From Colwellia sp. (lineage in GTDB: Bacteria; Pseudomonadota; Gammaproteobacteria; Enterobacterales; Alteromonadaceae): a stretch of 64,000 nucleotides of DNA. The notes below the pieces were generated by a model. The model was not told where the DNA came from and did not search any database. It saw only the letters and a program-made list of their open reading frames with translations. Position 1 is the first letter of the stretch. Every line of letters begins with the position of its first letter. The stretch is taken from contig JABSOZ010000008.1 in NCBI GenBank assembly GCA_013215295.1, forward strand, positions 1 to 64,000. The letters run 5' to 3'. The position numbers and the translations under genes are program-made. This document shows positions 1 to 64,000 of this stretch, one piece after another.

Positions 1-61
1 AGTGTAGATCGAGGAAAAAATAAAGTAGAAGTGTATTAATGCTTTAACTGCTTTATTTTAC

Positions 62-162
62 CTTGTTCCCATACGCAGATATTAATCTGATCAGGTTCTA
101 CGGATCCCGCTTTCGCGATCTCAGCTTTAATTATTTTTAAAATAACCAAAGCACTCCGACAA
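62..162 (-). promoter_or_regulatory. TPP riboswitch (THI box), reading leftward
   Basis: Read on the minus strand this stretch has the conserved pieces of the thiamine pyrophosphate riboswitch in order: GTCGGAGTGC at 160-151, CTGAGA at 124-119, then GAACCTGATCAG and TAATATCTGCGTATGGGAA down to about 65. These match the P2/J2-4 and P4/P5 signature of the THI element (CTGAGA ... GAACCTGATCTGG ... GCGTAGGGAA). It should control a thiamine biosynthesis or thiamine/TonB transport gene starting to the left of base 1. The remaining 60 bases hold no start codon context I can assign. Bases 163-351, between the riboswitch and the divergent peptidase gene, are AT-rich and must carry both promoters; I see nothing else there. 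Confidence 0.9.
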
Positions 163-351
163 GTAAGTAGGGTAATACTAACGTATTACTTTAAAAACAC
201 GCAATATTAATTGTTCGTTTGGTTATAATAAATTTATCAACTAGCTCGGCTAGACGCATAATAAAGGTGTCTCATTAAGGTTCACAATAGACACTACACA
301 ATGTTAGTATATTGTATACATAAAATATAAGCAGTTATTAGGATCAAAATA

Positions 352-2028
352 ATGATAATAAAAAGTATCCATGCCCTCCTCATCGCATCACTTTGCACTG
401 TCGCTGTTAGTGCGAGTGTTTCTGCGAGTAATTGGCAGCAACAAAGTGGCCAGATCACTCATCAAGAAGTACTACGTGGCACGATAACGCCTGAAAGAAA
501 ATGGTGGGACTTAACGCATTATCATCTTGATATTAAAGTTGATACCGCAACTAAAATATTTTCCGGCACAAATACCATGACATATCAGGTATTAGCTAAA
601 GGCGAGCGATTACAAATAGAACTACAAGCGCCGATGAAACTTGAGAAAGTGCTACAAAATGGCCAAGCACTTAATGTTGAACAAGACGGCTACTCTTATT
701 TTATTACGCCAGCAACTGAACAAAAAATAGGATCTGAGCAAAAAATTACCATGCACTTTTCCGGACAGCCAGTCACTGCTAAGCGTGCACCATGGGATGG
801 CGGCATTACTTGGAAAAAAGACAGTAATGGCCTCGACTTTATCGCGACATCGAATCAAGGTATTGGCTCGAGTATTTGGTGGCCCAATAAAGATCACCCG
901 AGCGACGAACCCAATAATGGCGTTTTAATCAGTGTTGAAGTACCTGAGCATTTAATGGATGTTTCTAATGGTCGCTTAATCAAAACAGATCACAACAAAG
1001 CAGATAAAACAAAAACCTACCATTGGCAAGTGGTTAACCCAATAAATAACTACGGTATAAACCTTAATATCGGCGACTATGTACATTTTGGTGAAAAGCA
1101 TCAAGGTGAAAAAGGTCAACTTGATATGGATTACTATGTATTACGCGAGAATTTAACCAAAGCTAAAAAACAATTTAAAGAAGCTAAACGCACCATTGAA
1201 GCCTTTGAGCATTGGTTTGGTCCTTACCCCTTTTATGAAGACAGCTATAAATTAGTTGAAGCCCCCTATTTAGGTATGGAACACCAAAGTTCAGTGACTT
1301 ATGGGAATGGCTATCAAAATGGTTATTTAGGTCGTGATAGAAGTAGCGCTGGCCCAGGGTTATTATTCGACTTTATCATTGTCCACGAATCTGGCCATGA
1401 GTGGTTCGCTAATAATATTACCAATAAAGACGTCGCGGATATGTGGATCCATGAAAGCTTTACTAACTATTCAGAAAGCTTATTTTTGGAATATCATTTC
1501 ACCAAAGAGCAAGCCTTTGAGTATATTCGTGGCCAGCGGATGAACATCCAAAATAAGTCGCCTATTATCGGTGAATATAATGCTAACCGTGGCGGCTCTG
1601 GTGACATGTACGACAAAGGTGGCAATATGTTGCACACCATTCGCCAGGTTATTAATGACGATAAAAAATGGCGTGAAATACTGCGTGGTTTAGGTAAAGC
1701 TTTTTATCATCAAACAGTAACTACCCAAGATATTGAAAATTATATCAGCTCACAGTCTGGCATAGATTTCAGCAAGGTATTCGACCAATATTTACGTGAT
1801 ATTCGCATTCCAAGTTTTGAATACTTTGTTAAAGATAAAGTAATGAAAATTCGTTGGGGTAATGTGATTGAAGGTTTCAATATGCCAGTACGGGTATCTA
1901 TTGCCGGTAAGGTGCAATGGTTGTCGCCAACCACAAGCTGGACTTCTGTTGAAATAGAACAGGAAAATCCAAGTGTCAAAGTTGATGCTAATTTTTATAT
2001 TTCTACACTTAATGTGCTTGGACATTAG
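352..2028 (+). CDS. Secreted M1-family metallopeptidase
   Basis: A 558-residue zinc metallopeptidase. The N-terminal ~25 residues form a signal peptide (hydrophobic run, then SASVSAS), so it is exported. The zinc site is visible: HESGH at residues 345-349 and the third ligand E368 in WIHESF, exactly the HExxH-x18-E spacing of family M1. The substrate-binding GAMEN motif is replaced by LGMEH around 308-311, as in divergent M1 members. The protein is much shorter than PepN or ERAP-type enzymes (about 850-900 residues) and lacks the long C-terminal helical domain, so it probably acts on short peptides in the periplasm or outside the cell. Start: ATG at 352 with AGGA at about 340. It is transcribed divergently from the TPP riboswitch and followed by a good terminator. 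Family is certain; substrate is unknown. Confidence 0.9.
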   Translation: MIIKSIHALLIASLCTVAVSASVSASNWQQQSGQITHQEVLRGTITPERKWWDLTHYHLDIKVDTATKIFSGTNTMTYQVLAKGERLQIELQAPMKLEKVLQNGQALNVEQDGYSYFITPATEQKIGSEQKITMHFSGQPVTAKRAPWDGGITWKKDSNGLDFIATSNQGIGSSIWWPNKDHPSDEPNNGVLISVEVPEHLMDVSNGRLIKTDHNKADKTKTYHWQVVNPINNYGINLNIGDYVHFGEKHQGEKGQLDMDYYVLRENLTKAKKQFKEAKRTIEAFEHWFGPYPFYEDSYKLVEAPYLGMEHQSSVTYGNGYQNGYLGRDRSSAGPGLLFDFIIVHESGHEWFANNITNKDVADMWIHESFTNYSESLFLEYHFTKEQAFEYIRGQRMNIQNKSPIIGEYNANRGGSGDMYDKGGNMLHTIRQVINDDKKWREILRGLGKAFYHQTVTTQDIENYISSQSGIDFSKVFDQYLRDIRIPSFEYFVKDKVMKIRWGNVIEGFNMPVRVSIAGKVQWLSPTTSWTSVEIEQENPSVKVDANFYISTLNVLGH

Positions 2029-2056
2029 TTATATAATTTAAAGGCTTATTACTGAA

Positions 2057-2085
2057 AAGGAGAGCGATGGGCTCTCCTTGTTTTT
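2057..2085 (+). terminator. Rho-independent terminator after the M1 peptidase
   Basis: A perfect 9-bp stem, AAGGAGAGC (2057-2065) with GCTCTCCTT (2071-2079), has a 5-base loop and is followed by GTTTTT. It lies between the M1 peptidase gene and the convergent beta-barrel gene. Confidence 0.85.
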
Positions 2086-2106
2086 GAATAGCTAAATAAC
2101 CTTCAA

Positions 2107-2628
2107 TTAAAATGCGTATTTAAAACCAACAGAAAGTAAGTCAGTATCATCATATTTTTCAAATGAGGCTTCTAAGCTGATGTTCTTATTAATGTTATAG
2201 CCAAGGCCAGCGCCAATACCAAGCTCCCATATCTTACCAGGATCTCTTAGGCCACTGTAGTCTAATTTTCCCGTGAAATTTGAGAAAGAAGGTCTTACAT
2301 AAGCATATGCACCGTTACTGAAATCGTATTGAGCGCGAATAGATATAGAAATAAAAGTCTCTAATTCAACGATAGTATCTTTATTATATGCATAGACTGA
2401 TTCCTCATTCATACCCCTATAAACACGCACCTCAGGCATGATAAAGTAATTTCCCTCTGAATTTTCCAAGTTATAGGCAACTGAGATATAGATAAGATTG
2501 AATGAGATATCGTTATCATCAAAGCTTTTAGATAAACTACCGAAGCCTGCACCAACTTCCCCTTCAGCAGAAGCGGTTAAAGAAAGAGACAACAAGGTGA
2601 GGGCAATAATTGTATTTTTAAGCATCAT
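2107..2628 (-). CDS. Outer-membrane beta-barrel protein, paralogue 1
   Basis: A 173-residue secreted protein with a signal peptide (cut after LSLTASA), alternating polar/hydrophobic strands rich in Y, F and G, and a C-terminal Phe (KYAF). These are the marks of a small eight-strand outer-membrane barrel (OmpA/OmpX-like fold). It closely resembles the gene at 4522-5052: the signal peptides share TLLSLSLTASAEG and the bodies align throughout. The frame is open upstream to 2655. I choose the ATG at 2628 because the paralogue starts at the same MM and both have the same upstream bases with AAGGAT about 7 bases before it. The function is unknown; a membrane-integrity or adhesion role is only inference from the fold. 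Confidence 0.8.
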   Translation of the reverse strand: MMLKNTIIALTLLSLSLTASAEGEVGAGFGSLSKSFDDNDISFNLIYISVAYNLENSEGNYFIMPEVRVYRGMNEESVYAYNKDTIVELETFISISIRAQYDFSNGAYAYVRPSFSNFTGKLDYSGLRDPGKIWELGIGAGLGYNINKNISLEASFEKYDDTDLLSVGFKYAF

Positions 2629-2706
2629 AAATCCTTTATTTGTTTGAGTTAACATTAAGCTTAACGATGTTACATTAATGTTGAATTTAGGTTAAGTCAA
2701 GTCAAG

Positions 2707-2906
2707 GTGTGGCTTGATGACGAGTTCACTAAGGCTATAGCACACAAAATGAAATTGCTTGATAAGCCTCTGTATACCTACAAGAAGAAGTAGAACAAGA
2801 AATTGAAATCGAGCTTTCAGGCCTAAACATGACAAGCTTTGAAGACTTTGATGGAACAACAAATCTTCAAGTTAAAGGAGGGGTGTTCATAACGAATATA
2901 CTATGA
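2707..2906 (+). pseudogene. Possible broken gene remnant
   Basis: Two overlapping open frames read as plausible protein but neither has a credible start. The frame at 2707-2793 gives VWLDDEFTKAIAHKMKLLDK and then a stop. The +1-shifted frame at 2766-2906 gives LQEEVEQEIEIELSGLNM and then SFEDFDGTTNLQVKGG before a stop. Together they look like one coding region interrupted by a frameshift, next to an insertion sequence. I do not recognise the family. The rest of the 2629-3053 gap holds only short inverted repeats (for example GGCATCCATGCC near 2980). Confidence 0.3.
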
Positions 2907-3067
2907 TGGGCCATTTCTTATTGCTAAAAAAGCTAACACAGAGAATAGACAAAACATGCTTTTTCTTGACCGTTCTTAGGCATCCATGCCTTCACTCCAT
3001 TAGTGCTTCCTTCACGTCATTTATGTTCCTTACAAATCATAAGTACCTACATATATGAACCCACCCC

Positions 3068-3346
3068 GTTTGCAAGATATTTGATCGTAGTGTGAGAGGA
3101 AAATCATTGCTCTCATATATCCGGCCTGTTTATGGAAGATTTCACTTCCTGGCCCCGATGGTTATTTGCGCTCATCCTCCTCATCATCCATACGGCTTAT
3201 TAAGAGCCGATGCAGGTAGCAGGTTTTGAATGAGCCGGTCTGACCTATCTCACCATCCGATCTTTTATCTTTTGCAACTGAAGTAAAGGGTTTTACACTT
3301 ACCTAATAAGCACTAGTGCTTTTCACTAATACCATTAAATTTATTT
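3068..3346 (-). ncRNA. Candidate IS1111 guide (seek/bridge) RNA region
   Basis: About 280 bases between the transposase stop and the left inverted repeat contain no open frame. On the minus strand the stretch has several short complementary segments, such as GGTCAGACCGGCTC and GGGGCCAGGAAGTGAAATCTTCC. It is GC-richer than the neighbouring intergenic DNA. In IS1111-group elements this position encodes the structured RNA that directs insertion. Ends and fold are not determined here; the call rests on position and family knowledge. Confidence 0.45.
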
Positions 3347-4363
3347 TTATATCACTGGACGATACGTTTCACCTTTAGCCATTATGACCCATGCCATTCT
3401 AGCAAGCTTATTGGCGACTGCTACACAGGCTTTATTTTGTCCTCTACGTTTAAGTAGTGCCTGAGCCCAAAGGCTGAAACGGTCATTCTTCTTTTCTGAA
3501 TGCCTTAATACAGCTCTAGCGCCATGTATCAATAACGTCCTCAGATAGCTATTCCCTCGTTTACTTATGCCAAGTAATGTAGGCTTTCCACCTGTTGAAT
3601 ATTGCCTTGGAACTAAACCTATCCATGCGGAAAAGTGACGCCCATTCACAAAGTCTTTTCCATCGCCAGCTGCCGCATAAAGTGCACTAGATGTAATAGC
3701 ACCAATACCTAAAACCCCACCTAAACGAACGCATACGTCATTACTTTTATTCGTTATATTTATCTTCTTATCACAATTTTTAATAAGAACATCCATCGTG
3801 CAAAGCTCATCAAGTAATTCGTTAAATAATTCTCTCGATAGTACGGTTAACCCATTTTCTGCATCTTCAATAATGAAAGGGAGCCCCTTCCTTACAGCCG
3901 TTACGCCTTTATTGACCACAACTCCATATTCAGCCAAGAGGCCACGTATTTGATTTACTAAAGCGGTACGCTCTTTTTTAATGCGTTCACGTTGACGATG
4001 AAAATTCTGTAAATCTTGCTGCTCTACTGACTTTATAGGGACAAATCTCATACTAGAACGTTGTGATGCTTCTGCTATCCCTTGAGCATCGTTGTAGTCG
4101 TTTTTGTTACCTTTTACAAAAGGCTTCACATATTGTGGCGCAATTAGTTTAACCTGATGACCATGTTTAATAAGCTCTCTTGCCCAATAGTTAGCTCCTC
4201 CACAGGCTTCCATGACGACTATACTTGGCTGTAATTTGGCAAAATAAGTGAGTAGCTGTTTTCGTTTTAATTGCTTCTTTTTAAGTAGTCGCCCCGTATG
4301 ATTAATTTCGTACGAATGAAAAAGAGATTTTGCTATATCAAGTCCAATTGTTGTAATCTTCAT
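3347..4363 (-). CDS. IS110-family transposase (IS1111 group)
   Basis: A 338-residue transposase with an N-terminal RuvC-like DEDD nuclease domain and a C-terminal transposase_20 domain. Counting from the GTG at 4372, visible acidic residues are D12 in GLDIAK, E55 in VVMEACGG and D92/D95 in GNKNDYNDA. The C-terminal half has GIGAITSS and the conserved Ser region RQYSTGGKPTLLGISKRG. The length is typical. I prefer the ATG at 4363 to the GTG at 4372 because GGAG sits 8 bases before the ATG. The gene appears intact, so the element may still be active. The enzyme moves the element with the help of a guide RNA, probably encoded just downstream. Confidence 0.92.
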   Translation of the reverse strand: MKITTIGLDIAKSLFHSYEINHTGRLLKKKQLKRKQLLTYFAKLQPSIVVMEACGGANYWARELIKHGHQVKLIAPQYVKPFVKGNKNDYNDAQGIAEASQRSSMRFVPIKSVEQQDLQNFHRQRERIKKERTALVNQIRGLLAEYGVVVNKGVTAVRKGLPFIIEDAENGLTVLSRELFNELLDELCTMDVLIKNCDKKINITNKSNDVCVRLGGVLGIGAITSSALYAAAGDGKDFVNGRHFSAWIGLVPRQYSTGGKPTLLGISKRGNSYLRTLLIHGARAVLRHSEKKNDRFSLWAQALLKRRGQNKACVAVANKLARMAWVIMAKGETYRPVI

Positions 4364-4454
4364 ATTATCCACTCCGCTTCTATTAAATGGTATCTATACA
4401 ATTCCATTTTGGCCCATTACGAGGCCGTTAGGAAGTGGAGTGGGTTCATACCAT

Positions 4455-4488
4455 TATCCATGTAGGTAATAACGCAGTGCCATGGATA
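4455..4488. repeat. Inverted repeat flanking the IS
   Basis: TATCCATG at 4455-4462 and CATGGATA at 4481-4488 form a perfect 8-bp stem with an 18-base loop just outside the right end of the IS. The loop starts TAGGTA. The complementary TACCTACAT lies just outside the left IS end (3044-3052) and pairs with ATGTAGGTA at 4460-4468. This suggests the IS entered a pre-existing palindromic intergenic repeat. Confidence 0.5.
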
Positions 4489-4521
4489 GCAATGAGCGTA
4501 TATGTTCTAAAGATGCTTCAT

Positions 4522-5052
4522 TTAAAAATTATATTTCAAGGCAACTGAAACAAAATCAAATTCGTCATATTTCTCGTAAGAGGCTTCGACACCGATATTT
4601 TTATTGAGGTTATAACCAAGACCAGCGCCTTTACCAAACTCCCATAAATTTTCAGGATCTACTCGACCATTGTAGCTTATTTTCCCTCTTAAATTAGAAT
4701 AAGAAGGCATTACATAAACATATGCGCCGTTACTGAACTCGTATTGAGCGCGAATAGATAAAGCAATAAAACCATCTATTTCAATGGGAACATCTCTTCC
4801 ATATGCTTTGACTGAATCTTCACTAACACCGCTAGCAAAACGAAGCTCAGGCATGATGAAGTAATTTTTTTCTAAATCTTCAAAATTATAAGCAACTGAG
4901 GCATAGATAAAATTTAATGAAATATCTTGGTCATCAAATTCAGCAAAGCTCTTAGATAATTTACCGAAACCAGCACCAAATTTCCCTTCAGCAGAAGCGG
5001 TTAAAGAAAGAGATAACAAGGTGAGGGCAAGCGCTGTTTTTTTAAACATCAT
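4522..5052 (-). CDS. Outer-membrane beta-barrel protein, paralogue 2
   Basis: A 176-residue paralogue of the protein at 2107-2628, with a signal peptide ending LSLTASA, Tyr/Phe-rich alternating strands and a C-terminal Phe (KYNF). The motifs GAGFGKLSKSF, YFIMPELR and SIRAQYEFSNGAYVYV have direct counterparts in the first copy. The start is ATG 5052, with AAGGAT a few bases upstream. The pair arose by tandem duplication and was then separated by the IS1111-type element. Neither copy is broken. The two differ mainly in the acidic loop residues, which in a barrel would face outward. Function is unknown. Confidence 0.82.
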   Translation of the reverse strand: MMFKKTALALTLLSLSLTASAEGKFGAGFGKLSKSFAEFDDQDISLNFIYASVAYNFEDLEKNYFIMPELRFASGVSEDSVKAYGRDVPIEIDGFIALSIRAQYEFSNGAYVYVMPSYSNLRGKISYNGRVDPENLWEFGKGAGLGYNLNKNIGVEASYEKYDEFDFVSVALKYNF

Positions 5053-5200
5053 AAATCCTTTATTTCTATTTTAGTTAATTTTTGGTTAAATAAGTGTAAA
5101 ATTTTGCGATAGACTCTAACACCAAGATATTGTCGATTCAATAATTTAAAAAATATTAAACAAGCTTGGAAATTAATAATATTCGTGGCAGTATTTAACG

Positions 5201-6142
5201 ATGAGCACCTATTTTTCTATCTCTGCTAAGTATTCTTTAATGCAATGGGCATCAATTTTATTGTTGGTGTTATACTTGCCCGTTGCTAAAAGTCAGGGGA
5301 TTGAAAATCAGAGTTTGGAAAAAATCTGTCAAATTTCCCCTGCAGATTGTCTTGAAAAGACGAATATTGAATTAAAAAGTGCCAAAGAGAAAAGCCGCAT
5401 TTGGTTTAGCTTAATGCAGTATAAATTAACATCACTATTCCTTTTACAGCATGTCGAAGAGCTAAACGAAGTAACTAAACGTTGGATACATGATGAAGAC
5501 TTACCGGTGCCCTTCCAAGTTACGCTTTATATGTATTATGCAAAATATTGTCTTTTTTATGGTGACCAGCAAGAAGGAAAAAAATATATATACAAAGCAA
5601 AAAAACAGCTAGCGCTGATGAATGGCGTTTATCCATCACCTATTAAGTTAATTGAAATAGCTAATTTACAATTATATATCGGCGAATTTTCTGAAGCGTA
5701 TGCGTCGCTAAATGCCTTAAAAACAAAATATAAAAACAGTCAGAATCCGCACTTTATGATGGAACTTCACGGTCACCTAGGGCATGTTGCTAGAAAGCTT
5801 GGCTATTTTGATGAAGAAATAGTTCATTGGAACGCAACTGTGCCATGGAGCTATAAATATGGTAATGAACAACAAATAGCGGCGGTACTTTTTAATCTAG
5901 CACAAGCGCAGAATCTTAAAAAACAATACACATCAGCTGAAAAAAACTACCTAAAAACCATCATTCATGCCGAAAATGCTAAGGATGTAATTAAAGCTTC
6001 TCACGCAAGGTTATATCTTGCAGAAATAAAATTAATGAAGGGTGATAAGCAGCAAGCACACGCTTTATATTTGATGATTAATGAAAAAATATTAGAACAA
6101 CCTCATTTAGATAAATACATAGCATTGAAAAAGCAGTTATAA
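5201..6142 (+). CDS. TPR-like secreted or membrane-anchored protein
   Basis: A 313-residue protein with an N-terminal hydrophobic segment (about residues 10-30, WASILLLVLYLPVAKS) that is either a signal peptide or an anchor. The rest is helical with tetratricopeptide-like pairs, for example ALFNLAQAQNLKKQYTSAEK followed by YLKTIIHAENAKD, and further pairs near residues 110-230. Such regions resemble the periplasmic sensor part of some diguanylate cyclases, but there is no catalytic domain. It lies 60 bases upstream of frmA in the same direction. The gap contains the hairpin CGATGC-AAAA-GCATCG (6166-6181), so co-transcription is uncertain. I cannot assign a specific function; protein-protein interaction in the periplasm is the likely role. 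Confidence 0.6.
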   Translation: MSTYFSISAKYSLMQWASILLLVLYLPVAKSQGIENQSLEKICQISPADCLEKTNIELKSAKEKSRIWFSLMQYKLTSLFLLQHVEELNEVTKRWIHDEDLPVPFQVTLYMYYAKYCLFYGDQQEGKKYIYKAKKQLALMNGVYPSPIKLIEIANLQLYIGEFSEAYASLNALKTKYKNSQNPHFMMELHGHLGHVARKLGYFDEEIVHWNATVPWSYKYGNEQQIAAVLFNLAQAQNLKKQYTSAEKNYLKTIIHAENAKDVIKASHARLYLAEIKLMKGDKQQAHALYLMINEKILEQPHLDKYIALKKQL

Positions 6143-7351
<1,209 letters not shown>

Positions 7352-7373
7352 AAACCAAAATAGCAGAAACAAT

Positions 7374-8219
7374 ATGATAGAAGAAATTAGCAGTAATAAA
7401 ATGTTTGGTGGCGTGCAAAAACATTTTCAACATATGTCTGAGAGTGTAAAGTGTAAAATGCGTTTCGCTATTTATCTGCCTAAATGTGCGGATAAAAACT
7501 CGCCTGTGCCCGTCTTGTATTGGTTGTCAGGTCTTACTTGTACCGATGAAAATTTTGTGCAAAAAGCAGGAGCACAACGAATAGCGGAAGCATTAGGTAT
7601 AGCGATTGTTTGTCCTGATACTAGCCCTCGTGGTAATGATGTTGCCGATGATGAAAACCAATCTTATGATTTAGGTTTAGGTGCGGGTTTTTATATCAAC
7701 GCTACAGAGAAACCATGGTCTGATCATTATAAAATGTATGATTACATTGTGGATGAACTACCTAAACTCATCGAAGATAATTTCCCAGTATCAAATAAAA
7801 AATCAATCAGTGGTCACTCAATGGGAGGACATGGAGCATTAACTATTGCGCTGAAGAACCCTGATAAATACTGTTCAGTGTCTGCATTTAGTCCTATTGC
7901 AAATCCAGTAAATTGCGCATGGGGACAAAAAGCGTTTAATGCTTATCTGGGCAGTGATGAACAATTATGGCAGCAGCACGATGCAAGTATATTGATGGAA
8001 GCAAGCAACCAACATGTACCGGCGTTAGTTGAGCAAGGTTTAGCAGATAACTTTCTAGAAGAACAACTTAAACCTGAGTCATTGATTTTGGCCGCGTCGA
8101 ACAATAATTATCCACTGCTGCTTAATCAACATGAGGGTTATGATCACAGCTACTTTTTTATTGCGAGCTTTATTGAAAGTCACTTACATTTTCATGCAAA
8201 ACATTTAGGAAAATCTTAA
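7374..8219 (+). CDS. fghA: S-formylglutathione hydrolase
   Basis: A 281-residue alpha/beta-hydrolase of the esterase D family. It hydrolyses S-formylglutathione to formate and glutathione, the second step after FrmA. The nucleophile is Ser149 in GHSMGGHGA; other family marks are YWLSGLTCTDENF, CPDTSPRG and the C-terminal histidine in GYDHSYFFI. The frame is open from 7338, which would overlap frmA. I use the ATG at 7374 because the family sequence starts about there (MIEEISSNKMFGG). The gap to frmA is 22 bases. The stop TAA shares its last A with the ATG of the next gene, so the three genes are probably one transcript. Confidence 0.94.
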   Translation: MIEEISSNKMFGGVQKHFQHMSESVKCKMRFAIYLPKCADKNSPVPVLYWLSGLTCTDENFVQKAGAQRIAEALGIAIVCPDTSPRGNDVADDENQSYDLGLGAGFYINATEKPWSDHYKMYDYIVDELPKLIEDNFPVSNKKSISGHSMGGHGALTIALKNPDKYCSVSAFSPIANPVNCAWGQKAFNAYLGSDEQLWQQHDASILMEASNQHVPALVEQGLADNFLEEQLKPESLILAASNNNYPLLLNQHEGYDHSYFFIASFIESHLHFHAKHLGKS

Positions 8220-8791
8220 TGATCACTGTTTTATCTCCTGAACTATTCAAGACTATTCCATGGAAAAACGGAAAAGGTGAAACCATTGAATTAGCCATAA
8301 ATCATGGTGGAAATTTAGACGATTTCATTTGGCGCTTAAGTATGGCAAGTGTTGTTGAAGATGGTGTGTTTTCAGATTTCTCAGGTTATCAGCGTAATCT
8401 TATTCTTATTGAAGGTAATGGTCTTAATTTACAGCACGATGACAGCAAGATTGACAAGTTGAGTCGCATACTCGATGTGGCGAATTTTGATGGTGGTTGT
8501 CGAACGGTAGGAAATTTAACTGCCGGAGAAATTACTGACTTTAATGTTATTACCCATAAAGAAAAGTGTTCTGTGGTAGTTGAAACTTTTATTGAACAGC
8601 AAACGATTGAACTTAATACGGCAGACTTATGTTTTATATACAGTTTGTCGGGTGCATTTCAGTTAACGTCTTTTCAAAACCAGCAGATAATAAAAGCTGA
8701 ACATTTGTTAAAAGTTAACTCGCTTAAAATAGGAGACATGACGGTTACCGGTCAAAAACTGATTGTGGTTTATTTAACGTTAAATAAGTAG
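8219..8791 (+). CDS. HutD/Ves family protein
   Basis: A 190-residue protein of the HutD/Ves cupin family. The family signature is clear: IPWKNGKGETIELA at the N terminus, then FIWRLSMASV, DGVFSDFSGYQRNLILIEGNG and a late TDFNVI. Members are small bicupins of uncertain function. HutD occurs with histidine-utilisation genes and Ves in E. coli with cold or environmental stress; neither has an established activity. It is translationally coupled to fghA (stop and start share one base), which points to a role linked to formaldehyde or glutathione metabolism in this organism, but that is inference from position. A 12-bp terminator hairpin follows. Confidence 0.85.
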   Translation: MITVLSPELFKTIPWKNGKGETIELAINHGGNLDDFIWRLSMASVVEDGVFSDFSGYQRNLILIEGNGLNLQHDDSKIDKLSRILDVANFDGGCRTVGNLTAGEITDFNVITHKEKCSVVVETFIEQQTIELNTADLCFIYSLSGAFQLTSFQNQQIIKAEHLLKVNSLKIGDMTVTGQKLIVVYLTLNK

Positions 8792-8814
8792 AGCAAATCA
8801 CCTACAACAGGAGT

Positions 8815-8866
8815 TTATCGCTGAAAAGAGTCATTTAAACTTTTATTTCAGCGATAACATTTTATC
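8815..8866 (+). terminator. Terminator of the frmA-fghA-hutD unit
   Basis: A perfect 12-bp stem, TTATCGCTGAAA (8815-8826) with TTTCAGCGATAA (8846-8857), is followed by CATTTTATC. The U-tract is modest, but the stem lies squarely after the last gene of the unit. Confidence 0.65.
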
Positions 8867-8921
8867 TGTTTTACAGTGTGGGTAACTTTACTTAATAAAG
8901 CTCTATACACAGGACGATAAA

Positions 8922-10475
8922 ATGAAAACATTCTATTTAGTCAATATACTTGCATTGCTACTCATATTATCGCCGCTAGCACATGCAGACAACAATGCAG
9001 ACAATACTTCAAATCATAAACTTACATTACCTATCGATGAAAGCTCAACAACTAAACACAGCACCCAAGTTAATGGCAAAAAATTCAGTTACACTGCAAC
9101 AACAGGTACTCAACCAGTATGGGACGAGGAAGGAAATCCTACAGCCAGTTTGTTTTATACCTATTATCAGCGTAGCGATGTTAAAAATAAAAGTACCCGT
9201 CCGTTATTAATTTCCTTCAATGGTGGTCCCGGTTCAGCATCTGTTTGGATGCACGTTGCTTATACGGGGCCACGTGTTTTAAATGTTGATAACGAAGGGT
9301 ACCCACTACAGCCTTACGGCGTAAAAACTAACGACTACTCAATTTTAGATGTGGCGGATATTGTATTTGTTAATCCTGTGAATACAGGTTATTCGCGCGT
9401 TTTGCCTGACAAAGAGGGCAAGATGCCTTCGAAAGATGATCAAAAATCGATGTTTTTTGGTGTAAATGCTGACGTTAAATATTTAGCCGACTGGGTAAAT
9501 ACTTTCGTTACCCGTAATAATCGCTGGCGTTCACCGAAATACTTAATTGGCGAAAGCTACGGCACTACTCGCGTGTCAGGTTTGGCGTTAGAGCTACAAT
9601 CGCGTCAATGGATGTATTTAAATGGTGTGATTTTAGTTTCACCAACTGATATAGGTATTAAGCGTGACGGGCCTGTTAAAGCGGCTAATCGTTTACCCTA
9701 TTTCGCTGCAGCAGCTTGGTATCACAAAGCACTCAATAGCGATCTACAGCAAAAAGACTTATTAGACATTTTACCTGAAGTTGAAAAATTCACTATCGAG
9801 CAATATATGCCAGCGCTCGCGAAAGGTGGCTTTATCAGCCCGCAAGAGAAACAATTGATTGCAGAAAAGGTGTCTTACTATTCAGGACTTTCGGTTAAAG
9901 AGGTAATGCGCAGTAATTTAGATATTAGCGCTTCATATTTTTGGAAAGCGTTATTACGAGACCGTGAGCAAACGATTGGCCGTTTAGATTCTCGCTACTT
10001 GGGCATTGACGAGAAAGTAACGGGGTCACGTCCTGATTACAATGCTGAACTCACCTCATGGTTACACAGCTTCACTCCTGCTATAAATTACTACTTACGC
10101 GAAGAGTTGAAGTACAAAACCGATATTAAATATAATATGTTTGGTAATGTTCATCCGTGGGATCGTACTAATAACAACACAGGTAAAAACTTGCGCTTAG
10201 CGATGGCCCAAAACCCTTATTTAAATGTGATGATTCAATCAGGCTACTACGACGGAGCGACTAATTATTTTGATGCTAAGTACACAATGTGGCAGCTGGA
10301 TCAAAGTGGTAAAATGAAAGACCGTTTGTCGTTTAAAGGCTATCGAAGTGGTCACATGATGTATCTTCGCTATGAAGATTTGAAAGCAGCTAATGATGAT
10401 ATTCGACAATTTATTAAAGCGTCTTTACCGAATAAAAAACAAGCCGCTAAATATGATGCGGTTTCGTCAAAATAA
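8922..10475 (+). CDS. Secreted S10-family serine carboxypeptidase-like protein
   Basis: A 517-residue exported enzyme with a signal peptide of about 22 residues ending SPLAHA. It carries the S10 hallmarks: the oxyanion-hole segment SFNGGPGSASVW, the nucleophile Ser212 in GESYGTTR, an Asp in SGYYDGATNYFD and the catalytic His in YRSGHMMYLR. Family S10 enzymes remove C-terminal residues from peptides, usually at acidic pH. The bacterial members are often annotated only as peptidase S10. It stands alone between two terminator-like hairpins. Start: ATG 8922, preceded by AGGACG. The fold and catalytic triad are well supported; actual substrate is unknown. Confidence 0.92.
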   Translation: MKTFYLVNILALLLILSPLAHADNNADNTSNHKLTLPIDESSTTKHSTQVNGKKFSYTATTGTQPVWDEEGNPTASLFYTYYQRSDVKNKSTRPLLISFNGGPGSASVWMHVAYTGPRVLNVDNEGYPLQPYGVKTNDYSILDVADIVFVNPVNTGYSRVLPDKEGKMPSKDDQKSMFFGVNADVKYLADWVNTFVTRNNRWRSPKYLIGESYGTTRVSGLALELQSRQWMYLNGVILVSPTDIGIKRDGPVKAANRLPYFAAAAWYHKALNSDLQQKDLLDILPEVEKFTIEQYMPALAKGGFISPQEKQLIAEKVSYYSGLSVKEVMRSNLDISASYFWKALLRDREQTIGRLDSRYLGIDEKVTGSRPDYNAELTSWLHSFTPAINYYLREELKYKTDIKYNMFGNVHPWDRTNNNTGKNLRLAMAQNPYLNVMIQSGYYDGATNYFDAKYTMWQLDQSGKMKDRLSFKGYRSGHMMYLRYEDLKAANDDIRQFIKASLPNKKQAAKYDAVSSK

Positions 10476-10493
10476 AATAAGTGCTCGTATCGA

Positions 10494-10524
10494 GCCGATT
10501 AAGTTATATATTAACTTAATCGGC
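10494..10524. terminator. Bidirectional hairpin between convergent genes
   Basis: A perfect 13-bp stem, GCCGATTAAGTTA (10494-10506) with TAACTTAATCGGC (10512-10524), has a 5-base loop. It lies between the converging S10 and DUF4252 genes. There is no long T-run on either side, so termination is inferred from position. Confidence 0.6.
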
Positions 10525-10534
10525 TTAAATACCA

Positions 10535-11107
10535 TTACTCAGCTGACGGTTGCTCAGAGGTATCTTTTTTATATACCTGTTCCATAATAGGGTCAAAAGA
10601 GTCAGGGTGAATATTACCGATGATATTGACAAATACGGCCTCATCGTCTGAAAGAGACAGTACAACTAAACCATCAATAACGTCCCCGCTTGATTTAATA
10701 AACATTAATGAATAATCAGCCGATTCATCATCATTTACTCGCACAATATGCTGCCAGCCGTCAGCACGTAAATTGGCTTGTGTCTCATCAAAGTTATCTT
10801 TGAATAGCTCACTGTTTTCTTCAACTTTATAAATACTGATACGAACGCCATCAACGTCATCTAATAAAGCATCAATTTCAGGATCTTCATCTTTATCAAT
10901 AACCCAGCGTGCAGTGCCAATAGCTAACGGGCCTAAAGATAAGTTTAATTCGTTGTCAGCTTGCCACCAGTAAGGTGATTCAATATCGGCATATCCCGCA
11001 TGATTGTGAAGTCCTCCAGCGGTAATGCCACAGCCGGTAAAGAAAAAGCTTGCCGCAATGGCTAATAACAACGTTGCTTTCTTTAATAAGTGATAAGTTA
11101 GTTTCAT
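10535..11107 (-). CDS. DUF4252 lipoprotein
   Basis: A 190-residue lipoprotein: the N terminus has Lys residues, a hydrophobic stretch and the lipobox FTGC (Cys about residue 26). The body matches the DUF4252 pattern seen also in the next gene (VRISIYKVEENSE, WQHIVRVNDDESADYSLMF, DGLVVLSLSDDEAVFVNIIG). DUF4252 has no established function. It is the last gene of the minus-strand sigma-factor operon, 10 bases after the second DUF4252 gene. Being anchored in the envelope and co-transcribed with an ECF sigma factor, it may be an output or modulator of an envelope-stress response; that is inference. Confidence 0.82.
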   Translation of the reverse strand: MKLTYHLLKKATLLLAIAASFFFTGCGITAGGLHNHAGYADIESPYWWQADNELNLSLGPLAIGTARWVIDKDEDPEIDALLDDVDGVRISIYKVEENSELFKDNFDETQANLRADGWQHIVRVNDDESADYSLMFIKSSGDVIDGLVVLSLSDDEAVFVNIIGNIHPDSFDPIMEQVYKKDTSEQPSAE

Positions 11108-11117
11108 CGTTTACTCT

Positions 11118-11660
11118 CTACTTTAAGTCGATATCAATATTTAGTGATTCAGTTACTTTATTAATTTGCGCAGGGTCTATTTCACCAACAATATTGATAA
11201 AGACGGCTTCTCGTTCATTGCTTGATTCACTATTATTAATGACCATTACCACTAAACCATCCATAATATCATTAGTAATTTTAGTGAATACGCGCACTTT
11301 TTCATCTTTTCCATTTACCGATACGATAGGTAACCAGTCTTTGGTTTTTATGTCTGCACTAACTTTAGCGATTAAATCTAATGCGGGTTGATCGTTACCT
11401 TTCATATTGTAGATTTGTACACGCACGGCTTTTAATTTACTGATTAATTCAGATGCTTCTGGATCAGACATGTTAATTTTGCTGATAAAACCTAACATTG
11501 TCTTATTCAAGTTAACCATCACTTTAGGTTCGCCATAGACCGAATCGAGACTTGCAAAGTCTACATAACCACGCTCTTGTGTAATGTCATTCGCAAAAGC
11601 TGAGCTGCCAATAAATAATGATGAAGTGAAGAATATAAATGCGCTTAATAATTTTTTCAT
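11118..11660 (-). CDS. DUF4252 periplasmic protein
   Basis: A 180-residue exported protein with a standard signal peptide (cut near SSAFA). It is paralogous to its neighbour: VRVQIYNMKGNDQPA, WLPIVSVNGKDEKVRVFTK and DGLVVMVINNSE align with the corresponding parts of the lipoprotein at 10535-11107. The start codon overlaps the end of the upstream gene by 4 bases (11657-11660), so translation is coupled. Together the two DUF4252 genes form a soluble plus lipid-anchored pair. Confidence 0.82.
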   Translation of the reverse strand: MKKLLSAFIFFTSSLFIGSSAFANDITQERGYVDFASLDSVYGEPKVMVNLNKTMLGFISKINMSDPEASELISKLKAVRVQIYNMKGNDQPALDLIAKVSADIKTKDWLPIVSVNGKDEKVRVFTKITNDIMDGLVVMVINNSESSNEREAVFINIVGEIDPAQINKVTESLNIDIDLK

Positions 11661-12208
11661 GATGTTTCCTTAAAATGGTTAAGTGGTTTCAATAAACCTT
11701 GATTCAATGGTTGTTGAATATTTTTGTTAAATGTCTGATTAATTTGCTCAGTTGATACATTTTTAGCAAATGAAATATATTGTAATGCGATTGCTAACTC
11801 TTGTTGAGCATGCTTTATTTCTGCAAGCGATGGTTGTTGGTTTGTCGGTGCACTCAGCATATTGCTGTTAAGCAAAGCGACAGCGGTTACTGTTGCAGCG
11901 AGTGCGGTAAGCTTTGTCCAACTCGGCTTAAAATGGCCAAAAATAACATTAGTGCGCTCTTTGGTTTTTCCAATGCTCTGTAATTTATTTGTAAGCGTTG
12001 TTGGTAAAGGTTGTAAGCCTATTTCGTTTAAGTGTTGCTCAATATGTAACGCGTTCTCTAGATCAATAATTTCTTGATCACTTAACTCCTTATTATTCAA
12101 TTCACTATTCACAGACAATGCTCTTGCCAACACTCGCGTGTCTGCGGAAATATCGTTGTTAGCTAAAAAGTTATCTAATGGTTTCTGCCATGATTTGTCA
12201 TCATTCAT
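11657..12208 (-). CDS. Single-TM protein, putative anti-sigma partner
   Basis: A 183-residue protein with a cytoplasmic N-terminal part of about 90 residues, one hydrophobic segment (about 95-113, LTALAATVTAVALLNSNML) and a short periplasmic tail. It starts 8 bases inside the 3' end of the sigma-factor gene and its own end overlaps the next gene. Size, topology and gene order match anti-sigma factors that sit directly after ECF sigma genes. I do not see a zinc-binding HxxxCxxC motif, so it is not a ZAS-type anti-sigma. Function is inferred from context. Confidence 0.65.
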   Translation of the reverse strand: MNDDKSWQKPLDNFLANNDISADTRVLARALSVNSELNNKELSDQEIIDLENALHIEQHLNEIGLQPLPTTLTNKLQSIGKTKERTNVIFGHFKPSWTKLTALAATVTAVALLNSNMLSAPTNQQPSLAEIKHAQQELAIALQYISFAKNVSTEQINQTFNKNIQQPLNQGLLKPLNHFKETS

Positions 12209-12698
12209 GGGTATACTCCTTTAAAAGGTTTCTCAATTCACGCCGTGCACGGTGCAAATATACTTTTACTTGGCTGGTGGTTAAATTAAGTGACTGAGCG
12301 GCAATACTTTGACTGTTCTGTTGAACATCACAAAGCATAATTAAAGAGCTGTAGGGCTCTTTTAAGCAAGATATAGCATTACTTAACCAACTACTTAGTT
12401 GTTGATGTTGTAAGTTTCCTGCGGGTTCTTCATGATGCTTGGTAACTTGGTGCTCGTCTTCAACTTGGCTGAATTCTTTTCGTTTACGTAACTTATCAAT
12501 ACAAGCATTACGAGTTACTGTAGAGAGCCAAGCAGACATTTTTAAAATATCTACTTGATCTAAGCTGTTCCATAGTCGCGTAAAAACATCTTGTGTAATA
12601 TCTTCCGCTTCATGTTTGTCGCGTAAAATATATAAGGCTAACGAATAAATTCGTTGCTGATGTTCTTCGAGTATTTTATTAAATTTATTTCCTTTCAT
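12201..12698 (-). CDS. ECF-type RNA polymerase sigma factor
   Basis: A 165-residue sigma-70 family protein of the extracytoplasmic-function group. Region 2 is seen in YILRDKHEAEDITQDVFTRLW and the DNA-melting segment SAWLSTVTRNACIDKLRKRK. Region 4 is the C-terminal helix-turn-helix with SIAAQSLNLTTSQVKVYLHRARREL. There is no region 1 or 3, as usual for ECF sigmas. It heads a four-gene minus-strand operon. There is no Shine-Dalgarno sequence before the ATG at 12698, and a candidate promoter ends only a few bases upstream, so the mRNA may be leaderless or nearly so. Confidence 0.92.
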   Translation of the reverse strand: MKGNKFNKILEEHQQRIYSLALYILRDKHEAEDITQDVFTRLWNSLDQVDILKMSAWLSTVTRNACIDKLRKRKEFSQVEDEHQVTKHHEEPAGNLQHQQLSSWLSNAISCLKEPYSSLIMLCDVQQNSQSIAAQSLNLTTSQVKVYLHRARRELRNLLKEYTHE

Positions 12699-12705
12699 AG
12701 TTATA

Positions 12706-12733
12706 ATTACGCACCACTTTGCGAAAGGTTACA
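12706..12733 (-). promoter_or_regulatory. Candidate autoregulated ECF promoter
   Basis: On the minus strand, TGTAACC (12733-12727) and CGTAAT (12711-12706) are separated by 15 bases, just before the sigma-factor start at 12698. An AAC-containing -35 box and a CGT-containing -10 box at this spacing fit many ECF sigma promoters, which are often autoregulated. It is a pattern match only. Confidence 0.35.
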
Positions 12734-12760
12734 AATAAATTTAATTATTTTTTATTTATT

Positions 12761-14026
12761 TTAAAAAATGATCTCCAAACCGATAGGAATAATAAATAAA
12801 GTGCCACAGAAATAAGCAATTTTTTTCACCGTATTACTGTAGTTTTTCTTAACTCTGACACCAAATAACGGTTTTAAAATATCAATACGACGAATAACCT
12901 CGAAGCAGATAAAACATAATAAAATTGTAAAAATAATAACACTTAAAGGCTCAATAACTGGTCCTAACGCCATAGGGGCTAAGTTATAAGCAAGTACAAT
13001 AACAATCGTTTGATGCACAATATAAAAAGGGTAAACCGCATCATTAAAATAACTTAAGGAAGGTGACTTTTTATTTAAATATTTATAAGCGAGTGCTAAT
13101 ACGGTTAATACTCCTAGAACACGTACAAGACTGTAGACAACCATACCTATTATAATTAGCCAAGGTGGAGTGGAATCGTCTAGCGTTAGCCAAACAGTAT
13201 TATAGATAATAATAAAAACACTTAACAATACAGTAAAAGTAAGGAGTAATGCGTTTACATTCACCTTTAACTGTTGCCAAAAACTCGCATGCCAGCCAAT
13301 TAAATAACCGTATACTAGAAAAATGAAACCTAACGGATAACGATTAGTGTCTTGAGGCCATGTTATTTGAATAATAAATATAGGCAGTGAAAGTACTAAG
13401 ACTATTACCGCCATACGTTGCTTAAATAACCACTGGCTAGCGGTTGTAGCATAAGAAGTATTAAATAAAGGTAATAGTATGATTAACGCTATTGAGTATT
13501 CCCATAAAGAACGTAAATACCATAAATGATTTACATCCCAGTGTGGCCAAATACCGGGCTGATAATTTTCGAAAAGAGAACTATTGTCAGTAAACATGGC
13601 TAAATAAAATGGCCAATACGACATGTTTAGTGCGCCATTAGCGGTCATTTCAACATAAAGTTGCGGTGGAACAACCACTAAAACACCAAACAATAAGGGT
13701 AACAGTAAACGTAAACTTCTAACAAAGGTATAACGGATCAAAGACACTTTTACTAAAATGAAACGAATGGCAATACCTGAAATGATCCATAAAGACGCCA
13801 TTCGCCAAGGTTCAACGATCAGCATTAAACTTTCTAATGTTTCTGATTGATAAGTGCTTTTGAAATGAAAGCCCCAATTCGCAACATACAACATACCAAT
13901 GTGATAGAAAATGAGTAAGCCAAAAACAAGAATGCGCAACCAGTCAAGATCGTATCGTCTTTCAGGCATGCCTTGCTGGGCTGGAATAAAGTGTTTTGTT
14001 AAGAAGTTATGAAATTGACCAGACAT
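12761..14026 (-). CDS. Acyltransferase 3 family membrane protein
   Basis: A 421-residue integral membrane protein with about ten transmembrane segments. The N-terminal RRYDLDWLRILVFGLLIFYH matches the acyltransferase-3 signature (R..DLDWLR...I..YH). Further family marks are PHWDVNHLWYLRSLWEY and YPFYIVHQTIVI near the C-terminus. Such enzymes O-acylate cell-surface sugars, glucans or antibiotics in the inner membrane; the substrate cannot be told from sequence. It is divergent from a LytTR regulator gene across a 155-base gap that contains direct repeats, which suggests control by that regulator. Confidence 0.85.
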   Translation of the reverse strand: MSGQFHNFLTKHFIPAQQGMPERRYDLDWLRILVFGLLIFYHIGMLYVANWGFHFKSTYQSETLESLMLIVEPWRMASLWIISGIAIRFILVKVSLIRYTFVRSLRLLLPLLFGVLVVVPPQLYVEMTANGALNMSYWPFYLAMFTDNSSLFENYQPGIWPHWDVNHLWYLRSLWEYSIALIILLPLFNTSYATTASQWLFKQRMAVIVLVLSLPIFIIQITWPQDTNRYPLGFIFLVYGYLIGWHASFWQQLKVNVNALLLTFTVLLSVFIIIYNTVWLTLDDSTPPWLIIIGMVVYSLVRVLGVLTVLALAYKYLNKKSPSLSYFNDAVYPFYIVHQTIVIVLAYNLAPMALGPVIEPLSVIIFTILLCFICFEVIRRIDILKPLFGVRVKKNYSNTVKKIAYFCGTLFIIPIGLEIIF

Positions 14027-14113
14027 TTGCTCACCGATATAGATAAAAAATTTAGGAAGATAATGGCAGGAACTTTTTTAATATAAAGTCAAAAAGGTTT
14101 GATAAACAATGTA

Positions 14114-14140
14114 TAGGGATAAGCGGTGGTAGATAGGGAT
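14114..14140 (+). promoter_or_regulatory. Direct repeats, candidate LytTR operator
   Basis: ATAGGGAT occurs twice, with TAGGGAT at 14114-14120 and 14134-14140. They are 20 bases apart start to start, close to two helical turns, as expected for paired LytTR half-sites on one face of DNA. They lie between the acyltransferase and LytTR genes and could regulate either. Confidence 0.4.
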
Positions 14141-14181
14141 GAAATGTTTTGCTTTATTTCTTGTTATGCTATTTTATACCT

Positions 14182-15030
14182 ATGAATAAATTACAGCATT
14201 TTCAAAAATATAAATTTCGTTACGAAGTCGTCGTTATATTTGGCTACTTTCTAATAAGTACTTTCATTTCGGCCACATCAGTCATCATGGAAGCGAATCG
14301 TTCTGGCGAACCAAGCTTTCAATTATGGGAACCTTTTGTTTGGCAATGGAGCAGTGCGATAAGCATTATATCTTTGTTGCCAGCATGTGTGTTTTTACTA
14401 AAAAAACAGCCTTTTAATTGGTCGAAAATAAAGTATTCGCTTGCGGTGTATTTTATCTTTTCAATATTATTTTCTATTGCTCATGTCAGTATGATGGTTG
14501 CTATTCGTGAACTGATCTATTGGACTCAGTCGACTCATTATGATTTTGGTAATATCCTTATTGAATTCTTATATGAATATCGTAAAGACTTTTTAAGCTT
14601 TATTTCTATTTTAGTCTTTATTAAAGGTTATGGTTTTATTGTCAGTCACTTACAAGGTGAGGCTAGCCCCATTGCCGTTGGTGAAGAAGAAAATATTACT
14701 CAAAGATTTGATCGTTTATTAGTTAAAAAATTAGGTAAAGAATTTATTGTCAAAGTTGAAGCAATAGAGTGGCTTGAGTCATCAGGGAATTATGTTAATT
14801 TGCATATTAAAGGGCGGATATATCCTACTCGAGCAACACTGACTCAATTGATCTCTCAAATTGAAGAACAAGGCTTTTGTCGTATTCATCGTTCGCATGC
14901 TGTTAACTTAAATAATATCGATTCAATTACACCACTCAGTAGTGGAGATAGTGAAGTTAAACTGAATACGGGAAAAACATTGAATTTATCGAGACGATAC
15001 AAAGACGCATTTAAGTCACAACTTTTATAG
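14182..15030 (+). CDS. Membrane LytTR-family transcriptional regulator
   Basis: A 282-residue regulator with about four N-terminal transmembrane helices (residues ~15-160) and a C-terminal LytTR DNA-binding domain. LytTR marks are VKVEAIEWLESSGNYVNLH, ATLTQLISQIEEQGFCRIHR and SHAVNLNNIDSI ending in LSRRYKDAFKSQL. There is no receiver domain, so it is a membrane-bound one-component regulator rather than a classical response regulator. The frame is open from a TTG at 14149; I use the ATG at 14182, although neither start has a strong ribosome-binding site. Likely targets are itself and the divergent acyltransferase. Confidence 0.85.
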   Translation: MNKLQHFQKYKFRYEVVVIFGYFLISTFISATSVIMEANRSGEPSFQLWEPFVWQWSSAISIISLLPACVFLLKKQPFNWSKIKYSLAVYFIFSILFSIAHVSMMVAIRELIYWTQSTHYDFGNILIEFLYEYRKDFLSFISILVFIKGYGFIVSHLQGEASPIAVGEEENITQRFDRLLVKKLGKEFIVKVEAIEWLESSGNYVNLHIKGRIYPTRATLTQLISQIEEQGFCRIHRSHAVNLNNIDSITPLSSGDSEVKLNTGKTLNLSRRYKDAFKSQLL

Positions 15031-15070
15031 TTGGTGGATATTATTTCTATATTTTATTGAATTTTTGACA

Positions 15071-15100
15071 TAAAAAAACCGATGAAAACAAGTACATCGG
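15071..15100 (-). terminator. Terminator-like hairpin facing the minus strand
   Basis: CCGATG (15079-15084) pairs with CATCGG (15095-15100). On the minus strand the stem is followed by seven T. On the plus strand it follows the LytTR gene but has no T-run. No minus-strand gene is visible upstream of it in 15100-15930. Confidence 0.4.
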
Positions 15101-15938
15101 CTGATAGCGTTGGGGAAGCTAAAATATAAAATTATTACAACAGGTGTTCGCTAATAGAGAACAAAATCATTATAGAGCAACAACTCTATAAATGTAAAGG
15201 AAAAAATAAAGTATTTACTCAGTTTTTATTTTTTCTAATCAATACCTTCGTTATTGGTTATGTGGAGGAGCTATATTTGACTGCGCATAATGTTTGAGAC
15301 CACCAATCAATAAATGAGATTGAACTCCAATATGATCACTAATGCCCCTAAGTACCCATGAATAATTGCTGCGGCAAAGGCAGCTTGGAGCACAATATAG
15401 TCATTCAACCTTAATTCAGACTTCTTTGTGAGAAGACTTTATATTCTGAAACATGAAATGTCCTCTTAGAGCGATTCAGCAGACGTTAAAGTGTTAACGA
15501 ATTAGGATCATTCAGTTCCCATTCAAAACATGCTAATACTGATCAATGATTTTTAGTTGGCATAACGTTACAAAAATATTAACTTAAAAAAAGATGACCT
15601 AATCTAGAGTATTTCATATCTATTTGAGATTTAATGAAGATACTTGTTGTTTCTTATCACACATAGAAATTTAGTTACCTTATCAAATAGGACGAGACAT
15701 AAGTTTGAATAAATCATATTAGTTTTTAAATTTTTAATGTTGTTTATCTCATAAAGCTTAACTGACCTAAAGTTAATAGTAATAATTTTTGTTTTCATGG
15801 ATTTAGAGTATCCTATGCAAAAGTGTTTTTTGGCGATAGCGCAGTAAATATGAATAGTACCCCCTCCTCATTAACAAAATATCAACTAGTTAACACTATA
15901 AGTAGTGTCTTTATCTTCCATTCTGTTGAAGGGTGTTT
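15101..15938. other. Long intergenic region, no gene seen
   Basis: About 840 AT-rich bases without a credible open frame in either direction. They contain one short dispersed repeat (15281-15345, listed separately) and the promoter of the AraC regulator gene at their right end. The segment around 15420-15540 may be decayed coding or mobile DNA, but I cannot identify it. Confidence 0.5.
15281..15345 (+). repeat. Dispersed intergenic repeat, short form (copy 1)
   Basis: The copy begins CTGCGCATAATGTTTGAGAC and continues CCAATCAATAAATGAGATTG. The same pattern recurs at 20304-20350, 21819-21870 and 32169-32232, always between genes: GCATAATGTTTGAG, a short variable spacer, AATCA, then TGAGATT. 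It may be one end of a decayed mobile element or a MITE. Confidence 0.6.
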
Positions 15939-17120
15939 ATGTCGATTTTAACGCAATACTTGCACGTAGTAGGGGTATTTCAGGGATTGTTACTTGCGGC
16001 ACTACTTATCTTTGGCGCTAAAACATCTACTGCCAGTCGTATCTTGGGCACTTTATGTCTGCTTCTAGCATTGAGTTTTTTAGGTCCATTTATATATCTG
16101 CAACGGGAAATTAATGTGCTTTCGCCATTGATTGGCTTTCATGCGTTTTTGCCTGCTTGTTTTGGGGCTCTTTTATATTTATATTGCCGTCATGCTATTA
16201 TTGATCGCCCCTTAGCTCTGAAAGACCTATGGCACCTTCTGCCATTAGTAGTTTGTTATTTGCTCAATATTGAATTCTTTTTATCATCACCTGAAGTAAA
16301 GCTCGATATCATTTTGCATGGAACAGAAAATTTAAAGAATTTAAAAACAGCTGAAGCGATAGAGTCGATACAGGCGTTTGTTTATCTAGGCTTTAGTATG
16401 TTTATGGTGCGGCGTATTCAAAATAAAGCCAAACAAACATTATCAAACTTTAACCCTGAAATGTTCTCCTGGCTATGGAAATTGCTATTTTTAGTCCTAG
16501 TCATATGGTCCTTAAAAGAAATGCCGAGTTTATCAGCATATCCTTTTCTTTTTTCTACTGCGGGTGACGTGCTGATTATTGTTTTGATTTATAGCATTGC
16601 CATGGCGCAATGGCGCAATCCAGTTTTATTTAAGATTGCACAATTGAATGCTCAAGAGGAGTTGGCTTCGAGTAATATAATACTGTCTGAAGAAGTTGCT
16701 ACTATTGAGGCGAGTATTGAAACTAAGCGTATCGATGTCGATGCCACTTCTGCTACCGATTCTGGCGCATTAGACCCTAGTATCAGAAGTAGCTTATTAA
16801 AAGTTGTCAGGAAAAATATGCAAGAGCAGCAGACCTATCTGGATAATCAGTTAACTCTAACTCGTTTATCAGAAATCGTTGGCATCAGTACCCATCATCT
16901 ATCTGAAGTATTAAATCAGCATGAAGGAAAAAACTTCTACCAGTTCGTAAATGAATATCGTATTAATTATATTTGCGACAAGATGAAACATGATAAAGAA
17001 ATTAAGATACTTGACCTTGCCATGAACGCAGGTTTCTCCTCAAGAAGCACCTTTAATGCAGTTTTTAAACAATTTGTTAAATTGACTCCTAGCGAATATC
17101 GCAAGCAATTGGCAATTTAA
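15939..17120 (+). CDS. AraC-family regulator with N-terminal membrane domain
   Basis: A 393-residue protein. The first ~220 residues contain about seven hydrophobic helices. The last ~100 form an AraC/XylS double helix-turn-helix: LTRLSEIVGISTHHLSEVLNQ and ILDLAMNAGFSSRSTFNAVFK followed by TPSEYRKQ. A membrane sensor linked straight to AraC DNA binding is frequent in Alteromonadales and Bacteroidetes; ligands are unknown. The frame is open from 15933, but GAAGGG at 15928-15933 fits the ATG at 15939. It lies 134 bases upstream of the large M1 aminopeptidase in the same direction, with a hairpin in between, and may regulate it. Confidence 0.85.
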   Translation: MSILTQYLHVVGVFQGLLLAALLIFGAKTSTASRILGTLCLLLALSFLGPFIYLQREINVLSPLIGFHAFLPACFGALLYLYCRHAIIDRPLALKDLWHLLPLVVCYLLNIEFFLSSPEVKLDIILHGTENLKNLKTAEAIESIQAFVYLGFSMFMVRRIQNKAKQTLSNFNPEMFSWLWKLLFLVLVIWSLKEMPSLSAYPFLFSTAGDVLIIVLIYSIAMAQWRNPVLFKIAQLNAQEELASSNIILSEEVATIEASIETKRIDVDATSATDSGALDPSIRSSLLKVVRKNMQEQQTYLDNQLTLTRLSEIVGISTHHLSEVLNQHEGKNFYQFVNEYRINYICDKMKHDKEIKILDLAMNAGFSSRSTFNAVFKQFVKLTPSEYRKQLAI

Positions 17121-17143
17121 GCAAGGACCCCCCCTTAAAAATA

Positions 17144-17167
17144 TGTGTGATTCGTCCGAATCGCACA
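17144..17167 (+). repeat. Hairpin between AraC regulator and M1 peptidase
   Basis: TGTGTGATTCG (17144-17154) pairs with CGAATCGCACA (17157-17167), one G-T pair. There is no T-run after it, so it may be an mRNA-processing or weak termination structure. Confidence 0.4.
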
Positions 17168-17254
17168 TCCAACTTGTCCCATTCAGACGATTCAAGCAAT
17201 TCAGCATGATTAAATCACCACATTAATTTACTAACAACAGGACCTATGTAAATA

Positions 17255-19981
17255 ATGAGGATAAAAAGAATAAATAAGTTTTTTAAAACACTGCTCTGTT
17301 TCACTGTACTAACAGTGGTGTTCTATATTGGCTACAATCAATATCAACGTTGGCAAAGTGATACTGATATTGCACAGCGAAAAGCTTCTCCACAAGGACA
17401 GCTTCCTACCTGGCTAACGCCAACACACTATGACTTAACGTTAAAAGTAACACCCGATACTGGACAATTTTCAGGTACAGTCGCGATAGCTGTGACTTTA
17501 ACCAAAGAAACCCAAACGCTTTGGTTACATGGTGAAGATATATCAGCGCTGTCAGCAAAGTTTATAACTCAAGATAACAATCACATTAATTTGACTTACC
17601 ATGAAATGGGTCATTCTGGCGTGGTGGCGTTAAAATCGACAAAGAAAATTATGCCGCAAAAAGGCACGATAGTTATTGAGTTTAAAGCAGACTTAGATGA
17701 TAGCCTATCAGGTTTATATTTAGTAAAAGATGGTGGTTTAGCCTACGCGTTTACACAATTTGGACCAAATTTCGCTCGCATGGCTTTTCCTAGCTTTGAT
17801 GAACCTAGGTTTAAAACACCTTTTGATATTTCATTAGTGATTAACAATGATCTTAAAGGCTTTTCCAATACGCCACAGCTTAAGCAACTGCAATTAGAAA
17901 ATGGCTTTAAAAAGTTAATATTTAAAACCAGTAAACCACTACCAACCTATTTAGTTGCTGTTGCCGTTGGTGATTTTGATGTGGTAACGCACAAAAATAT
18001 CCCCACCAGTGATGTGCGGGCTGTTGAAATTCCACTGAGAGGCATTGCAACTAAAGGAAAAGGGAAAGATTTAGCCTATGCACTCGAAAATACCGCGTCA
18101 ATTTTAGCAACAATAGAAAATTACTTTGGTACACCTTATCCTTATGAAAAATTAGATCTCGTTGCCGTTCCTGATTTTGCTGGAGGGGCAATGGAAAACG
18201 CTGGGCTTATTACCTATCGAGAGCAATTTTTATTATTGGGAGATAAACCGAGCTTAAAGCAAAAACAATATTATGCTGGTGTGCATGCCCATGAATTGGT
18301 TCATCAGTGGTTTGGTAATTTAGTCACTATGCCATGGTGGAATGATATTTGGTTAAATGAGTCATTTACCACCTGGATGTTTACTATGTTAATGAATGAA
18401 TGGGATCCCAACTTGGGTTTTGAACGCCGTATGGTCAGGGAAGGCCATAATGTCATGACACAGGATATATTTTTGCATACCCGAAATATTAGGGAACCCA
18501 TAAAAGATAGTGGTGATATTGTTAGTGCATTTGATCCCATATCCTACCAAAAAGGAGGTGCTGTTATACAGATGCTTGTAAACTATATTGGCAAAGACGA
18601 TTTTCGTAAAGGTGTCCAATATCATATGAAAAAGTATGCCTTTGGTCATGCAGATTCCACACAATTTATTGAGTCGATAGAAATGCACTCTGATAAAGCG
18701 GGCATTAACTCAGCATTTAATAGCTTTTTAAATCAAAAAGGTGTGCCCCTAATTTCCTTAGATTATCATTGTAGTGAACATGGCAATACCGTATCGATAG
18801 CACAGTCTCGTTATTTACCTCTAGGTGCACAATCTCAACCACAACAATTTTGGACTCTACCGGTATGTCTTAATTTATTAGCTGATGATAAGAGTCAAGA
18901 ACAATGTTTACTGGTTGAACAAGCGCAGCAAACTTTTGAGCTTGAAGCTAATTTCTGCCCAAGTGCCATTATGCCGAACGCCCAAGGTAAAGGTTATTAC
19001 CGCTGGACATTACCTCAAGCGCATCAAAAACAATTAATGCAACATTTTAACAAGCTTATCGCATCTGAGAAATACACCGTGGCGAGTAATTTGGCTGCTG
19101 AATTTAGGGCCGGTCGAATTGATGCTTCGAATTATCTGACATCGATTCAGCCTATTATTGCTGATACCGATTGGGACCTTATCAGTCAACCGATTGGCGA
19201 TATTACGTTTATTTCAAATTACATTGCTAACGATGATGAAAAAGAAAAAATTTCTAGTAATCTCAGTGATCTATACCAATCGAAATTAGATGATTTAGGG
19301 CTTTATGCAACAACTGCATTTGATCAAACCAACCCAGAAGAGGCTAAAATATTACGGAAAACCTTAATTAACTTGGTGGCATTGACTTTAGAGCAACCTA
19401 AGCTGCTCAATGAACTAGCAGCAATGGGCGAAAAACTTATCGGCTATCAAACCGATCATCAGTTAAATTTAAACCTCATCGAAGCTGAACTAATTGCGCC
19501 AGCACTCGCTAGCGCAGTAAAAGTGCACGGAATTGCGTTTGCGCAAGCATTACTAGCCCAGTTAGATCATACTGAAGATGGTACATCACGTCAGCGGATA
19601 TTAGTTGCGGTGGCTCGCAGTACCGATCCAGAAGTATCAGCATTGGTTATCGATATGCTAACGTCATTATCACTGAGGAATAATGAACGACTCACCTTAC
19701 TCATTACTCATGCGGATAGTAAAGAAAATCAGCAGGCCATCTATGAATGGCTCAAAGGTAACTTTTCAGTTATTTCTATGGTAGTCCCTGAAAAATATCT
19801 CAATAGGGTGACAATGGTGACTGCTGGTTTCTGTAGTAAAGAAATGAAACAAGACGTAGAAAATTTCTTTAGGCCGAAGTTAAATGAAATACCAGGACTA
19901 GAACGTTCTCTTTCAACAACATTAGAAAAAATAGAGATGTGTATCGCTTTGAAGGACTCACAAAGGGAAGTCAATATCTAG
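17255..19981 (+). CDS. Membrane-anchored M1-family aminopeptidase
   Basis: A 908-residue zinc aminopeptidase. Residues ~12-30 form one uncleaved membrane anchor or signal (TLLCFTVLTVVFYIGYNQY), placing the enzyme in the periplasm. Domain order is an M1 N-terminal beta domain (~50-240), a catalytic domain with GAMENAG (311-317), HELVH (346-350) and E369 in LNESF, then an ERAP1-like helical C-terminal domain (~550-890). All catalytic and zinc residues are present and the length is normal for the PepN/ERAP group. It probably cleaves N-terminal residues from peptides produced by secreted proteases such as the S8 enzymes further along. A shorter M1 enzyme lies at 352-2028. Confidence 0.93.
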   Translation: MRIKRINKFFKTLLCFTVLTVVFYIGYNQYQRWQSDTDIAQRKASPQGQLPTWLTPTHYDLTLKVTPDTGQFSGTVAIAVTLTKETQTLWLHGEDISALSAKFITQDNNHINLTYHEMGHSGVVALKSTKKIMPQKGTIVIEFKADLDDSLSGLYLVKDGGLAYAFTQFGPNFARMAFPSFDEPRFKTPFDISLVINNDLKGFSNTPQLKQLQLENGFKKLIFKTSKPLPTYLVAVAVGDFDVVTHKNIPTSDVRAVEIPLRGIATKGKGKDLAYALENTASILATIENYFGTPYPYEKLDLVAVPDFAGGAMENAGLITYREQFLLLGDKPSLKQKQYYAGVHAHELVHQWFGNLVTMPWWNDIWLNESFTTWMFTMLMNEWDPNLGFERRMVREGHNVMTQDIFLHTRNIREPIKDSGDIVSAFDPISYQKGGAVIQMLVNYIGKDDFRKGVQYHMKKYAFGHADSTQFIESIEMHSDKAGINSAFNSFLNQKGVPLISLDYHCSEHGNTVSIAQSRYLPLGAQSQPQQFWTLPVCLNLLADDKSQEQCLLVEQAQQTFELEANFCPSAIMPNAQGKGYYRWTLPQAHQKQLMQHFNKLIASEKYTVASNLAAEFRAGRIDASNYLTSIQPIIADTDWDLISQPIGDITFISNYIANDDEKEKISSNLSDLYQSKLDDLGLYATTAFDQTNPEEAKILRKTLINLVALTLEQPKLLNELAAMGEKLIGYQTDHQLNLNLIEAELIAPALASAVKVHGIAFAQALLAQLDHTEDGTSRQRILVAVARSTDPEVSALVIDMLTSLSLRNNERLTLLITHADSKENQQAIYEWLKGNFSVISMVVPEKYLNRVTMVTAGFCSKEMKQDVENFFRPKLNEIPGLERSLSTTLEKIEMCIALKDSQREVNI

Positions 19982-20698
19982 CCGTTCGTTTTTTATCTAC
20001 TTCATTAAAATCAGCTAAAAGGGAGACGTCTTTAAGCTGACTTTAATCAAACCTATGGTGGATATTAAAAAGTAAACCTGAACAGTAATATTAATCCTAA
20101 TGTCTGCTTTTTTGGAAGAGCTGCAGTTAAGGATTGAAGTCATTACTTCCCACTACGCACGAAAGTGATCCTAAATATTGCTGATTGAGTCTTAGATATT
20201 ATGACTGAAAAACCATCGATTCAGAAAAATGTTCTTGGCGGTATCCCTTTAAAAACAAACAAGCGTAAATGAGACTAATCTCAAACATTATGCGTAGTCA
20301 CAACTGCGCATAATGTTTGAGGTTATCAATCACTAATTGAGATTTAAGCCCTATGATATATGCTACTTTGCGACCTTTATTGATATGAAAAAGTAGTCTC
20401 TACTGGGCTGTTTTGTGCCAACAACGGTTATTCAGCCACAAGGTTTATATTTCAGCAACAATTCTAAAATCACGTCGTGAAATTAAACGTAGATTTAGAT
20501 TAGATTTTGGTATTAATAACTTCTAGGGTCAGAAGCTTCAAACCAACATCAAATGATGATTGAATTGAGTAACTCTGTTGAATGTTGAGAAAGGGATATA
20601 AATTGAGGTGTAACTCCAGCGGAATACTCTTGTTCTGTGCTTTATTTCTTCAAGAAAATGTCCTTTATCTCAATCTGATGAATGAAATTACGCTCATC
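19982..20698. other. Intergenic region rich in repeats
   Basis: About 700 bases without a credible gene. The central part (20155-20350) is a copy of the dispersed repeat family described separately. Bases 20390-20460 loosely resemble 21950-22000 (GTTTTGT, a short gap, then GCCACA), hinting at shared decayed mobile DNA. No intact open frame supports this. Confidence 0.5.
20155..20350 (+). repeat. Dispersed repeat, long form (copy A) with perfect hairpin
   Basis: The copy starts ACGCACGAAAGTGATCCTAA and shares AAATATTGCTGATTGAG, TATGACTGAAAAACC and CTTTAAAAA with copies at 21621-21870 and 28184-28340. Near its right end CTCAAACATTATGCG (20280-20294) and CGCATAATGTTTGAG (20307-20321) form a perfect 15-bp stem with a 12-base loop. 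The right arm is also the start of the short repeat form. Confidence 0.65.
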
Positions 20699-21427
20699 TC
20701 AGAATCCATGTTTTGCTAAAATTTTGTTCATTTCCCCTGACTCAGACAGCTTTTTAAGCCCCAAATTAAACGCCTCCACCTTTATTTTAAAATCCTTTGT
20801 CTTCTTTGAGAGCATCAGGTATTGATTTAACACTTCAACTGCTGGGTCAATCCATTCCAATTGCTTTATATGTTGTAGTGCTTCTGTACGAATAATATAT
20901 CTTCCTAACGCCTTGTCTGTATAGGCTAAATCAATTCGACCTACCGCCAATTTTAGTAGGTTTTGTTTGTCTGTCTTAACTGCGTAAGTTTTCAAATTAG
21001 CTTCCTTGAAACTACTAGGATTACTGTACCCTTGAACTACTCCTATTCTGTAATGTTTTAAATCTTCAAAGGAATCAAATTTAATATTTTCCCCTGCTCG
21101 TTTAAAGAAACCAACTTCGTTCGGAGGCAGGGGGGCTGAAAAAACGAACCATTGTTCTCGTTCCTTTCTGTACCAAGCAGTGAATATCCCATCATAGATC
21201 CCTTCTTTTGCTCCTTGTAATCCTCTTTCCCACGGAACAAATTTTAACTCCACTTCAAACCCAACTTTATTATAAGCTTTGATAATAATTTCTGTGATGG
21301 GTCCTCCATTTTCTAAACTTTTCCCATAATAAGGAGGATAATCTGTATAAGCCAAAACCACCTTATTATCATTAGCTTCTGCAGGGAACGCATAAATCAA
21401 TAATGCTACCAAAAATTTATATATCAT
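20699..21427 (-). CDS. Periplasmic solute-binding protein, family 3
   Basis: A 242-residue exported protein with a short signal peptide (cut after AFPAEA). It has the fold signature of ABC-transporter family 3 binding proteins (SBP_bac_3): VVLAYTDYPPYYG, GPITEIIIKAYNKVGFEVEL, DGIFTAWYRKEREQWFVFS, IGVVQGYSNPSSF and GRIDLAYTDKALGRY. Family 3 members bind amino acids or related small polar ligands. There is no permease or ATPase gene nearby, so it is an orphan binding protein, common in Alteromonadales and possibly acting as a sensor rather than in transport. Start: ATG 21427, with GGAAGTG upstream. Confidence 0.85.
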   Translation of the reverse strand: MIYKFLVALLIYAFPAEANDNKVVLAYTDYPPYYGKSLENGGPITEIIIKAYNKVGFEVELKFVPWERGLQGAKEGIYDGIFTAWYRKEREQWFVFSAPLPPNEVGFFKRAGENIKFDSFEDLKHYRIGVVQGYSNPSSFKEANLKTYAVKTDKQNLLKLAVGRIDLAYTDKALGRYIIRTEALQHIKQLEWIDPAVEVLNQYLMLSKKTKDFKIKVEAFNLGLKKLSESGEMNKILAKHGF

Positions 21428-22477
21428 TTTGATTCACTTCCATAAGAAGTTAAAGCCCTGCTCTTTTTGAATTCCCTCAAGTATAGAGCAATTAGGTATT
21501 TATTTCTTTTCGTAGCATTAACGATATATTGCTTGCTGAAGCATGAATAGGGGCACGACATTCGTATAAAACATCAGGAACTGAATATCATAATTTTAGG
21601 TTTAATTTTTATCAAAGGAATACGCAGAAAGTGATTCTAAATATTGCTGATTGAGTTTCATATACTATGACTGAAAAACCACCTTTTCATAAATGTGAAT
21701 TTGATAGAAATCTTTTAAAAACAACTCTCTGTAAATGAGAGCAATCTCAATCGTTATGCATATTCACACATAAATAATAAGAATCGCGTCAATAAATAAG
21801 AATGTCGATGCATGTGGTATTGCGTATAATGCTTGATATTACTAATCAACTGATGAGATTAGTTTCAAAATACGATCTCTAATAACACTTTGCTGACATA
21901 ACGTATTATATGAATAGACATCACGAATGAGATTTTTGGACATGAGATTGATATGTTTTGTACAACATTCACTTATGCCACAGGTTGTGTGAAAACTCCC
22001 AGCTTAAAATTTTTATGTGACGCTACGTAATTTATCAGGTGATTTCCACCATACGTACTACAGAATTTACTCTGCAGAGTCTTTTTTCGTTGATATAGTC
22101 CAATTACGTTAGTTCAAAATAGTTTTCACACCGGCTGGCCACAAAGCCGACCTAATTTAGACGTGAATTTATCTTAAAAAATAGTCCGCTCCGCCTCCTC
22201 AGCGGTCATTCAGTGTTCATTATGTAATGATCACTTGGTGCGACCGAGTAACAATTTTGTTCAACATCCGCAGTAGGCTCAAAAGAAGTCATTACGGTTT
22301 TGTTCTACAAAAAACGAACTTTTGCCACAAATAGTAGAATACTTTTCTTGCTATTTAGCAGAGCTATACTTAGATTACGATACAGTAAAGATAAAAATCA
22401 ATGAAAAAATGGCTATTTGGGGGGTAAATAAATTAAATCAAGTTCTCTAAGGAAAGTTCCTCAGGTCAATATAAAAC
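21428..22477. other. Intergenic region with repeat, no gene seen
   Basis: About 1 kb, mostly AT-rich. It contains the long dispersed repeat copy B (21621-21870). The stretch 22130-22300 is GC-richer than its surroundings (GGCTGGCCACAAAGCC, CCGCTCCGCCTCCTCAGCGG) and may be foreign or an eroded gene end; no frame is open. Confidence 0.5.
21621..21870 (+). repeat. Dispersed repeat, long form (copy B)
   Basis: The copy begins ACGCAGAAAGTGATTCTAAA and continues TATTGCTGATTGAGTTTCA and ATGACTGAAAAACCACC. It ends with the short form TTGCGTATAATGCTTGATAT followed by AATCAACTGATGAGATT. Compared with copy A it has an insertion of about 45 bases between the two hairpin arms, and the arms no longer pair well. 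Confidence 0.6.
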
Positions 22478-23205
22478 ATGTTTGTAGCGGAAAAAAATAT
22501 ATTCTATTCTTATTCTTCAATTGTTTTCTAGGGATATCAATTGCCAGTGCGGATTCATTTATTTCAGCTGTTTCTCCAGATTACCCCAAAGGGTTTCATG
22601 TAAAGATAATAAAGTATATCAGCAGGGAGTTGGAGGTTGATGTTGAGTTTCTTTATGCTCCTCTTGGTAGACGAGTACGTATGCTAAGCATTGGACAATT
22701 AGATTTACTCGTTGGATTACGTAAAACACCAGAAAGAGAAGAGCACTTTATTTTTATAAAGCCTTTCTATAGGTTAGGTAAACCTTCCTCTGGTTTTTAT
22801 ATAAATACACAGACTAAAAACTTTATTGATAAAAACGCCACTTCACGTATAAAATTAATAGCAATGGCGACTGGTTCGACTTACATTCAGGATTACAAAC
22901 TAGAGTTTCCTTATGAGGTAATTCAAGTTGTTTCGTTAGTACAGGGGATTGAACTGTTAAAAAAAGGTCGAGTTGACGCTTTTATATATGGAAAAAAAGC
23001 GGCTGATATCGAATTAAACAAAATGAATTTACATTATATAAAGCCTTCATTAATGATTACTCCAACTGCGGATAAGAATAATGCATCATATATAGCCATT
23101 TCTAAATCGTCTAAATTAGTTAATCATATTAATAAGCTTTCACAAATATCATCAAATCTACTCAATGGGAAATTTAAAGAACTTTACGACTCTCATTATA
23201 AGTAG
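22478..23205 (+). pseudogene. Family 3 solute-binding protein gene with apparent frameshift
   Basis: From 22492 the frame reads KKYILFLFFNCFLGISIAS (signal peptide), then ADSFISAVSPDYPKGFHV and on through a family 3 binding-protein body (GQLDLLVGLRKTPEREEHFI, KGRVDAFIYGK) to the stop at 23205. That frame has no ATG, GTG or TTG until 22630. The only sensible start, ATG 22478, is one base out of frame. Adding one A to the seven-A run at 22491-22497 would join them as MFVAEKKYILFLFF. So the gene is inactive, phase-variable in the A-run, or affected by a sequencing error. Codon use in the rest looks intact, which favours a recent or reversible change. Confidence 0.7.
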
Positions 23206-23687
23206 CTGTGAAGTAAATTTAACCCAAGGCCTTAAGCGGACGTTAGCTATAACTACCTGCTAATGTCGCCTAGCGCACAAAGTGATCATTGTTGTATTTA
23301 AATCTCGACAACTTATGCGCGAGTCTCACTCTCATGTCTAACAATCCATCTAGCTCGAAAATATTATCTCCTGAAGCTATTGATTCAACAGGTGCTACTT
23401 GTTGAGATAATCTCACTAGTGATGTCGATTCATATTAACTGTAAAACAAAATTTGGCTTAGTGTTTGTATCAATAAAACCCAAGTATCAGATAAAAAATT
23501 GTTGGTTAAAAGTTAAGGAACGAAAATAGTCTAAGCCTTTTTGTATTATCTTATGGGGCTTAATAATTTCGCTTATTCCAATCTAGACTTCTATTTTTCA
23601 ATATATGGTGCTCAATTGATTTACGTATATTAAGCTTTACCCCAGAATGAGTATCAAGATCTGGCTTAGATTGCATCGCTTCGATCT
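23206..23687. other. Intergenic region, possible small ORF remnant
   Basis: No solid gene. On the minus strand 23560-23700 is open for 46 codons from an ATG at 23700, but that ATG lies inside the degenerate attC site, so a shorter product from the ATG at 23676 (38 residues, ending WNKRNY) is the only reasonable reading. I cannot assign a family. Confidence 0.35.
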
Positions 23688-23777
23688 TAATAACATCCAT
23701 ATCAGCAAAAGGGATAATTTATTGCTGGCTAAATGCTGAAAGGAGTTAAAACAACCAGCTTGTCCAGCTTGTTAGGC
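23688..23777 (-). repeat. Degenerate integron attC-like site
   Basis: Read on the minus strand it starts GCCTAACAAGC (23777-23767), the first core site of an attC, overlapping the stop codon of the cassette gene (GCC TAA C). It continues with TTTAGCCAGCAATAA, aligning with TTTAGCCAACAATTA in the complete attC at 24204-24304, and ends in GATGTTATTA where the intact site has GCGTTAGGC. The second core is altered (GTTATTA), so recombination here is probably impaired. Confidence 0.5.
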
Positions 23778-24173
23778 TTTTTGGGCAACAACCTTTTTTA
23801 AGACAAAAAATATTATTAATAAGTACACAATGGTAGCAATATGCTTAGCAACAACCTTAATTGGTGCTTGAGCTTCATATGCGAGTATCCCATCTGTAAT
23901 TGGCATAACAACCGCAAATAATGAGCCCCACATTAAAACAATATAATTTCGAGTATATAAAAGGTAACCAAAAATCAAGGCAATAAAAATGGTACGTGAA
24001 CCATATATTTTCACCCAATCAGCATCCATATTCGAAAAAAGTTCAGTGCCTCTTGCAGCAGAAAACAATGCGGGTTCGAAGGAAGCAAAAGTACCATAAA
24101 AACCCTGTAACAAAACTATAAGTAAAACTAATACAAAACCTACTTTTTCTAATTTGGTATTTTTATTCGTCAT
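23772..24173 (-). CDS. Small integral membrane protein in an integron-type cassette (DUF4267-like)
   Basis: A 133-residue protein with four hydrophobic helices (VGFVLVLLIVLLQGFYGTF; SRTIFIALIFGYLLYT; YIVLMWGSLFAVVMPITDG; TIVYLLIIFFVLKK). The order and the SRTIFIA segment suggest the DUF4267 family; that label is tentative and the function unknown. The stop TAA is part of GCCTAAC, the core site of the following attC, and a full attC ends about 30 bases before the start. This is the layout of a mobile integron gene cassette. The frame is open from a GTG at 24188; I use the ATG at 24173 with AGGTGA upstream. Confidence 0.7.
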   Translation of the reverse strand: MTNKNTKLEKVGFVLVLLIVLLQGFYGTFASFEPALFSAARGTELFSNMDADWVKIYGSRTIFIALIFGYLLYTRNYIVLMWGSLFAVVMPITDGILAYEAQAPIKVVAKHIATIVYLLIIFFVLKKVVAQKA

Positions 24174-24203
24174 AATATCCATTTTCACCTGAATTATAGA
24201 AAA

Positions 24204-24304
24204 GCCTAACGCCCCATTAAGAGGCTTTTAATTGTTGGCTAAAATTTGAAACGAAGCGGAAACTAGCCAACTGTTAATAGTTATAATTGATTGGCTTGTT
24301 AGGC
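24204..24304 (-). repeat. Integron attC recombination site
   Basis: On the minus strand the 101-base site opens with GCCTAACAAGCC (24304-24293) and closes with CTTAATGGGGCGTTAGGC (24221-24204). The two 7-base cores, GCCTAAC and GTTAGGC, are perfect inverses and match the RYYYAAC / GTTRRRY consensus. Between them GTTGGCTA and TAGCCAAC form a central stem. This is the architecture of attC sites in chromosomal integrons. No integrase gene or attI is in the window. Confidence 0.8.
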
Positions 24305-24337
24305 GTTTTTACTTAAAAGCACAATAGTAGCAATAAG
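24299..24337 (-). pseudogene. 3' remnant of a preceding cassette gene
   Basis: In frame with the TAA inside GCCTAAC, the minus strand reads LIATIVLLSKNA and then stops, preceded by an in-frame stop. It resembles the C-terminal end of the neighbouring cassette protein (HIATIVYLL...AQKA). It is probably the tail of an earlier cassette gene whose 5' part was lost. Confidence 0.4.
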
Positions 24338-24412
24338 TTACTATATTAAATCAATAAACAAAAGTCACCGAAAATATCTCCACGCTACTCACCAAATCAA
24401 TAATTTTTTGCC

Positions 24413-24757
24413 TTAAGCACCAAAGCTTATTTGAGCTGAAGGCAAAAATCGGATTGAGATAAAGGGAATTAAGAATTCGGTTAATCGGGAGTAGCGACTG
24501 TTTGTGCTAATGGTTAACACTCTGTTATTTATTAAACACGACAAATAGTCAGATATACGCCAAGTATCAAAAAAGCCAACCCAACTAAACGCTGAATGGA
24601 AATGATAGAAGCCGCTGTAATATGACCTGCCATCTTTCAATTTTAACTGAGCCTTTTCGGACGTCACCACTAAGATGTTATCAGCCATGGTCACAGGAGG
24701 AAGCATAAGGCTTGCTGAAGTGACGGCAGCAGTGGCAAGTAAATATTTAACTGTCAT
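24413..24757 (-). pseudogene. Truncated DJ-1/PfpI-like exported protein gene
   Basis: The first ~50 codons give a signal peptide (LLATAAVTSASLMLPPVTMA) and then DNILVVTSEKAQLKLKDGRS and YYSGFY. This resembles the N-terminal strand and TGFYL loop of DJ-1/PfpI (type 1 glutamine amidotransferase-like) proteins. After SGFYH the sequence no longer resembles the family and ends at 114 residues instead of about 250; the catalytic Cys elbow is missing. The downstream side is the integron-cassette region, so the gene was probably cut when foreign DNA entered. It is last in the GST-tautomerase gene cluster. The family call from 25 residues is tentative; it could also be a small secreted protein in its own right. 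Confidence 0.45.
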
Positions 24758-24791
24758 GATAGGAATCTCATTGTTTGATACTGATTAATCA

Positions 24792-25010
24792 TTATTCGGT
24801 TGATGACGTTAATGCTTCCTTACGCAGCTCAGTCACTTGGTCAAAGCCAATACCCCAATTGTCTGTGTTGATTTCATCTATGACCACAAATGTCGTTGCC
24901 GGGTTTTTATTTAGTACCTCAACCATTAACTGGGTACAGCCTTTTATAATGGCCTTTTTTTGTTCATTGGTTACGCTTTCATCAGTAATTTTTACATTAA
25001 TATATGGCAT
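24792..25010 (-). CDS. 4-oxalocrotonate tautomerase family protein
   Basis: A 72-residue protein beginning MPYINVKITDES. The Pro after the initiator Met is the catalytic N-terminal proline of the tautomerase superfamily once Met is removed. The rest fits the small beta-alpha-beta subunit: EQKKAIIKGCTQLMVEVLNK and TTFVVIDEINTDNWGIG. These enzymes form hexamers or trimers and interconvert keto and enol forms of small organic acids; the exact substrate cannot be read from sequence. Its cluster neighbours (GST, FrnE-like, NTF2-like) suggest detoxification of a quinone or aromatic compound, which is inference. Confidence 0.88.
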   Translation of the reverse strand: MPYINVKITDESVTNEQKKAIIKGCTQLMVEVLNKNPATTFVVIDEINTDNWGIGFDQVTELRKEALTSSTE

Positions 25011-25055
25011 ATTTCTTTCCTTTTTTTGATGTGATTAAATGTATGGATATATGTC

Positions 25056-25745
25056 TTAAACGACAGCCTGTTGTGTCGTGCGTGATTCTTTGATAAATGT
25101 TGACAAGATATCTTCGAAATATTTTACCGAATTGGAACCAGAAATTAGGGTGCTTTCATTTACAATGAACGCAGGTATGCTGCTAATATTAAATGCTTTA
25201 TAACGGGAAGATTTCTTGTCTAATTCTTGGCTTAACTCTTGGTTTAGTTCCGTTGACGTTAGTGCTGCATTGGCTCTTTGCCTATCAAAGCCTAATTCTT
25301 CAGCAATATTCAACAATACCGTTAAGTTACTAATATCCTGTCCGTCTTTAAAATAGGCTTTAATCAAATGTTCATTAAGCTCAGTTTGTTTATTAAACCG
25401 CTCTGCCAAGTGCATTAATAAATGTGCATTTCGGGTATTGTAGTAATGCGTTCTTTTCGAAAAATCAATGCTGACACCCGCTTTTGCTGCGGTGGTAACT
25501 AATGATCGTTGATAAGCAAATAACTTCCGCTCATTCCAGCCCATTTGACGACTAAAGAAACTGGCTATCGATTCGCCAACATCAGCCATATTGGGATTTA
25601 ATTCAAAAGGCAAGAAATGAAAATCAACGTCAATGTTTAAATTATTAATGGCGGTTTTAATATTGTTGTAGCCAATGGGACACCAAGAACAAACTATGTC
25701 GTGGACCATCTCAATTTTTAATTTTTTAGTACTTAATGTCGTCAT
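25056..25745 (-). CDS. DsbA-family oxidoreductase, FrnE-like
   Basis: A 229-residue cytoplasmic thioredoxin-fold protein with the active-site motif CSWCP (Cys19 and Cys22) and the DSBA insertion typical of the FrnE group: FHFLPFELNPNM, YFKDGQDISNLTVLLNIAEE and a late SSIPAFIVN with the cis-Pro. There is no signal peptide, unlike periplasmic DsbA. FrnE-like proteins are linked to polyketide tailoring or oxidative and metal stress. The start ATG shares its A with the stop of the upstream NTF2-like gene, so the two are translationally coupled. Confidence 0.9.
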   Translation of the reverse strand: MTTLSTKKLKIEMVHDIVCSWCPIGYNNIKTAINNLNIDVDFHFLPFELNPNMADVGESIASFFSRQMGWNERKLFAYQRSLVTTAAKAGVSIDFSKRTHYYNTRNAHLLMHLAERFNKQTELNEHLIKAYFKDGQDISNLTVLLNIAEELGFDRQRANAALTSTELNQELSQELDKKSSRYKAFNISSIPAFIVNESTLISGSNSVKYFEDILSTFIKESRTTQQAVV

Positions 25746-26137
25746 TATTGTTGCCCCTTGGTATCGGTATACATTTTGCTAACGATTTGCCACTGACCAT
25801 CTTCTTTAAGTAGCCCAAGAAAGTCGATGTAGTTAAAATCAAACAAGGGACAATAAACTTTTGCCATGGCTTGGTCTTGTACCACATCAATGGCTAATAT
25901 TTTAAAGTCAAAGGGCTTGTTTAGTTGCGCTGGAACCGATCGACTTTCAACATCGGTTAACCACTGTACTAATGAGCGTCGAACACCGGGGGCTTTTAAC
26001 CAAACATCACTATGGAATAATGATTTTAGCTTGGTTATATCACCATGATGAAGACCATCAAAATAGCTTAGTAAAATGGCCGTGATATCGGTAAAGTCAC
26101 TGGTAGTTTCAGTTAGGGATGTATTAACATGGTTCAT
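25745..26137 (-). CDS. NTF2-like / lumazine-binding-like protein
   Basis: A 130-residue protein of the NTF2-like alpha+beta barrel superfamily, closest in appearance to the group labelled putative lumazine-binding: ITAILLSYFDGLHHGDITKL, LFHSDVWLKAPGVRR, then IDVVQDQAMAKVYCP and DFLGLLKEDGQWQIVSKMY. Members are small enzymes or ligand-binding proteins with varied functions; no catalytic residue can be assigned. It is coupled to the FrnE-like gene. Confidence 0.8.
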   Translation of the reverse strand: MNHVNTSLTETTSDFTDITAILLSYFDGLHHGDITKLKSLFHSDVWLKAPGVRRSLVQWLTDVESRSVPAQLNKPFDFKILAIDVVQDQAMAKVYCPLFDFNYIDFLGLLKEDGQWQIVSKMYTDTKGQQ

Positions 26138-26242
26138 TTATTTACTCGCAGTTTGTAAAGGCTAAGGGCAAAGGGATAAGAGAAAAGGTTAGTGCCTTCA
26201 GTGCTAAGCAATCACCTTTCCATCACTGTTTTTGTTTTGTTT

Positions 26243-26851
26243 TTATTTAGCTGACATGGCCTGTTCGGCTTCATCTGTCTTGATAAAATTAGGCATAGCT
26301 TGCACAGCACTTAGCATTTTTGTCGTTTTTTCACCTAAGATTATATCTACTGGAAAATATGCGCCCCATCGAGAATAAACGGTCAACATAATATCTGCCG
26401 CTGAAGGGCTGTTACCACCTAAGAAGCTTTTATCAGCTAGCTGGTTTTCAACAATTTTCCATAACTGATTAATACTTTCGGCGGCTGCATTTAACGTCTC
26501 TTGCTTTACCTTTTCATCGCTGATGTTTTCTGCTAGAAAAAATAATCTACCGTAGGCGGGATGCATCGTGGCGTTAGCAAACATGATGTCTTGAATTGCT
26601 TGTTGGCGATCATTTTTATTGTCAGGAAAAAGTGAGCTTTTATGCTTGTTAAGAATGTGCAGCATAATCGCGGCTCCCTCAGTCAATGCCTTTTCACCAT
26701 CAATCAATACGGGTACGGCTCCTGCTGAGTTGATTGTTTTAAAGTCATCAATCTGCTTTACATCAATAATTTCAACTTCTTGATTTAACTCGCGTAAAAC
26801 AACTTGAGTGGCTACTGAGCAAGCACCTTGTGAGTAATAAAGTGTATACAT
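26243..26851 (-). CDS. Glutathione S-transferase family protein
   Basis: A 202-residue GST. The N-terminal thioredoxin-like domain begins MYTLYYSQGACSVATQVVLR, like bacterial beta-class GSTs, where the Cys (here Cys11) contacts glutathione. GAVPVLIDGEKALTEGAAI is the glutathione-binding cis-Pro and TE/Ser region. The helical C-terminal domain has FLGGNSPSAADIMLTV, the conserved N-capping box with Asp. It heads the minus-strand cluster and is divergent from a LysR-type regulator across 217 bases, an arrangement typical of a regulator controlling its neighbour. Confidence 0.9.
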   Translation of the reverse strand: MYTLYYSQGACSVATQVVLRELNQEVEIIDVKQIDDFKTINSAGAVPVLIDGEKALTEGAAIMLHILNKHKSSLFPDNKNDRQQAIQDIMFANATMHPAYGRLFFLAENISDEKVKQETLNAAAESINQLWKIVENQLADKSFLGGNSPSAADIMLTVYSRWGAYFPVDIILGEKTTKMLSAVQAMPNFIKTDEAEQAMSAK

Positions 26852-27068
26852 GGTATTCTCCTAAAAGATAAAGTTTGATTGATTTTTCGTTCACATAGTC
26901 GGTAGCTAATGCCTGCCTCGATGCGATGAAAGAAGTTTAATCTCTTAGTTTGTTTTCATATATACCAGTAATGCGCATATACTGTTCTCGAAATGGAGAC
27001 AATAGCTGCGGTACAAATTAATGGAGCAGAAGCAATGAGAATAAGATTGATAACGAGAGGGCTAATAA

Positions 27069-27959
27069 GTGGATAAATTACGGGCAATTCAGCTGTTTGT
27101 GCGCTTAGCCGATTTGGGTAGTTTTACCCGCGTAGCTGAACAGGTTAACTCATCTAAATCAATGATAAGCAAGGAAATAGGTCGGCTTGAATCTGATTTG
27201 GGTGCACGTTTATTACACCGTTCTACTCGCAATGTACAACTAACCCATGTTGGTGAAGGTTACTTGCAACGCGCACGAGAGATACTCTCAAAACTGGATG
27301 ATGCCGATAGCTTTGTGCAAGACTTACAACAGAACCTTCGTGGTAAACTTAAAATTAATGCCCCGATGGCACTTGGCATTACCGATTTATCGTCTTTGTT
27401 TGCCGACTTTATGCTGGCCCATCCTGAAATTGAGCTTGATATTCATTTAGGCGATGAAAGCATTGACTTGGTTGAACAAGGATTCGATTTAGGTTTTCGA
27501 GCATCAAGTAAACCGATTGATTCGAATTATGTCGGTAGACCTCTGACACGTTTTACTTATAGGGTTTGTGCATCACCAAGTTACCTTGAACAGCATCCAA
27601 CAATTATGCTGCCCAAAGACCTTAAAGATCATAATTGCTTTATCTATAGCTACTTTCAAGGCAAAAATGTTTGGCCGATTGAAGATGGTGTTGCGATAAA
27701 GGGCAGTTTACGCGTAAATAATACCCAGTTTATGATGGAATCGATAAAGAAAGGGCTGGGACTTGGTTTTATTCCTGACTTCATCTGTCAGCAAGCAATC
27801 GATAGTGGTCAAGTAGTTGAAGTTTTAGCCGAAGCAAAAAAACCGATGCTTACCCTATATGCCTTATATCCTGTGCGATATTTTGTACCCGCAAAGGTCG
27901 TACAATGTATTGAATATTTAGAACAATGGTTTGCTAACAAAAATATGTTGGATGTTTAA
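27069..27959 (+). CDS. LysR-family transcriptional regulator
   Basis: A 296-residue LysR regulator. The N-terminal winged helix-turn-helix is intact (LRAIQLFVRLADLGSFTRVA, SKSMISKEIGRLESDLGARL, LLHRSTRNVQLT). The effector domain follows (GKLKINAPMALGITDLSSLF, DLGFRAS). It starts at a GTG with GAGAGGG just upstream. The sequence is of the CrgA/AaeR-like branch whose members often sense aromatic or quinone compounds and control divergent oxidoreductase genes. The likely target is the GST-NTF2-FrnE-tautomerase cluster. Confidence 0.93.
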   Translation: MDKLRAIQLFVRLADLGSFTRVAEQVNSSKSMISKEIGRLESDLGARLLHRSTRNVQLTHVGEGYLQRAREILSKLDDADSFVQDLQQNLRGKLKINAPMALGITDLSSLFADFMLAHPEIELDIHLGDESIDLVEQGFDLGFRASSKPIDSNYVGRPLTRFTYRVCASPSYLEQHPTIMLPKDLKDHNCFIYSYFQGKNVWPIEDGVAIKGSLRVNNTQFMMESIKKGLGLGFIPDFICQQAIDSGQVVEVLAEAKKPMLTLYALYPVRYFVPAKVVQCIEYLEQWFANKNMLDV

Positions 27960-28577
27960 TGAATTGGACCTAGAAATGTTAAGTTTCATCAAAAATTTAT
28001 CCAAGCTCTCCTGCCTATCATCAACGTAAATGATTGCTCAAACTTGAAGAACTTTTAAACGGGTTGGTTTTATTGAGAATCAAGGAGACATAGTAAGCAA
28101 TGAACGAGTGAAAAATCAGTCCAAAAATGTCATATTTTACCGAGGAGGATGAGCTTTAATGTTTTGACCCGTACCTTCTCATTTACGCACCAAGTGATCC
28201 TAAATATTGTTGATTGACTTTCATATATTATGACTGAAAAATCGTTGTTTCAAAAATATGATATTGGCGATATTCCTTTAAAAATCAACCATAAATTAAC
28301 CATAAATTAGACTAATCGTAATCATTATGAGTAATCACTTATGATGCTAGATTTAGGTCGTTGGCTTTATTTGAGATCTATTATACGTATTCTAGAAGGT
28401 AATGCCGCACCTTCACCAACAAAATAGCTTCTTGTTGAGACTAAATAGGAAGAGCACCTACCATCTCAAATAAGGGAAATCACTTTTTTACAAAACTGAG
28501 AGTCATAATATCTGTAACTTTCTTTCCCCAACCTATAACGTTATCATTCCTTACTTTTAAAAATCGAGTCTGTAAAA
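27960..28577. other. Intergenic region with repeat, no gene seen
   Basis: About 620 bases. It holds the long dispersed repeat copy C (28184-28340). Bases 28080-28170 contain a short open stretch reading SYFTEEDEL before a stop, possibly eroded coding DNA, but nothing recognisable. Confidence 0.5.
28184..28340 (+). repeat. Dispersed repeat, long form (copy C)
   Basis: The copy begins ACGCACCAAGTGATCCTAAA and continues TATTGTTGATTGAC, TATTATGACTGAAAAATCG, GGCGATATTCCTTTAAAAA and TTAGACTAATCGTAATCATT. It aligns with copy A over about 150 bases and stops before the second hairpin arm. A 12-base direct duplication (ACCATAAATTA) sits in the middle. Confidence 0.6.
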
Positions 28578-29168
28578 TTGCGTGATACAGAAAAAGCATT
28601 TATTGCTTTAAGAAACACACTTAGTTTATACACCTCTATCAGTGATAGTACGTGGCAGGCCTTTATGACTATTTGTAAATTCAAATCGGTTACAAAACAC
28701 AGCTTACTTTATAAAATAGGCTATACCCCTTCATCTTATTCATATATATATAAAGGATTAGTAAGGTGCTTTTCTTGCGATGGAAAAGGGAATGAATACA
28801 ATAAAGTTTTTTTTGATGAAGGGAAGTTTCCTGGATCAATGACGGCATTATTAACATCTTCCCCTTCAATATTATCTCTTGAGGCGTTAGAAGATACACT
28901 AATCATTGAGATTAACTTTATAGCTTATAGGAAGTTAATGCTCAAAAATGACGAATTAAAGTTATTTCAAATTTATTATCTAGAGAAGAATTGGCTACTA
29001 GCAAAAGAATCTCGTGAAATTGAATTTGTACAAAATGATGCCACAGCTCGTTATCTATGTTTTATCGATGAGTACTCTCAGTTAACAGATCGATTGCCCC
29101 AATACCATATAGCCTCTTATCTAGGCATCACTCCAACACAATTAAGCCGAATTAAAAAAAACATTTAA
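28578..29168 (+). CDS. Crp/Fnr-family transcriptional regulator
   Basis: A 196-residue protein with a cyclic-nucleotide-binding-like beta barrel (~residues 20-120; HSLLYKIGYTPSSYSYIYKG, VRCFSCDGKGNEYNKVFFDEG) and a C-terminal helix-turn-helix (YHIASYLGITPTQLSRIKK). The cAMP-binding phosphate cassette of CRP and the Fnr Cys ligands are absent, so the effector is unknown; this short type is common in Bacteroidetes and marine Gammaproteobacteria. The frame starts at TTG 28578; no ATG is available upstream, and no good ribosome-binding site is seen. Confidence 0.82.
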   Translation: MRDTEKAFIALRNTLSLYTSISDSTWQAFMTICKFKSVTKHSLLYKIGYTPSSYSYIYKGLVRCFSCDGKGNEYNKVFFDEGKFPGSMTALLTSSPSILSLEALEDTLIIEINFIAYRKLMLKNDELKLFQIYYLEKNWLLAKESREIEFVQNDATARYLCFIDEYSQLTDRLPQYHIASYLGITPTQLSRIKKNI

Positions 29169-29468
29169 CTTATCAACATATGTAAATGAATTCCTACTAT
29201 AGGCTGGTTATTATTACCTCATTAGTTTGATAAAAGCCTTGTTAAGGCTGTTTGGCAATTATCTGGGCGTTTGTAAGTACAATATTATTTATAGTTTTTA
29301 GAATGTATCAAGCACCTAAGGGTATGGAATGTGCACTTTGTCATGACATTCTAAATTTAGTGAATGAAAACGCAGACCATTAAATGTATAAATTAAACTT
29401 TCACATTTTAGCAGAAACTAAATCAACGATTGGACGCTATTTAAGAGACGTCCTTTCTTAAGGACAAA
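29169..29468. other. Intergenic region, no gene seen
   Basis: About 300 bases. A 26-codon open frame at 29303-29383 reads MYQAPKGMECALCHDILNLV with a CxxCH-like string; it has no ribosome-binding site and is too short to call. Upstream signals for the GNAT gene lie at its right end (AAGGA at 29459). Confidence 0.45.
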
Positions 29469-29903
29469 ATGGATAAATTATCATGGTTTTATGAGCAATC
29501 TAATGTTGATTGGCATCAATTATCAGAGTTATACCGAATTGCGCCATTAGGAGAAAAGTCGGCTAGTGATTTGGAAACGGTTTTTACTAATAGCCGATTT
29601 AAATGTTTTATTTATGATAGCAATCAATTGATTGGTGTTGGTCGCGCTTTAGCTGATGGTCTTGATTGTTCATATATATGTGATGTTGCGATTCATCCTG
29701 AATATCAAGGAATAGGCTTAGGGCGAAAAATCATTCAGCAACTTATATATGTATCTAAAAATCATAAGAAAATCATTTTATATGCAAATCCAGGTAAAGA
29801 AGGCTTTTATGCCAAGCTTGGTTTTAAAAAGATGAATACGGCCATGGCAATTTTTAGCAATGAAAGTCAGGCCTTAGAAAGTGGTCTTCTAAGTGACGCA
29901 TAA
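29469..29903 (+). CDS. GNAT-family N-acetyltransferase
   Basis: A 144-residue acetyltransferase of the GNAT fold. The acetyl-CoA binding motif is visible as CDVAIHPEYQGIGLGRKIIQ (the R/Q-x-x-G-x-G/A loop), followed by KKIILYANPGKEGFYAKLGF with the terminal motif B. It transfers an acetyl group from acetyl-CoA to a small molecule or peptide amine; the substrate is unknown. ATG 29469 has AAGGA at a proper distance. It is followed after 32 bases by a small membrane-protein gene in the same direction. Confidence 0.88.
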   Translation: MDKLSWFYEQSNVDWHQLSELYRIAPLGEKSASDLETVFTNSRFKCFIYDSNQLIGVGRALADGLDCSYICDVAIHPEYQGIGLGRKIIQQLIYVSKNHKKIILYANPGKEGFYAKLGFKKMNTAMAIFSNESQALESGLLSDA

Positions 29904-29935
29904 TAAATATTTTAAATTGAAAATCAGGAGTTAAA

Positions 29936-30325
29936 TTGAACCTTATTATTACCAATATAAAATGGATAATGTTGATAGCAGGTTTGTTAACTTGTTCTAT
30001 GATATTTGCGGTTTTTACACCTCATACAGTTTTAATGAACATGTTTGGTGAAACACTTGCTGAGCCATTAGCTCAAATGATTGTTAGGAGCTGGGGTTTT
30101 CTTATTTTCTTAATTGGCACGTTATTAATTTATGGCGCTTTTAAACCCGTATATCGTAACCTAGCAATTGTGATGGCAAGCATAAGTAAAGTATTTTTCA
30201 TTTTATTAATTTTAAACTTAGGTCCTCAATATAGTGATAAATCACTATCAACCATAATTTTAGATTCGATCATAGTAGCCATATTTCTAAGTTATTTATT
30301 TAAAGTAAAAATAAAGATTCACTAA
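29936..30325 (+). CDS. Small integral membrane protein
   Basis: A 129-residue protein with four hydrophobic segments (WIMLIAGLLTCSMIFAVF; SWGFLIFLIGTLLIYGAF; LAIVMASISKVFFILLILN; IILDSIIVAIFLSYLF). The start is a TTG at 29936, well supported by CAGGAG at 29925-29930. I do not recognise a named family with confidence; it resembles small four-TM proteins of the DUF4345 type. It probably shares a transcript with the acetyltransferase. Confidence 0.7.
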   Translation: MNLIITNIKWIMLIAGLLTCSMIFAVFTPHTVLMNMFGETLAEPLAQMIVRSWGFLIFLIGTLLIYGAFKPVYRNLAIVMASISKVFFILLILNLGPQYSDKSLSTIILDSIIVAIFLSYLFKVKIKIH

Positions 30326-30419
30326 TTAATGAAATGAAACTGACTAAAAGCGAGTCTAGTACCGCGTTAATAGAATTAATGTTCTAAAAGTAATGAAAAT
30401 TTTTACAAGGAAATATCAA

Positions 30420-31601
30420 TTGAATAAATTACGTAAACCCATAAACGCATTCACCTTTGTCCTGTTAATCATTGGCTTAGTCGCCTGCGGTAGTACGGAA
30501 CAACCGTCGATTGATTTAACACTATTACCAGAAGATATTGGTCAAACAGGCGATGGCTTGCTCAAAGAAAATTTAGAAGCCATTAGGCTTGCCTACGATC
30601 TCCCTGCAATATCAGCCATGATCATTAAAGGCAATGAAATACTTGAAATAGATGTTACTGGATTCAGAGATGCCAACTTGTCAGATGAAGTAACAATAAA
30701 TGACCGATTGCATATAGGCTCGCTAACAAAATCAATGACCGCAACTGTAGCCGCTAGGTTAGTTGAGCAAGGGGTAATATCTTTTCAGTCCACAGTTAGT
30801 GAGATATTTCCAGAACTGATTGGTGCAATAAAACCTATCTATGAGCAAGTAACCTTGGCTGAATTACTTTCTAGCACATCAGGATTAAGAAGAGACCTTC
30901 CTGGCACTTGGGGAAAAGAGTGGAAAAATAGAGCTGAGCCACTCATTGAACTACGCCAAGAATGGACGCGAAAAATGTTCAATACATCGCCCGCAACTGA
31001 CCGAGGTAAGCATTTATATAGCAATGGCGGCTACACTATTGCAGGCCATATGCTTGAAAGAGCAACGGGTATCGTTTGGGAAGACTTAATTGAAGATGAA
31101 CTGTTTACGCCACTGGATATGAATAATACCGGATTTGGTCCGCCAAATTGGGATGAATCCTCGGTACAACCCAGTGGGCATTATTATAGCAACGGCAGTT
31201 GGCATGCCCGTAAACCTTCGAACGGTGAATATATTCCTTTCGTTTTAGGACCAGCAGGTACGGTTAATGCAGATTTGAATTCATTAGCTAAGTACTTAAT
31301 GGCGCATCTTGCCGGTGTTAGGGGTAATGACAATATTATTTCAGCAAATACATATCAAATATTACACCAAGCTGTTGATGCTGATTATGCGATGGGATGG
31401 GGTACTTTTAATGTTCCATGGACTAGCGAAAAAATATTGACTCACGGTGGTTCAAACACTTTTTGGTTGGCAGAATGGATGATTATACCTGAAGGGAATA
31501 TCGCTGTGATGGTGATTATCAATGCCGCTGGAGATAATGCCAGTCAAGCAACAGGGAAAGTAATAGGCACATTGATAGATCGTTATGGAGCTACCCAATA
31601 A
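30420..31601 (+). CDS. Serine hydrolase lipoprotein (class C beta-lactamase-like)
   Basis: A 393-residue lipoprotein with the lipobox VACG near residue 24 and a beta-lactamase/transpeptidase-like domain. The serine motif is GSLTKS (S101, K104), the second motif LYSNGGY supplies the Tyr, and THGGSN is the third (KTG-like) motif. Such enzymes are D-amino-acid peptidases, esterases or penicillin-binding-like hydrolases; real beta-lactamase activity should not be assumed. The frame is open from ATG 30393, but AAGGA at 30407-30411 fits the TTG at 30420, which gives a cleaner lipoprotein signal (MNKLRKPINAFTF). A second serine hydrolase lies at 32415-33905. Confidence 0.88.
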   Translation: MNKLRKPINAFTFVLLIIGLVACGSTEQPSIDLTLLPEDIGQTGDGLLKENLEAIRLAYDLPAISAMIIKGNEILEIDVTGFRDANLSDEVTINDRLHIGSLTKSMTATVAARLVEQGVISFQSTVSEIFPELIGAIKPIYEQVTLAELLSSTSGLRRDLPGTWGKEWKNRAEPLIELRQEWTRKMFNTSPATDRGKHLYSNGGYTIAGHMLERATGIVWEDLIEDELFTPLDMNNTGFGPPNWDESSVQPSGHYYSNGSWHARKPSNGEYIPFVLGPAGTVNADLNSLAKYLMAHLAGVRGNDNIISANTYQILHQAVDADYAMGWGTFNVPWTSEKILTHGGSNTFWLAEWMIIPEGNIAVMVIINAAGDNASQATGKVIGTLIDRYGATQ

Positions 31602-31664
31602 GCTTATGGATAATATATTAGCCTATGTTCAGTTTTACCAAGTTTGGTCTAGGAGTATCAAGTA

Positions 31665-31940
31665 ATGTTCAAACATTTAATATCTATTTTGATTATTACA
31701 GTTTTAAGTGGATGTAGTGCAACATTAGCACCTAGTTATCAGAAAGATAGAAAGCCCGAAATTCGAGACCAATACAGTGGGGTAGAGGGCATGGTGTAAC
31801 AGCAGAAAGATCAGAATTATCTCATAATCAAAGAATTGCGAGATAAATGTTTTGAAGCAAAGATCGACTTAGCTGTTGCTGAAAATAATGAACAAGAGAT
31901 AGCTAAACAAAAAGATATCATTGAGGGTACCTGTAAATAG
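31665..31940 (+). pseudogene. Small lipoprotein gene with in-frame stop
   Basis: ATG 31665, with AGGAG about 9 bases upstream, opens MFKHLISILIITVLSGCSAT, a clear lipoprotein signal. After 44 codons there is a TAA at 31797. The same frame continues without interruption for 46 more codons (QQKDQNYLIIKELRDKCFEA, then KIDLAVAENNEQEIAKQKD) to a TAG at 31938. The flanking codons (GTG TAA CAG CAG) suggest CAA mutated to TAA. The full product would be about 91 residues, a lipoprotein with a charged helical tail of unknown function. Either a 44-residue peptide is made or the gene is dead. Confidence 0.6.
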
Positions 31941-32414
31941 ATAACTCAGCTAATTTGAGTTTTTCAGCACTTAACTTATTAATTTAGACTACTCTGTGAT
32001 CATAGATTGCTTATCCCCATAATTTAACATGACTTCATTGTGGTAAAACGATATTCAAGAATTCACCAATTCTCATGTATACAGCTAAGCGCTTGTTTTA
32101 GTAAAACTCAAATTCTCATTCTCCACGAGATTAACGACGATTGGTGCGGAGGTGCGATAAAATGTGACAACGCATAATACTTGAGATTACCAATCAAAGT
32201 ATGAGATTGAGTTGTAATATAATCATTAACAACAAAAAATTTAAAATACTTAAACGAGAAAATCAGCAGAGAACTATAATTAGAAAAAGCTAATGTCTTG
32301 AATTTATATTCGGTACATATCAATACCCTTTCTATTTCTGATTTTTTTTAGAAAGAAGTTTCGCGTCCGTGCAAATCCTCTTTCAATCTTACTTTAGTTA
32401 CCTAGCGTGTTAAT
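31941..32414. other. Intergenic region with short repeat
   Basis: About 470 AT-rich bases with no credible gene. It includes the short dispersed repeat at 32169-32232. The minus-strand open frame at 32108-32323 runs through that repeat and has no protein-like composition. Confidence 0.5.
32169..32232 (+). repeat. Dispersed intergenic repeat, short form (copy 4)
   Basis: AACGCATAATACTTGAGATT followed by CCAATCAAAGTATGAGATTG matches the copy at 15281-15345 at most positions, including TATAATCATTAACAA versus TATGATCACTAA to its right. Confidence 0.6.
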
Positions 32415-33905
32415 TTAAAAACCATTAGCCTTAAGCATTTTTCTTATATTGTTTGCATTGGCGTAGTCAGGGTTAACTTTAAGCGCTTTTCGATAATATT
32501 TAACGGCCTGCTCCATGTTCCCTAAAGCGCCATAAGTTTCTGCCAAACTGTCGTAGGCATTGGCATTTTTTGGGTAAAGAACTGTGTTTAACCTGAATAT
32601 TTCTAATGCCTGTGCCTTTTTATTTTGCCCCATGAGTATATAACCCCAATCATTAACATCGTTTATGCCAAACTTGATGTTTTGTCTTTTCTCTAAATCC
32701 ATTGCAACTTCGATGGCATTTTCATAGCTTTGGGTTTTAAGCGCCAGAAATAGAGGTTTTATAGTTCTCGGTAAATCAAAGCCATTTTCGGCTTTCATGT
32801 CGGGGATATAGAAGCCTGCAATTTCATTCATGAAGGTTTTAGGATCAGAGCCCATCAGGTTACCAAGCAGAACAATTGATAAGCTGTCTTTTGGGTAGAT
32901 AAGCAGAGCTGAATTACCGTTTCCACCAATAAGCACAGTGGGGTGATCATTACGGCCGATTACTTCCCAACCTAATGCATAACCTTGACGGCCATTTCGA
33001 CCTACCATATTACCGTTGTTTAGCTGGCCAGGAGACCACAAAGTTTGAAGGCTAGAATTGTTGTCAAATAAGTCACCTTTTTGCAAAGAAATTGCATAAC
33101 GAGCAAGCTCAGTGGCCGTGGAATTCATACCGCCTGCTGGGGCTATATATCGGGGGAATGTAAGACTTATACTCTTTAATGCTCTATTTTGGTCATACAT
33201 GTAGCCCATGCTCTGGTGAGCTACAACATCCTGTGCTCCAGCAAATCCAGCCGCCTCAGTTTTTGGCATTTTAACTTTTTGCAGTTGATTTTCTGCTATA
33301 AACTTCTCAAATGGCTGTCCGCTGATCTGGTCGATAATTTTGCCTAATAAGACATAATTTGTTTGAACATAACTCCATTGAGTATTCGCTTGAGACTCTA
33401 AAGGCTGTTTTTTCACCAATGTCCATGATGCTTCAGGCCCTTTAGCATCGATTAAGTTAAACCTGTAACCACTGAGTATATGAGGCAACCCCGAAGTATG
33501 TGTTAATAATTGTCTTACGGTGACTTTTTGCCATTGTTTAGGTAAATCAGGTAAGTAACTTGATATTTGCTGGGATAAATCGATTTTTCCTTGTTCAACT
33601 AATTGCATAATGGCAACACCGATAAATCCTTTCGTCATAGAGGCAATAGGAAAAACGGTTTCTTTATCGACAGAAACTGAGTGCTGAAGGTTGGAAAAAC
33701 CATAGCTGGCTGTTTTGACTATTTCATTATTGCGAACCACAGCTAATTGCATACCCGGTATTTTTCTTTCTGCCATTTTTGCTTGAATAAAATCATCAAT
33801 TTCATCTGCATGAGCAGTACTACACACTAAGGTGATAGCGGGAATAATGGCGAGTAAACTTAACTTTATTAATTTTTGGCTATTTCTGTAGATCATTTTA
33901 TTCAT
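32415..33905 (-). CDS. Secreted serine hydrolase with C-terminal TPR
   Basis: A 496-residue exported protein. The signal peptide ends near CSTAHA. The beta-lactamase-like domain (~30-360) carries ASMTKG (S89, K92), the Tyr motif in SYVQTNYVLLG and a GGNGNS segment in the position of the third motif. The C-terminal ~100 residues contain tetratricopeptide repeats (ANAYDSLAETYGALGNMEQA, VKYYRKALKVNPDYANAN). The combination is common in environmental serine hydrolases; activity could be D-stereospecific peptidase or esterase. The frame is open from 33995; I use ATG 33905, which has AGAGG upstream and begins directly before the signal peptide. Confidence 0.88.
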   Translation of the reverse strand: MNKMIYRNSQKLIKLSLLAIIPAITLVCSTAHADEIDDFIQAKMAERKIPGMQLAVVRNNEIVKTASYGFSNLQHSVSVDKETVFPIASMTKGFIGVAIMQLVEQGKIDLSQQISSYLPDLPKQWQKVTVRQLLTHTSGLPHILSGYRFNLIDAKGPEASWTLVKKQPLESQANTQWSYVQTNYVLLGKIIDQISGQPFEKFIAENQLQKVKMPKTEAAGFAGAQDVVAHQSMGYMYDQNRALKSISLTFPRYIAPAGGMNSTATELARYAISLQKGDLFDNNSSLQTLWSPGQLNNGNMVGRNGRQGYALGWEVIGRNDHPTVLIGGNGNSALLIYPKDSLSIVLLGNLMGSDPKTFMNEIAGFYIPDMKAENGFDLPRTIKPLFLALKTQSYENAIEVAMDLEKRQNIKFGINDVNDWGYILMGQNKKAQALEIFRLNTVLYPKNANAYDSLAETYGALGNMEQAVKYYRKALKVNPDYANANNIRKMLKANGF

Positions 33906-34179
33906 GTTATAAACCTCTATATTGGTACGAAAAAGTCCTCCTCCTTTTATTCTTAAAGCTTGATTGGTTATCAATAAACCATCAACTAATAACAAGGAGA
34001 TGAATGAGGTCGAAACAATAATTTATGCACGAATGAAATTCGACCCATTAAAAGTGGGACATCAATTAAAATGATAAAATAGAGAGCAAATAGGATAAAA
34101 AAGTAGGACGTAAAAGTAGGACATTGTTAATTTTATTGGGGTATATCCTGACAATTCACCTTATGCACATTGAATAAAT

Positions 34180-35310
34180 TTAGAGATTGTTTTTTCGATA
34201 TTGAGACGGTGTAACACGCTTATGTTTTATAAAGGCCCGATTAAAGCATGACTTAGAATTAAATCCAGCTTCGTAGAGTATTTCCATTATGGTTTTTTTC
34301 TGATTATTTTTATCACTCAACATATCGGCAGCAAAATTTATTCGATAGGTATTAACAAAATCAAAAAAGTGCTGTCCTATTTTTCTATTGATAAGAATTG
34401 AAAGTTCATTGTTAGGCACTTCAATTTGTTTTGCTAATGAGTCTATGCTCAATGAAGGGTCCAAGAAAGGTTTGTTTAGTAACATGTAGCTTTTTAATTT
34501 AGCAATAAGGTCATCGTTGGTTGTTTTCTCAATATCATTTTGGTGATTGCTTTGATCTTCGATGTTTGGTTTATCTGCAAGGACTTCAATTTTTGAATTT
34601 ACGCCAATAAACAACTGAGGGTGATTAAGTGCCTGCCAAAGTATCCAACATATATTTAAAAATAGAGAGAACATCATCACAATTGTCAGCATTGTTAAAA
34701 TATTGTCGTATGTAGAAAATGTAGTAAATGTTCGAGCTAAAGCAATAATATAGATTAAGCTGTAAAAAGATATAAACTGAGTTAACCAACGATTTGTTAA
34801 ATGATGTTCATCAGAGTAGTTTTCAATGATGATTTTTCTTTGTCGATTCAAAACCTTAAACATAGCCAGTATATACAGACCTACTTGAATATAAACAAGA
34901 TATAGGATGAATATGGTTTCAGGCATATCACTAAAGTTGTCATAAAAAGCTTGTTTTCCCTCCGCGCCAACACTAAAAAAGTTAGGGACTAAAATGAAAC
35001 AGGCTAATAGATAAGGCAGACAATGGACGAAATGTTTAGCTGTTAATTTAAAATCTTTATAGACAACCGCATTAACATAACCATATAAACAAACTGCACC
35101 GAAGAGAGAGATGTTAGATCGCACCATATCTAGATTAGGATGTAGATAGTAAAAATTTGAAAATAAAAAATTACTTATATCAAGAATTGTTACGATCAAA
35201 TAACCTGCTAGGAATTTATTGCTTAGTTTGTTACCTTTATCGATATTTAAAAGAAAAGCGGCGACTAATATATGCAATACAAAGATAAGCAGAACAATAT
35301 TTTCAAGCAT
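34180..35310 (-). CDS. AraC-family regulator with N-terminal membrane domain
   Basis: A 376-residue regulator with about seven transmembrane helices in the first 235 residues and a C-terminal AraC domain: SIDSLAKQIEVPNNELSILI, then IMEILYEAGFNSKSCFNRAF and TPSQYRKNN. It has the same architecture as the protein at 15939-17120. It lies 275 bases upstream of the TPR serine hydrolase on the same strand and may control it. The start has GGAAAC a few bases before the ATG at 35310. Confidence 0.85.
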   Translation of the reverse strand: MLENIVLLIFVLHILVAAFLLNIDKGNKLSNKFLAGYLIVTILDISNFLFSNFYYLHPNLDMVRSNISLFGAVCLYGYVNAVVYKDFKLTAKHFVHCLPYLLACFILVPNFFSVGAEGKQAFYDNFSDMPETIFILYLVYIQVGLYILAMFKVLNRQRKIIIENYSDEHHLTNRWLTQFISFYSLIYIIALARTFTTFSTYDNILTMLTIVMMFSLFLNICWILWQALNHPQLFIGVNSKIEVLADKPNIEDQSNHQNDIEKTTNDDLIAKLKSYMLLNKPFLDPSLSIDSLAKQIEVPNNELSILINRKIGQHFFDFVNTYRINFAADMLSDKNNQKKTIMEILYEAGFNSKSCFNRAFIKHKRVTPSQYRKNNL

Positions 35311-35471
35311 TAATTAGTTTCCGGTGAAGCGTTTCAGGTTTTTCATCTACTATATTCTTAAGTATACTCATAATCGAATATACATGAAATCACTTTTATG
35401 TGGATGAATGGCAACTACTCACTTCATTGTTATACAACAATAATTATTGAATAAAACCTAAGGAATTGATG

Positions 35472-35729
35472 ATGCCAACAAAAAAACACAAAAGAAAAGC
35501 TTCAGCTCATGCAAAATCTAATAAATTAAATAGAGTCAAATCAACTGGTTTGATGGCATCACATCCAAAGATATTTTTTTTAGTCGGTTTGTTCCTCGTA
35601 ACGTTAGGTTTATATCTAATAACGTTTAAATCTCAAGATAATGCCATGTTTGGTCTTGCTATGATTTCTCTTTTAATAGGGATAGTGACAACTTTTTATG
35701 CGAAATTTACGCTAGCTAAAGATAAATAA
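35472..35729 (+). CDS. Small membrane protein with basic N terminus
   Basis: An 85-residue protein. The first ~30 residues are strongly basic (KKHKRKASAHAKSNKLNRVK), followed by two transmembrane helices (IFFLVGLFLVTLGLYLITF and AMFGLAMISLLIGIVTTFY). The frame opens at TTG 35466; AAGGA at 35460-35464 fits the ATG at 35472 best (the ATG at 35469 is possible). No family recognised. It is transcribed divergently from the AraC regulator gene. Confidence 0.65.
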   Translation: MPTKKHKRKASAHAKSNKLNRVKSTGLMASHPKIFFLVGLFLVTLGLYLITFKSQDNAMFGLAMISLLIGIVTTFYAKFTLAKDK

Positions 35730-36229
35730 AAGTAATGCCTTTTGCATAGATGTAAAATAATGCCAAAGGAAATTCTGAGTTCACGGATAAGTTGTTATGT
35801 TGTATGCATACGATGACTCTTTTAATGTTGCCTCAACTATTTCTGTTCAAAACCCCTTTAAATAGTCTTTGCTAACAATTTTAAAGGGAGTCAAATGTTC
35901 GGTGAGTATATTGCTTTAGTTGCCAGTACATGACTACAACAAATCACTAGAAATACAGCTAAGCTTAAATGTTCTATCCCTATGAATAAAAACACCGGGT
36001 TTGAAAGTACTCACACATAGATAGCTGCTAATTCTCAGCCAAGAACAAGCGAAGTAACACGAGTTAACAACATCTATAATTAATAATTGAGTCTCAATCC
36101 TATGTTTAAAAAGGTCATTTTATTATTATCCTAATTGTATGATTGCCCAATCTCAACTGTTCGCATGACAACAAACTCTAATTTTTCTGCTATAATTTTG
36201 GAACGATACATTTCTATATAATCAAATAT
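35730..36229. other. Intergenic region, nothing identified
   Basis: About 500 bases between the small membrane protein and the GGDEF protein. I see no open frame, strong hairpin or repeat beyond AATTGAGTCTCAAT-like inverted bits near 36085-36105. Confidence 0.5.
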
Positions 36230-37825
36230 ATGAAGATAATTTCTTTTCAGCTAAAAATTGCATTGTTACTTCTATTTACATGTTTTGAATTGTCGGCTGA
36301 AAAAATTCTTGATGCTATAACGCTCGATGAAGCGAAAGCACATTATCTATTGGAAATAATCAAACATATCGATCACAAATCTGAAAAAGACCCTATTATT
36401 ATTGGCTTATTAGGTAAAAATAAGTCGCTTCACGATGCTATTCAAAAAAAAATCTCTGGGGTTAGTGTTAGAAATAAAACGTTAAGCGTGCAAAATATTC
36501 CTAGTCAATCAAATAGAAAAAACTACTATTCAGTTGTGTTCGTAAAAGACAATAAATTAAATAATATTCAGACTATTTTTAATCGATTTGGCAATGTACT
36601 CATTGTTGTCGATGGACGTGTTATCAAAACATCTCAATTAGTTAGTTTGGTCAATAGAAATGGACAAATAGAGTTGGAACTTAATCGCGAAAACTTGGTT
36701 AAATATGGCTTTGAAGTTTCAAATCAATTACTAAAATTTGCAGGCACCAAAAAAGATCTATCTGAACAGTTAAGTCATAAACAAATGCTCTTACAAAGCC
36801 TCATTGCAGACGCTGAGATAAAACGGAAATTAGTCGCAGACATAAGTCAAACTTTGGCAGAAAAAAATGCTTCACTTGATCAGATAAAAATCATACTGGA
36901 AGATAGAAATAAGGCACTTGCTCAAAATACAGCTAAGTTAAGCGACAGTGAAAATTTGCTTGATAAAATGCAAAAGCAAATGAACATTGAACATATGAAA
37001 ATAGCTGAAAACACGAAATACATGTTAAAGCAAAAAATTCAATTGGAATCAAAAACAGCTGAACTCTTATTGAAAGAGCAAACACTAAAAGAATTAAATG
37101 AAAGTATCGAGAGCAAAAAAGAAATACTCAAACAGCAAAATACTGAATTGTTTAAAAAGAGTGAAATTATAAATCAAAAAGCAGAAACGATTAGCGCGCA
37201 ACGTACGCTATTAATTGTGGCCGTAACCGCTATCATTATAATTTCAATTTTTGTTTATTTAGCCTTAAGATTTGGTCGTATTCAAAAGAAGACTAATGAT
37301 GAATTGATTAAGCTTAATGACCAATTATATGAATTAGCAACCACAGATAGTATGACGCAATTATTCAACAGAAGACATTTTATCGAATCAGCGCAACGAC
37401 AGATCAATCAAATGCAAAGAACAAAAGTCGAAGGCGCAATGTTGATGATAGATATCGATGATTTCAAAAAAGTGAATGACACTTTTGGCCATGCAATGGG
37501 GGATGAAGTTATTGCAAAAGTCGCCGCTATTCTTAAAGTTAATTCACGGGAATATGACCTCGTAGGCCGCGTTGGCGGTGAAGAGTATGCGATGTTGTTG
37601 AGCCCTTGTGAGTTTGATAAAGCGAATCAAATAGCTGAACGTCTCAGAATTAAAACAGAAGAATTGTCAATTTCACATCAAAATAACACCATTAAAATAA
37701 CAATAAGTATTGGATTAACGATGATCAAAAAAGCCGACAAAGATATTGATAGAGCAATACATAGAGCTGATATGTCTTTGTATAAAGCAAAAAAATCAGG
37801 GAAAAACAGGATCGTATCTGACTAA
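36230..37825 (+). CDS. YfiR-like/GGDEF fusion, diguanylate cyclase
   Basis: A 531-residue protein. Order: signal peptide; a YfiR/DUF4154-like periplasmic domain (~25-175; DPIIIGLLGKN, NVLIVVDGR, IELELNRENLVKYGFEVSNQ then LLKFAG); a long coiled coil (~180-320); one transmembrane helix (~325-347, LIVAVTAIIIISIFVYLAL); and a C-terminal GGDEF domain. The active site reads GGEEY (449-453), an accepted GGEEF-type variant, and the inhibitory I-site RxxD is R440-D443 five residues before it. It should make cyclic-di-GMP. In Pseudomonas YfiR is a separate periplasmic repressor of the cyclase YfiN; here sensor and cyclase are in one chain. Confidence 0.88.
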   Translation: MKIISFQLKIALLLLFTCFELSAEKILDAITLDEAKAHYLLEIIKHIDHKSEKDPIIIGLLGKNKSLHDAIQKKISGVSVRNKTLSVQNIPSQSNRKNYYSVVFVKDNKLNNIQTIFNRFGNVLIVVDGRVIKTSQLVSLVNRNGQIELELNRENLVKYGFEVSNQLLKFAGTKKDLSEQLSHKQMLLQSLIADAEIKRKLVADISQTLAEKNASLDQIKIILEDRNKALAQNTAKLSDSENLLDKMQKQMNIEHMKIAENTKYMLKQKIQLESKTAELLLKEQTLKELNESIESKKEILKQQNTELFKKSEIINQKAETISAQRTLLIVAVTAIIIISIFVYLALRFGRIQKKTNDELIKLNDQLYELATTDSMTQLFNRRHFIESAQRQINQMQRTKVEGAMLMIDIDDFKKVNDTFGHAMGDEVIAKVAAILKVNSREYDLVGRVGGEEYAMLLSPCEFDKANQIAERLRIKTEELSISHQNNTIKITISIGLTMIKKADKDIDRAIHRADMSLYKAKKSGKNRIVSD

Positions 37826-37895
37826 GAATGTTGTTATTTTATATCATTATATCTTACTAAAATTTAAGTACTTACCCAGTTAATCTAAGTCAAAT

Positions 37896-37932
37896 TCAAG
37901 CACAGCTACAGGCTATGCTTGATTTAATTTTT
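37896..37932 (+). terminator. Terminator after the GGDEF gene
   Basis: TCAAGCA (37896-37902) pairs with TGCTTGA (37916-37922), with an additional inner AGC/GCT pair, and is followed by TTTAATTTTTT. It ends at the 3' end of the convergent VOC gene. Confidence 0.7.
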
Positions 37933-38303
37933 TAGCCGAAGTGATTAAAAACGATTTTATTACCATCTAAATCACGAAAGTAAGCGCCATAGAATACGTC
38001 AGGAATACGTTGTCCTGGTTCGCCATCGCAAGTTGCGCCTAAAGCTATTGCCTTATGGTACATTTCGTCACACTGCTTTTTTGAACCTGGCGCAATGGCT
38101 AACATATTGCCGTTTCCACAGTTTTGTGGTTCTTCGTTATAAGGAATACAAATGGCAAGCATAGGTTCTTTCATGCTTTTACCAATAAATATAATGCGTT
38201 CCATTTTTATTAAGGTTTTTGCGCCAATGGGGGCCAATAGTTCATTATAAAAGACTTCTGATTTATCTAAATCGGTTACACCGATGGTTGTATAGCTAAG
38301 CAT
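37932..38303 (-). CDS. VOC-family (glyoxalase-like) protein
   Basis: A 123-residue single-domain vicinal-oxygen-chelate protein. It starts MLSYTTIGVTDLDKSEVFYN, has a central MLAIAPGSKKQCDEMYHKAI segment, and ends YGAYFRDLDGNKIVFNHFG, the standard final beta strand of glyoxalase/bleomycin-resistance folds. Metal-binding residues are consistent with the family, but the activity (dioxygenase, lyase, resistance) is not determined. ATG 38303 has AAAAGGA upstream. Confidence 0.9.
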   Translation of the reverse strand: MLSYTTIGVTDLDKSEVFYNELLAPIGAKTLIKMERIIFIGKSMKEPMLAICIPYNEEPQNCGNGNMLAIAPGSKKQCDEMYHKAIALGATCDGEPGQRIPDVFYGAYFRDLDGNKIVFNHFG

Positions 38304-38671
38304 ATTTATTCCTTTTCTATTATGTTTAATGTCGTATACATTTGGTTGAGAGTTGACTACAACAGGTTAGTCAAATCATGTCAATAATCGCTTATTCATG
38401 TCAGTTAAAAAAATAGAACGAGTTAAAAATTTCGTCGTCAACTCTGTTAACTAATATAGATCGCCATTTCGCTTTAGCATTAAAGCCAGTCGACAATCTT
38501 TGAATTTACGATCTTTTTGATATAAAGCGTAAGCTAAAAATATCACTGGCACGACAATATATAAGGTATTGTCTCTATTCGTTTTGGCGGGGTTCTAAAA
38601 TTAAGCCGTTATTAGCATTTTTATTTTTGTTTCTATCACATTACAGTTATTGGTGAATGTATCGTATTTTC
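38304..38671. other. Intergenic region, possible gene remnant
   Basis: A minus-strand frame at 38451-38594 is open for 47 codons and reads like the end of a membrane protein (LYIVVPVIFLAYALYQKDRK, then FKDCRLALMLKRNGDLY and stop) but has no start codon and begins after a stop. It may be a gene fragment. Otherwise nothing is seen. Confidence 0.35.
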
Positions 38672-38712
38672 GAAATAAAAAAGGGGAGCATTATGAATAC
38701 TCCCCTTTTGTT
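38672..38712 (-). terminator. Terminator of the S8 protease gene
   Basis: AAAAGGGGAG (38679-38688) pairs with CTCCCCTTTT (38700-38709). On the minus strand the stem is followed by TTATTTCG after a continuous T-run, so it terminates the protease gene at 38747-41122. The plus strand also has TTTTG after it. Confidence 0.85.
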
Positions 38713-38746
38713 TTGATTACCATTTTTATGAATAAATTATAATCAT

Positions 38747-41122
38747 TTAAGGATTATAAACAACATCTAAGCTTACACCACTAGCAGCAGAGTATCCGTA
38801 AATACCAATATGCCATGTGTCAGCAGTAGGGTTAGTAAATGAACATGTTTCATTATTGCCACCCTCGTAAGGGCGACAATCATATGTTGACGATGTTGGT
38901 TTAGTACCACGTCTAATATACATATCAGCATCACCAGAACCACCACTCATGGTGAAGTCTAATGTTGCCATGCCTGCTGGGATGTCAATTGTGTAATAAG
39001 TCCATGCGCGACGGCTTACACTAATATCTGTTACAGAAGCACTGCCACCGGTTGCTCCACCACCCGTAGAAGGTTCAGTGAAGCTACCCGTTAAATCAAC
39101 ACCTGTAAAGGCTGAGTAAGCAACAATTTTTACATAATAAGTGCCAGCTTGTGCGGTGCTAATTGGACAACTTTCATTATTACCACCTGCATAAGGACGA
39201 CAATCATAACTTGTACTTGTTGGTGCTGAACCAAATTTAACGTATAAATCAGCATCGCCAGTACCACCAGCCATTGCAAAGTTCAGGTCAGTTGCTCCGG
39301 CAGGAACTTCCATAGTGAAGGTAAGTTCAGAACTAGACGCTAAACCTGTTTTTGCAACGCCATTGTCAAGCGTGTTGCCTGTTGGAGGTGGTGGCGGAGT
39401 AACTGTTCCACCACAAGTTGCGGCTAGTGCATCAGACGCGGCTTTAGCTTGTACTAAACCAAAACCTGTTTTGTCATCGCGACCGGCAACATCAAGATCA
39501 ATCGCCGTTGATTTTAAAGCGCTACGCACTTCATCAGCGCTACAGTCTGGGTTATTACTCCATACAATTGCTGCAACACCGGTAACATGAGGTGTGGCCA
39601 TAGAAGTACCGTTATAATAAGCATAATCTTGTGAGCCATTAACCGTTAGGGTTGCTGCGCTACCTAATTGCGTTAATAACTGCTGGCCTAAAGCACGGCT
39701 AACTGAAACACTCGGTACTGAAACTGCATTTGTAGCATCAACTAAAAATGGGTTTTGTAAGCCAGGGCGTGTGCTGTCACTGTAAACAATAACGCCTGAA
39801 GCTCCTGCATCAGCACAAGCTTTAGCTGGATTTATTTCTGGGTAGTTACTGCCTTTTTGATTGTCATTACGTTCGGCTAAACAGATATTTCCAGCAACAT
39901 TACTACAACTGTAGCTATTACCTGAAATCGTACAACTTGCTAATACACCGTTCGCACTACTATCAACGTTATTAACGATGTAGTTACCACCACTTTCAAT
40001 ATAGTGAGTTTGTGGAACAACTTCATCATTACCATAAGTTGTTGAACCGATATTAATAAAACCTAAACGGCCATCGCCAGCAACAGTTGATAAAATAGCT
40101 TCACCAGGTGCCGATATTTCTACTTGGCTTGTGTATTGAGAAAACTCAGCATGTTGATTATTGCTATCAAGTGCACCAACGGCCATAACTACATCATAAG
40201 AAGCAGGGTAAGATAATGTTGTATTACCATCGTTGCCTGAAGCCGCAACGAGTAACACGCCTGCATCAGCAGCTGCTTGTAGAGCGTTTTTCTCAGTGGT
40301 ACTTGAGCCTGAACCACCTAAACTCATGTTAATTACTTTAGCGCCATTATTTACACAAGTATCAACAGCATCAGTTAATTCGCCGGTATAACCCCAACCT
40401 GCTTCGTTAAAGACTTTAACAATATGAAGGTTTACATTGGTGTTTGGCATAATACCGACAACACCTTCACTGTTATTAACGCCAGCAATAGTACCCGCTA
40501 CATGAGTACCGTGAGAACCGCCATTTTGATACCAGTTTCCAGTACCCGAGTTATTTGTGCCTGTAGCATTATTAGCATTTAAATCTGGATTTGCTTGCTC
40601 ATAACCAGAATCGATAATACAAACGGTCATGTTTGCGCCGTCATTATCAGTTAGTTGGTCTGACTGGGTTTTTGATATGCCCCATGGCTGGTTTTGTGCC
40701 ATTAAGAAACGTTTGTAATCAGGCTCTATGAACTCAATTGACGTGTCTTTTTTCATACGTTTGATCATGTTTTTCACATCTTTAATATTCTTTTGTTTAC
40801 CAAAAGAAATAACGTGATGACCATTTCTCAAGATCTTTTCGTGTTTTAACGAGAAGCCTGCTTTTTTAGCTAACCCTGGAGGAATCGTTTTTCCATTTTT
40901 CTTGTTCTTAAATTTAATAATTAAACGATCAGTAAAATCCTGCTTTTCTAGCATTTGTTGTGCACGCCAATCAGCAAAACTTAATTTTGTTGATTGGGCA
41001 GATTCCATTCCGCTTTTATTTACTTTATTGATCTTAGCTTGGCTTGCATAACTTGCCGCGCTAGTTACGGTTAGAATAGATAAGGCTACTGCACTTAGTG
41101 CAAGGCGCTTGTTATTTCTCAT
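38747..41122 (-). CDS. Secreted subtilisin-like S8 protease with two PPC domains
   Basis: A 791-residue exported serine protease. Order: signal peptide (~27); propeptide (~60-145, with RLIIKFKNKK); the S8 catalytic domain with D171 (CIIDSGYE), H204 (GSHGTHVAGT) and S507 (NGTSMATPHVTG); a long PA-type insert between His and Ser (~360-480); a proline linker (TPPPPPTG); then two tandem pre-peptidase C-terminal (PPC) domains, each with GDADLYVK or GDADMYIR followed by CRPY-GGNNE. PPC domains are normally removed after secretion. ATG 41122 has GGAG 9 bases upstream. Divergent from the next S8 gene across 439 bases. Confidence 0.95.
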   Translation of the reverse strand: MRNNKRLALSAVALSILTVTSAASYASQAKINKVNKSGMESAQSTKLSFADWRAQQMLEKQDFTDRLIIKFKNKKNGKTIPPGLAKKAGFSLKHEKILRNGHHVISFGKQKNIKDVKNMIKRMKKDTSIEFIEPDYKRFLMAQNQPWGISKTQSDQLTDNDGANMTVCIIDSGYEQANPDLNANNATGTNNSGTGNWYQNGGSHGTHVAGTIAGVNNSEGVVGIMPNTNVNLHIVKVFNEAGWGYTGELTDAVDTCVNNGAKVINMSLGGSGSSTTEKNALQAAADAGVLLVAASGNDGNTTLSYPASYDVVMAVGALDSNNQHAEFSQYTSQVEISAPGEAILSTVAGDGRLGFINIGSTTYGNDEVVPQTHYIESGGNYIVNNVDSSANGVLASCTISGNSYSCSNVAGNICLAERNDNQKGSNYPEINPAKACADAGASGVIVYSDSTRPGLQNPFLVDATNAVSVPSVSVSRALGQQLLTQLGSAATLTVNGSQDYAYYNGTSMATPHVTGVAAIVWSNNPDCSADEVRSALKSTAIDLDVAGRDDKTGFGLVQAKAASDALAATCGGTVTPPPPPTGNTLDNGVAKTGLASSSELTFTMEVPAGATDLNFAMAGGTGDADLYVKFGSAPTSTSYDCRPYAGGNNESCPISTAQAGTYYVKIVAYSAFTGVDLTGSFTEPSTGGGATGGSASVTDISVSRRAWTYYTIDIPAGMATLDFTMSGGSGDADMYIRRGTKPTSSTYDCRPYEGGNNETCSFTNPTADTWHIGIYGYSAASGVSLDVVYNP

Positions 41123-41561
41123 CTGATATAAACTCCATCATTTGTTATTACGTTTATTTTGAAAGTTCATCGAGGATACTTTCAACGTATTTTTTTTATA
41201 TATTGGTTTAATTAGTTAATAACCAACGACAAAAATAATGGCTCGTTAACGACATTTTAACTAGCAATTGGCAGACTGTTTTTGATAATAAAACGACGGT
41301 TTGATTTTTGTTTTTCTTATTAACAAATTGAAAGTATTTGTTTTATTTTTGTTTTGTCGTGTCTGTACGAAAAGCTGTCGCTATTTTGCTAGGGAATATT
41401 ATATGGTTTGATAATATCGAATTATGCAGAAGCAGGACGCTAATAAAAGCAAAGAGTAAAAATACATAATAAACAGTAAGGATTACTCAATAAAAATTAA
41501 CACTGCTAAAAACAATAATAAAAGCAGCGTACCCATATAATAAAAAGAGAGTTAAATACAT
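41123..41561. other. Divergent promoter region between two S8 genes
   Basis: 439 bases, very AT-rich and without open frames. It must hold the promoters of both protease genes. I see no clear operator or repeat. Confidence 0.5.
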
Positions 41562-43394
41562 ATGAACATTTCTAAATTTGCAACATCAGTTATCGCTTTA
41601 GCCGTTACATCATCATTTGCAGCTCAAGCAGCTGACGATAGATACATCATTAAGGTAGATGAAAGTAAAAAAGGAATTGTAAAAGCACTCGCTAAAAAAT
41701 TGGGCGGTGAATTAAAAGTAGATGGTAATGGCTTTATCGCTGCAACATTTGCTGGTAAAGATTTAAGCCAAGTGAAAGGTTTATTGAATAACCCTCATAT
41801 TCAAATGATTGAAGAAGATCAGCGTCGTGTGGCTCTTTCTGTATATAGTGATACTGCAGGCAACCCTATGACAACTCAGCTTACTCCTTATGCTGTTGTA
41901 CAGTCTCAAGCTGACCAAGTTAACTTTAACGCAGCTGCGGGCATGAAAGTTTGTATTATCGATTCAGGTTTAGATCGCTCTAACCAAGATTTCGAATGGA
42001 ACAACATCACGGGTACTAACGATTCAGGTACAGGTAACTGGGACGAAAACGGTGGTCCACATGGTACTCACGTAGCAGGTACCATTGGTGCTGCAGACAA
42101 TGGTATTGGTGTTGTTGGTATGGCGCCAGGTGTTGATATGCACATTATTAAAGTATTTAACGAGGCCGGTTGGGGATATTCCTCTGATTTAGCTCATGCA
42201 GCAGATATGTGTTCAGCAGCTGGCGCTAACATTATCAGTATGAGTCTAGGTGGCGGTGGTGCAAACAGCACTGAAGAAAACGCATTTAAAGCATTCACAG
42301 AATCAGGTGGTTTAGTGGTAGCGGCTGCAGGTAACGACGGTAATAATGTTCGTTCATTCCCAGCAGGTTACTCTTCAGTAATGATGGTTGGTGCTAATGA
42401 TAACAATAATGCTATTGCTGATTTTTCGCAGTTTCCAAGCTGTGATGTCACTTCAGGTCGTGGTAAAAATAGAACAACTACAACAGATGAAACTATTTGT
42501 GTTGAAGTAACTGCTGGTGGTGTTGATACGTTATCTACTTACCCTGCTGGGATGGCAACAAGTGCTTCAATGAGTGCTGGCGGCGTCGCATATTCTTCAT
42601 CATCAATGGAAAATTCGGGTTCAGTTACAGGTGGTACTTTCTACATGGGTACAGCTGAATCGACCAACTCAGGTGCAAATGGCAATATTTGTATGATTGA
42701 CCGTGGCGCAATATCTTTCCACGATAAAGTACAAAACTGTCAAAGCTCAGGTGGCATCGGCGCAGTTATCATTAATAACGAAGCGGGCATGTTATACGCT
42801 ACATTAGGTGATACAAACGCAACCTCTATTCCTGCAGTTGGCGCAGCTTATGAAGATCGTACGGCATTATTAGCCGCTTCTTCTGCTGAGATTAACATTG
42901 GAACTAGCGATTACGGTTTCATGAGCGGTACTTCAATGGCAACACCAGCAGTGTCTGGCATGGCTGCTTTAGTATGGTCTAATCATAACGGTTGTACGGG
43001 TACAGAAATTCGTGATGCATTAAAAGCAACGGCTGAAGATAACGGCGCTACAGGACATGATGACTATTTTGGCCACGGTATCGTTAAAGCAAAAGCGGCA
43101 AGCGATTACTTAACGGCTAATGGTTGTGGCGGCGGTGTTACTCCTCCACCAGTAGGCGGCGATATTATTGCTGATGCATCTGGCTACCGCTCTAAAGGCA
43201 AAAACAAAGTTAATTTAACTTGGTCTGATGCAGTTACTTCAAGTGTAGATATTTACCGTAATGGTTCTTTACGAACTACTACAGCGAATGACGGTCAATT
43301 TACTGATAGCTTCAAGTCTTACGGTTCATTTACTTATAAAGTATGTGACCAAGGTACAAATAATTGTTCGGCAGATGTTACCGTTAATTTCTAA
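41562..43394 (+). CDS. Secreted subtilisin-like S8 protease
   Basis: A 610-residue exported protease. Order: signal peptide (cut near FAAQA); an inhibitor I9-like propeptide (~25-90, DRYIIKVDESKKG); catalytic domain with D134 (CIIDSGLD), H167 (GPHGTHVAGTIG) and S458 (SGTSMATPAVSG); a PA-type insert (~320-440); and a C-terminal fibronectin/Ig-like domain of about 75 residues (KGKNKVNLTWSDAVTSSVDI) in place of PPC. Three Cys pairs suggest disulfides. It shares much sequence with the divergent gene at 38747 (NDSGTGNWDENGG versus NNSGTGNWYQNGG), so they are paralogues with different tails. Confidence 0.95.
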   Translation: MNISKFATSVIALAVTSSFAAQAADDRYIIKVDESKKGIVKALAKKLGGELKVDGNGFIAATFAGKDLSQVKGLLNNPHIQMIEEDQRRVALSVYSDTAGNPMTTQLTPYAVVQSQADQVNFNAAAGMKVCIIDSGLDRSNQDFEWNNITGTNDSGTGNWDENGGPHGTHVAGTIGAADNGIGVVGMAPGVDMHIIKVFNEAGWGYSSDLAHAADMCSAAGANIISMSLGGGGANSTEENAFKAFTESGGLVVAAAGNDGNNVRSFPAGYSSVMMVGANDNNNAIADFSQFPSCDVTSGRGKNRTTTTDETICVEVTAGGVDTLSTYPAGMATSASMSAGGVAYSSSSMENSGSVTGGTFYMGTAESTNSGANGNICMIDRGAISFHDKVQNCQSSGGIGAVIINNEAGMLYATLGDTNATSIPAVGAAYEDRTALLAASSAEINIGTSDYGFMSGTSMATPAVSGMAALVWSNHNGCTGTEIRDALKATAEDNGATGHDDYFGHGIVKAKAASDYLTANGCGGGVTPPPVGGDIIADASGYRSKGKNKVNLTWSDAVTSSVDIYRNGSLRTTTANDGQFTDSFKSYGSFTYKVCDQGTNNCSADVTVNF

Positions 43395-43439
43395 TTTTAG
43401 ATTATTAAGTACAGGGATGTAATCTCAATTAAGTGCATG

Positions 43440-43476
43440 ATATCCAGCTTATAAATTGAGCTGGATATTTTTATTT
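43440..43476 (+). terminator. Terminator after the second S8 gene
   Basis: ATATCCAGCT (43440-43449) pairs perfectly with AGCTGGATAT (43459-43468), followed by TTTTATTTT. Confidence 0.88.
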
Positions 43477-43480
43477 TAGT

Positions 43481-43532
43481 AACATGTAATAACTTATGGT
43501 TATATGTATATACCTATAAGTTATTACATGTT
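43481..43532. repeat. Perfect 16-bp inverted repeat
   Basis: AACATGTAATAACTTA (43481-43496) and TAAGTTATTACATGTT (43517-43532) are perfect inverses around a 20-base loop, directly after the terminator. It could be a second terminator, an operator for the downstream protease, or a cruciform-forming repeat. Confidence 0.55.
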
Positions 43533-43688
43533 AGGTGTTGTTTAGTTTATGTTCACAGTCAATGTGTATTTTGTAAGTAATTATTTAAAATTGTATATAT
43601 GTACTATTTTAGTGTTGTAAATTACAAACAATAAGTTAAATAACCCTGACGTTTTTAAAAGATGTAACAGGCAAAGGGGATAAATATT

Positions 43689-45425
43689 TTGAATATTTCT
43701 GTAAAAAAAATTATAAAACCACTCTCACTTTTAGGCCTTATCAGCGTAACAGCTTGGCTTATTTATGCACCAATTAATGACAACGTAGATGCACAAAAGC
43801 AATCGTACATTATTTCTTCTAATAACTATCAATTATTACAAACAAAATTAGCAACGCTGAACGCTGAACCAACACATCAACTCGCTATCATCAATGCGGT
43901 AGCCGTTTCGCTTAATTCTGAACAGTTATCTCAATTACAAGCACAATTAGATGTTCAGGTTACACAAAATTATCAAGTAAAAATGTCAGGGGGGAATGCC
44001 TGGGGTAAGCGGAAATGGCAGCCTAAGTCAGTTGTTAACGACTTGATTGGCGCTTCTACTGCGCATGCAGCATATAATTTTGGCGATGGTGTAACTATTG
44101 GCTTTTTAGATACAGGCTTAGATCAGTTACAAGGAACATCTTCTGGTCTTGGCTTATCTACTGACCTATACGGAAACGATAAGTTTTGGGGCACTTATGA
44201 TGCAATAAATAACAGCATCAGTAATTATAGTAATGAAGAAAGTGGACACGGTACGCATGTCGCCAGTATTGCTGGCAATGCAGACTACGATGTATACGGC
44301 AAAGTTTATGGTGTTGCACCTAATGCTGCGCTAGTCGGAATTAAAGCGTTTGACGCAGAAGGCAAGGCTACCTATGCAGACGTTATTCGCGGTATCGATT
44401 GGGCACTACAAGTTAAAGATCAAATTAATTTAAAAGTATTAAATATGTCATTCAGTGGTCCTGTGCGTTCTTACTATTGGGAAGACCCACTAAACCAAGC
44501 TGTTATGAAAGCATGGCAAGCCGGTATTGTTGTTGTTGCTTCTGCGGGAAACAATGGCCCTGATCCTATGACAATCGGAGTTCCAGGTAATGTGCCTTAT
44601 ATAATTACCGTTGGTGCAATGACTGATAACTATACGGCTTCTTATTTAAGTGACGACAAAGTCGCTGCTTTTAGCGCGGCAGGCCCCACTGTGGAAGGTT
44701 TTGTTAAACCAGAAATTGTCGCACCAGGCGGGCATTTATCAGGTTTAATGGCTTTTGATACTCAAATAGTTCAGGAACATCCTGAATTTCATGACGGCGG
44801 ACGATATTTTCAAATGTCAGGCACATCACAAGCTGCTGGCGTAGTTTCTGGTGTAGTGGCATTGATGTTGACGCAAGATCCAACGTTAACTCCTGACGAA
44901 GTGAAGTGTCGATTAATGGATAGTGCTCATACCGCATTCGATAGTAACGGTGATCTTGCTTATAGCGTTTTTCAACAAGGTTCAGGTGTGGTTAATGCGG
45001 CGGATGCATTAGCTAGTAATGCCTCAGCATGTGCTAATCAAGCATTAGATATTGCACAAGACTTAGCGGGGAGTGAACATTTTTCAGGACCAGCCAACAT
45101 TAATGAAGAAGGTAATTTTTATATCGAAGGTTTGGGAGAGGATTATGTTTGGAAACTCAATGAAGGTACAGTAGATGGCAGTGCCTTATTGTGGAAGGTA
45201 AATTATGGTTCAGATAATCAATATTGGAAAAATACAGCATCAACAGATGCACTACTTTGGAAAGTAGATTTCGAAACAGATGCGTTGCTTTGGAAAGTAA
45301 ACCTTGAATCAGACGCTTTGCTATGGAAAGTAAATTTTGAAACAGATGCCCTGTTATGGAAAGTGAATCTGGATGGAATTGACCATGCCACCATCGGTGT
45401 AAATCAGTGGGTAGAACAACAATAG
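43689..45425 (+). CDS. S8 protease with C-terminal DALLWKV tandem repeats
   Basis: A 578-residue exported or membrane-anchored protease. It starts at TTG 43689, supported by AAGGGG 8 bases upstream. Residues ~10-28 form a signal or anchor. The catalytic triad is D141 (FLDTGLDQ), H187 (GHGTHVAS) and S380 (SGTSQAAGVVSG). No PA insert is present. After the catalytic domain comes an unusual tail of about 110 residues with one degenerate GSALLWKVNYG and then four direct copies of an 11-residue unit DALLWKV-(N/D)-(F/L)-E-(T/S). It differs from the two upstream S8 paralogues in sequence and tail. It is followed by a terminator and a Reg_prop sensor gene. Confidence 0.93.
   Translation: MNISVKKIIKPLSLLGLISVTAWLIYAPINDNVDAQKQSYIISSNNYQLLQTKLATLNAEPTHQLAIINAVAVSLNSEQLSQLQAQLDVQVTQNYQVKMSGGNAWGKRKWQPKSVVNDLIGASTAHAAYNFGDGVTIGFLDTGLDQLQGTSSGLGLSTDLYGNDKFWGTYDAINNSISNYSNEESGHGTHVASIAGNADYDVYGKVYGVAPNAALVGIKAFDAEGKATYADVIRGIDWALQVKDQINLKVLNMSFSGPVRSYYWEDPLNQAVMKAWQAGIVVVASAGNNGPDPMTIGVPGNVPYIITVGAMTDNYTASYLSDDKVAAFSAAGPTVEGFVKPEIVAPGGHLSGLMAFDTQIVQEHPEFHDGGRYFQMSGTSQAAGVVSGVVALMLTQDPTLTPDEVKCRLMDSAHTAFDSNGDLAYSVFQQGSGVVNAADALASNASACANQALDIAQDLAGSEHFSGPANINEEGNFYIEGLGEDYVWKLNEGTVDGSALLWKVNYGSDNQYWKNTASTDALLWKVDFETDALLWKVNLESDALLWKVNFETDALLWKVNLDGIDHATIGVNQWVEQQ
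45246..45377 (+). repeat. 33-bp tandem repeat inside the S8 gene, four copies
   Basis: Four in-frame units at 45246-45278, 45279-45311, 45312-45344 and 45345-45377 each encode DALLWKV plus four residues. A degenerate unit lies at 45177-45209. Third-codon bases vary between units (CTACTT, TTGCTT, TTGCTA, CTGTTA) while the protein is kept, which suggests selection on the peptide. Confidence 0.9.
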
Positions 45426-45437
45426 CTCACTAAGAGC

Positions 45438-45470
45438 AGCCACTGTAATCATTCAGTGGCTTGTTCTTTT
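45438..45470 (+). terminator. Terminator after the third S8 gene
   Basis: AGCCACTG (45438-45445) pairs with CAGTGGCT (45454-45461), then TGTTCTTTT. Confidence 0.8.
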
Positions 45471-45524
45471 CTGCTATTATTAACTTATAGTGCAATGCCT
45501 AACTCCCCTAAAGTGAATAACTTT

Positions 45525-48500
45525 ATGAAAAACTACCTAATCTTCTTCCTCATTTTCTTCGTTAGCCTTTCTAGTTTTGCCAAAGAAGTCAAATTATTTA
45601 AAAATTTTGGTGTCGACAACCCTATGTCCTATCAGTTTGTCAGAACTATTGCGCAAGATGATAATGGTTTTATGTGGTTTGGGTCCCATGAAGGATTGCA
45701 CCGTTTTGATGGTTATCAATTTTTAAGTTTTCATCATAATGGTGATAGAGCTAACTCGTTGAGCTCAGACGCTATCAGTCGAATTTTTATCGATTCAAAA
45801 CAACAGTTTTGGATTGGAACCACTGGCGGTGGACTAAATTTATATCGCGAAAAGTCTAAAGATTTTTTTCATATTACGACTGAAACCAAAGATATTGCAT
45901 TAAGCAATGACGTCATTAATACATTATTTGAAGATTCTGAAGGGAAGTTATGGATAGGCACAGAAAATGGCATTAATATCTTGTCGAAACAGCAAGGAAA
46001 ATGGGACGTAAAGCATATACTTCAAGAGCTCGGTAATCCCAATAGTTTAACTCACAATACAGTGCACGAAATCATTGAAACTAAAGATAATAAAGTTTGG
46101 GTAGCGACGAATGGTGGTGGTATTTCTGTCTTTGATTTACAAGGTCATTTTATTCAGACGGTAAAAATTGGCGATCAAGGATCAAGTGTTTATATTAGTA
46201 AGTTTGTTAATTCCTTACATCAAGATGCGATCGGAAATGTTTGGATTGGAACCGCTGAGAATGGCTTAATAAAATACGATACAAAAAATGGGCAATATAT
46301 TCATTATGTTTATGATGAAAATGACGTTTCGACTATTGCTAGTAATACAATTAAAACGATTTATCAGGATTCTCATAATCAGTTATGGATAGCAACCGAT
46401 AAAGGTTTGTTGATTTACAACGAGTTAGAAAATAATTTTAAAAGATATACTCATGAAGCAAATAATCAGCGAAGCTTAAGTAGTGACTTTATATTATCTG
46501 TATTTGAAGACAAAAATAATATGATTTGGATAGGCACCTTAACGGGGGTGAATAGCTGGGATCCTCGTATGGCAACATTTAACCAGTTCAGTGCACAAAC
46601 TAACGATAATATAATTAATAGCAACGTAACTAGTTTTGCGCAGTTTAAAAACGGGATGATCCTTTTTAGTACATACAGTGGTGGGATCTACCAGTTTTCA
46701 GTCAGTGATATTGAAATTTCTAGGTTAGATTTAAATCAATACTTTTCCGAGCTTAGGATCATGACCTTATTAGCTGATCCTGACAGTGATACTCTTTGGG
46801 TTGGCACGCGCGGTTCTGGTTTATTCAAAATCGATTTGAAATCAAAAAACATCGTAAAATATCAACATGAAGTGAATGATGTTCGCTCCATCTCTGCTAA
46901 TAGTATTACCGATATCATCAAAGATCAGCAGGGTAATATATGGGTATCTACTTTTCAACAAGGGCTGAATAAGTTAAATGTTGATGGTAGTTTTACCCGA
47001 TTTACACAAAATGATAGCGTATCTAAGCAAGGTATTAGTAGTAACCATGTCTTGCACATTCTAGAGGATAATAGAGGGTATTTATGGCTTGCTACCTATG
47101 GTGGTGGATTAAATCGTTTTGACCCTAAATCTGAAACCTTCATTCATATTAAACACGACAAAAACCTACCTAAAAGTCTTTCTAACGATATCACTATGTT
47201 TATGCTATTAGATAAACATCAAAACCTTTGGGTGGGAACTCAGGGAACAGGCCTCGACATTTTGAGTTACGAAAATATGCAAAATGAAAACTTCTCATTT
47301 AAACATTTAGGCTCAAAAGATGGGATGAAAAGCCTAACTGTTTATGGAATAGTTGAGGATATTAATGAGGATATCTGGTTAAGTACAAGTGAAGGGATTT
47401 CTCGCTATTCTCCAGATAATTTTGGGTTTAAGCACTTTGATCTGACTCATGGCTTAATAGACCTTGAATATAATCACAGTGCTATTTTTTCCGGGGCAGA
47501 CAATACATTGTATTTTGGCGCTGGCAAAGGTTTAACCAGCCTTAATCCCGAAAGGATAAGCAGTGATTTTCAAGCACCTGAAGTGCGTTTAACCAACATT
47601 TATAAATTAAATGAGCCTATGTCTTTTGAACAAAGCCTTTCCGACCTGAAATCACTACTATTAGATTATACCGATCAATTGATTACGTTTGAGTATGTAG
47701 GTTTAAATTACTCAGATCCAGAGTCAACCCGTTATAAATATAGGTTACAGGGGTTTGATGAAGAATGGATAGAAGCGGCTAAATCACGAAGAGCCACTTA
47801 TACAAATTTACCTGCAGGCAGTTATACACTGCAAATTATTGCCGGAAATAACGACAATGTTTGGAGTGAACCTGGTTATTCATTAGCTATTACGGTTAAA
47901 CCAGCACCGTGGAATACTTGGTGGGCTTATTTGTTGTATGCCTTAGCAGTTGCTGCTATTTTATTAGTATATTCTCGCTTTTTAAATCGAAAGCTATTAG
48001 TTGAACAGCAACAAAAATTGTTCCTTAAGGAACAAGTAAAAGATAAAACTAAAAAGTTACAATCACAAAATAGTGAACTTGAACATGCCAATAAGTTACT
48101 TGAAAAATCCGCTACTGTAGACAAAGTTACTGGCGTAAGAAGTCGTCGATATCTCGATATTTATATTGAACAAACTAGTCAGCTGATGAATCAAATTCAT
48201 CTAAATATCTTACCTGTTCAGCGTAGTACTTTACCTCGGCTTTATGTCTTAATGGTGCAGGTGAATGAAGTGGTTGATGTGAGTAATAGCCAACTTATTA
48301 ATATTACTGATTTATTACTTTTTAGCCGAAATACTGATGACCTAGTGGTACGATGGTCAGATGATACCTTTGCTGTAATTGGTTATGAAAAAGATAATAA
48401 TGCCAGTGAGTTAGCGGCAAGGTTAGCAAGTCGATTTGCAAAACAGTTCGATGAACAAATATCAATGAATGTTGCCTATTCTTTTTATCCTTTTAATAGA

Positions 48501-48695
48501 GAGCAGCCCATGGATATTTCGTGGGATCAAGTCAGTGTAATGATTGAGCTTGGCTTAAAACTGATAAGCGAAGAGCACACTATTACTTGGCTTGGGTTAT
48601 GTGAGCCTAAGATACAACCGTTTAGCTACTTAGAAGTGATTCAAGGTTCTAATTTAGCTGCACTCAAGCAAAACGTTCAAGTTAAGCAAGGCTAA
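45525..48695 (+). CDS. Reg_prop / Y_Y_Y sensor with degenerate GGDEF domain
   Basis: A 1056-residue membrane sensor. Order: signal peptide; a large periplasmic double beta-propeller of ~14 Reg_prop repeats (~20-690; recurring pattern D..G.lWIGT..GL, e.g. QFWIGTTGGGLNLY); a Y_Y_Y domain (~720-790; YRLQGFDEEW, TYTNLPAGSYTLQI); one transmembrane helix (~800-820); a coiled coil; and a C-terminal domain shaped like GGDEF (~865-1010), in which the signature loop reads RWSDDTF instead of RxGGDEF. Cyclase activity is therefore unlikely; it may bind a partner or nucleotide. The frame opens at 45456; I use ATG 45525, directly before the signal peptide. Convergent with the hybrid kinase. Confidence 0.87.
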   Translation: MKNYLIFFLIFFVSLSSFAKEVKLFKNFGVDNPMSYQFVRTIAQDDNGFMWFGSHEGLHRFDGYQFLSFHHNGDRANSLSSDAISRIFIDSKQQFWIGTTGGGLNLYREKSKDFFHITTETKDIALSNDVINTLFEDSEGKLWIGTENGINILSKQQGKWDVKHILQELGNPNSLTHNTVHEIIETKDNKVWVATNGGGISVFDLQGHFIQTVKIGDQGSSVYISKFVNSLHQDAIGNVWIGTAENGLIKYDTKNGQYIHYVYDENDVSTIASNTIKTIYQDSHNQLWIATDKGLLIYNELENNFKRYTHEANNQRSLSSDFILSVFEDKNNMIWIGTLTGVNSWDPRMATFNQFSAQTNDNIINSNVTSFAQFKNGMILFSTYSGGIYQFSVSDIEISRLDLNQYFSELRIMTLLADPDSDTLWVGTRGSGLFKIDLKSKNIVKYQHEVNDVRSISANSITDIIKDQQGNIWVSTFQQGLNKLNVDGSFTRFTQNDSVSKQGISSNHVLHILEDNRGYLWLATYGGGLNRFDPKSETFIHIKHDKNLPKSLSNDITMFMLLDKHQNLWVGTQGTGLDILSYENMQNENFSFKHLGSKDGMKSLTVYGIVEDINEDIWLSTSEGISRYSPDNFGFKHFDLTHGLIDLEYNHSAIFSGADNTLYFGAGKGLTSLNPERISSDFQAPEVRLTNIYKLNEPMSFEQSLSDLKSLLLDYTDQLITFEYVGLNYSDPESTRYKYRLQGFDEEWIEAAKSRRATYTNLPAGSYTLQIIAGNNDNVWSEPGYSLAITVKPAPWNTWWAYLLYALAVAAILLVYSRFLNRKLLVEQQQKLFLKEQVKDKTKKLQSQNSELEHANKLLEKSATVDKVTGVRSRRYLDIYIEQTSQLMNQIHLNILPVQRSTLPRLYVLMVQVNEVVDVSNSQLINITDLLLFSRNTDDLVVRWSDDTFAVIGYEKDNNASELAARLASRFAKQFDEQISMNVAYSFYPFNREQPMDISWDQVSVMIELGLKLISEEHTITWLGLCEPKIQPFSYLEVIQGSNLAALKQNVQVKQG

Positions 48696-48728
48696 CCGTA
48701 AGCTGCTCTTAGCAACTGGTTAGCTTTT
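48691..48728. terminator. Terminator between convergent signalling genes
   Basis: GCTAACC (48691-48697) pairs with GGTTAGC (48718-48724) around an inner weaker stem (TAAG/CTTA), followed by TTTTAG. It overlaps both gene ends. Confidence 0.55.
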
Positions 48729-51719
48729 AGTGAATTGTTGTTGGTATTGCTTTGGGGTGCAATGAAAAGACTCTTTAAAGCAGCGACCAAAATAGGTCTG
48801 CGACGAAAATCCAACGTCTAAAGCAATTCTGCCAATTTTAGAGCCATTCTCAAGAAGAATTTTCGCTTTAGCTAAGCGGAATTCTTTAATGAAATTATTA
48901 GGTGTTGTACCCAGTATTACTTTCATTTTTCGTTGCAGCTGACGTTCACTCATTGCCATATTACTGGCTAATTCTTGAATACCTAAATCAGTTTCCAGAT
49001 ACATTTTTGTGACAAGTATTTCAAGCTTCTCAATAAACTTCTCATCAACTGATAAAACTTCGCTTTCGCTAGCCGTTAACTGCGATACTTTCTTCACGCT
49101 ATTGTCTTTTCGTTCTTCTTTTTGGTTGTCACGAAATTTATGTAAATAGTTCTGTTGTAATAACTTACGATTTTCAATCAAATTTTCAATTCGAATTAAT
49201 AACTCTTGTTGGTTGAAAGGTTTACTTAAATACTCATCAGCTTGTAAATTTAGACCATGAAGTCGGCTTTCTAGATCAGAGCGGGCGGTAAGTAAAATAA
49301 CAGGGATATGTGCAGTAAGTTCGTTGTCTTTTAACTGTTTGAGTACTTCGAAGCCATCAATACCTGTTAGCATAATATCGCAAACAATAAGATCTGGAAT
49401 ATATTCTTCAGCAATGAGTAGACCTTGTTCGCCGCTTGTTGCTAACAGGCAATGATGCTGCTGCTCAACCACTCTTTTAATATGGTTTTGCATATCTAAG
49501 TTATCTTCAATCACCAATACGACATTGTGTAAATTAGTTTGTGTTTTAGTTTTATTATTGTTTTGCTCTAATAATAATGAAGATACTTCACTTTCCGATA
49601 CACTCATCGGCAGCTGAGTTTCTATTTCTACAGCACTAGCTAAAGGAATCGATAATGAAAACTTACTCCCCTCATTATATTCACTGACTAAATTTATTCG
49701 CCAGTTATGCGCTTTTACTAATTCATTAACTAATGACAAACCAATACCAACACCAAATACGGCATGATTTTTATCATCGTCTGCTCGTTGAAAGCGTTCA
49801 AAAATTTTAACTTGAGACTCTTGATTAATGCCAATACCGGTATCGGTAATATCTAGAATAATATTATCTTGTTCAGAATAAGCACTAACTTTGATACTGC
49901 CACCAGCAGGCGTATATTTGATCGCATTAGCAAGTAAGTTAAAAATGATTTTTTCAAATCCTTGAGCGTCACATTCTAGCCAAAGGTCATTAGCAATATC
50001 AGCATCAAAACTTAAATCGTTTTGCTTAGCCAAGCGAGAGAAAGAGTCTATCGGCATAGCCATTAATTGGCTTAACCTATAAGTAGACAGCGAAAGTTTT
50101 GGATTGTCGGTGAGACGGGAAAGTTCTAATAATTGCTCAACCATACGAACTAATCGTAAGCCGTTACGTTTAGCCGTAGTAAGTTCTAACCCTTCTTCTT
50201 TACTGTGATCTTTTAGTAAATATTGATCTAGAATGCCATTAATAATAGTCAGTGGTGTTCTAAACTCATGAGAAATATTAGCGATAAACTTATCTTTTAA
50301 ATCTAACGTTTGTTTTTCTGTCAATTTTCGTGCAGTTAAATTAATAAAAGTAATAACAATAAGAGGTTTGTCTTCTCGATCTGCCCATTGCAATTCAGCT
50401 TGTACTGGTAATTCAGTGCCGTCAGTACGACGGGCAACACATTCTACTGAAATGCCAATATCTTTGCGTTGCAGTGCATACACATTGCTTTTAAAGTCAA
50501 AAAAGTAATGCATAGTATCTTCAGGTGAGAACAAGGTACTTACATATATATCTTTTAATTCATGCTCCAAACTTTGAAACATTTGAACCGCTGCAGGGTT
50601 TGCCGATAATATTTTTCCGTCAATAGATGTGGTTAAAATAGCATTGTTAGATGCACGTACAATGGCTTTATCTTCACTATTTAGGATTGAGCTGATGAGT
50701 TGATGATTCTTTTTAGATAGCGCTAGTTGTTCTTTTTGTTGGGTAAAAACTTTTTCCTTAAAGCTTAAGGTATGCTTTCTTTTGTAGTAAGCAATAAGAA
50801 TGATTAAAGCAAAAGCAATAGCTCCCCATATAGCGATGACAAAAGATTGCCAGTAAGAGTTTGTTATATAGGGAGAGTTAACTTCTAAACCAACAATATG
50901 AATGGTAAAAATAATACTAACCAGTAGTAATATATAAAGCTCGGGGTAGGTATCTTTGGCAAAAGGTTTGATTGGCTTTTGATTATTTAAAGACGTAGCC
51001 GCAGAAATGATAAGGGCACAATAAGGAATAAATTGTATTAAGCTTTGTATATAATCGTCTGTATAAATGGCTTGCCCTTGAACAAAGTAAAAATAGTTAA
51101 TATTTTCAATTAATAAAACTAATGAACCGATAAGCAGCGGCGAGTAAATAGATAGCCAAAATTTATCACGACATAGAAGAACACAGACCATTAATCTGAT
51201 AAAAATAAGGCCCGAAATCGTGATGTGAAACAATGCGGAAGGTAAAAAACTCTGGTCTACATTTTTTGAAAATTCTTCGGGGAGTAACACAAAATAACAA
51301 AAACAAGTGACAGTAAAAAAGATTGCCGGCACTCTGCCAGCAATGTATTTATTGAGTGGAGTTTCGCTTAGGTGAGGATTAGTTTCTATAGCGAGTAAAA
51401 TGAAAAAGTAGCTAAAGAGCGAGAAAAAATCTTGCAGTATTAGCGGTGCATCGATGAATTTACTGGAAAATATAATACCTGAAATAAGATCAACGATAAT
51501 AGCGAGTGAAAAAAATTGCCAGAACAGCTTTAATGAACGCGATTTAGTTTCTAAATAACTATAAACGACAAAAATAAAAGCTATCGCTTGTAAAAATATA
51601 GATGGGATCTGCAATAAAAAAGGCGATAACGAAGTAATGAAATTAGAAAGAATGGAATAAGGGAAGAAGGTCAGAATTATTGAAATTAATATAAATATTT
51701 TTTTATTAAGTTGCAGCAA
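48720..51719 (-). CDS. Membrane hybrid histidine kinase with receiver and AraC output
   Basis: A 999-residue one-protein two-component system. Order: ~eight transmembrane helices (1-320); a PAS domain (~345-460); HisKA with FIANISHEFRTPLTIINGIL (phospho-acceptor His ~484); HATPase_c with NLLANAIKYTPAGG and DITDTGIGI; a receiver domain with acceptor Asp in IVCDIMLTGIDGFEV (~780); and a C-terminal AraC helix-turn-helix (ELASNMAMSERQLQRKM, IGRIALDVGFSSQTYFGRCF, TPKQYQQQF). Kinase, receiver and DNA-binding output in one chain is typical of the Bacteroidetes HTCS type, but there the sensor is Reg_prop/Y_Y_Y. Here that sensor module is the convergent neighbour. Confidence 0.92.
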   Translation of the reverse strand: MLQLNKKIFILISIILTFFPYSILSNFITSLSPFLLQIPSIFLQAIAFIFVVYSYLETKSRSLKLFWQFFSLAIIVDLISGIIFSSKFIDAPLILQDFFSLFSYFFILLAIETNPHLSETPLNKYIAGRVPAIFFTVTCFCYFVLLPEEFSKNVDQSFLPSALFHITISGLIFIRLMVCVLLCRDKFWLSIYSPLLIGSLVLLIENINYFYFVQGQAIYTDDYIQSLIQFIPYCALIISAATSLNNQKPIKPFAKDTYPELYILLLVSIIFTIHIVGLEVNSPYITNSYWQSFVIAIWGAIAFALIILIAYYKRKHTLSFKEKVFTQQKEQLALSKKNHQLISSILNSEDKAIVRASNNAILTTSIDGKILSANPAAVQMFQSLEHELKDIYVSTLFSPEDTMHYFFDFKSNVYALQRKDIGISVECVARRTDGTELPVQAELQWADREDKPLIVITFINLTARKLTEKQTLDLKDKFIANISHEFRTPLTIINGILDQYLLKDHSKEEGLELTTAKRNGLRLVRMVEQLLELSRLTDNPKLSLSTYRLSQLMAMPIDSFSRLAKQNDLSFDADIANDLWLECDAQGFEKIIFNLLANAIKYTPAGGSIKVSAYSEQDNIILDITDTGIGINQESQVKIFERFQRADDDKNHAVFGVGIGLSLVNELVKAHNWRINLVSEYNEGSKFSLSIPLASAVEIETQLPMSVSESEVSSLLLEQNNNKTKTQTNLHNVVLVIEDNLDMQNHIKRVVEQQHHCLLATSGEQGLLIAEEYIPDLIVCDIMLTGIDGFEVLKQLKDNELTAHIPVILLTARSDLESRLHGLNLQADEYLSKPFNQQELLIRIENLIENRKLLQQNYLHKFRDNQKEERKDNSVKKVSQLTASESEVLSVDEKFIEKLEILVTKMYLETDLGIQELASNMAMSERQLQRKMKVILGTTPNNFIKEFRLAKAKILLENGSKIGRIALDVGFSSQTYFGRCFKESFHCTPKQYQQQFTKS

Positions 51720-51837
51720 TGAATTGTTCCAATATTAAAGTGATGTTTATTATGTTGCCTAATCATGAGGCTTAATTATTGTCCTTTAATAATTTCAGTA
51801 TACATCATTTTAACATCTTATGAATGGGCGAAAACAT

Positions 51838-52368
51838 TCACTGGATTTTAATGTTTTTTAGTAAATTCGCTAACTTTTCAATTTTAATATTCGACAATTG
51901 TCGATAATCAAAATATGGACAAACAACTAGGTTTTGCGTTTTATCAATCGCAAACTCTTCATCTAGCCATATTAAGTTAGCAACTAGCTGACCTGTTGCT
52001 AATAAATGCTTTACATAGGTTTTTCCACAAATTATATGCAACGATTCTTTAGCTGTTGATATGAGCGGAGGTGAAAATAATAAAGCTGTTTGAGAGTGAG
52101 GTTGTAGTAAAAAACTGTCTCGATATTTTTGCCAAGTCGGTGCAACTTCTGAGTATAAGAAGTTTTTTTTATCAAGCGCGTACAGCAACTTAGCATAGAC
52201 ATTAAAGACTTTACGCCAACCATTGCCACAAGCTTGATTAATTGCATTTATTTCACCCGATGTTAAGGGTGAAATATGCGTTAACTGCTGATATTCAGGC
52301 ATATTAGGTTTATTGCCAATGTATACAGCAATAGTGAAATCTGTACAGCCTAAGCCAATATCGTTCAC
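51838..52368 (-). CDS. Conserved cytoplasmic protein (DUF6942-like)
   Basis: A 176-residue soluble protein without signal peptide or membrane segment. Recognisable blocks are IAVYIGNKPNMPEYQQLTHI, GNGWRKVFNVYAKLLYAL, WQKYRDSFLLQPHSQTALLF and LICGKTYVKHL-like text near residue 120. It resembles an uncharacterised gammaproteobacterial family (I believe DUF6942, not certain). It starts at GTG 52368 with a weak ribosome-binding site. It precedes the kinase gene on the same strand after a 118-base gap. Function unknown. Confidence 0.6.
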   Translation of the reverse strand: MNDIGLGCTDFTIAVYIGNKPNMPEYQQLTHISPLTSGEINAINQACGNGWRKVFNVYAKLLYALDKKNFLYSEVAPTWQKYRDSFLLQPHSQTALLFSPPLISTAKESLHIICGKTYVKHLLATGQLVANLIWLDEEFAIDKTQNLVVCPYFDYRQLSNIKIEKLANLLKNIKIQ

Positions 52369-52400
52369 TTTATTTTCTCTTTATGTTTCTACGCATCAGG

Positions 52401-52823
52401 TTATTCATTAGGTAAGGCATTGTCTAACGTCTTTAAAGAACGTAAAAATAATCCTAAGCCACCCATAGCAAGTACGAGTATTACAATTAAATCAAAAGAA
52501 CTCATGGTCTTAAAAGTAAACCTGATAGAGGATATTACGCCAAAGATTAACCCCGTTATTGAACCTATAGATAATACCCAACCTAGGATATTTTTACTGT
52601 TATAAAAAATAAGCCCAACACCAAACATAAACGGGATCATTATCATGCCACTGGTTACATTGTAATTGCCACCCATGGCGGAAAAGCCATATAAGCGCAC
52701 ACCCATACCAAAGCTTGATGTTACTGTTATGGCGTTTAATAACATATAAAAGCCACCACACATCATAATGATGCCAATAAAAAAGTGACTAAATCCGCCT
52801 GATGTACCACCTGCACCTTTCAT
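52401..52823 (-). CDS. Four-TM membrane protein
   Basis: A 140-residue Gly- and Met-rich protein with four transmembrane helices (FFIGIIMMCGGFYMLLNAI; VTSGMIMIPFMFGVGLIFY; ILGWVLSIGSITGLIFGVI; FDLIVILVLAMGGLGLFLRS). ATG 52823 is preceded by AAGGA. Its divergent neighbour is the YqiJ-like gene, 272 bases away, and it could be functionally linked to that membrane system, but nothing in sequence proves it. No named family recognised. Confidence 0.7.
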   Translation of the reverse strand: MKGAGGTSGGFSHFFIGIIMMCGGFYMLLNAITVTSSFGMGVRLYGFSAMGGNYNVTSGMIMIPFMFGVGLIFYNSKNILGWVLSIGSITGLIFGVISSIRFTFKTMSSFDLIVILVLAMGGLGLFLRSLKTLDNALPNE

Positions 52824-53094
52824 GTGTTTTCCTTGGAGTATTGTTTTTATTTACGATTATTATTAGCAGCATCATATAATCATTGATTGATAGTTGTCAC
52901 GAGAAAAGCAATTAAATCAAAATACTGTAGGCCTTTATTTTGATGACCTTATGTAAACAATATGCTAATTTGTTTCACAGAAATTATATTTAACTCACGC
53001 GCATTTGACATATTATGTCAAGAGTGTATGGTAAATATAGAAAATGAGCATCACAATGAATAGCTGATGTTAGCTATGAGTTTAAGGATAAACA

Positions 53095-53733
53095 ATGGAA
53101 CAGTTGCTAGAAGTCTCTTCACAATTCCCCACAGTAATATATTCGGCACTCTTGGGTATCGTTGTAGTTTATTGGTTGGTTGGCATGTTAGGTCTTGTCG
53201 ATTTGGGTTTAGCTGGAGATGCAGATCTCGATGTAGATATAGACAGCGATATTGATATTTCTGTCGGAGGCCTTACAGGGTTAATGCTCACCTTTGGTTT
53301 AACAGGTGTACCCTTCACTTTAGTCGTTAGCATTATTATTCTTATTTGCTGGTTAATCAGCTTTTACCTGCAATTCTATATTTTATCTTGGCTGCCTGAC
53401 GGTTGGTTATATTATTTGATGGGCTCTGTTAGTAGCTTTATCGTTTTTTTAATATCGTTGCCAATAACTGCCATTGTTATTCGTCCTTTGAAAGGACTAT
53501 TCAAGAGTGTAGAAGCCACCGAAAGTCATCACTTAGTTGGTAACAGTGCAACTATCGCCACAGGTACTGTCAGTGAAACCTTTGGTCAGGCTCGTTTGTT
53601 TAATAACGGGGCTGAAATTCTACTTGATGTTCGATGCGACCCAGAACACACCTTAAAAAACGGCGACGAAGTTTTACTTATAGAGTATTTAACAGAAAAA
53701 CATGCCTATATCGTCGCCCCGTATTCACAATAA
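53095..53733 (+). CDS. yqiJ: YqiJ-like OB-fold inner-membrane protein
   Basis: A 212-residue membrane protein with three to four transmembrane helices (VIYSALLGIVVVYWLVGMLG; VPFTLVVSIIILICWLISFY; YYLMGSVSSFIVFLISLPI), an acidic loop full of Asp (DADLDVDIDSDIDISV) and a C-terminal soluble NfeD-like OB fold (VGNSATIATGTVSETFGQAR, GDEVLLIEY). NfeD/YqiJ proteins occur next to flotillins and act with them in membrane microdomains. ATG 53095 has AGGATAA upstream. The flotillin gene follows after 72 bases. Gene order yqiJ-yqiK is the same as in E. coli. Confidence 0.87.
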   Translation: MEQLLEVSSQFPTVIYSALLGIVVVYWLVGMLGLVDLGLAGDADLDVDIDSDIDISVGGLTGLMLTFGLTGVPFTLVVSIIILICWLISFYLQFYILSWLPDGWLYYLMGSVSSFIVFLISLPITAIVIRPLKGLFKSVEATESHHLVGNSATIATGTVSETFGQARLFNNGAEILLDVRCDPEHTLKNGDEVLLIEYLTEKHAYIVAPYSQ

Positions 53734-53805
53734 ATAATCATAAAATCAAAATATATTTGGTCACTTAGTTAGTGGTCATTGTTTTTAAATAAGAGGAAAA
53801 AAAAC

Positions 53806-55788
53806 ATGGTAATGGAACCACTTTATCTAGCGATTGGAATCGGCGTACTTTTTGTCTTTTCACTTTTAATCATGGTTGCTAAGTTTTACCACAAAGTAGA
53901 ACAGGGCCAAGCATTGATCATCAACAAACTAGGTGCAGAACCTGAAATAAGTACCACGGGCGGTATGGTTATTCCGGTGATCCATAAAAAAGAAATTATG
54001 GATATTTCAACTAAGCGCATGATGCTTGAACGAAAAGGACGCTCCGGGCTTATTTGTCAGGATAATATTCGTGCTGACATCATTATTACCTTCTATATAC
54101 GTGTAAATGAAACGAAAGAAGACATTTTACGTGTCGCTAAACAAGTCGGTTGTGACCGTTCTTCGTACCCCGAAACTTTACAAGAACTTTTTGAAGCTAA
54201 ATTCTCAGAGGCGCTTAAAACAGTCGGTAAGCAATTAAACTTTACTGAGCTATTTACGCAACGTGATATCTTCAGAGATAAAATAAAAGAAGTTATCGGC
54301 CAGGATTTATCGGGCTATGTATTAGAAGATGTCGCCATTGATTTCCTTGAGCAAACTTCAATCCATGATTTAGACCCAAATAACATTATGGATGCTGAAG
54401 GGATCAGACGCATTACCGAGTTAACGTCTCAGCAGAGTGTTGAAACCAATGATTTAAAACGCCAAGAAGAAATTCGCATAAAGCGACAAGATATCGATGC
54501 TAAAGAAAAAGGTTTAGAACTTGATCGCCAATTAGCAGATGCGCAAGCGAAACAAACACGAGAAATTTCTACCGTGCAAGCACGTGAAGAAGCCGAAACT
54601 GCAAAGGTTGTTGAAGAAGAGCGTTGTAAATCTGAACAGGCAAGAATAGAAACAGAGCAGATCGTCGCCGTTGCCGAAGAAAACAAACAACGTGAAGCCG
54701 ATATTGCCGAGCAAAATCGCTTTAGAGCGGTTGCCATTGAAGAAGAAAAAGTAAAGCGCGCGCGCCAAATTGAAGCTATTGATCGTGAAAAAGAAGTTGA
54801 AATACTGCAGATAAATAAAGAGAAAGCGCTGGAAATCGAACGTAAGAATATTGCCGAAGTACAACGTGAACGTATCATGGTGGAAAAAGGTGTTGCCGAA
54901 GAAGAAGAGCGCATCAAAGATTTACGTGTTGTTTCTGAAGCTAACCGTCAAAAAGATGAAATAGTCATTAAAGCAAAGGCAGAAGCTGAACAAGCGCTTG
55001 TTAAAGATATTGAATCAGCGAAAGCGGAAGAGCAAGCTGCTGAACATATCGCAAGAAAAATGCAGACAATCGCCGAAGCGGAATTAAAGACGGCGAGCAA
55101 ACAAGCAGAGTCGAAGAAAATTTTAGCAGAAGGTAATCAAGCTGAAGCCGCATCTCAAGGACTTGCTGAGGCTCAAATCACCCTAGCCCAAGCCGATGCA
55201 CACGAAAGACAAGGCGAGGCAGAAGCTAAAACGCTTGAACTGAAACTTACCGCTGAAGCCAAAGGTATTCAAGAAAAAGCAATGGCTGAAGCTGCAGGAT
55301 TACGCGAAAAGCAAGATGTGCTTAATGCAATGACAGAGCAAGCAAAAGAGTTTGAAATTTTCGGTTTACGCTTAAATCAAGAACGTGAATTAACCTTAGC
55401 GAAATTAGACAACAGTGTTGATTTAGCCGAGAAGCAAGCGGGTGTATTAGCAACCGCATTAAGCAAAGCCAATATTAATATTATGGGCGGAGACGGAGAG
55501 TTCTTACGTCAATTCATGAGTGCTATTACGGTAGGTAAGTCTATAGATGGCTTAGTTAATGAAAGTGAAACGGTGAAAACCTTATTTAAAGACCACTTAA
55601 ATGGCGATCGTAATATTATGGACGATTTAGGTGGTGTGCTAGCGGGCGCTAATCAAACAAGCGAAACCATGAAAAATTTCAACATGTCTAAATTACTATC
55701 AACACTAAATAATGCTGATGACACACAAAAAGGTGTCTTGGCTAGCTTGTTAAACTTAGGCAGCGAAAAAACTTCAGGCACGAAATAG
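53806..55788 (+). CDS. yqiK: Flotillin / SPFH-domain protein (YqiK-like)
   Basis: A 660-residue flotillin. Order: an N-terminal membrane hairpin or anchor (~6-28, YLAIGIGVLFVFSLLIMVA); SPFH/band 7 domain (~30-200; VEQGQALIINKLGAEPE, ISTKRMMLERKGRSGLICQD); then ~300 residues of Glu/Ala/Lys-rich coiled coil (~205-510) and a flotillin C-terminal region. It should form large oligomers on the inner face of the membrane. The frame opens at 53779; AAGAGG 9 bases before ATG 53806 fixes the start. It sits between its YqiJ-like partner and a giant AAA+ ATPase. Longer than E. coli YqiK (553 residues). Confidence 0.92.
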   Translation: MVMEPLYLAIGIGVLFVFSLLIMVAKFYHKVEQGQALIINKLGAEPEISTTGGMVIPVIHKKEIMDISTKRMMLERKGRSGLICQDNIRADIIITFYIRVNETKEDILRVAKQVGCDRSSYPETLQELFEAKFSEALKTVGKQLNFTELFTQRDIFRDKIKEVIGQDLSGYVLEDVAIDFLEQTSIHDLDPNNIMDAEGIRRITELTSQQSVETNDLKRQEEIRIKRQDIDAKEKGLELDRQLADAQAKQTREISTVQAREEAETAKVVEEERCKSEQARIETEQIVAVAEENKQREADIAEQNRFRAVAIEEEKVKRARQIEAIDREKEVEILQINKEKALEIERKNIAEVQRERIMVEKGVAEEEERIKDLRVVSEANRQKDEIVIKAKAEAEQALVKDIESAKAEEQAAEHIARKMQTIAEAELKTASKQAESKKILAEGNQAEAASQGLAEAQITLAQADAHERQGEAEAKTLELKLTAEAKGIQEKAMAEAAGLREKQDVLNAMTEQAKEFEIFGLRLNQERELTLAKLDNSVDLAEKQAGVLATALSKANINIMGGDGEFLRQFMSAITVGKSIDGLVNESETVKTLFKDHLNGDRNIMDDLGGVLAGANQTSETMKNFNMSKLLSTLNNADDTQKGVLASLLNLGSEKTSGTK

Positions 55789-55826
55789 TTTAAATACAGT
55801 TAATTCATCAAGTATATATCAGGCAA

Positions 55827-55857
55827 TGTGCAATTATCGCTTAAAGATAATTGCACA
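55827..55857 (+). promoter_or_regulatory. Intercistronic hairpin between flotillin and ATPase genes
   Basis: TGTGCAATTATC (55827-55838) pairs perfectly with GATAATTGCACA (55846-55857), loop of 7. No T-run follows, and the next start codon is 20 bases away. It is more likely an mRNA-stability, processing or attenuation element than a full terminator. Confidence 0.5.
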
Positions 55858-55876
55858 ATAGCTCATGGAGTCTTAC

Positions 55877-58800
55877 ATGACAGATAAGGAAAGCGTCACT
55901 AATCAGGCTGTTGCCGAAGGTGGTTCATATGAACTCATTCAACGCAGATTATCAGCCTTAGGTAGTGAACTTAATGCACAAATAAAGCAGCTAAACGACG
56001 AAAGAATTGTCACGTTTGGCTCCACCGATATGAAAGTTGATGCTCGCGTGCGAGTAAGAACGGAGCATAATTGTGTTGCGAGAGATATTGCCGCCATTGG
56101 AGATACATTACTGTTTGGCTATAACGTCTTTTTAGGCTTAAAGCGAAATATTACCGTTTCAGATGTTTTTAGCTTACACCAAGTCAAAGGTGACGGCGAT
56201 GACATAGAAATTGTTGATGTGCCAATGCAAGGCAGCTTTCTTGAAGCCCCTGAATTTGTCCGAGATTTTGATGAGTTATATACCTATTACAAAAAAACCT
56301 TTTTAGCCCATGTTTATCGACAAGGTAGCAAAGTATTTGCCGTATTTCGCATTGGCGAACGCCTTGATGATATTAGAGTGTTCCGGTGGGGCATAGACGC
56401 TGACCAACAAGTTAGCTACATCGATAATCGTGGTGAAAGGGATATAAAACAGCCTGAAAATTTCGATTTTGAATGGCATAAAGTATCACGAGAGCAACAA
56501 GAACATGGTAAGCACCCACACTTCAATTTATATGACACTCTGTTTGTTGAAGCAATAGGTGGCTCGATTACCTTAAAAGTAGAAAACAATACTGAAGCAG
56601 GCCAAGGCATATATTCAGAGCCAGTTGATGACGAGCATCAGTCTATAGATGATGCAGAAATTCATTACGCTAGAGTTGGCGAACTGATTTTACTAAAAAT
56701 AAAACCGTATCGTGAAACTGAAACTCGTCATTTAATTTTTAACAGCAAAACCCAGAAAGTAATTAGGCAAGATGCCATTGCCCATGCTTGTATTCAATTG
56801 CCAGAAGATCACGGCATTATCTTCCCTGGTGGTTATTACTTACAAAGTGGCGAACACAAAAGTTTTGAAGATAATGCGGAAGATTTACAGTTACACCGTG
56901 TGGTAAAATCGCCTAATGGTGAAGATTTTCTTTATATCTTTTATGAACCAAACGAAGGGCAATACGCTTTGTTTGGCTATAACTTGATCACCAGAACACT
57001 ACAAAATCCAATTTATGGCCATGGTCAAAGTTTATATAACAACGGCAGAGCGGTGGTGTTTAATGCTGAAACTGAGCCGTCTCGTGTTCATGCTATGCAA
57101 ATATGGCAAACACCTTTTTGCAGTGAAGAGTTTGCGAGTAATCAACCAACCGATAATAGCTTCTTTGGTAAAATAGGAAATCCTGAACTTGTTCGTGGTA
57201 TTTCTGATTTATACAGCGTAGCAAAACTGATCTCAGTTAAAAAACCGAGTGCACAGCACTTTAATGACTTAGTGAAAGAGTCTAGGCAGATTTTTGATAA
57301 ATATCATTGGCTTAATGATAAAGATTTAACCTTGCTGTATGATCTGATAAAACAAGTAGCAACAACGTCAGAGCTGGTTTTAGATGAATTCGAAAAAGTT
57401 ACCAGTATCAAAGAAAATTCAGATCTTGTTTTATTGCAAGCGCAAGAAAAACTAGCCGCATTAGCTTCGCAAGTAACAGTTTCTGGCTTTGATAATGCTA
57501 AAAAATTCGTTGATAGTTTAGCTGACTTAGCCCAATTTAAAGGGCAGTTAATTTCTCACAAAGACTTGCGCTATATCGATGTTGACGCAATTACCGCGAT
57601 GGAAAGTAATTTAGATACGTTAACAAAAGAGCTTAGCCAAGCAACCGCGGACTTCCTTCAACAAGACGATGCACTAACGCCTTATCAAAAGACCATTGAA
57701 GAACTAGAAAACGCGATAGAAAAAAGTGAATCTGTTACCTCATTAAAACCTGTTCGGGCAGCAATTGCAGAACTCGTGCAAGGGTTAGAGTTACTTAATC
57801 GCACTATGCTTTCATTAGAAATTGAAGACAGCCGTCAAAGAACGCGTATTTTAGAAGATATTTCAGCTGTTTTTAGTCAAATAAATCGCGTTAAAGCAAC
57901 TGCAGATCTAGCGGCTAAAAATGTCGGCAGTGAAGAAGCGAGTGCTGAATTTGGTGCTCGATTTAAACTATTAAGCCAAAGTGTCACCAGTGCTTTAAAT
58001 GCCAGTGACACGCCTCAAGCTTGTGATCAGCAACTCTCTCAAATACTGATTCAGCTTGAAGACTTAGAAAGCCAGTTTAGTGATTATGATGATTTTTATA
58101 ATGAAATTATCACTAAGCGAGATGAAATATACGACAATTTTGAACAACATAAACAGCAGCTTATGGATGCACAGCAACGTCGTTGTCTTAATTTGATGAC
58201 CGCGGCCGAGCGTATTATTTCAGGTGTTATCAGACGCAGCCAATCATTCAATCAACAAGACAAATTAAACAGCTATTTTGCTGGCGATCCTATGGTGTCT
58301 AAACTTAGAAAGTTAATTGAACAGCTTCGAGAGCTTGACGACAATGTAAGAGCTGATGATATTGATGCTCAGCTGAAAAATGCTAAAGAGCAAGGAATAA
58401 GAGCACTCAGAGACAAAACGGATATTTATTCTGCAGACGGTAGTTTAGTGAAAATAGGCGATCACCAATTTTCGGTGAATCGACAAAAATTAGAGTTAAC
58501 TTTATTACCTCGTGATGGCTCTATGGTTTTGCATATCAGTGGCAGTGAATACTTTGAAACGCTAGCAGCTGATATGTTTGCCGGTACTGAATACCTTTGG
58601 CAGCAAGAGCTCATTTCTGAATCCGAAAAGGTTTATCGAGGAGAGTATTTAGCAGCAAGTCTGTTATTTGCAGCTGAATTATCAGGAAAATCTGAACTAG
58701 ATAGTTTAAAAGCAGCGGTAAAAAATAATGAAATAGGTGATGTGGTGAGAAAAGCTGCCGAGCCTCGTTATCAAGAAGGTTATGACAAAGGCGTACACGA

Positions 58801-61096
58801 TGCTGATGCTGCTTTAATTTTAACGCAATTACTTGCCTTAAGAGAATCTATTGGTTTGCTTGCTTATCCCGTAGCAGAACGAAGACTCGCGGTACTATTT
58901 TTCTCTGAAGGATTAGCAAGTAATGGCCGAGAAGACTTAGTACATCGCAGTAATAACCTGCACATCATGGAAGAAACCTTTGGTGATAATCAATTACGTC
59001 AGCAACTTATCAAAGAACTCGCCACGTTATTAGATACCTATCTAGAAAGTCAGCCTTGGCTGAAATGTGACACGTTATTGTCAGCAACCTACCTCCTGCA
59101 AGAGTTAGCTCAAGCTGAGCAAAAGTTTGTTATTAAAGAAAGTAGTGCTGAATTAGCAAACCAACTGAAGAGCCAGTTAAAGCATAAGAGCTTAGAAAAA
59201 CAAATCAAAGGCGCATTATCGGGTTGTGCAACGCTAGAGCAAAAATATCAACTTCACTGGGCGTGGTTGCAATCTTTCTCTGTGCATCAGGAAATGAATA
59301 TTCATCAAGACGTTTTGGCAGAAGCAGCCATTTTGATGCTGATGGCAGAGCAGTGTGAGTTCTATACTTCTCTTGCTGATACCGAATGTGTTGTTGATGG
59401 TCTACTGGGACAGCATGGACAAATTACCGATAGAAAAATTAATATAAATTATCAAGAATTTATTACTCGACTTCGTCAATTTAGCCATGAGCATGTGCCG
59501 GCATTTAAAGCCTTTCACGCCAAAAAGCAAAGTGTATTAGCCGTGCAACGTAAGCGACTACGTTTGGCAGAGTTCAAGCCAAGTGCCTTGGCTTCTTTTG
59601 TTCGTAATAAATTAATCAATGATGTTTATTTCCCAATTATTGGTACTAACCTAGCGAAACAAATTGGCGCAGCGGGTAATAATAAACGCTCAGATTTAAT
59701 GGGTTTATTACTGCTAATATCGCCACCAGGATATGGTAAAACAACACTTATTGAATATGTTGCCAGCAAGCTAGGCATGACCTTTGTTAAAATAAATTGT
59801 CCGTCTATCGGTCATGACCAATTATCGCTAGATCCGGCGCAAGCAAATAACTCAACCGCAAAAAATGAAGTTGAAAAAATTAACCTAGCCTTTGAAATGG
59901 GCAATAATGTCATGTTGTATCTTGATGATATTCAGCATACGAACCCTGAATTTTTACAAAAATTTATCTCGTTATGTGATGGTTCAAGAAAGGTTGATGG
60001 TGTGTGGAATGGGATGAGTAAAACTTATGATATGCGCGGTAAAAAGTTTGCAGTCGTTATGGCAGGTAACCCTTATACCGAGTCAGGTGAGGCATTTAGC
60101 ATTCCTGATATGTTAGCTAACCGCGCTGATATTTATAACTTAGGCGATACCCTAAGTGGCCGTGAACATGAATTCTCTTTAAGTTTTATTGAAAACAGTT
60201 TAACCAGTAATCGTTACATCGCACCACTTGCGACACGAGACATGGATGATTTATATAATCTAGTCAGAATTGCTGATGGTGAACAAGTGGCGACTACGGA
60301 ATTAAAACATAGTTACTCTCAAGCTGAAGTGAATGAAATAGTTGCTGTTATTCAACGTATTCGTAAGATCCAAGAAACTGTTTTAAAAGCCAATGAGCAG
60401 TACATAGCTTCTGCTGCGCAAGACGATAAATATCGTACTGAACCTCCGTTCAAGTTGCAGGGAAGTTACCGCAATATGAATAAAATGGCGGAAAAAGTTG
60501 TGCCGGTAATGACCGAAGAAGAAGTTGAGCAACTCATCGTTGATCATTATCGTGGCGAAGCTCAAACGTTGACCATAGGCGCTGAAGAAAACTTACTCAA
60601 ACTCGGTGAGCTGCGTGGAACTCAAACGGATGAACAAACCCTTCGCTGGAAGCAAATCAAAGCAGATTTTGTACGTCACCAAAGCCTCGGCGATAGTGAC
60701 AACCCTATCGCTGCGGTTGCTAGCCAAATATCATTATTACAAAAAGGGCTAAATCAAATAGGTGAGGCATTGTTGCAACCTCAATCGACAGGTTTAGACA
60801 CCTTAAATGAAACACTTGCCAGTCTTAAACTACAAGTAAATGTTGAAAAGCCAGATAACTCGGAGTTAGAAAAAACACTGTCGTTATTTAGCCAAAGTAT
60901 GGAGTCTTTTCTAACGCCACTGGTTACCGCACTGCAAAGTAATAAGAACGTCGATATTGAAATGATTGATACGTTAAAAACTTTAAACCTGACCACTGAA
61001 AAGTCAGTAAAAAGTTCAGAGACCCATATTCAAAAAATCAGTAGAGAATTGGCATCAGGCAAGAAAAACAGTATTGACGAGGTGCTTGTTGACTAG
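55877..61096 (+). CDS. Giant AAA+ ATPase linked to flotillin (annotated elsewhere as DNA repair ATPase)
   Basis: A 1739-residue cytoplasmic protein. The N-terminal ~420 residues are beta-rich (ERLDDIRVFRWGIDADQQVS; LHRVVKSPNGEDFLYIFYEP), possibly a propeller. Residues ~440-800 are long alpha-helical coiled coil. Near ~1282 a AAA+ module begins: Walker A SPPGYGKTTL (K1288), Walker B NVMLYLDDIQHT, a sensor-1-like VVMAGNPYTESG and NRADIYNLGDT, resembling MoxR-type ATPases. Then a helical C-terminal part. Databases often call such proteins DNA repair ATPase; I see no nuclease or DNA-binding motif to back that. The frame opens at 55865; GGAG 6 bases before ATG 55877 fixes the start. Likely works with the two upstream membrane proteins. 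Confidence 0.8.
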   Translation: MTDKESVTNQAVAEGGSYELIQRRLSALGSELNAQIKQLNDERIVTFGSTDMKVDARVRVRTEHNCVARDIAAIGDTLLFGYNVFLGLKRNITVSDVFSLHQVKGDGDDIEIVDVPMQGSFLEAPEFVRDFDELYTYYKKTFLAHVYRQGSKVFAVFRIGERLDDIRVFRWGIDADQQVSYIDNRGERDIKQPENFDFEWHKVSREQQEHGKHPHFNLYDTLFVEAIGGSITLKVENNTEAGQGIYSEPVDDEHQSIDDAEIHYARVGELILLKIKPYRETETRHLIFNSKTQKVIRQDAIAHACIQLPEDHGIIFPGGYYLQSGEHKSFEDNAEDLQLHRVVKSPNGEDFLYIFYEPNEGQYALFGYNLITRTLQNPIYGHGQSLYNNGRAVVFNAETEPSRVHAMQIWQTPFCSEEFASNQPTDNSFFGKIGNPELVRGISDLYSVAKLISVKKPSAQHFNDLVKESRQIFDKYHWLNDKDLTLLYDLIKQVATTSELVLDEFEKVTSIKENSDLVLLQAQEKLAALASQVTVSGFDNAKKFVDSLADLAQFKGQLISHKDLRYIDVDAITAMESNLDTLTKELSQATADFLQQDDALTPYQKTIEELENAIEKSESVTSLKPVRAAIAELVQGLELLNRTMLSLEIEDSRQRTRILEDISAVFSQINRVKATADLAAKNVGSEEASAEFGARFKLLSQSVTSALNASDTPQACDQQLSQILIQLEDLESQFSDYDDFYNEIITKRDEIYDNFEQHKQQLMDAQQRRCLNLMTAAERIISGVIRRSQSFNQQDKLNSYFAGDPMVSKLRKLIEQLRELDDNVRADDIDAQLKNAKEQGIRALRDKTDIYSADGSLVKIGDHQFSVNRQKLELTLLPRDGSMVLHISGSEYFETLAADMFAGTEYLWQQELISESEKVYRGEYLAASLLFAAELSGKSELDSLKAAVKNNEIGDVVRKAAEPRYQEGYDKGVHDADAALILTQLLALRESIGLLAYPVAERRLAVLFFSEGLASNGREDLVHRSNNLHIMEETFGDNQLRQQLIKELATLLDTYLESQPWLKCDTLLSATYLLQELAQAEQKFVIKESSAELANQLKSQLKHKSLEKQIKGALSGCATLEQKYQLHWAWLQSFSVHQEMNIHQDVLAEAAILMLMAEQCEFYTSLADTECVVDGLLGQHGQITDRKININYQEFITRLRQFSHEHVPAFKAFHAKKQSVLAVQRKRLRLAEFKPSALASFVRNKLINDVYFPIIGTNLAKQIGAAGNNKRSDLMGLLLLISPPGYGKTTLIEYVASKLGMTFVKINCPSIGHDQLSLDPAQANNSTAKNEVEKINLAFEMGNNVMLYLDDIQHTNPEFLQKFISLCDGSRKVDGVWNGMSKTYDMRGKKFAVVMAGNPYTESGEAFSIPDMLANRADIYNLGDTLSGREHEFSLSFIENSLTSNRYIAPLATRDMDDLYNLVRIADGEQVATTELKHSYSQAEVNEIVAVIQRIRKIQETVLKANEQYIASAAQDDKYRTEPPFKLQGSYRNMNKMAEKVVPVMTEEEVEQLIVDHYRGEAQTLTIGAEENLLKLGELRGTQTDEQTLRWKQIKADFVRHQSLGDSDNPIAAVASQISLLQKGLNQIGEALLQPQSTGLDTLNETLASLKLQVNVEKPDNSELEKTLSLFSQSMESFLTPLVTALQSNKNVDIEMIDTLKTLNLTTEKSVKSSETHIQKISRELASGKKNSIDEVLVD

Positions 61097-61146
61097 CATT
61101 AGGTAACATTGACGATGTTCAATTTGGAAACTATTGTCAGTAACAA

Positions 61147-61186
61147 AAAATAGCCATGGTTAGAATTAACTATGGCTATTTCTTTC
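61147..61186. terminator. Terminator after the ATPase gene
   Basis: AAATAGCCAT pairs with ATGGCTATTT, extended by an inner GTTA/TAAC pair, and is followed by CTTTC on the plus strand; on the minus strand the stem is followed by TTTGTTAC. It separates two convergent units. Confidence 0.8.
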
Positions 61187-61211
61187 GACGTAATTAAATA
61201 AGCTTAAGAAA

Positions 61212-62015
61212 TTATAGTAACTGTTCAACCTCACCTTCCTTATTAAGCACAACAGCCTTACTCAATAATTCATTATTTTGTAAGTACTTTCCGATAGTGG
61301 TAAAAGTAGTTGTGTACACTTTGCCTGAATGATCTTTCGTTGATACATCATCGACAAACCAATTTCCTAACAATAGCTTAAAAGGATTAGCCTTTATTTT
61401 TTGCGGTTTAAAATGCTGCGCTGCATTATTTTTAAGCTGGGCCATATCGGTTGTTTGGTAAACGCCAGCATTTAAAATATTGAGGGTATGTTCAGTACAA
61501 TTTTGAAACATGTTATTAAACGGGTTAGCAATCACCGAATAATTCTCGTTATGTAGCTGCTGGTCTTTACCGCTAGCGATCACATTGACTATGCGCTGCT
61601 GTAATGCTGGCGTTGGAATAATAATACCAGCCTTTAAGCTGCTCACTCCCCAAAAGAAATCGACAGGGTAATCAATCACTAATTCACTTTTGTCTGCTTG
61701 CCCCTCTTTTTGATAAAGGTTATGAATCGCATAACCTTTAACAATTTCACCGGTATCAAGGGTGATTGATGAATAGACAGCAATCGCTGTATGAGTAAAG
61801 TTTATTCCTTCAGGTAAGTCTTTTTCTGGCCTGCCAACCCGACCAATGATAAAAGCTCGTGCGCCTTCTTTGGCGGCAAATAATTCAACGGATTTAGCGA
61901 ATTTATCAACTTCTTTAGCTGAAAATTGTAACTCGGTGTTTTGAGCACTCCCGGCAAATGTAGGTAACGAAACAGTCAGCACTACAGCAAATAATAAACT
62001 TAAGAGCTTATTCAT
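61212..62015 (-). CDS. DUF2145 periplasmic protein
   Basis: A 267-residue exported protein with a signal peptide (cut after LPTFA). Family DUF2145 is recognised from FTHTAIAVYSSI (conserved His), GYAIHNLYQKEGQADKSELV, DYPVDFFWGVSSLKAGIIIP and NMFQNCTEHTLNIL with its conserved Cys. The His and Cys placement is reminiscent of papain-like/NlpC folds, so peptidase or amidase activity is possible but unproven. The ATG overlaps the stop of the upstream small gene by one base, so the two are co-translated. Confidence 0.85.
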   Translation of the reverse strand: MNKLLSLLFAVVLTVSLPTFAGSAQNTELQFSAKEVDKFAKSVELFAAKEGARAFIIGRVGRPEKDLPEGINFTHTAIAVYSSITLDTGEIVKGYAIHNLYQKEGQADKSELVIDYPVDFFWGVSSLKAGIIIPTPALQQRIVNVIASGKDQQLHNENYSVIANPFNNMFQNCTEHTLNILNAGVYQTTDMAQLKNNAAQHFKPQKIKANPFKLLLGNWFVDDVSTKDHSGKVYTTTFTTIGKYLQNNELLSKAVVLNKEGEVEQLL

Positions 62016-62350
62016 TATAATTTCTCCTGCTGGTTTATTTTCATGATTTGAGCAGGTGAAGGGGCTGTAGTAATTGTTTTTTCTGTAATTTCTAATGGTG
62101 TGGTTGAAAGTGCATTTTCCATTAATTCATTACCTGCTTTTAGTGAAACGCTGCCAATAGCGCCAATAATAATTAATGGCGTAGCAATCACTGCGCTACC
62201 TAATTTTGCACTGGCAACACTGCCGTGAGAGGCGGCTAAAGCTGAATGCTTACTTGCTGCACTGGCATTTTGTGACGCTCCGCTGTCGGCAAAAGATTGT
62301 AAACTTGTTGTTGTTAATAGAATTAATAAAACCTTGTTTAATGTTTTCAT
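62015..62350 (-). CDS. Small exported Ala/Ser-rich protein
   Basis: A 111-residue protein with a signal peptide (cut after LQSFA), a Ser/Ala/His-rich segment (SQNASAASKHSALAASHGS), a hydrophobic glycine-rich stretch (AVIATPLIIIGAIGSVSL) that may span or insert in a membrane, and a polar tail. It is translationally coupled to the DUF2145 gene. The Ala-rich and hydrophobic middle could be a membrane-inserting peptide; this is inference. No family recognised. Confidence 0.65.
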   Translation of the reverse strand: MKTLNKVLLILLTTTSLQSFADSGASQNASAASKHSALAASHGSVASAKLGSAVIATPLIIIGAIGSVSLKAGNELMENALSTTPLEITEKTITTAPSPAQIMKINQQEKL

Positions 62351-62479
62351 TTTGCTTCCTTATTTTTAATAAAAGTATGTGTGTTAAAAACAAGACTGAT
62401 TATGACGATGGAATTGAATAAATAAACCAATTCGAGTAATGTATTAATAGAATGAACTTTTAGTATAGGAAAGTAATAC

Positions 62480-63214
62480 TTGAGCCAGTTGAGTGAAGTA
62501 TGTAGTACGTTAAAAAGTACGTTAAAACAAAAAAACATTACCTATAAAATTCTTGCACAGCGTTTAGCCATGAGTGAAGCGAATGTAAAACGCATGTTTT
62601 CTCTTAAGCAATTTTCTTTGGCAAGATTAGAAGAAATTTGCGAAGCTGCAGGCTTAAGTTTATCTGACCTATTTTTATTAGTTGAGAATCAAAGGAAAAA
62701 ACTTATTCATTTGACCGCAGAACAAGAGCAAGAGTTAATTGATGCCCCTAAGTTATTTCTTGTTGCTGCATGTTGTCGAGATGGTTGGAGATTTGATGAA
62801 ATAATCCATCATTATCAGATTGATCAGTTTGAATGTATTCGGTTGATGGCAAAGTTGGATAGGTTGAAGATTATTCATTTATTACCTGATAACCAATATA
62901 AAATGTTAATATCGCAAAACTTCCAATGGTTACCTAATGGGCCGCTAGAGAAGTTTATGGAAAGGAATGGTCTAACAACATTCATGGCTGCAAATTTTGT
63001 TGGAGAGAACAGTTTTAGGTTTTATATTCGAGGCACGTATAGCCAGACCTCTATTGATATAATTGAAAGAAAATTAACGCAATTAAAAAAGGAATTTGCC
63101 CTTTTGAACCAAGAAGACTCTCTGTTACCACTAGACAAACGACAACACATAGGTTTATTACTCGCGATGCGACCTTGGGAATTACCTCAGTTCAAAGCGT
63201 TGCGAAGAGAATAA
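62480..63214 (+). CDS. XRE-type helix-turn-helix transcriptional regulator
   Basis: A 244-residue regulator. The N-terminal helix-turn-helix (~5-68) is of the XRE/Cro type: TYKILAQRLAMSEANVKRMF followed by FSLARLEEICEAAGLSLSDL. The remaining ~175 residues form a conserved but unnamed effector-like domain (LIHLTAEQEQELIDAPKLFL, FRFYIRGTYSQTSIDIIERK). It starts at TTG 62480, supported by AGGA at 62467-62470. It is divergent from the DUF2145 pair across 129 bases and is the obvious candidate regulator for them. Confidence 0.85.
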   Translation: MSQLSEVCSTLKSTLKQKNITYKILAQRLAMSEANVKRMFSLKQFSLARLEEICEAAGLSLSDLFLLVENQRKKLIHLTAEQEQELIDAPKLFLVAACCRDGWRFDEIIHHYQIDQFECIRLMAKLDRLKIIHLLPDNQYKMLISQNFQWLPNGPLEKFMERNGLTTFMAANFVGENSFRFYIRGTYSQTSIDIIERKLTQLKKEFALLNQEDSLLPLDKRQHIGLLLAMRPWELPQFKALRRE

Positions 63215-63306
63215 TACCTATTTTGTAAAAGCATTGAATTTTTACTCGCGGCTGTGAAATATATATAAATGAGGGAGATAAAAATAGTATGGAGACTTTA
63301 TCAAAC

Positions 63307-64000
63307 ATGAAGCGAATAACATTATGCCTTTTGGTGGTATTTATGACTGCCTGTTCTACAAAAACACCTAGGTTACCAGAAGTGGCTAAAGATTTTTGTT
63401 CTTCAGTTCACTCTGCATCCTCAATAACCTTGTCAGAATATTTATCACCTTTTTATGCACAGATGAAAAATAAGACCGGTGTTTATGTTTTAGAGCAGGG
63501 GACTGAAGCCATGCTTTCACGGGCTTGGTTGAGTGAACATGCGCAAGAAACTATTGATGTTCAATATTTCATTTTTTCTGCAGATAATGTCGGACTCATT
63601 GCAACCGATTATCTAGTCAAAGCCGCTGAACGAGGCGTTAAAATCCGCGTTTTAGTCGATGATATTATGGTTGATGCAAGTGGAGACGAATTACTGAAGT
63701 TAGCCGCGCATGAAAATTTCTCCATCAAAATATATAACCCAAAAGCCAATGTAGGAAAAAACATTGCAGTAAAACTCATTAATCTCACCACTGATTTCCA
63801 TGGCTTAAATCAACGAATGCATAATAAAACCTTTACCGTTGACGGTAAGGTTTCAATAACGGGCGGGAGAAATGTTGCTGATGAATACTTCGGTTATGAT
63901 CACAAATTCAACTTTCGCGACCGAGATGTACTTCTCGTTGGGGGAATTACCCATGAGATTGAACGTTCTTTCAATCAGTTCTGGGATAGTGAATTAAGTG
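63307..64000 (+). CDS. Phospholipase D-family lipoprotein (partial, runs off the end)
   Basis: The 5' 231 codons of a longer gene cut by the window end. The N-terminus MKRITLCLLVVFMTACSTKT is a lipoprotein signal with Cys at about 17. A PLD catalytic motif HNKTFTVDGKVSITGGRN (HxKx4D) follows near residue 171, preceded by IDVQYFIFSADNVG and VLVDDIMVDASGDE, as in the first half of cardiolipin synthase/phosphatidyltransferase-like proteins. A second HKD motif should lie outside the window. ATG 63307 gives the lipoprotein start, with GGAG about 12 bases upstream; ATG 63289 with GAGGGAG is the alternative. The role is probably phospholipid remodelling in the envelope. Confidence 0.85.
   Translation, partial: MKRITLCLLVVFMTACSTKTPRLPEVAKDFCSSVHSASSITLSEYLSPFYAQMKNKTGVYVLEQGTEAMLSRAWLSEHAQETIDVQYFIFSADNVGLIATDYLVKAAERGVKIRVLVDDIMVDASGDELLKLAAHENFSIKIYNPKANVGKNIAVKLINLTTDFHGLNQRMHNKTFTVDGKVSITGGRNVADEYFGYDHKFNFRDRDVLLVGGITHEIERSFNQFWDSELS

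What the first reader, a model, noticed from the sequence alone, without database searches (positions are those of the whole stretch)
53095..61096. YqiJ-flotillin-giant AAA+ ATPase system
A membrane OB-fold protein, a flotillin and a 1739-residue AAA+ ATPase lie in one transcription unit with short gaps. The ATPase has a beta-rich N-terminal part, long coiled coil and a MoxR-like module with intact Walker A and B. Its common label, DNA repair ATPase, has no visible support here. A flotillin platform that recruits a giant remodelling ATPase would be a largely undescribed membrane-repair, secretion or defence machine.
Basis: partly seen in the sequence, partly recalled or inferred. Interest (0 to 1): 0.78.

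Follow-up and report, generated by a model that had tools for sequence, protein, structure and literature searches.

The report
Membrane-stress flotillin and giant ATPase operon
Three neighbouring bacterial genes make a dedicated membrane scaffold and a giant ATP-driven machine that travel together, and a shared DNA switch ties them to genes of the membrane-repair protein PspA, so the database label 'DNA repair' is probably wrong.

Summary
In detail: YqiJ (53095-53733), a flotillin (ATG 53806-55788) and a 1739/1743-residue AAA+ ATPase (to 61096) stand as an isolated three-gene unit. The operon type is not undescribed: Ravi et al. 2024 (PMC11237479) describe it beside CesT/Tir-PspA genes, and the Pseudomonas aeruginosa bac operon (PMC10948618) is the full form (its ATPase assigned by gene order).

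New here. (1) The ATPase pairs with one flotillin class: 13 of 13 ATPase genomes have it; 0 of 37 genomes with only weaker-scoring YqiK-like flotillins have the ATPase. (2) ATPase genomes carry the PspA-linked gene DUF2170/CesT (13 of 13; in the phylum sample 8 of 8 versus 26 of 291), even when unlinked, as here. (3) The promoter holds palindrome TTGACATATTATGTCAA. Its core occurs 7 times in the 5.77 Mb genome, beside this operon, CesT-PspA, a third pspA, NfeD-SPFH, a spermidine-synthase operon and NhaA; most of the set recurs across seven related genomes. A small RHH-like protein in the CesT-PspA operon tracks the site and is the likely regulator.

Best reading: an envelope-stress module in which a flotillin/YqiJ scaffold places a propeller-coiled-coil-MoxR-type ATPase at the membrane to remodel PspA (ESCRT-III-like) assemblies or damaged membrane proteins. 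The PspA coupling is well supported; substrate and mechanism are inferred.

The parts
53005..53021 (.). Operator-like perfect palindrome TTGACATATTATGTCAA (core 53007-53019), overlapping a sigma-70-type -35 TTGACA (53005-53010) with -10-like TATGGT (53027-53032)
   Evidence: core present upstream of yqiJ in the window and all 7 close relatives aligned (full 17-mer perfect in 5 of these 8); in the 5.77 Mb genome the perfect form is found at two places, the core at 7
53095..53733 (+). YqiJ-like (NfeD2/DUF1449-type) membrane protein with OB-fold region, 212 aa
   Evidence: YqiJ_OB E 0.068, below cut-off; orthologue upstream of the flotillin in 75 of 80 loci; 74 by clustering
53806..55788 (+). SPFH/flotillin of the ATPase-linked class, 660 aa from ATG 53806 (ORF open from TTG 53779); N-terminal TM, SPFH, long coiled coil, no Pfam Flot match
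55828..55856 (+). RNA hairpin in the flotillin-ATPase gap, before the ATPase ribosome-binding site; a hairpin but not its sequence recurs in close relatives
   Evidence: (MFE of the 92-nt stretch -22.1), coordinates; no shuffle control
55877..61096 (+). Giant AAA+ ATPase (DUF3686-DUF7902-coiled coil-helical region-MoxR-type AAA+), 1739 aa from ATG 55877 (1743 from 55865)
61148..61181 (.). Inverted repeat followed by a T-rich stretch in the convergent gap, possible terminator
   Evidence: read by eye; coordinates; not listed by the terminator scan

Best explanation
This is an envelope-stress module coupled to PspA. Shown here by sequence: the ATPase is tied to one class of flotillin and to YqiJ; every ATPase genome examined carries a CesT/DUF2170 gene and a PspA; and in this genome the operon shares a palindromic promoter element with the unlinked CesT-PspA operon, a third pspA, an NfeD-SPFH operon, a DUF350/spermidine-synthase operon and NhaA. 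Inferred: a small RHH-like protein encoded in the CesT-PspA operon binds the palindrome and represses the set until the membrane is stressed. Inferred: flotillin and YqiJ form a membrane scaffold; the ATPase docks on it through its propeller or coiled-coil part; its MoxR-type ring then uses ATP to remodel PspA (ESCRT-III-like) assemblies or damaged membrane-protein complexes, with CesT as PspA's chaperone or regulator. The window holds the abbreviated form, in which the PspA part is encoded elsewhere but carries the same switch.
For: Co-occurrence: 8 of 299 phylum genomes carry the ATPase and exactly those 8 carry the high-scoring flotillin (367-421 bits; next best 144). In the 321-genome class set, 7 carry the ATPase and all 7 have the high class (352-402 bits), plus one flotillin (350 bits) cut by a contig end. 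PspA in 13 of 13 ATPase genomes; CesT in 8 of 8 versus 26 of 291 others (Fisher p 1.3e-8) and in 5 of 5 more. CesT in 48 and PspA in 47 of 80 loci; Hymenobacter has CesT-PspA-YqiJ-flotillin-ATPase in order; pQBR103 carries YjfI-PspA and polyamine-type genes directly before it. Operator: 24 core sites in 1.85 Mb of relatives' loci, all at the start of the operon, 0.06 expected; 7 in the genome, 0.42 expected, reversed control 0. Targets in seven Colwellia-type genomes, this one included: CesT 7, this operon 7, NfeD-SPFH-SPFH 6, lipoprotein-DUF350-spermidine-synthase operon 6, pspA3 6, NhaA 4. RHH-like gene and site: 9 of 10 with, 0 of 12 without, in loci fetched before the site status of their genome was known (p 2e-5). 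Published: co-transcription of the P. aeruginosa bac genes (passages); a B. subtilis SPFH protein places PspA at the membrane (abstract); E. coli yjfIJKL (CesT-PspA type) is raised in heat-evolved strains and read as membrane-stabilising (PMC12492005, passages).
Against: No experiment; no contact between ATPase and flotillin or PspA was tested. In three genomes with the RHH-like gene and the site at CesT (G140, G195, G526) the yqiJ promoter has no site, and in G610 only CesT has it: shared control in trans is seen in the Colwellia-type genomes and two Pseudoalteromonas, not everywhere; 60 of 80 loci have no core site. Some sites lie in divergent gaps and could serve the other gene; the window's own lies 196 bp from the divergent 140-aa ORF. 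Genomes lacking the ATPase can carry the CesT-RHH-site set (G210, G216, G290, G164, G040, G152), so it does not need this ATPase. RHH assignment by profile is weak. The propeller match has low TM-scores (TMq 0.11-0.28 in the 50 listed). MoxR-type partners usually include a vWA protein (recalled); none was seen. Kinship inflates the co-occurrence p-values.
Confidence: 0.6

Rival explanations
1. Flotillin-specific remodeler without direct PspA contact: YqiJ-flotillin forms a scaffold and the MoxR-type ATPase extracts, folds or assembles membrane-protein complexes in it, as HflKC does with FtsH or NorQ with NorD. PspA is only co-induced because both answer membrane damage.
For: Flotillin linkage (78 of 80 loci; 13 of 13 genomes) is tighter than PspA linkage (47 of 80 loci). 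AAA+ fold nearest NorQ and CbbQ. Operators also precede NfeD-SPFH and NhaA genes.
Against: CesT and PspA occur in all 13 ATPase genomes, more than co-induction alone needs, though PspA is common anyway (9 of 14 control genomes).
Confidence: 0.27
2. DNA-repair ATPase, as the database label says.
For: Pfam describes DUF3686 as 'ATPase involved in DNA repair' and several plasmid records carry 'DNA repair ATPase'. Sub-cut-off RuvB P-loop matches (19.9 bits against cut-offs of 27 and 282) and lower-ranked RuvB and MCM fold hits. The SO1377 (YqiK-type) mutant of Shewanella is peroxide-sensitive and gives 100 times more resistant colonies (PMC1468410 abstract), but that operon is described as SO1376-SO1377 with a terminator after it.
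Against: No repair family over its cut-off; partners are membrane proteins; genes with the same promoter element are largely membrane genes.
Confidence: 0.04
3. Anti-phage or anti-competitor defence system using a membrane platform.
For: Patchy distribution (8 of 299 genomes); on a few plasmid records (12 of 72,556, some of them chromosome-sized); rhomboid and PLD-like genes in 27 and 26 of 80 loci.
Against: No PADLOC match for the three proteins; no relatives in the phage or viral-contig collections; shared promoter element with envelope genes.
Confidence: 0.05

Closest known systems
CesT/Tir-PspA-flotillin-YqiJ-AAA+ operons of Ravi et al. 2024 (PMC11237479; passages seen)
   Same: [quoted passage not shown] the paper also names abbreviated operons and suggests they work with PspA encoded elsewhere; it mentions an RHH gene ending spermine-synthase/CesT-PspA operons
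   Different: The passages seen give no operator or regulon, no pairing of the ATPase with a flotillin class and no counts of unlinked CesT; 'palindrom' and 'operator' occur 0 times in its main text
Pseudomonas aeruginosa bacABCDEF operon (PMC10948618, passages; PMC13086221, passages)
   Same: BacA is DUF2170, BacB PspA, BacC (PA14_16160) NfeD, BacD (PA14_16180) an SPFH protein; co-transcribed. A BacA-like protein of L089 matches a solved DUF2170 structure, 8q8o
   Different: A sigma-54 promoter is proposed there; here a sigma-70-type promoter with palindrome. That bacE is the ATPase (PA3728, 'ATPase' in PMC8190622, passages) is inferred from gene order
YqiJ-YqiK of E. coli / SPFH2-NfeD2 operons (PMC2636767, passages)
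   Same: Gene order and N-terminal SPFH plus coiled coil (29% identity)
   Different: No ATPase after yqiK in E. coli K-12; E. coli YqiK has Pfam Band_7 and Flot, the window flotillin reaches neither
MoxR-family AAA+ (NorQ, CbbQ)
   Same: AAA+ module fold (TMt 0.40-0.62 among these hits)
   Different: Giant N-terminal propeller-like part and coiled coil, Asp-Asp Walker B, no vWA partner seen
B. subtilis YdjI-PspA (PMC8581546; abstract and outline)
   Same: An SPFH protein that places PspA at the membrane
   Different: No AAA+ ATPase mentioned in the abstract; whether YdjI is of the same SPFH branch was not tested

Membership tests
DUF3686 ATPase family (PF12458) | N-terminal DUF3686 over cut-off | tested here: met
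   644 bits against a cut-off of 25
YqiK/SPFH2 flotillin | N-terminal TM, SPFH domain, coiled coil | tested here: met
   aligned with E. coli YqiK, E 8e-45; TM and coiled coil read from sequence
YqiK/SPFH2 flotillin | Pfam Band_7 and C-terminal Flot over cut-off | tested here: not met
   none for the P0002, L040 and L089 flotillins; both in E. coli YqiK. Filed as a divergent class, not as YqiK itself
NfeD2/YqiJ | TM segments then OB fold, encoded before the flotillin | tested here: inconclusive
   position met in 75 of 80 loci; YqiJ_OB E 0.068 only; no BLAST match to E. coli YqiJ
MoxR AAA+ | AAA+ fold closest to MoxR members | tested here: met
   14 of the top 20 Foldseek hits are NorQ or CbbQ; sequence alone points to Rix7, p97 and RuvB
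MoxR AAA+ | vWA partner gene nearby | tested here: not met
   none among five window neighbours scanned or the seven further neighbour families scanned
MoxR AAA+ | helix-2 insert | not tested
   model coordinates not available
CesT-PspA-flotillin-AAA+ system, abbreviated form (Ravi 2024) | YqiJ, flotillin and AAA+ adjacent; PspA elsewhere in the genome | tested here: met
CesT-PspA-flotillin-AAA+ system, full form | CesT and PspA in the same operon | tested here: not met
   they lie at C12:520063-521172, on another contig
DNA-repair ATPase | repair-type domain or DNA-repair phenotype | tested here: not met
   no repair family over cut-off; RuvB P-loop matches are below theirs; phenotype not testable here
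Anti-phage defence system | match to known defence families | tested here: not met
   0 PADLOC families for the three proteins

The most novel reading that the evidence does not exclude
Some bacteria have a full ESCRT-like membrane-repair machine: PspA is the ESCRT-III-like polymer, CesT its chaperone, a dedicated flotillin/YqiJ scaffold marks the damaged membrane, and the giant propeller-coiled-coil-MoxR ATPase is the missing motor (a Vps4 analogue of separate origin) that disassembles or reshapes PspA. In Colwellia-type bacteria all of it is switched by one RHH-type regulator through TTGACATAWTATGTCAA, together with NfeD-SPFH, polyamine and Na+/H+ antiporter genes.
Probability: 0.25. Interest if true: 0.88.

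Novelty: new variant of a known kind. Interest (0 to 1): 0.66.

Why it matters
PspA is regarded as an ESCRT-III relative (PMC8281802, search listing), and how PspA homologues without an associated AAA ATPase regulate their assembly is called unknown in PMC11237479 (passage). A dedicated ATPase, its scaffold, and a DNA element that lists a gene set make the question directly testable in marine laboratory strains. The palindrome gives an annotation key: it points to members of an envelope-stress regulon that gene order alone does not connect.

Tried and rejected
DNA repair: rejected on domains and shared promoter element. Defence: PADLOC, phage and viral-contig searches empty. Classical AAA (Vps4-type) membership: short sequence matches to Rix7 and p97, but the fold search puts MoxR members first. 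Literature: DUF3686 gave no paper; 'DNA repair ATPase' with flotillin none, with PspA one listed paper, on surface antigens of Streptococcus sanguinis; RHH with PspA nine, of which PMC11237479 mentions an RHH gene; YjfI+PspA+regulon four, of which I then looked at PMC12492005. These searches cover the held open library only. PMC8926400 lists PA3729 only in a pull-down table at background level.

Rows dropped or special: L043 (ATPase with no flotillin in 9.9 kb; a transposase-like ORF nearby, by eye) and L082 (contig starts 541 bp before the ATPase ORF) are the 2 of 80 loci without flotillin. L092 flotillin is frame-broken and counted; L093 has about 2.4 kb inserted and is counted. Among the 13 ATPase genomes, G519 has flotillin and ATPase on different contigs and G526 has two ORFs between them; G433, G505 and G541 were judged by coordinates only. 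The Fisher value for RHH and site left out L172 and L216; with all 36 CesT loci it is 18 of 19 versus 1 of 17 (L216, whose contig ends before the RHH position). The 0 of 16 includes four genomes (L223-L226) whose lack of sites I already knew; without them it is 0 of 12. Promoter and terminator counts were not above shuffles, so the promoter claim rests on conservation. A count of 61 double-counted two loci; one search lists them: 60 distinct sites including the window.
Full report
What is there. Window 53095-61096 holds yqiJ, a flotillin and a giant AAA+ ATPase in one direction, flanked by a divergent and a convergent gene. The genome is a 5.77 Mb Colwellia-type assembly: its nearest named relative in the list is a Colwellia MAG (L020, ATPase best segment 97% identical). 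The genome has one DUF3686 gene.

Architecture of the ATPase. Residues 1-490 fold with high confidence (pLDDT 89.8) into mostly four-stranded sheets in series; Foldseek's best hits are mostly proteins that I recognise as beta-propellers, with probability near 1 but TMq of only 0.11-0.28 in the 50 listed. Ravi et al. also describe beta-propeller repeats. Residues 602-682 are DUF7902. Residues 850-1640 (pLDDT 88.0) hold a helical region and the AAA+ module; 14 of the top 20 Foldseek hits are NorQ or CbbQ of the MoxR group. Walker A (GYGKTT), sensor 1 Asn, a candidate Arg finger (R1420) and a sensor-2-like Arg (R1536) are invariant in 87 of 87 aligned sequences, as is Asp-Asp in Walker B (motif names are my assignment). 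From memory, DnaA has a similar Asp-Asp Walker B and hydrolyses ATP, so the Asp does not mean a dead site.

Who travels with whom. In the 80 named loci kept (of at least 559 relatives found), the flotillin lies upstream in 78 and YqiJ in 75. The two exceptions for flotillin are one contig end and one locus beside a transposase-like gene. In an even draw of 299 phylum genomes, 8 have the ATPase and exactly those 8 have a flotillin scoring 367-421 bits; 28 further genomes have weaker YqiK-like flotillins (144 bits or less) and none has the ATPase. All 8 have the three genes together. In 321 class genomes, 7 have the ATPase, all with the high class; one more high-class flotillin is cut by a contig end; 9 genomes with weaker flotillins have no ATPase. 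The two sets share two genomes, so 13 distinct ATPase genomes: 11 with the genes side by side (three of them judged by coordinates only), one with two ORFs between (G526), one with the genes on different contigs (G519). Of the 12 plasmid-collection records with the ATPase I looked at five; besides pQBR103, records of Streptomyces, Nonomuraea, Deinococcus and Hymenobacter have flotillin and ATPase adjacent with a YqiJ-like gene before them (the YqiJ match is weakest in Streptomyces). So the unit spans at least four phyla.

The PspA link. CesT/DUF2170 and PspA genes occur before the operon in 48 and 47 of 80 loci; rhomboid, PLD-like and TerB-like genes join in 27, 26 and 16 (the TerB match is weak, E 0.0095). 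On plasmid pQBR103, YjfI, PspA and polyamine-type genes run straight into YqiJ-flotillin-ATPase. In the window's genome the CesT-PspA pair is on another contig. Yet every ATPase genome examined has CesT: 8 of 8 in the phylum set versus 26 of 291 without the ATPase (p 1.3e-8), 5 of 5 more in the class set, and PspA in 13 of 13. Kinship inflates this: in the window's own family 4 of 6 ATPase-free genomes also have CesT.

The switch. The promoter of the window operon has a perfect palindrome, TTGACATATTATGTCAA; its core is present in all seven close relatives aligned with it, the full form in four of them. In the whole genome the perfect form is found only here and in front of CesT-PspA. The core GACATAWTATGTC occurs 7 times (0.42 expected; reversed control 0): window operon; CesT-PspA (two copies 35 bp apart); the head of the lipoprotein-DUF350-spermidine-synthase operon; a third pspA; an NfeD-SPFH-SPFH operon; NhaA. 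Three of these sites lie in divergent gaps (this operon, the spermidine-synthase head, NhaA), so the other gene could be the target or a second one. In the 80 loci (1.85 Mb) there are 24 core sites, in 20 loci: 21 lie within 310 bp upstream of the first operon gene and 3 (in L067 and L090) just inside its called start.

Breadth of the switch. Of 24 whole genomes searched, 15 have the core, 70 sites in all, with 0 for the reversed control. I examined 60 of the 70 in 10 genomes: 58 are intergenic by a lenient rule and 2 fall in an over-extended CesT reading frame; the other 10 are operon sites already counted. In seven Colwellia-type genomes, this one included, the neighbours recur: CesT 7, this operon 7, NfeD-SPFH-SPFH 6, lipoprotein-DUF350-spermidine-synthase 6, pspA3 6 (in four behind a small secreted-protein gene), NhaA 4. 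Single extras include another SPFH protein, a YidC-type insertase, Yip1, carbonic anhydrase and a DUF2059 protein; some sites had no recognisable target. G000 and G605 are close relatives. The six same-family genomes without the ATPase, and three more distant ATPase genomes, have no core site.

The likely regulator. A small protein of about 108 residues in the CesT-PspA operon (L100:9917-10243) has the look of a ribbon-helix-helix protein; profile support is weak, but Ravi et al. call the final gene of some such operons RHH. Among CesT loci fetched before I knew whether their genome has sites, 9 of 10 with the gene have an exact core site and 0 of 12 without it do (p 2e-5); over all 36 CesT loci, 18 of 19 versus 1 of 17, the one being a contig that stops before the gene would come. 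In the 80 ATPase loci, 10 of 14 with the gene in the locus and 10 of 66 without it have a core site; of those last 10, seven are abbreviated Colwellia-type operons. In most of the genomes of that kind that I examined, the gene sits in the distant CesT operon. Several loci with the gene but no exact site have near versions: one mismatch in L031, paired variants in L084 and L094.

Results against. G140, G195 and G526 have the gene and the site at CesT but none at yqiJ; G610 has the site only at CesT. So the shared switch is a lineage feature. CesT with the RHH-like gene and site also occurs without the ATPase. The E. coli yqiJ-yqiK operon lacks the ATPase and the Shewanella SO1376-SO1377 operon is described with a terminator after SO1377 (PMC1468410, passages), so results on them do not transfer directly.

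How it most likely works. Shown: composition, pairing, co-occurrence, shared promoter element. Inferred: flotillin and YqiJ form a scaffold; the ATPase docks there; its ring acts on PspA polymers or on damaged membrane complexes. The published pieces that fit are PspA's place in the ESCRT-III superfamily (PMC8281802, search listing only), an SPFH protein needed to place PspA (PMC8581546, abstract), the co-transcribed bac operon whose bacA and pa3731 mutants have biofilm defects (PMC10948618, passages), and the E. coli yjfIJKL operon raised in heat-evolved strains (PMC12492005, passages).

Novelty. The operon is known as a prediction. New, as far as the held library and the searches show, are the operator and its regulon, the one-to-one flotillin class, and the constant CesT-PspA even when unlinked. 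The mends made on re-checking (RHH control now 0 of 12, G526 not side by side, core rather than full palindrome in all relatives) did not require a change of odds.

Noticed in passing
window 53005-53021; G000 C12:519950, C12:515931, C4:165663, C23:17086, C29:16320: A 13-bp palindrome marks what looks like a PspA-SPFH-NfeD-NhaA envelope-stress regulon in Colwellia-type genomes; used as main evidence here.
   Followed up: yes
window 55828-55856 and the same gap in L016, L018, L020, L022: A stable hairpin lies in the flotillin-ATPase gap in close relatives although its sequence differs between them; it may set the ATPase to flotillin ratio. No shuffle control was run.
   Followed up: partly
16 of 80 loci, for example L049:9505-9744: A 79-aa TerB/EF-hand-like protein (weak Pfam matches), usually between flotillin and ATPase.
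   Followed up: partly
G007 C42 (L012:6917-12010): The ATPase gene of this relative has one in-frame TGA near its 5' end: a pseudogene or a sequencing error.
   Followed up: no
L137:11445-12680 (G526): Two ORFs of about 195 aa that resemble each other lie between flotillin and ATPase in this genome.
   Followed up: no
L074: A contig filed as Bacillus subtilis SK7B5 carries this operon with an ATPase as close to the window's as those of Stenotrophomonas (46%); probably contamination, not tested.
   Followed up: no
window 48720-51719 (-): Hybrid sensor kinase with PAS, HisKA, receiver and a C-terminal AraC-type HTH, near the operon; no link to the palindrome was tested.
   Followed up: no
window 50-168 (-): TPP riboswitch (Rfam RF00059, 67.2 bits).
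   Followed up: no
G604 C21 (L195:364-2464): NhaA beside the palindrome is directly followed by another SPFH-like gene (prohibitin-type, by eye).
   Followed up: no
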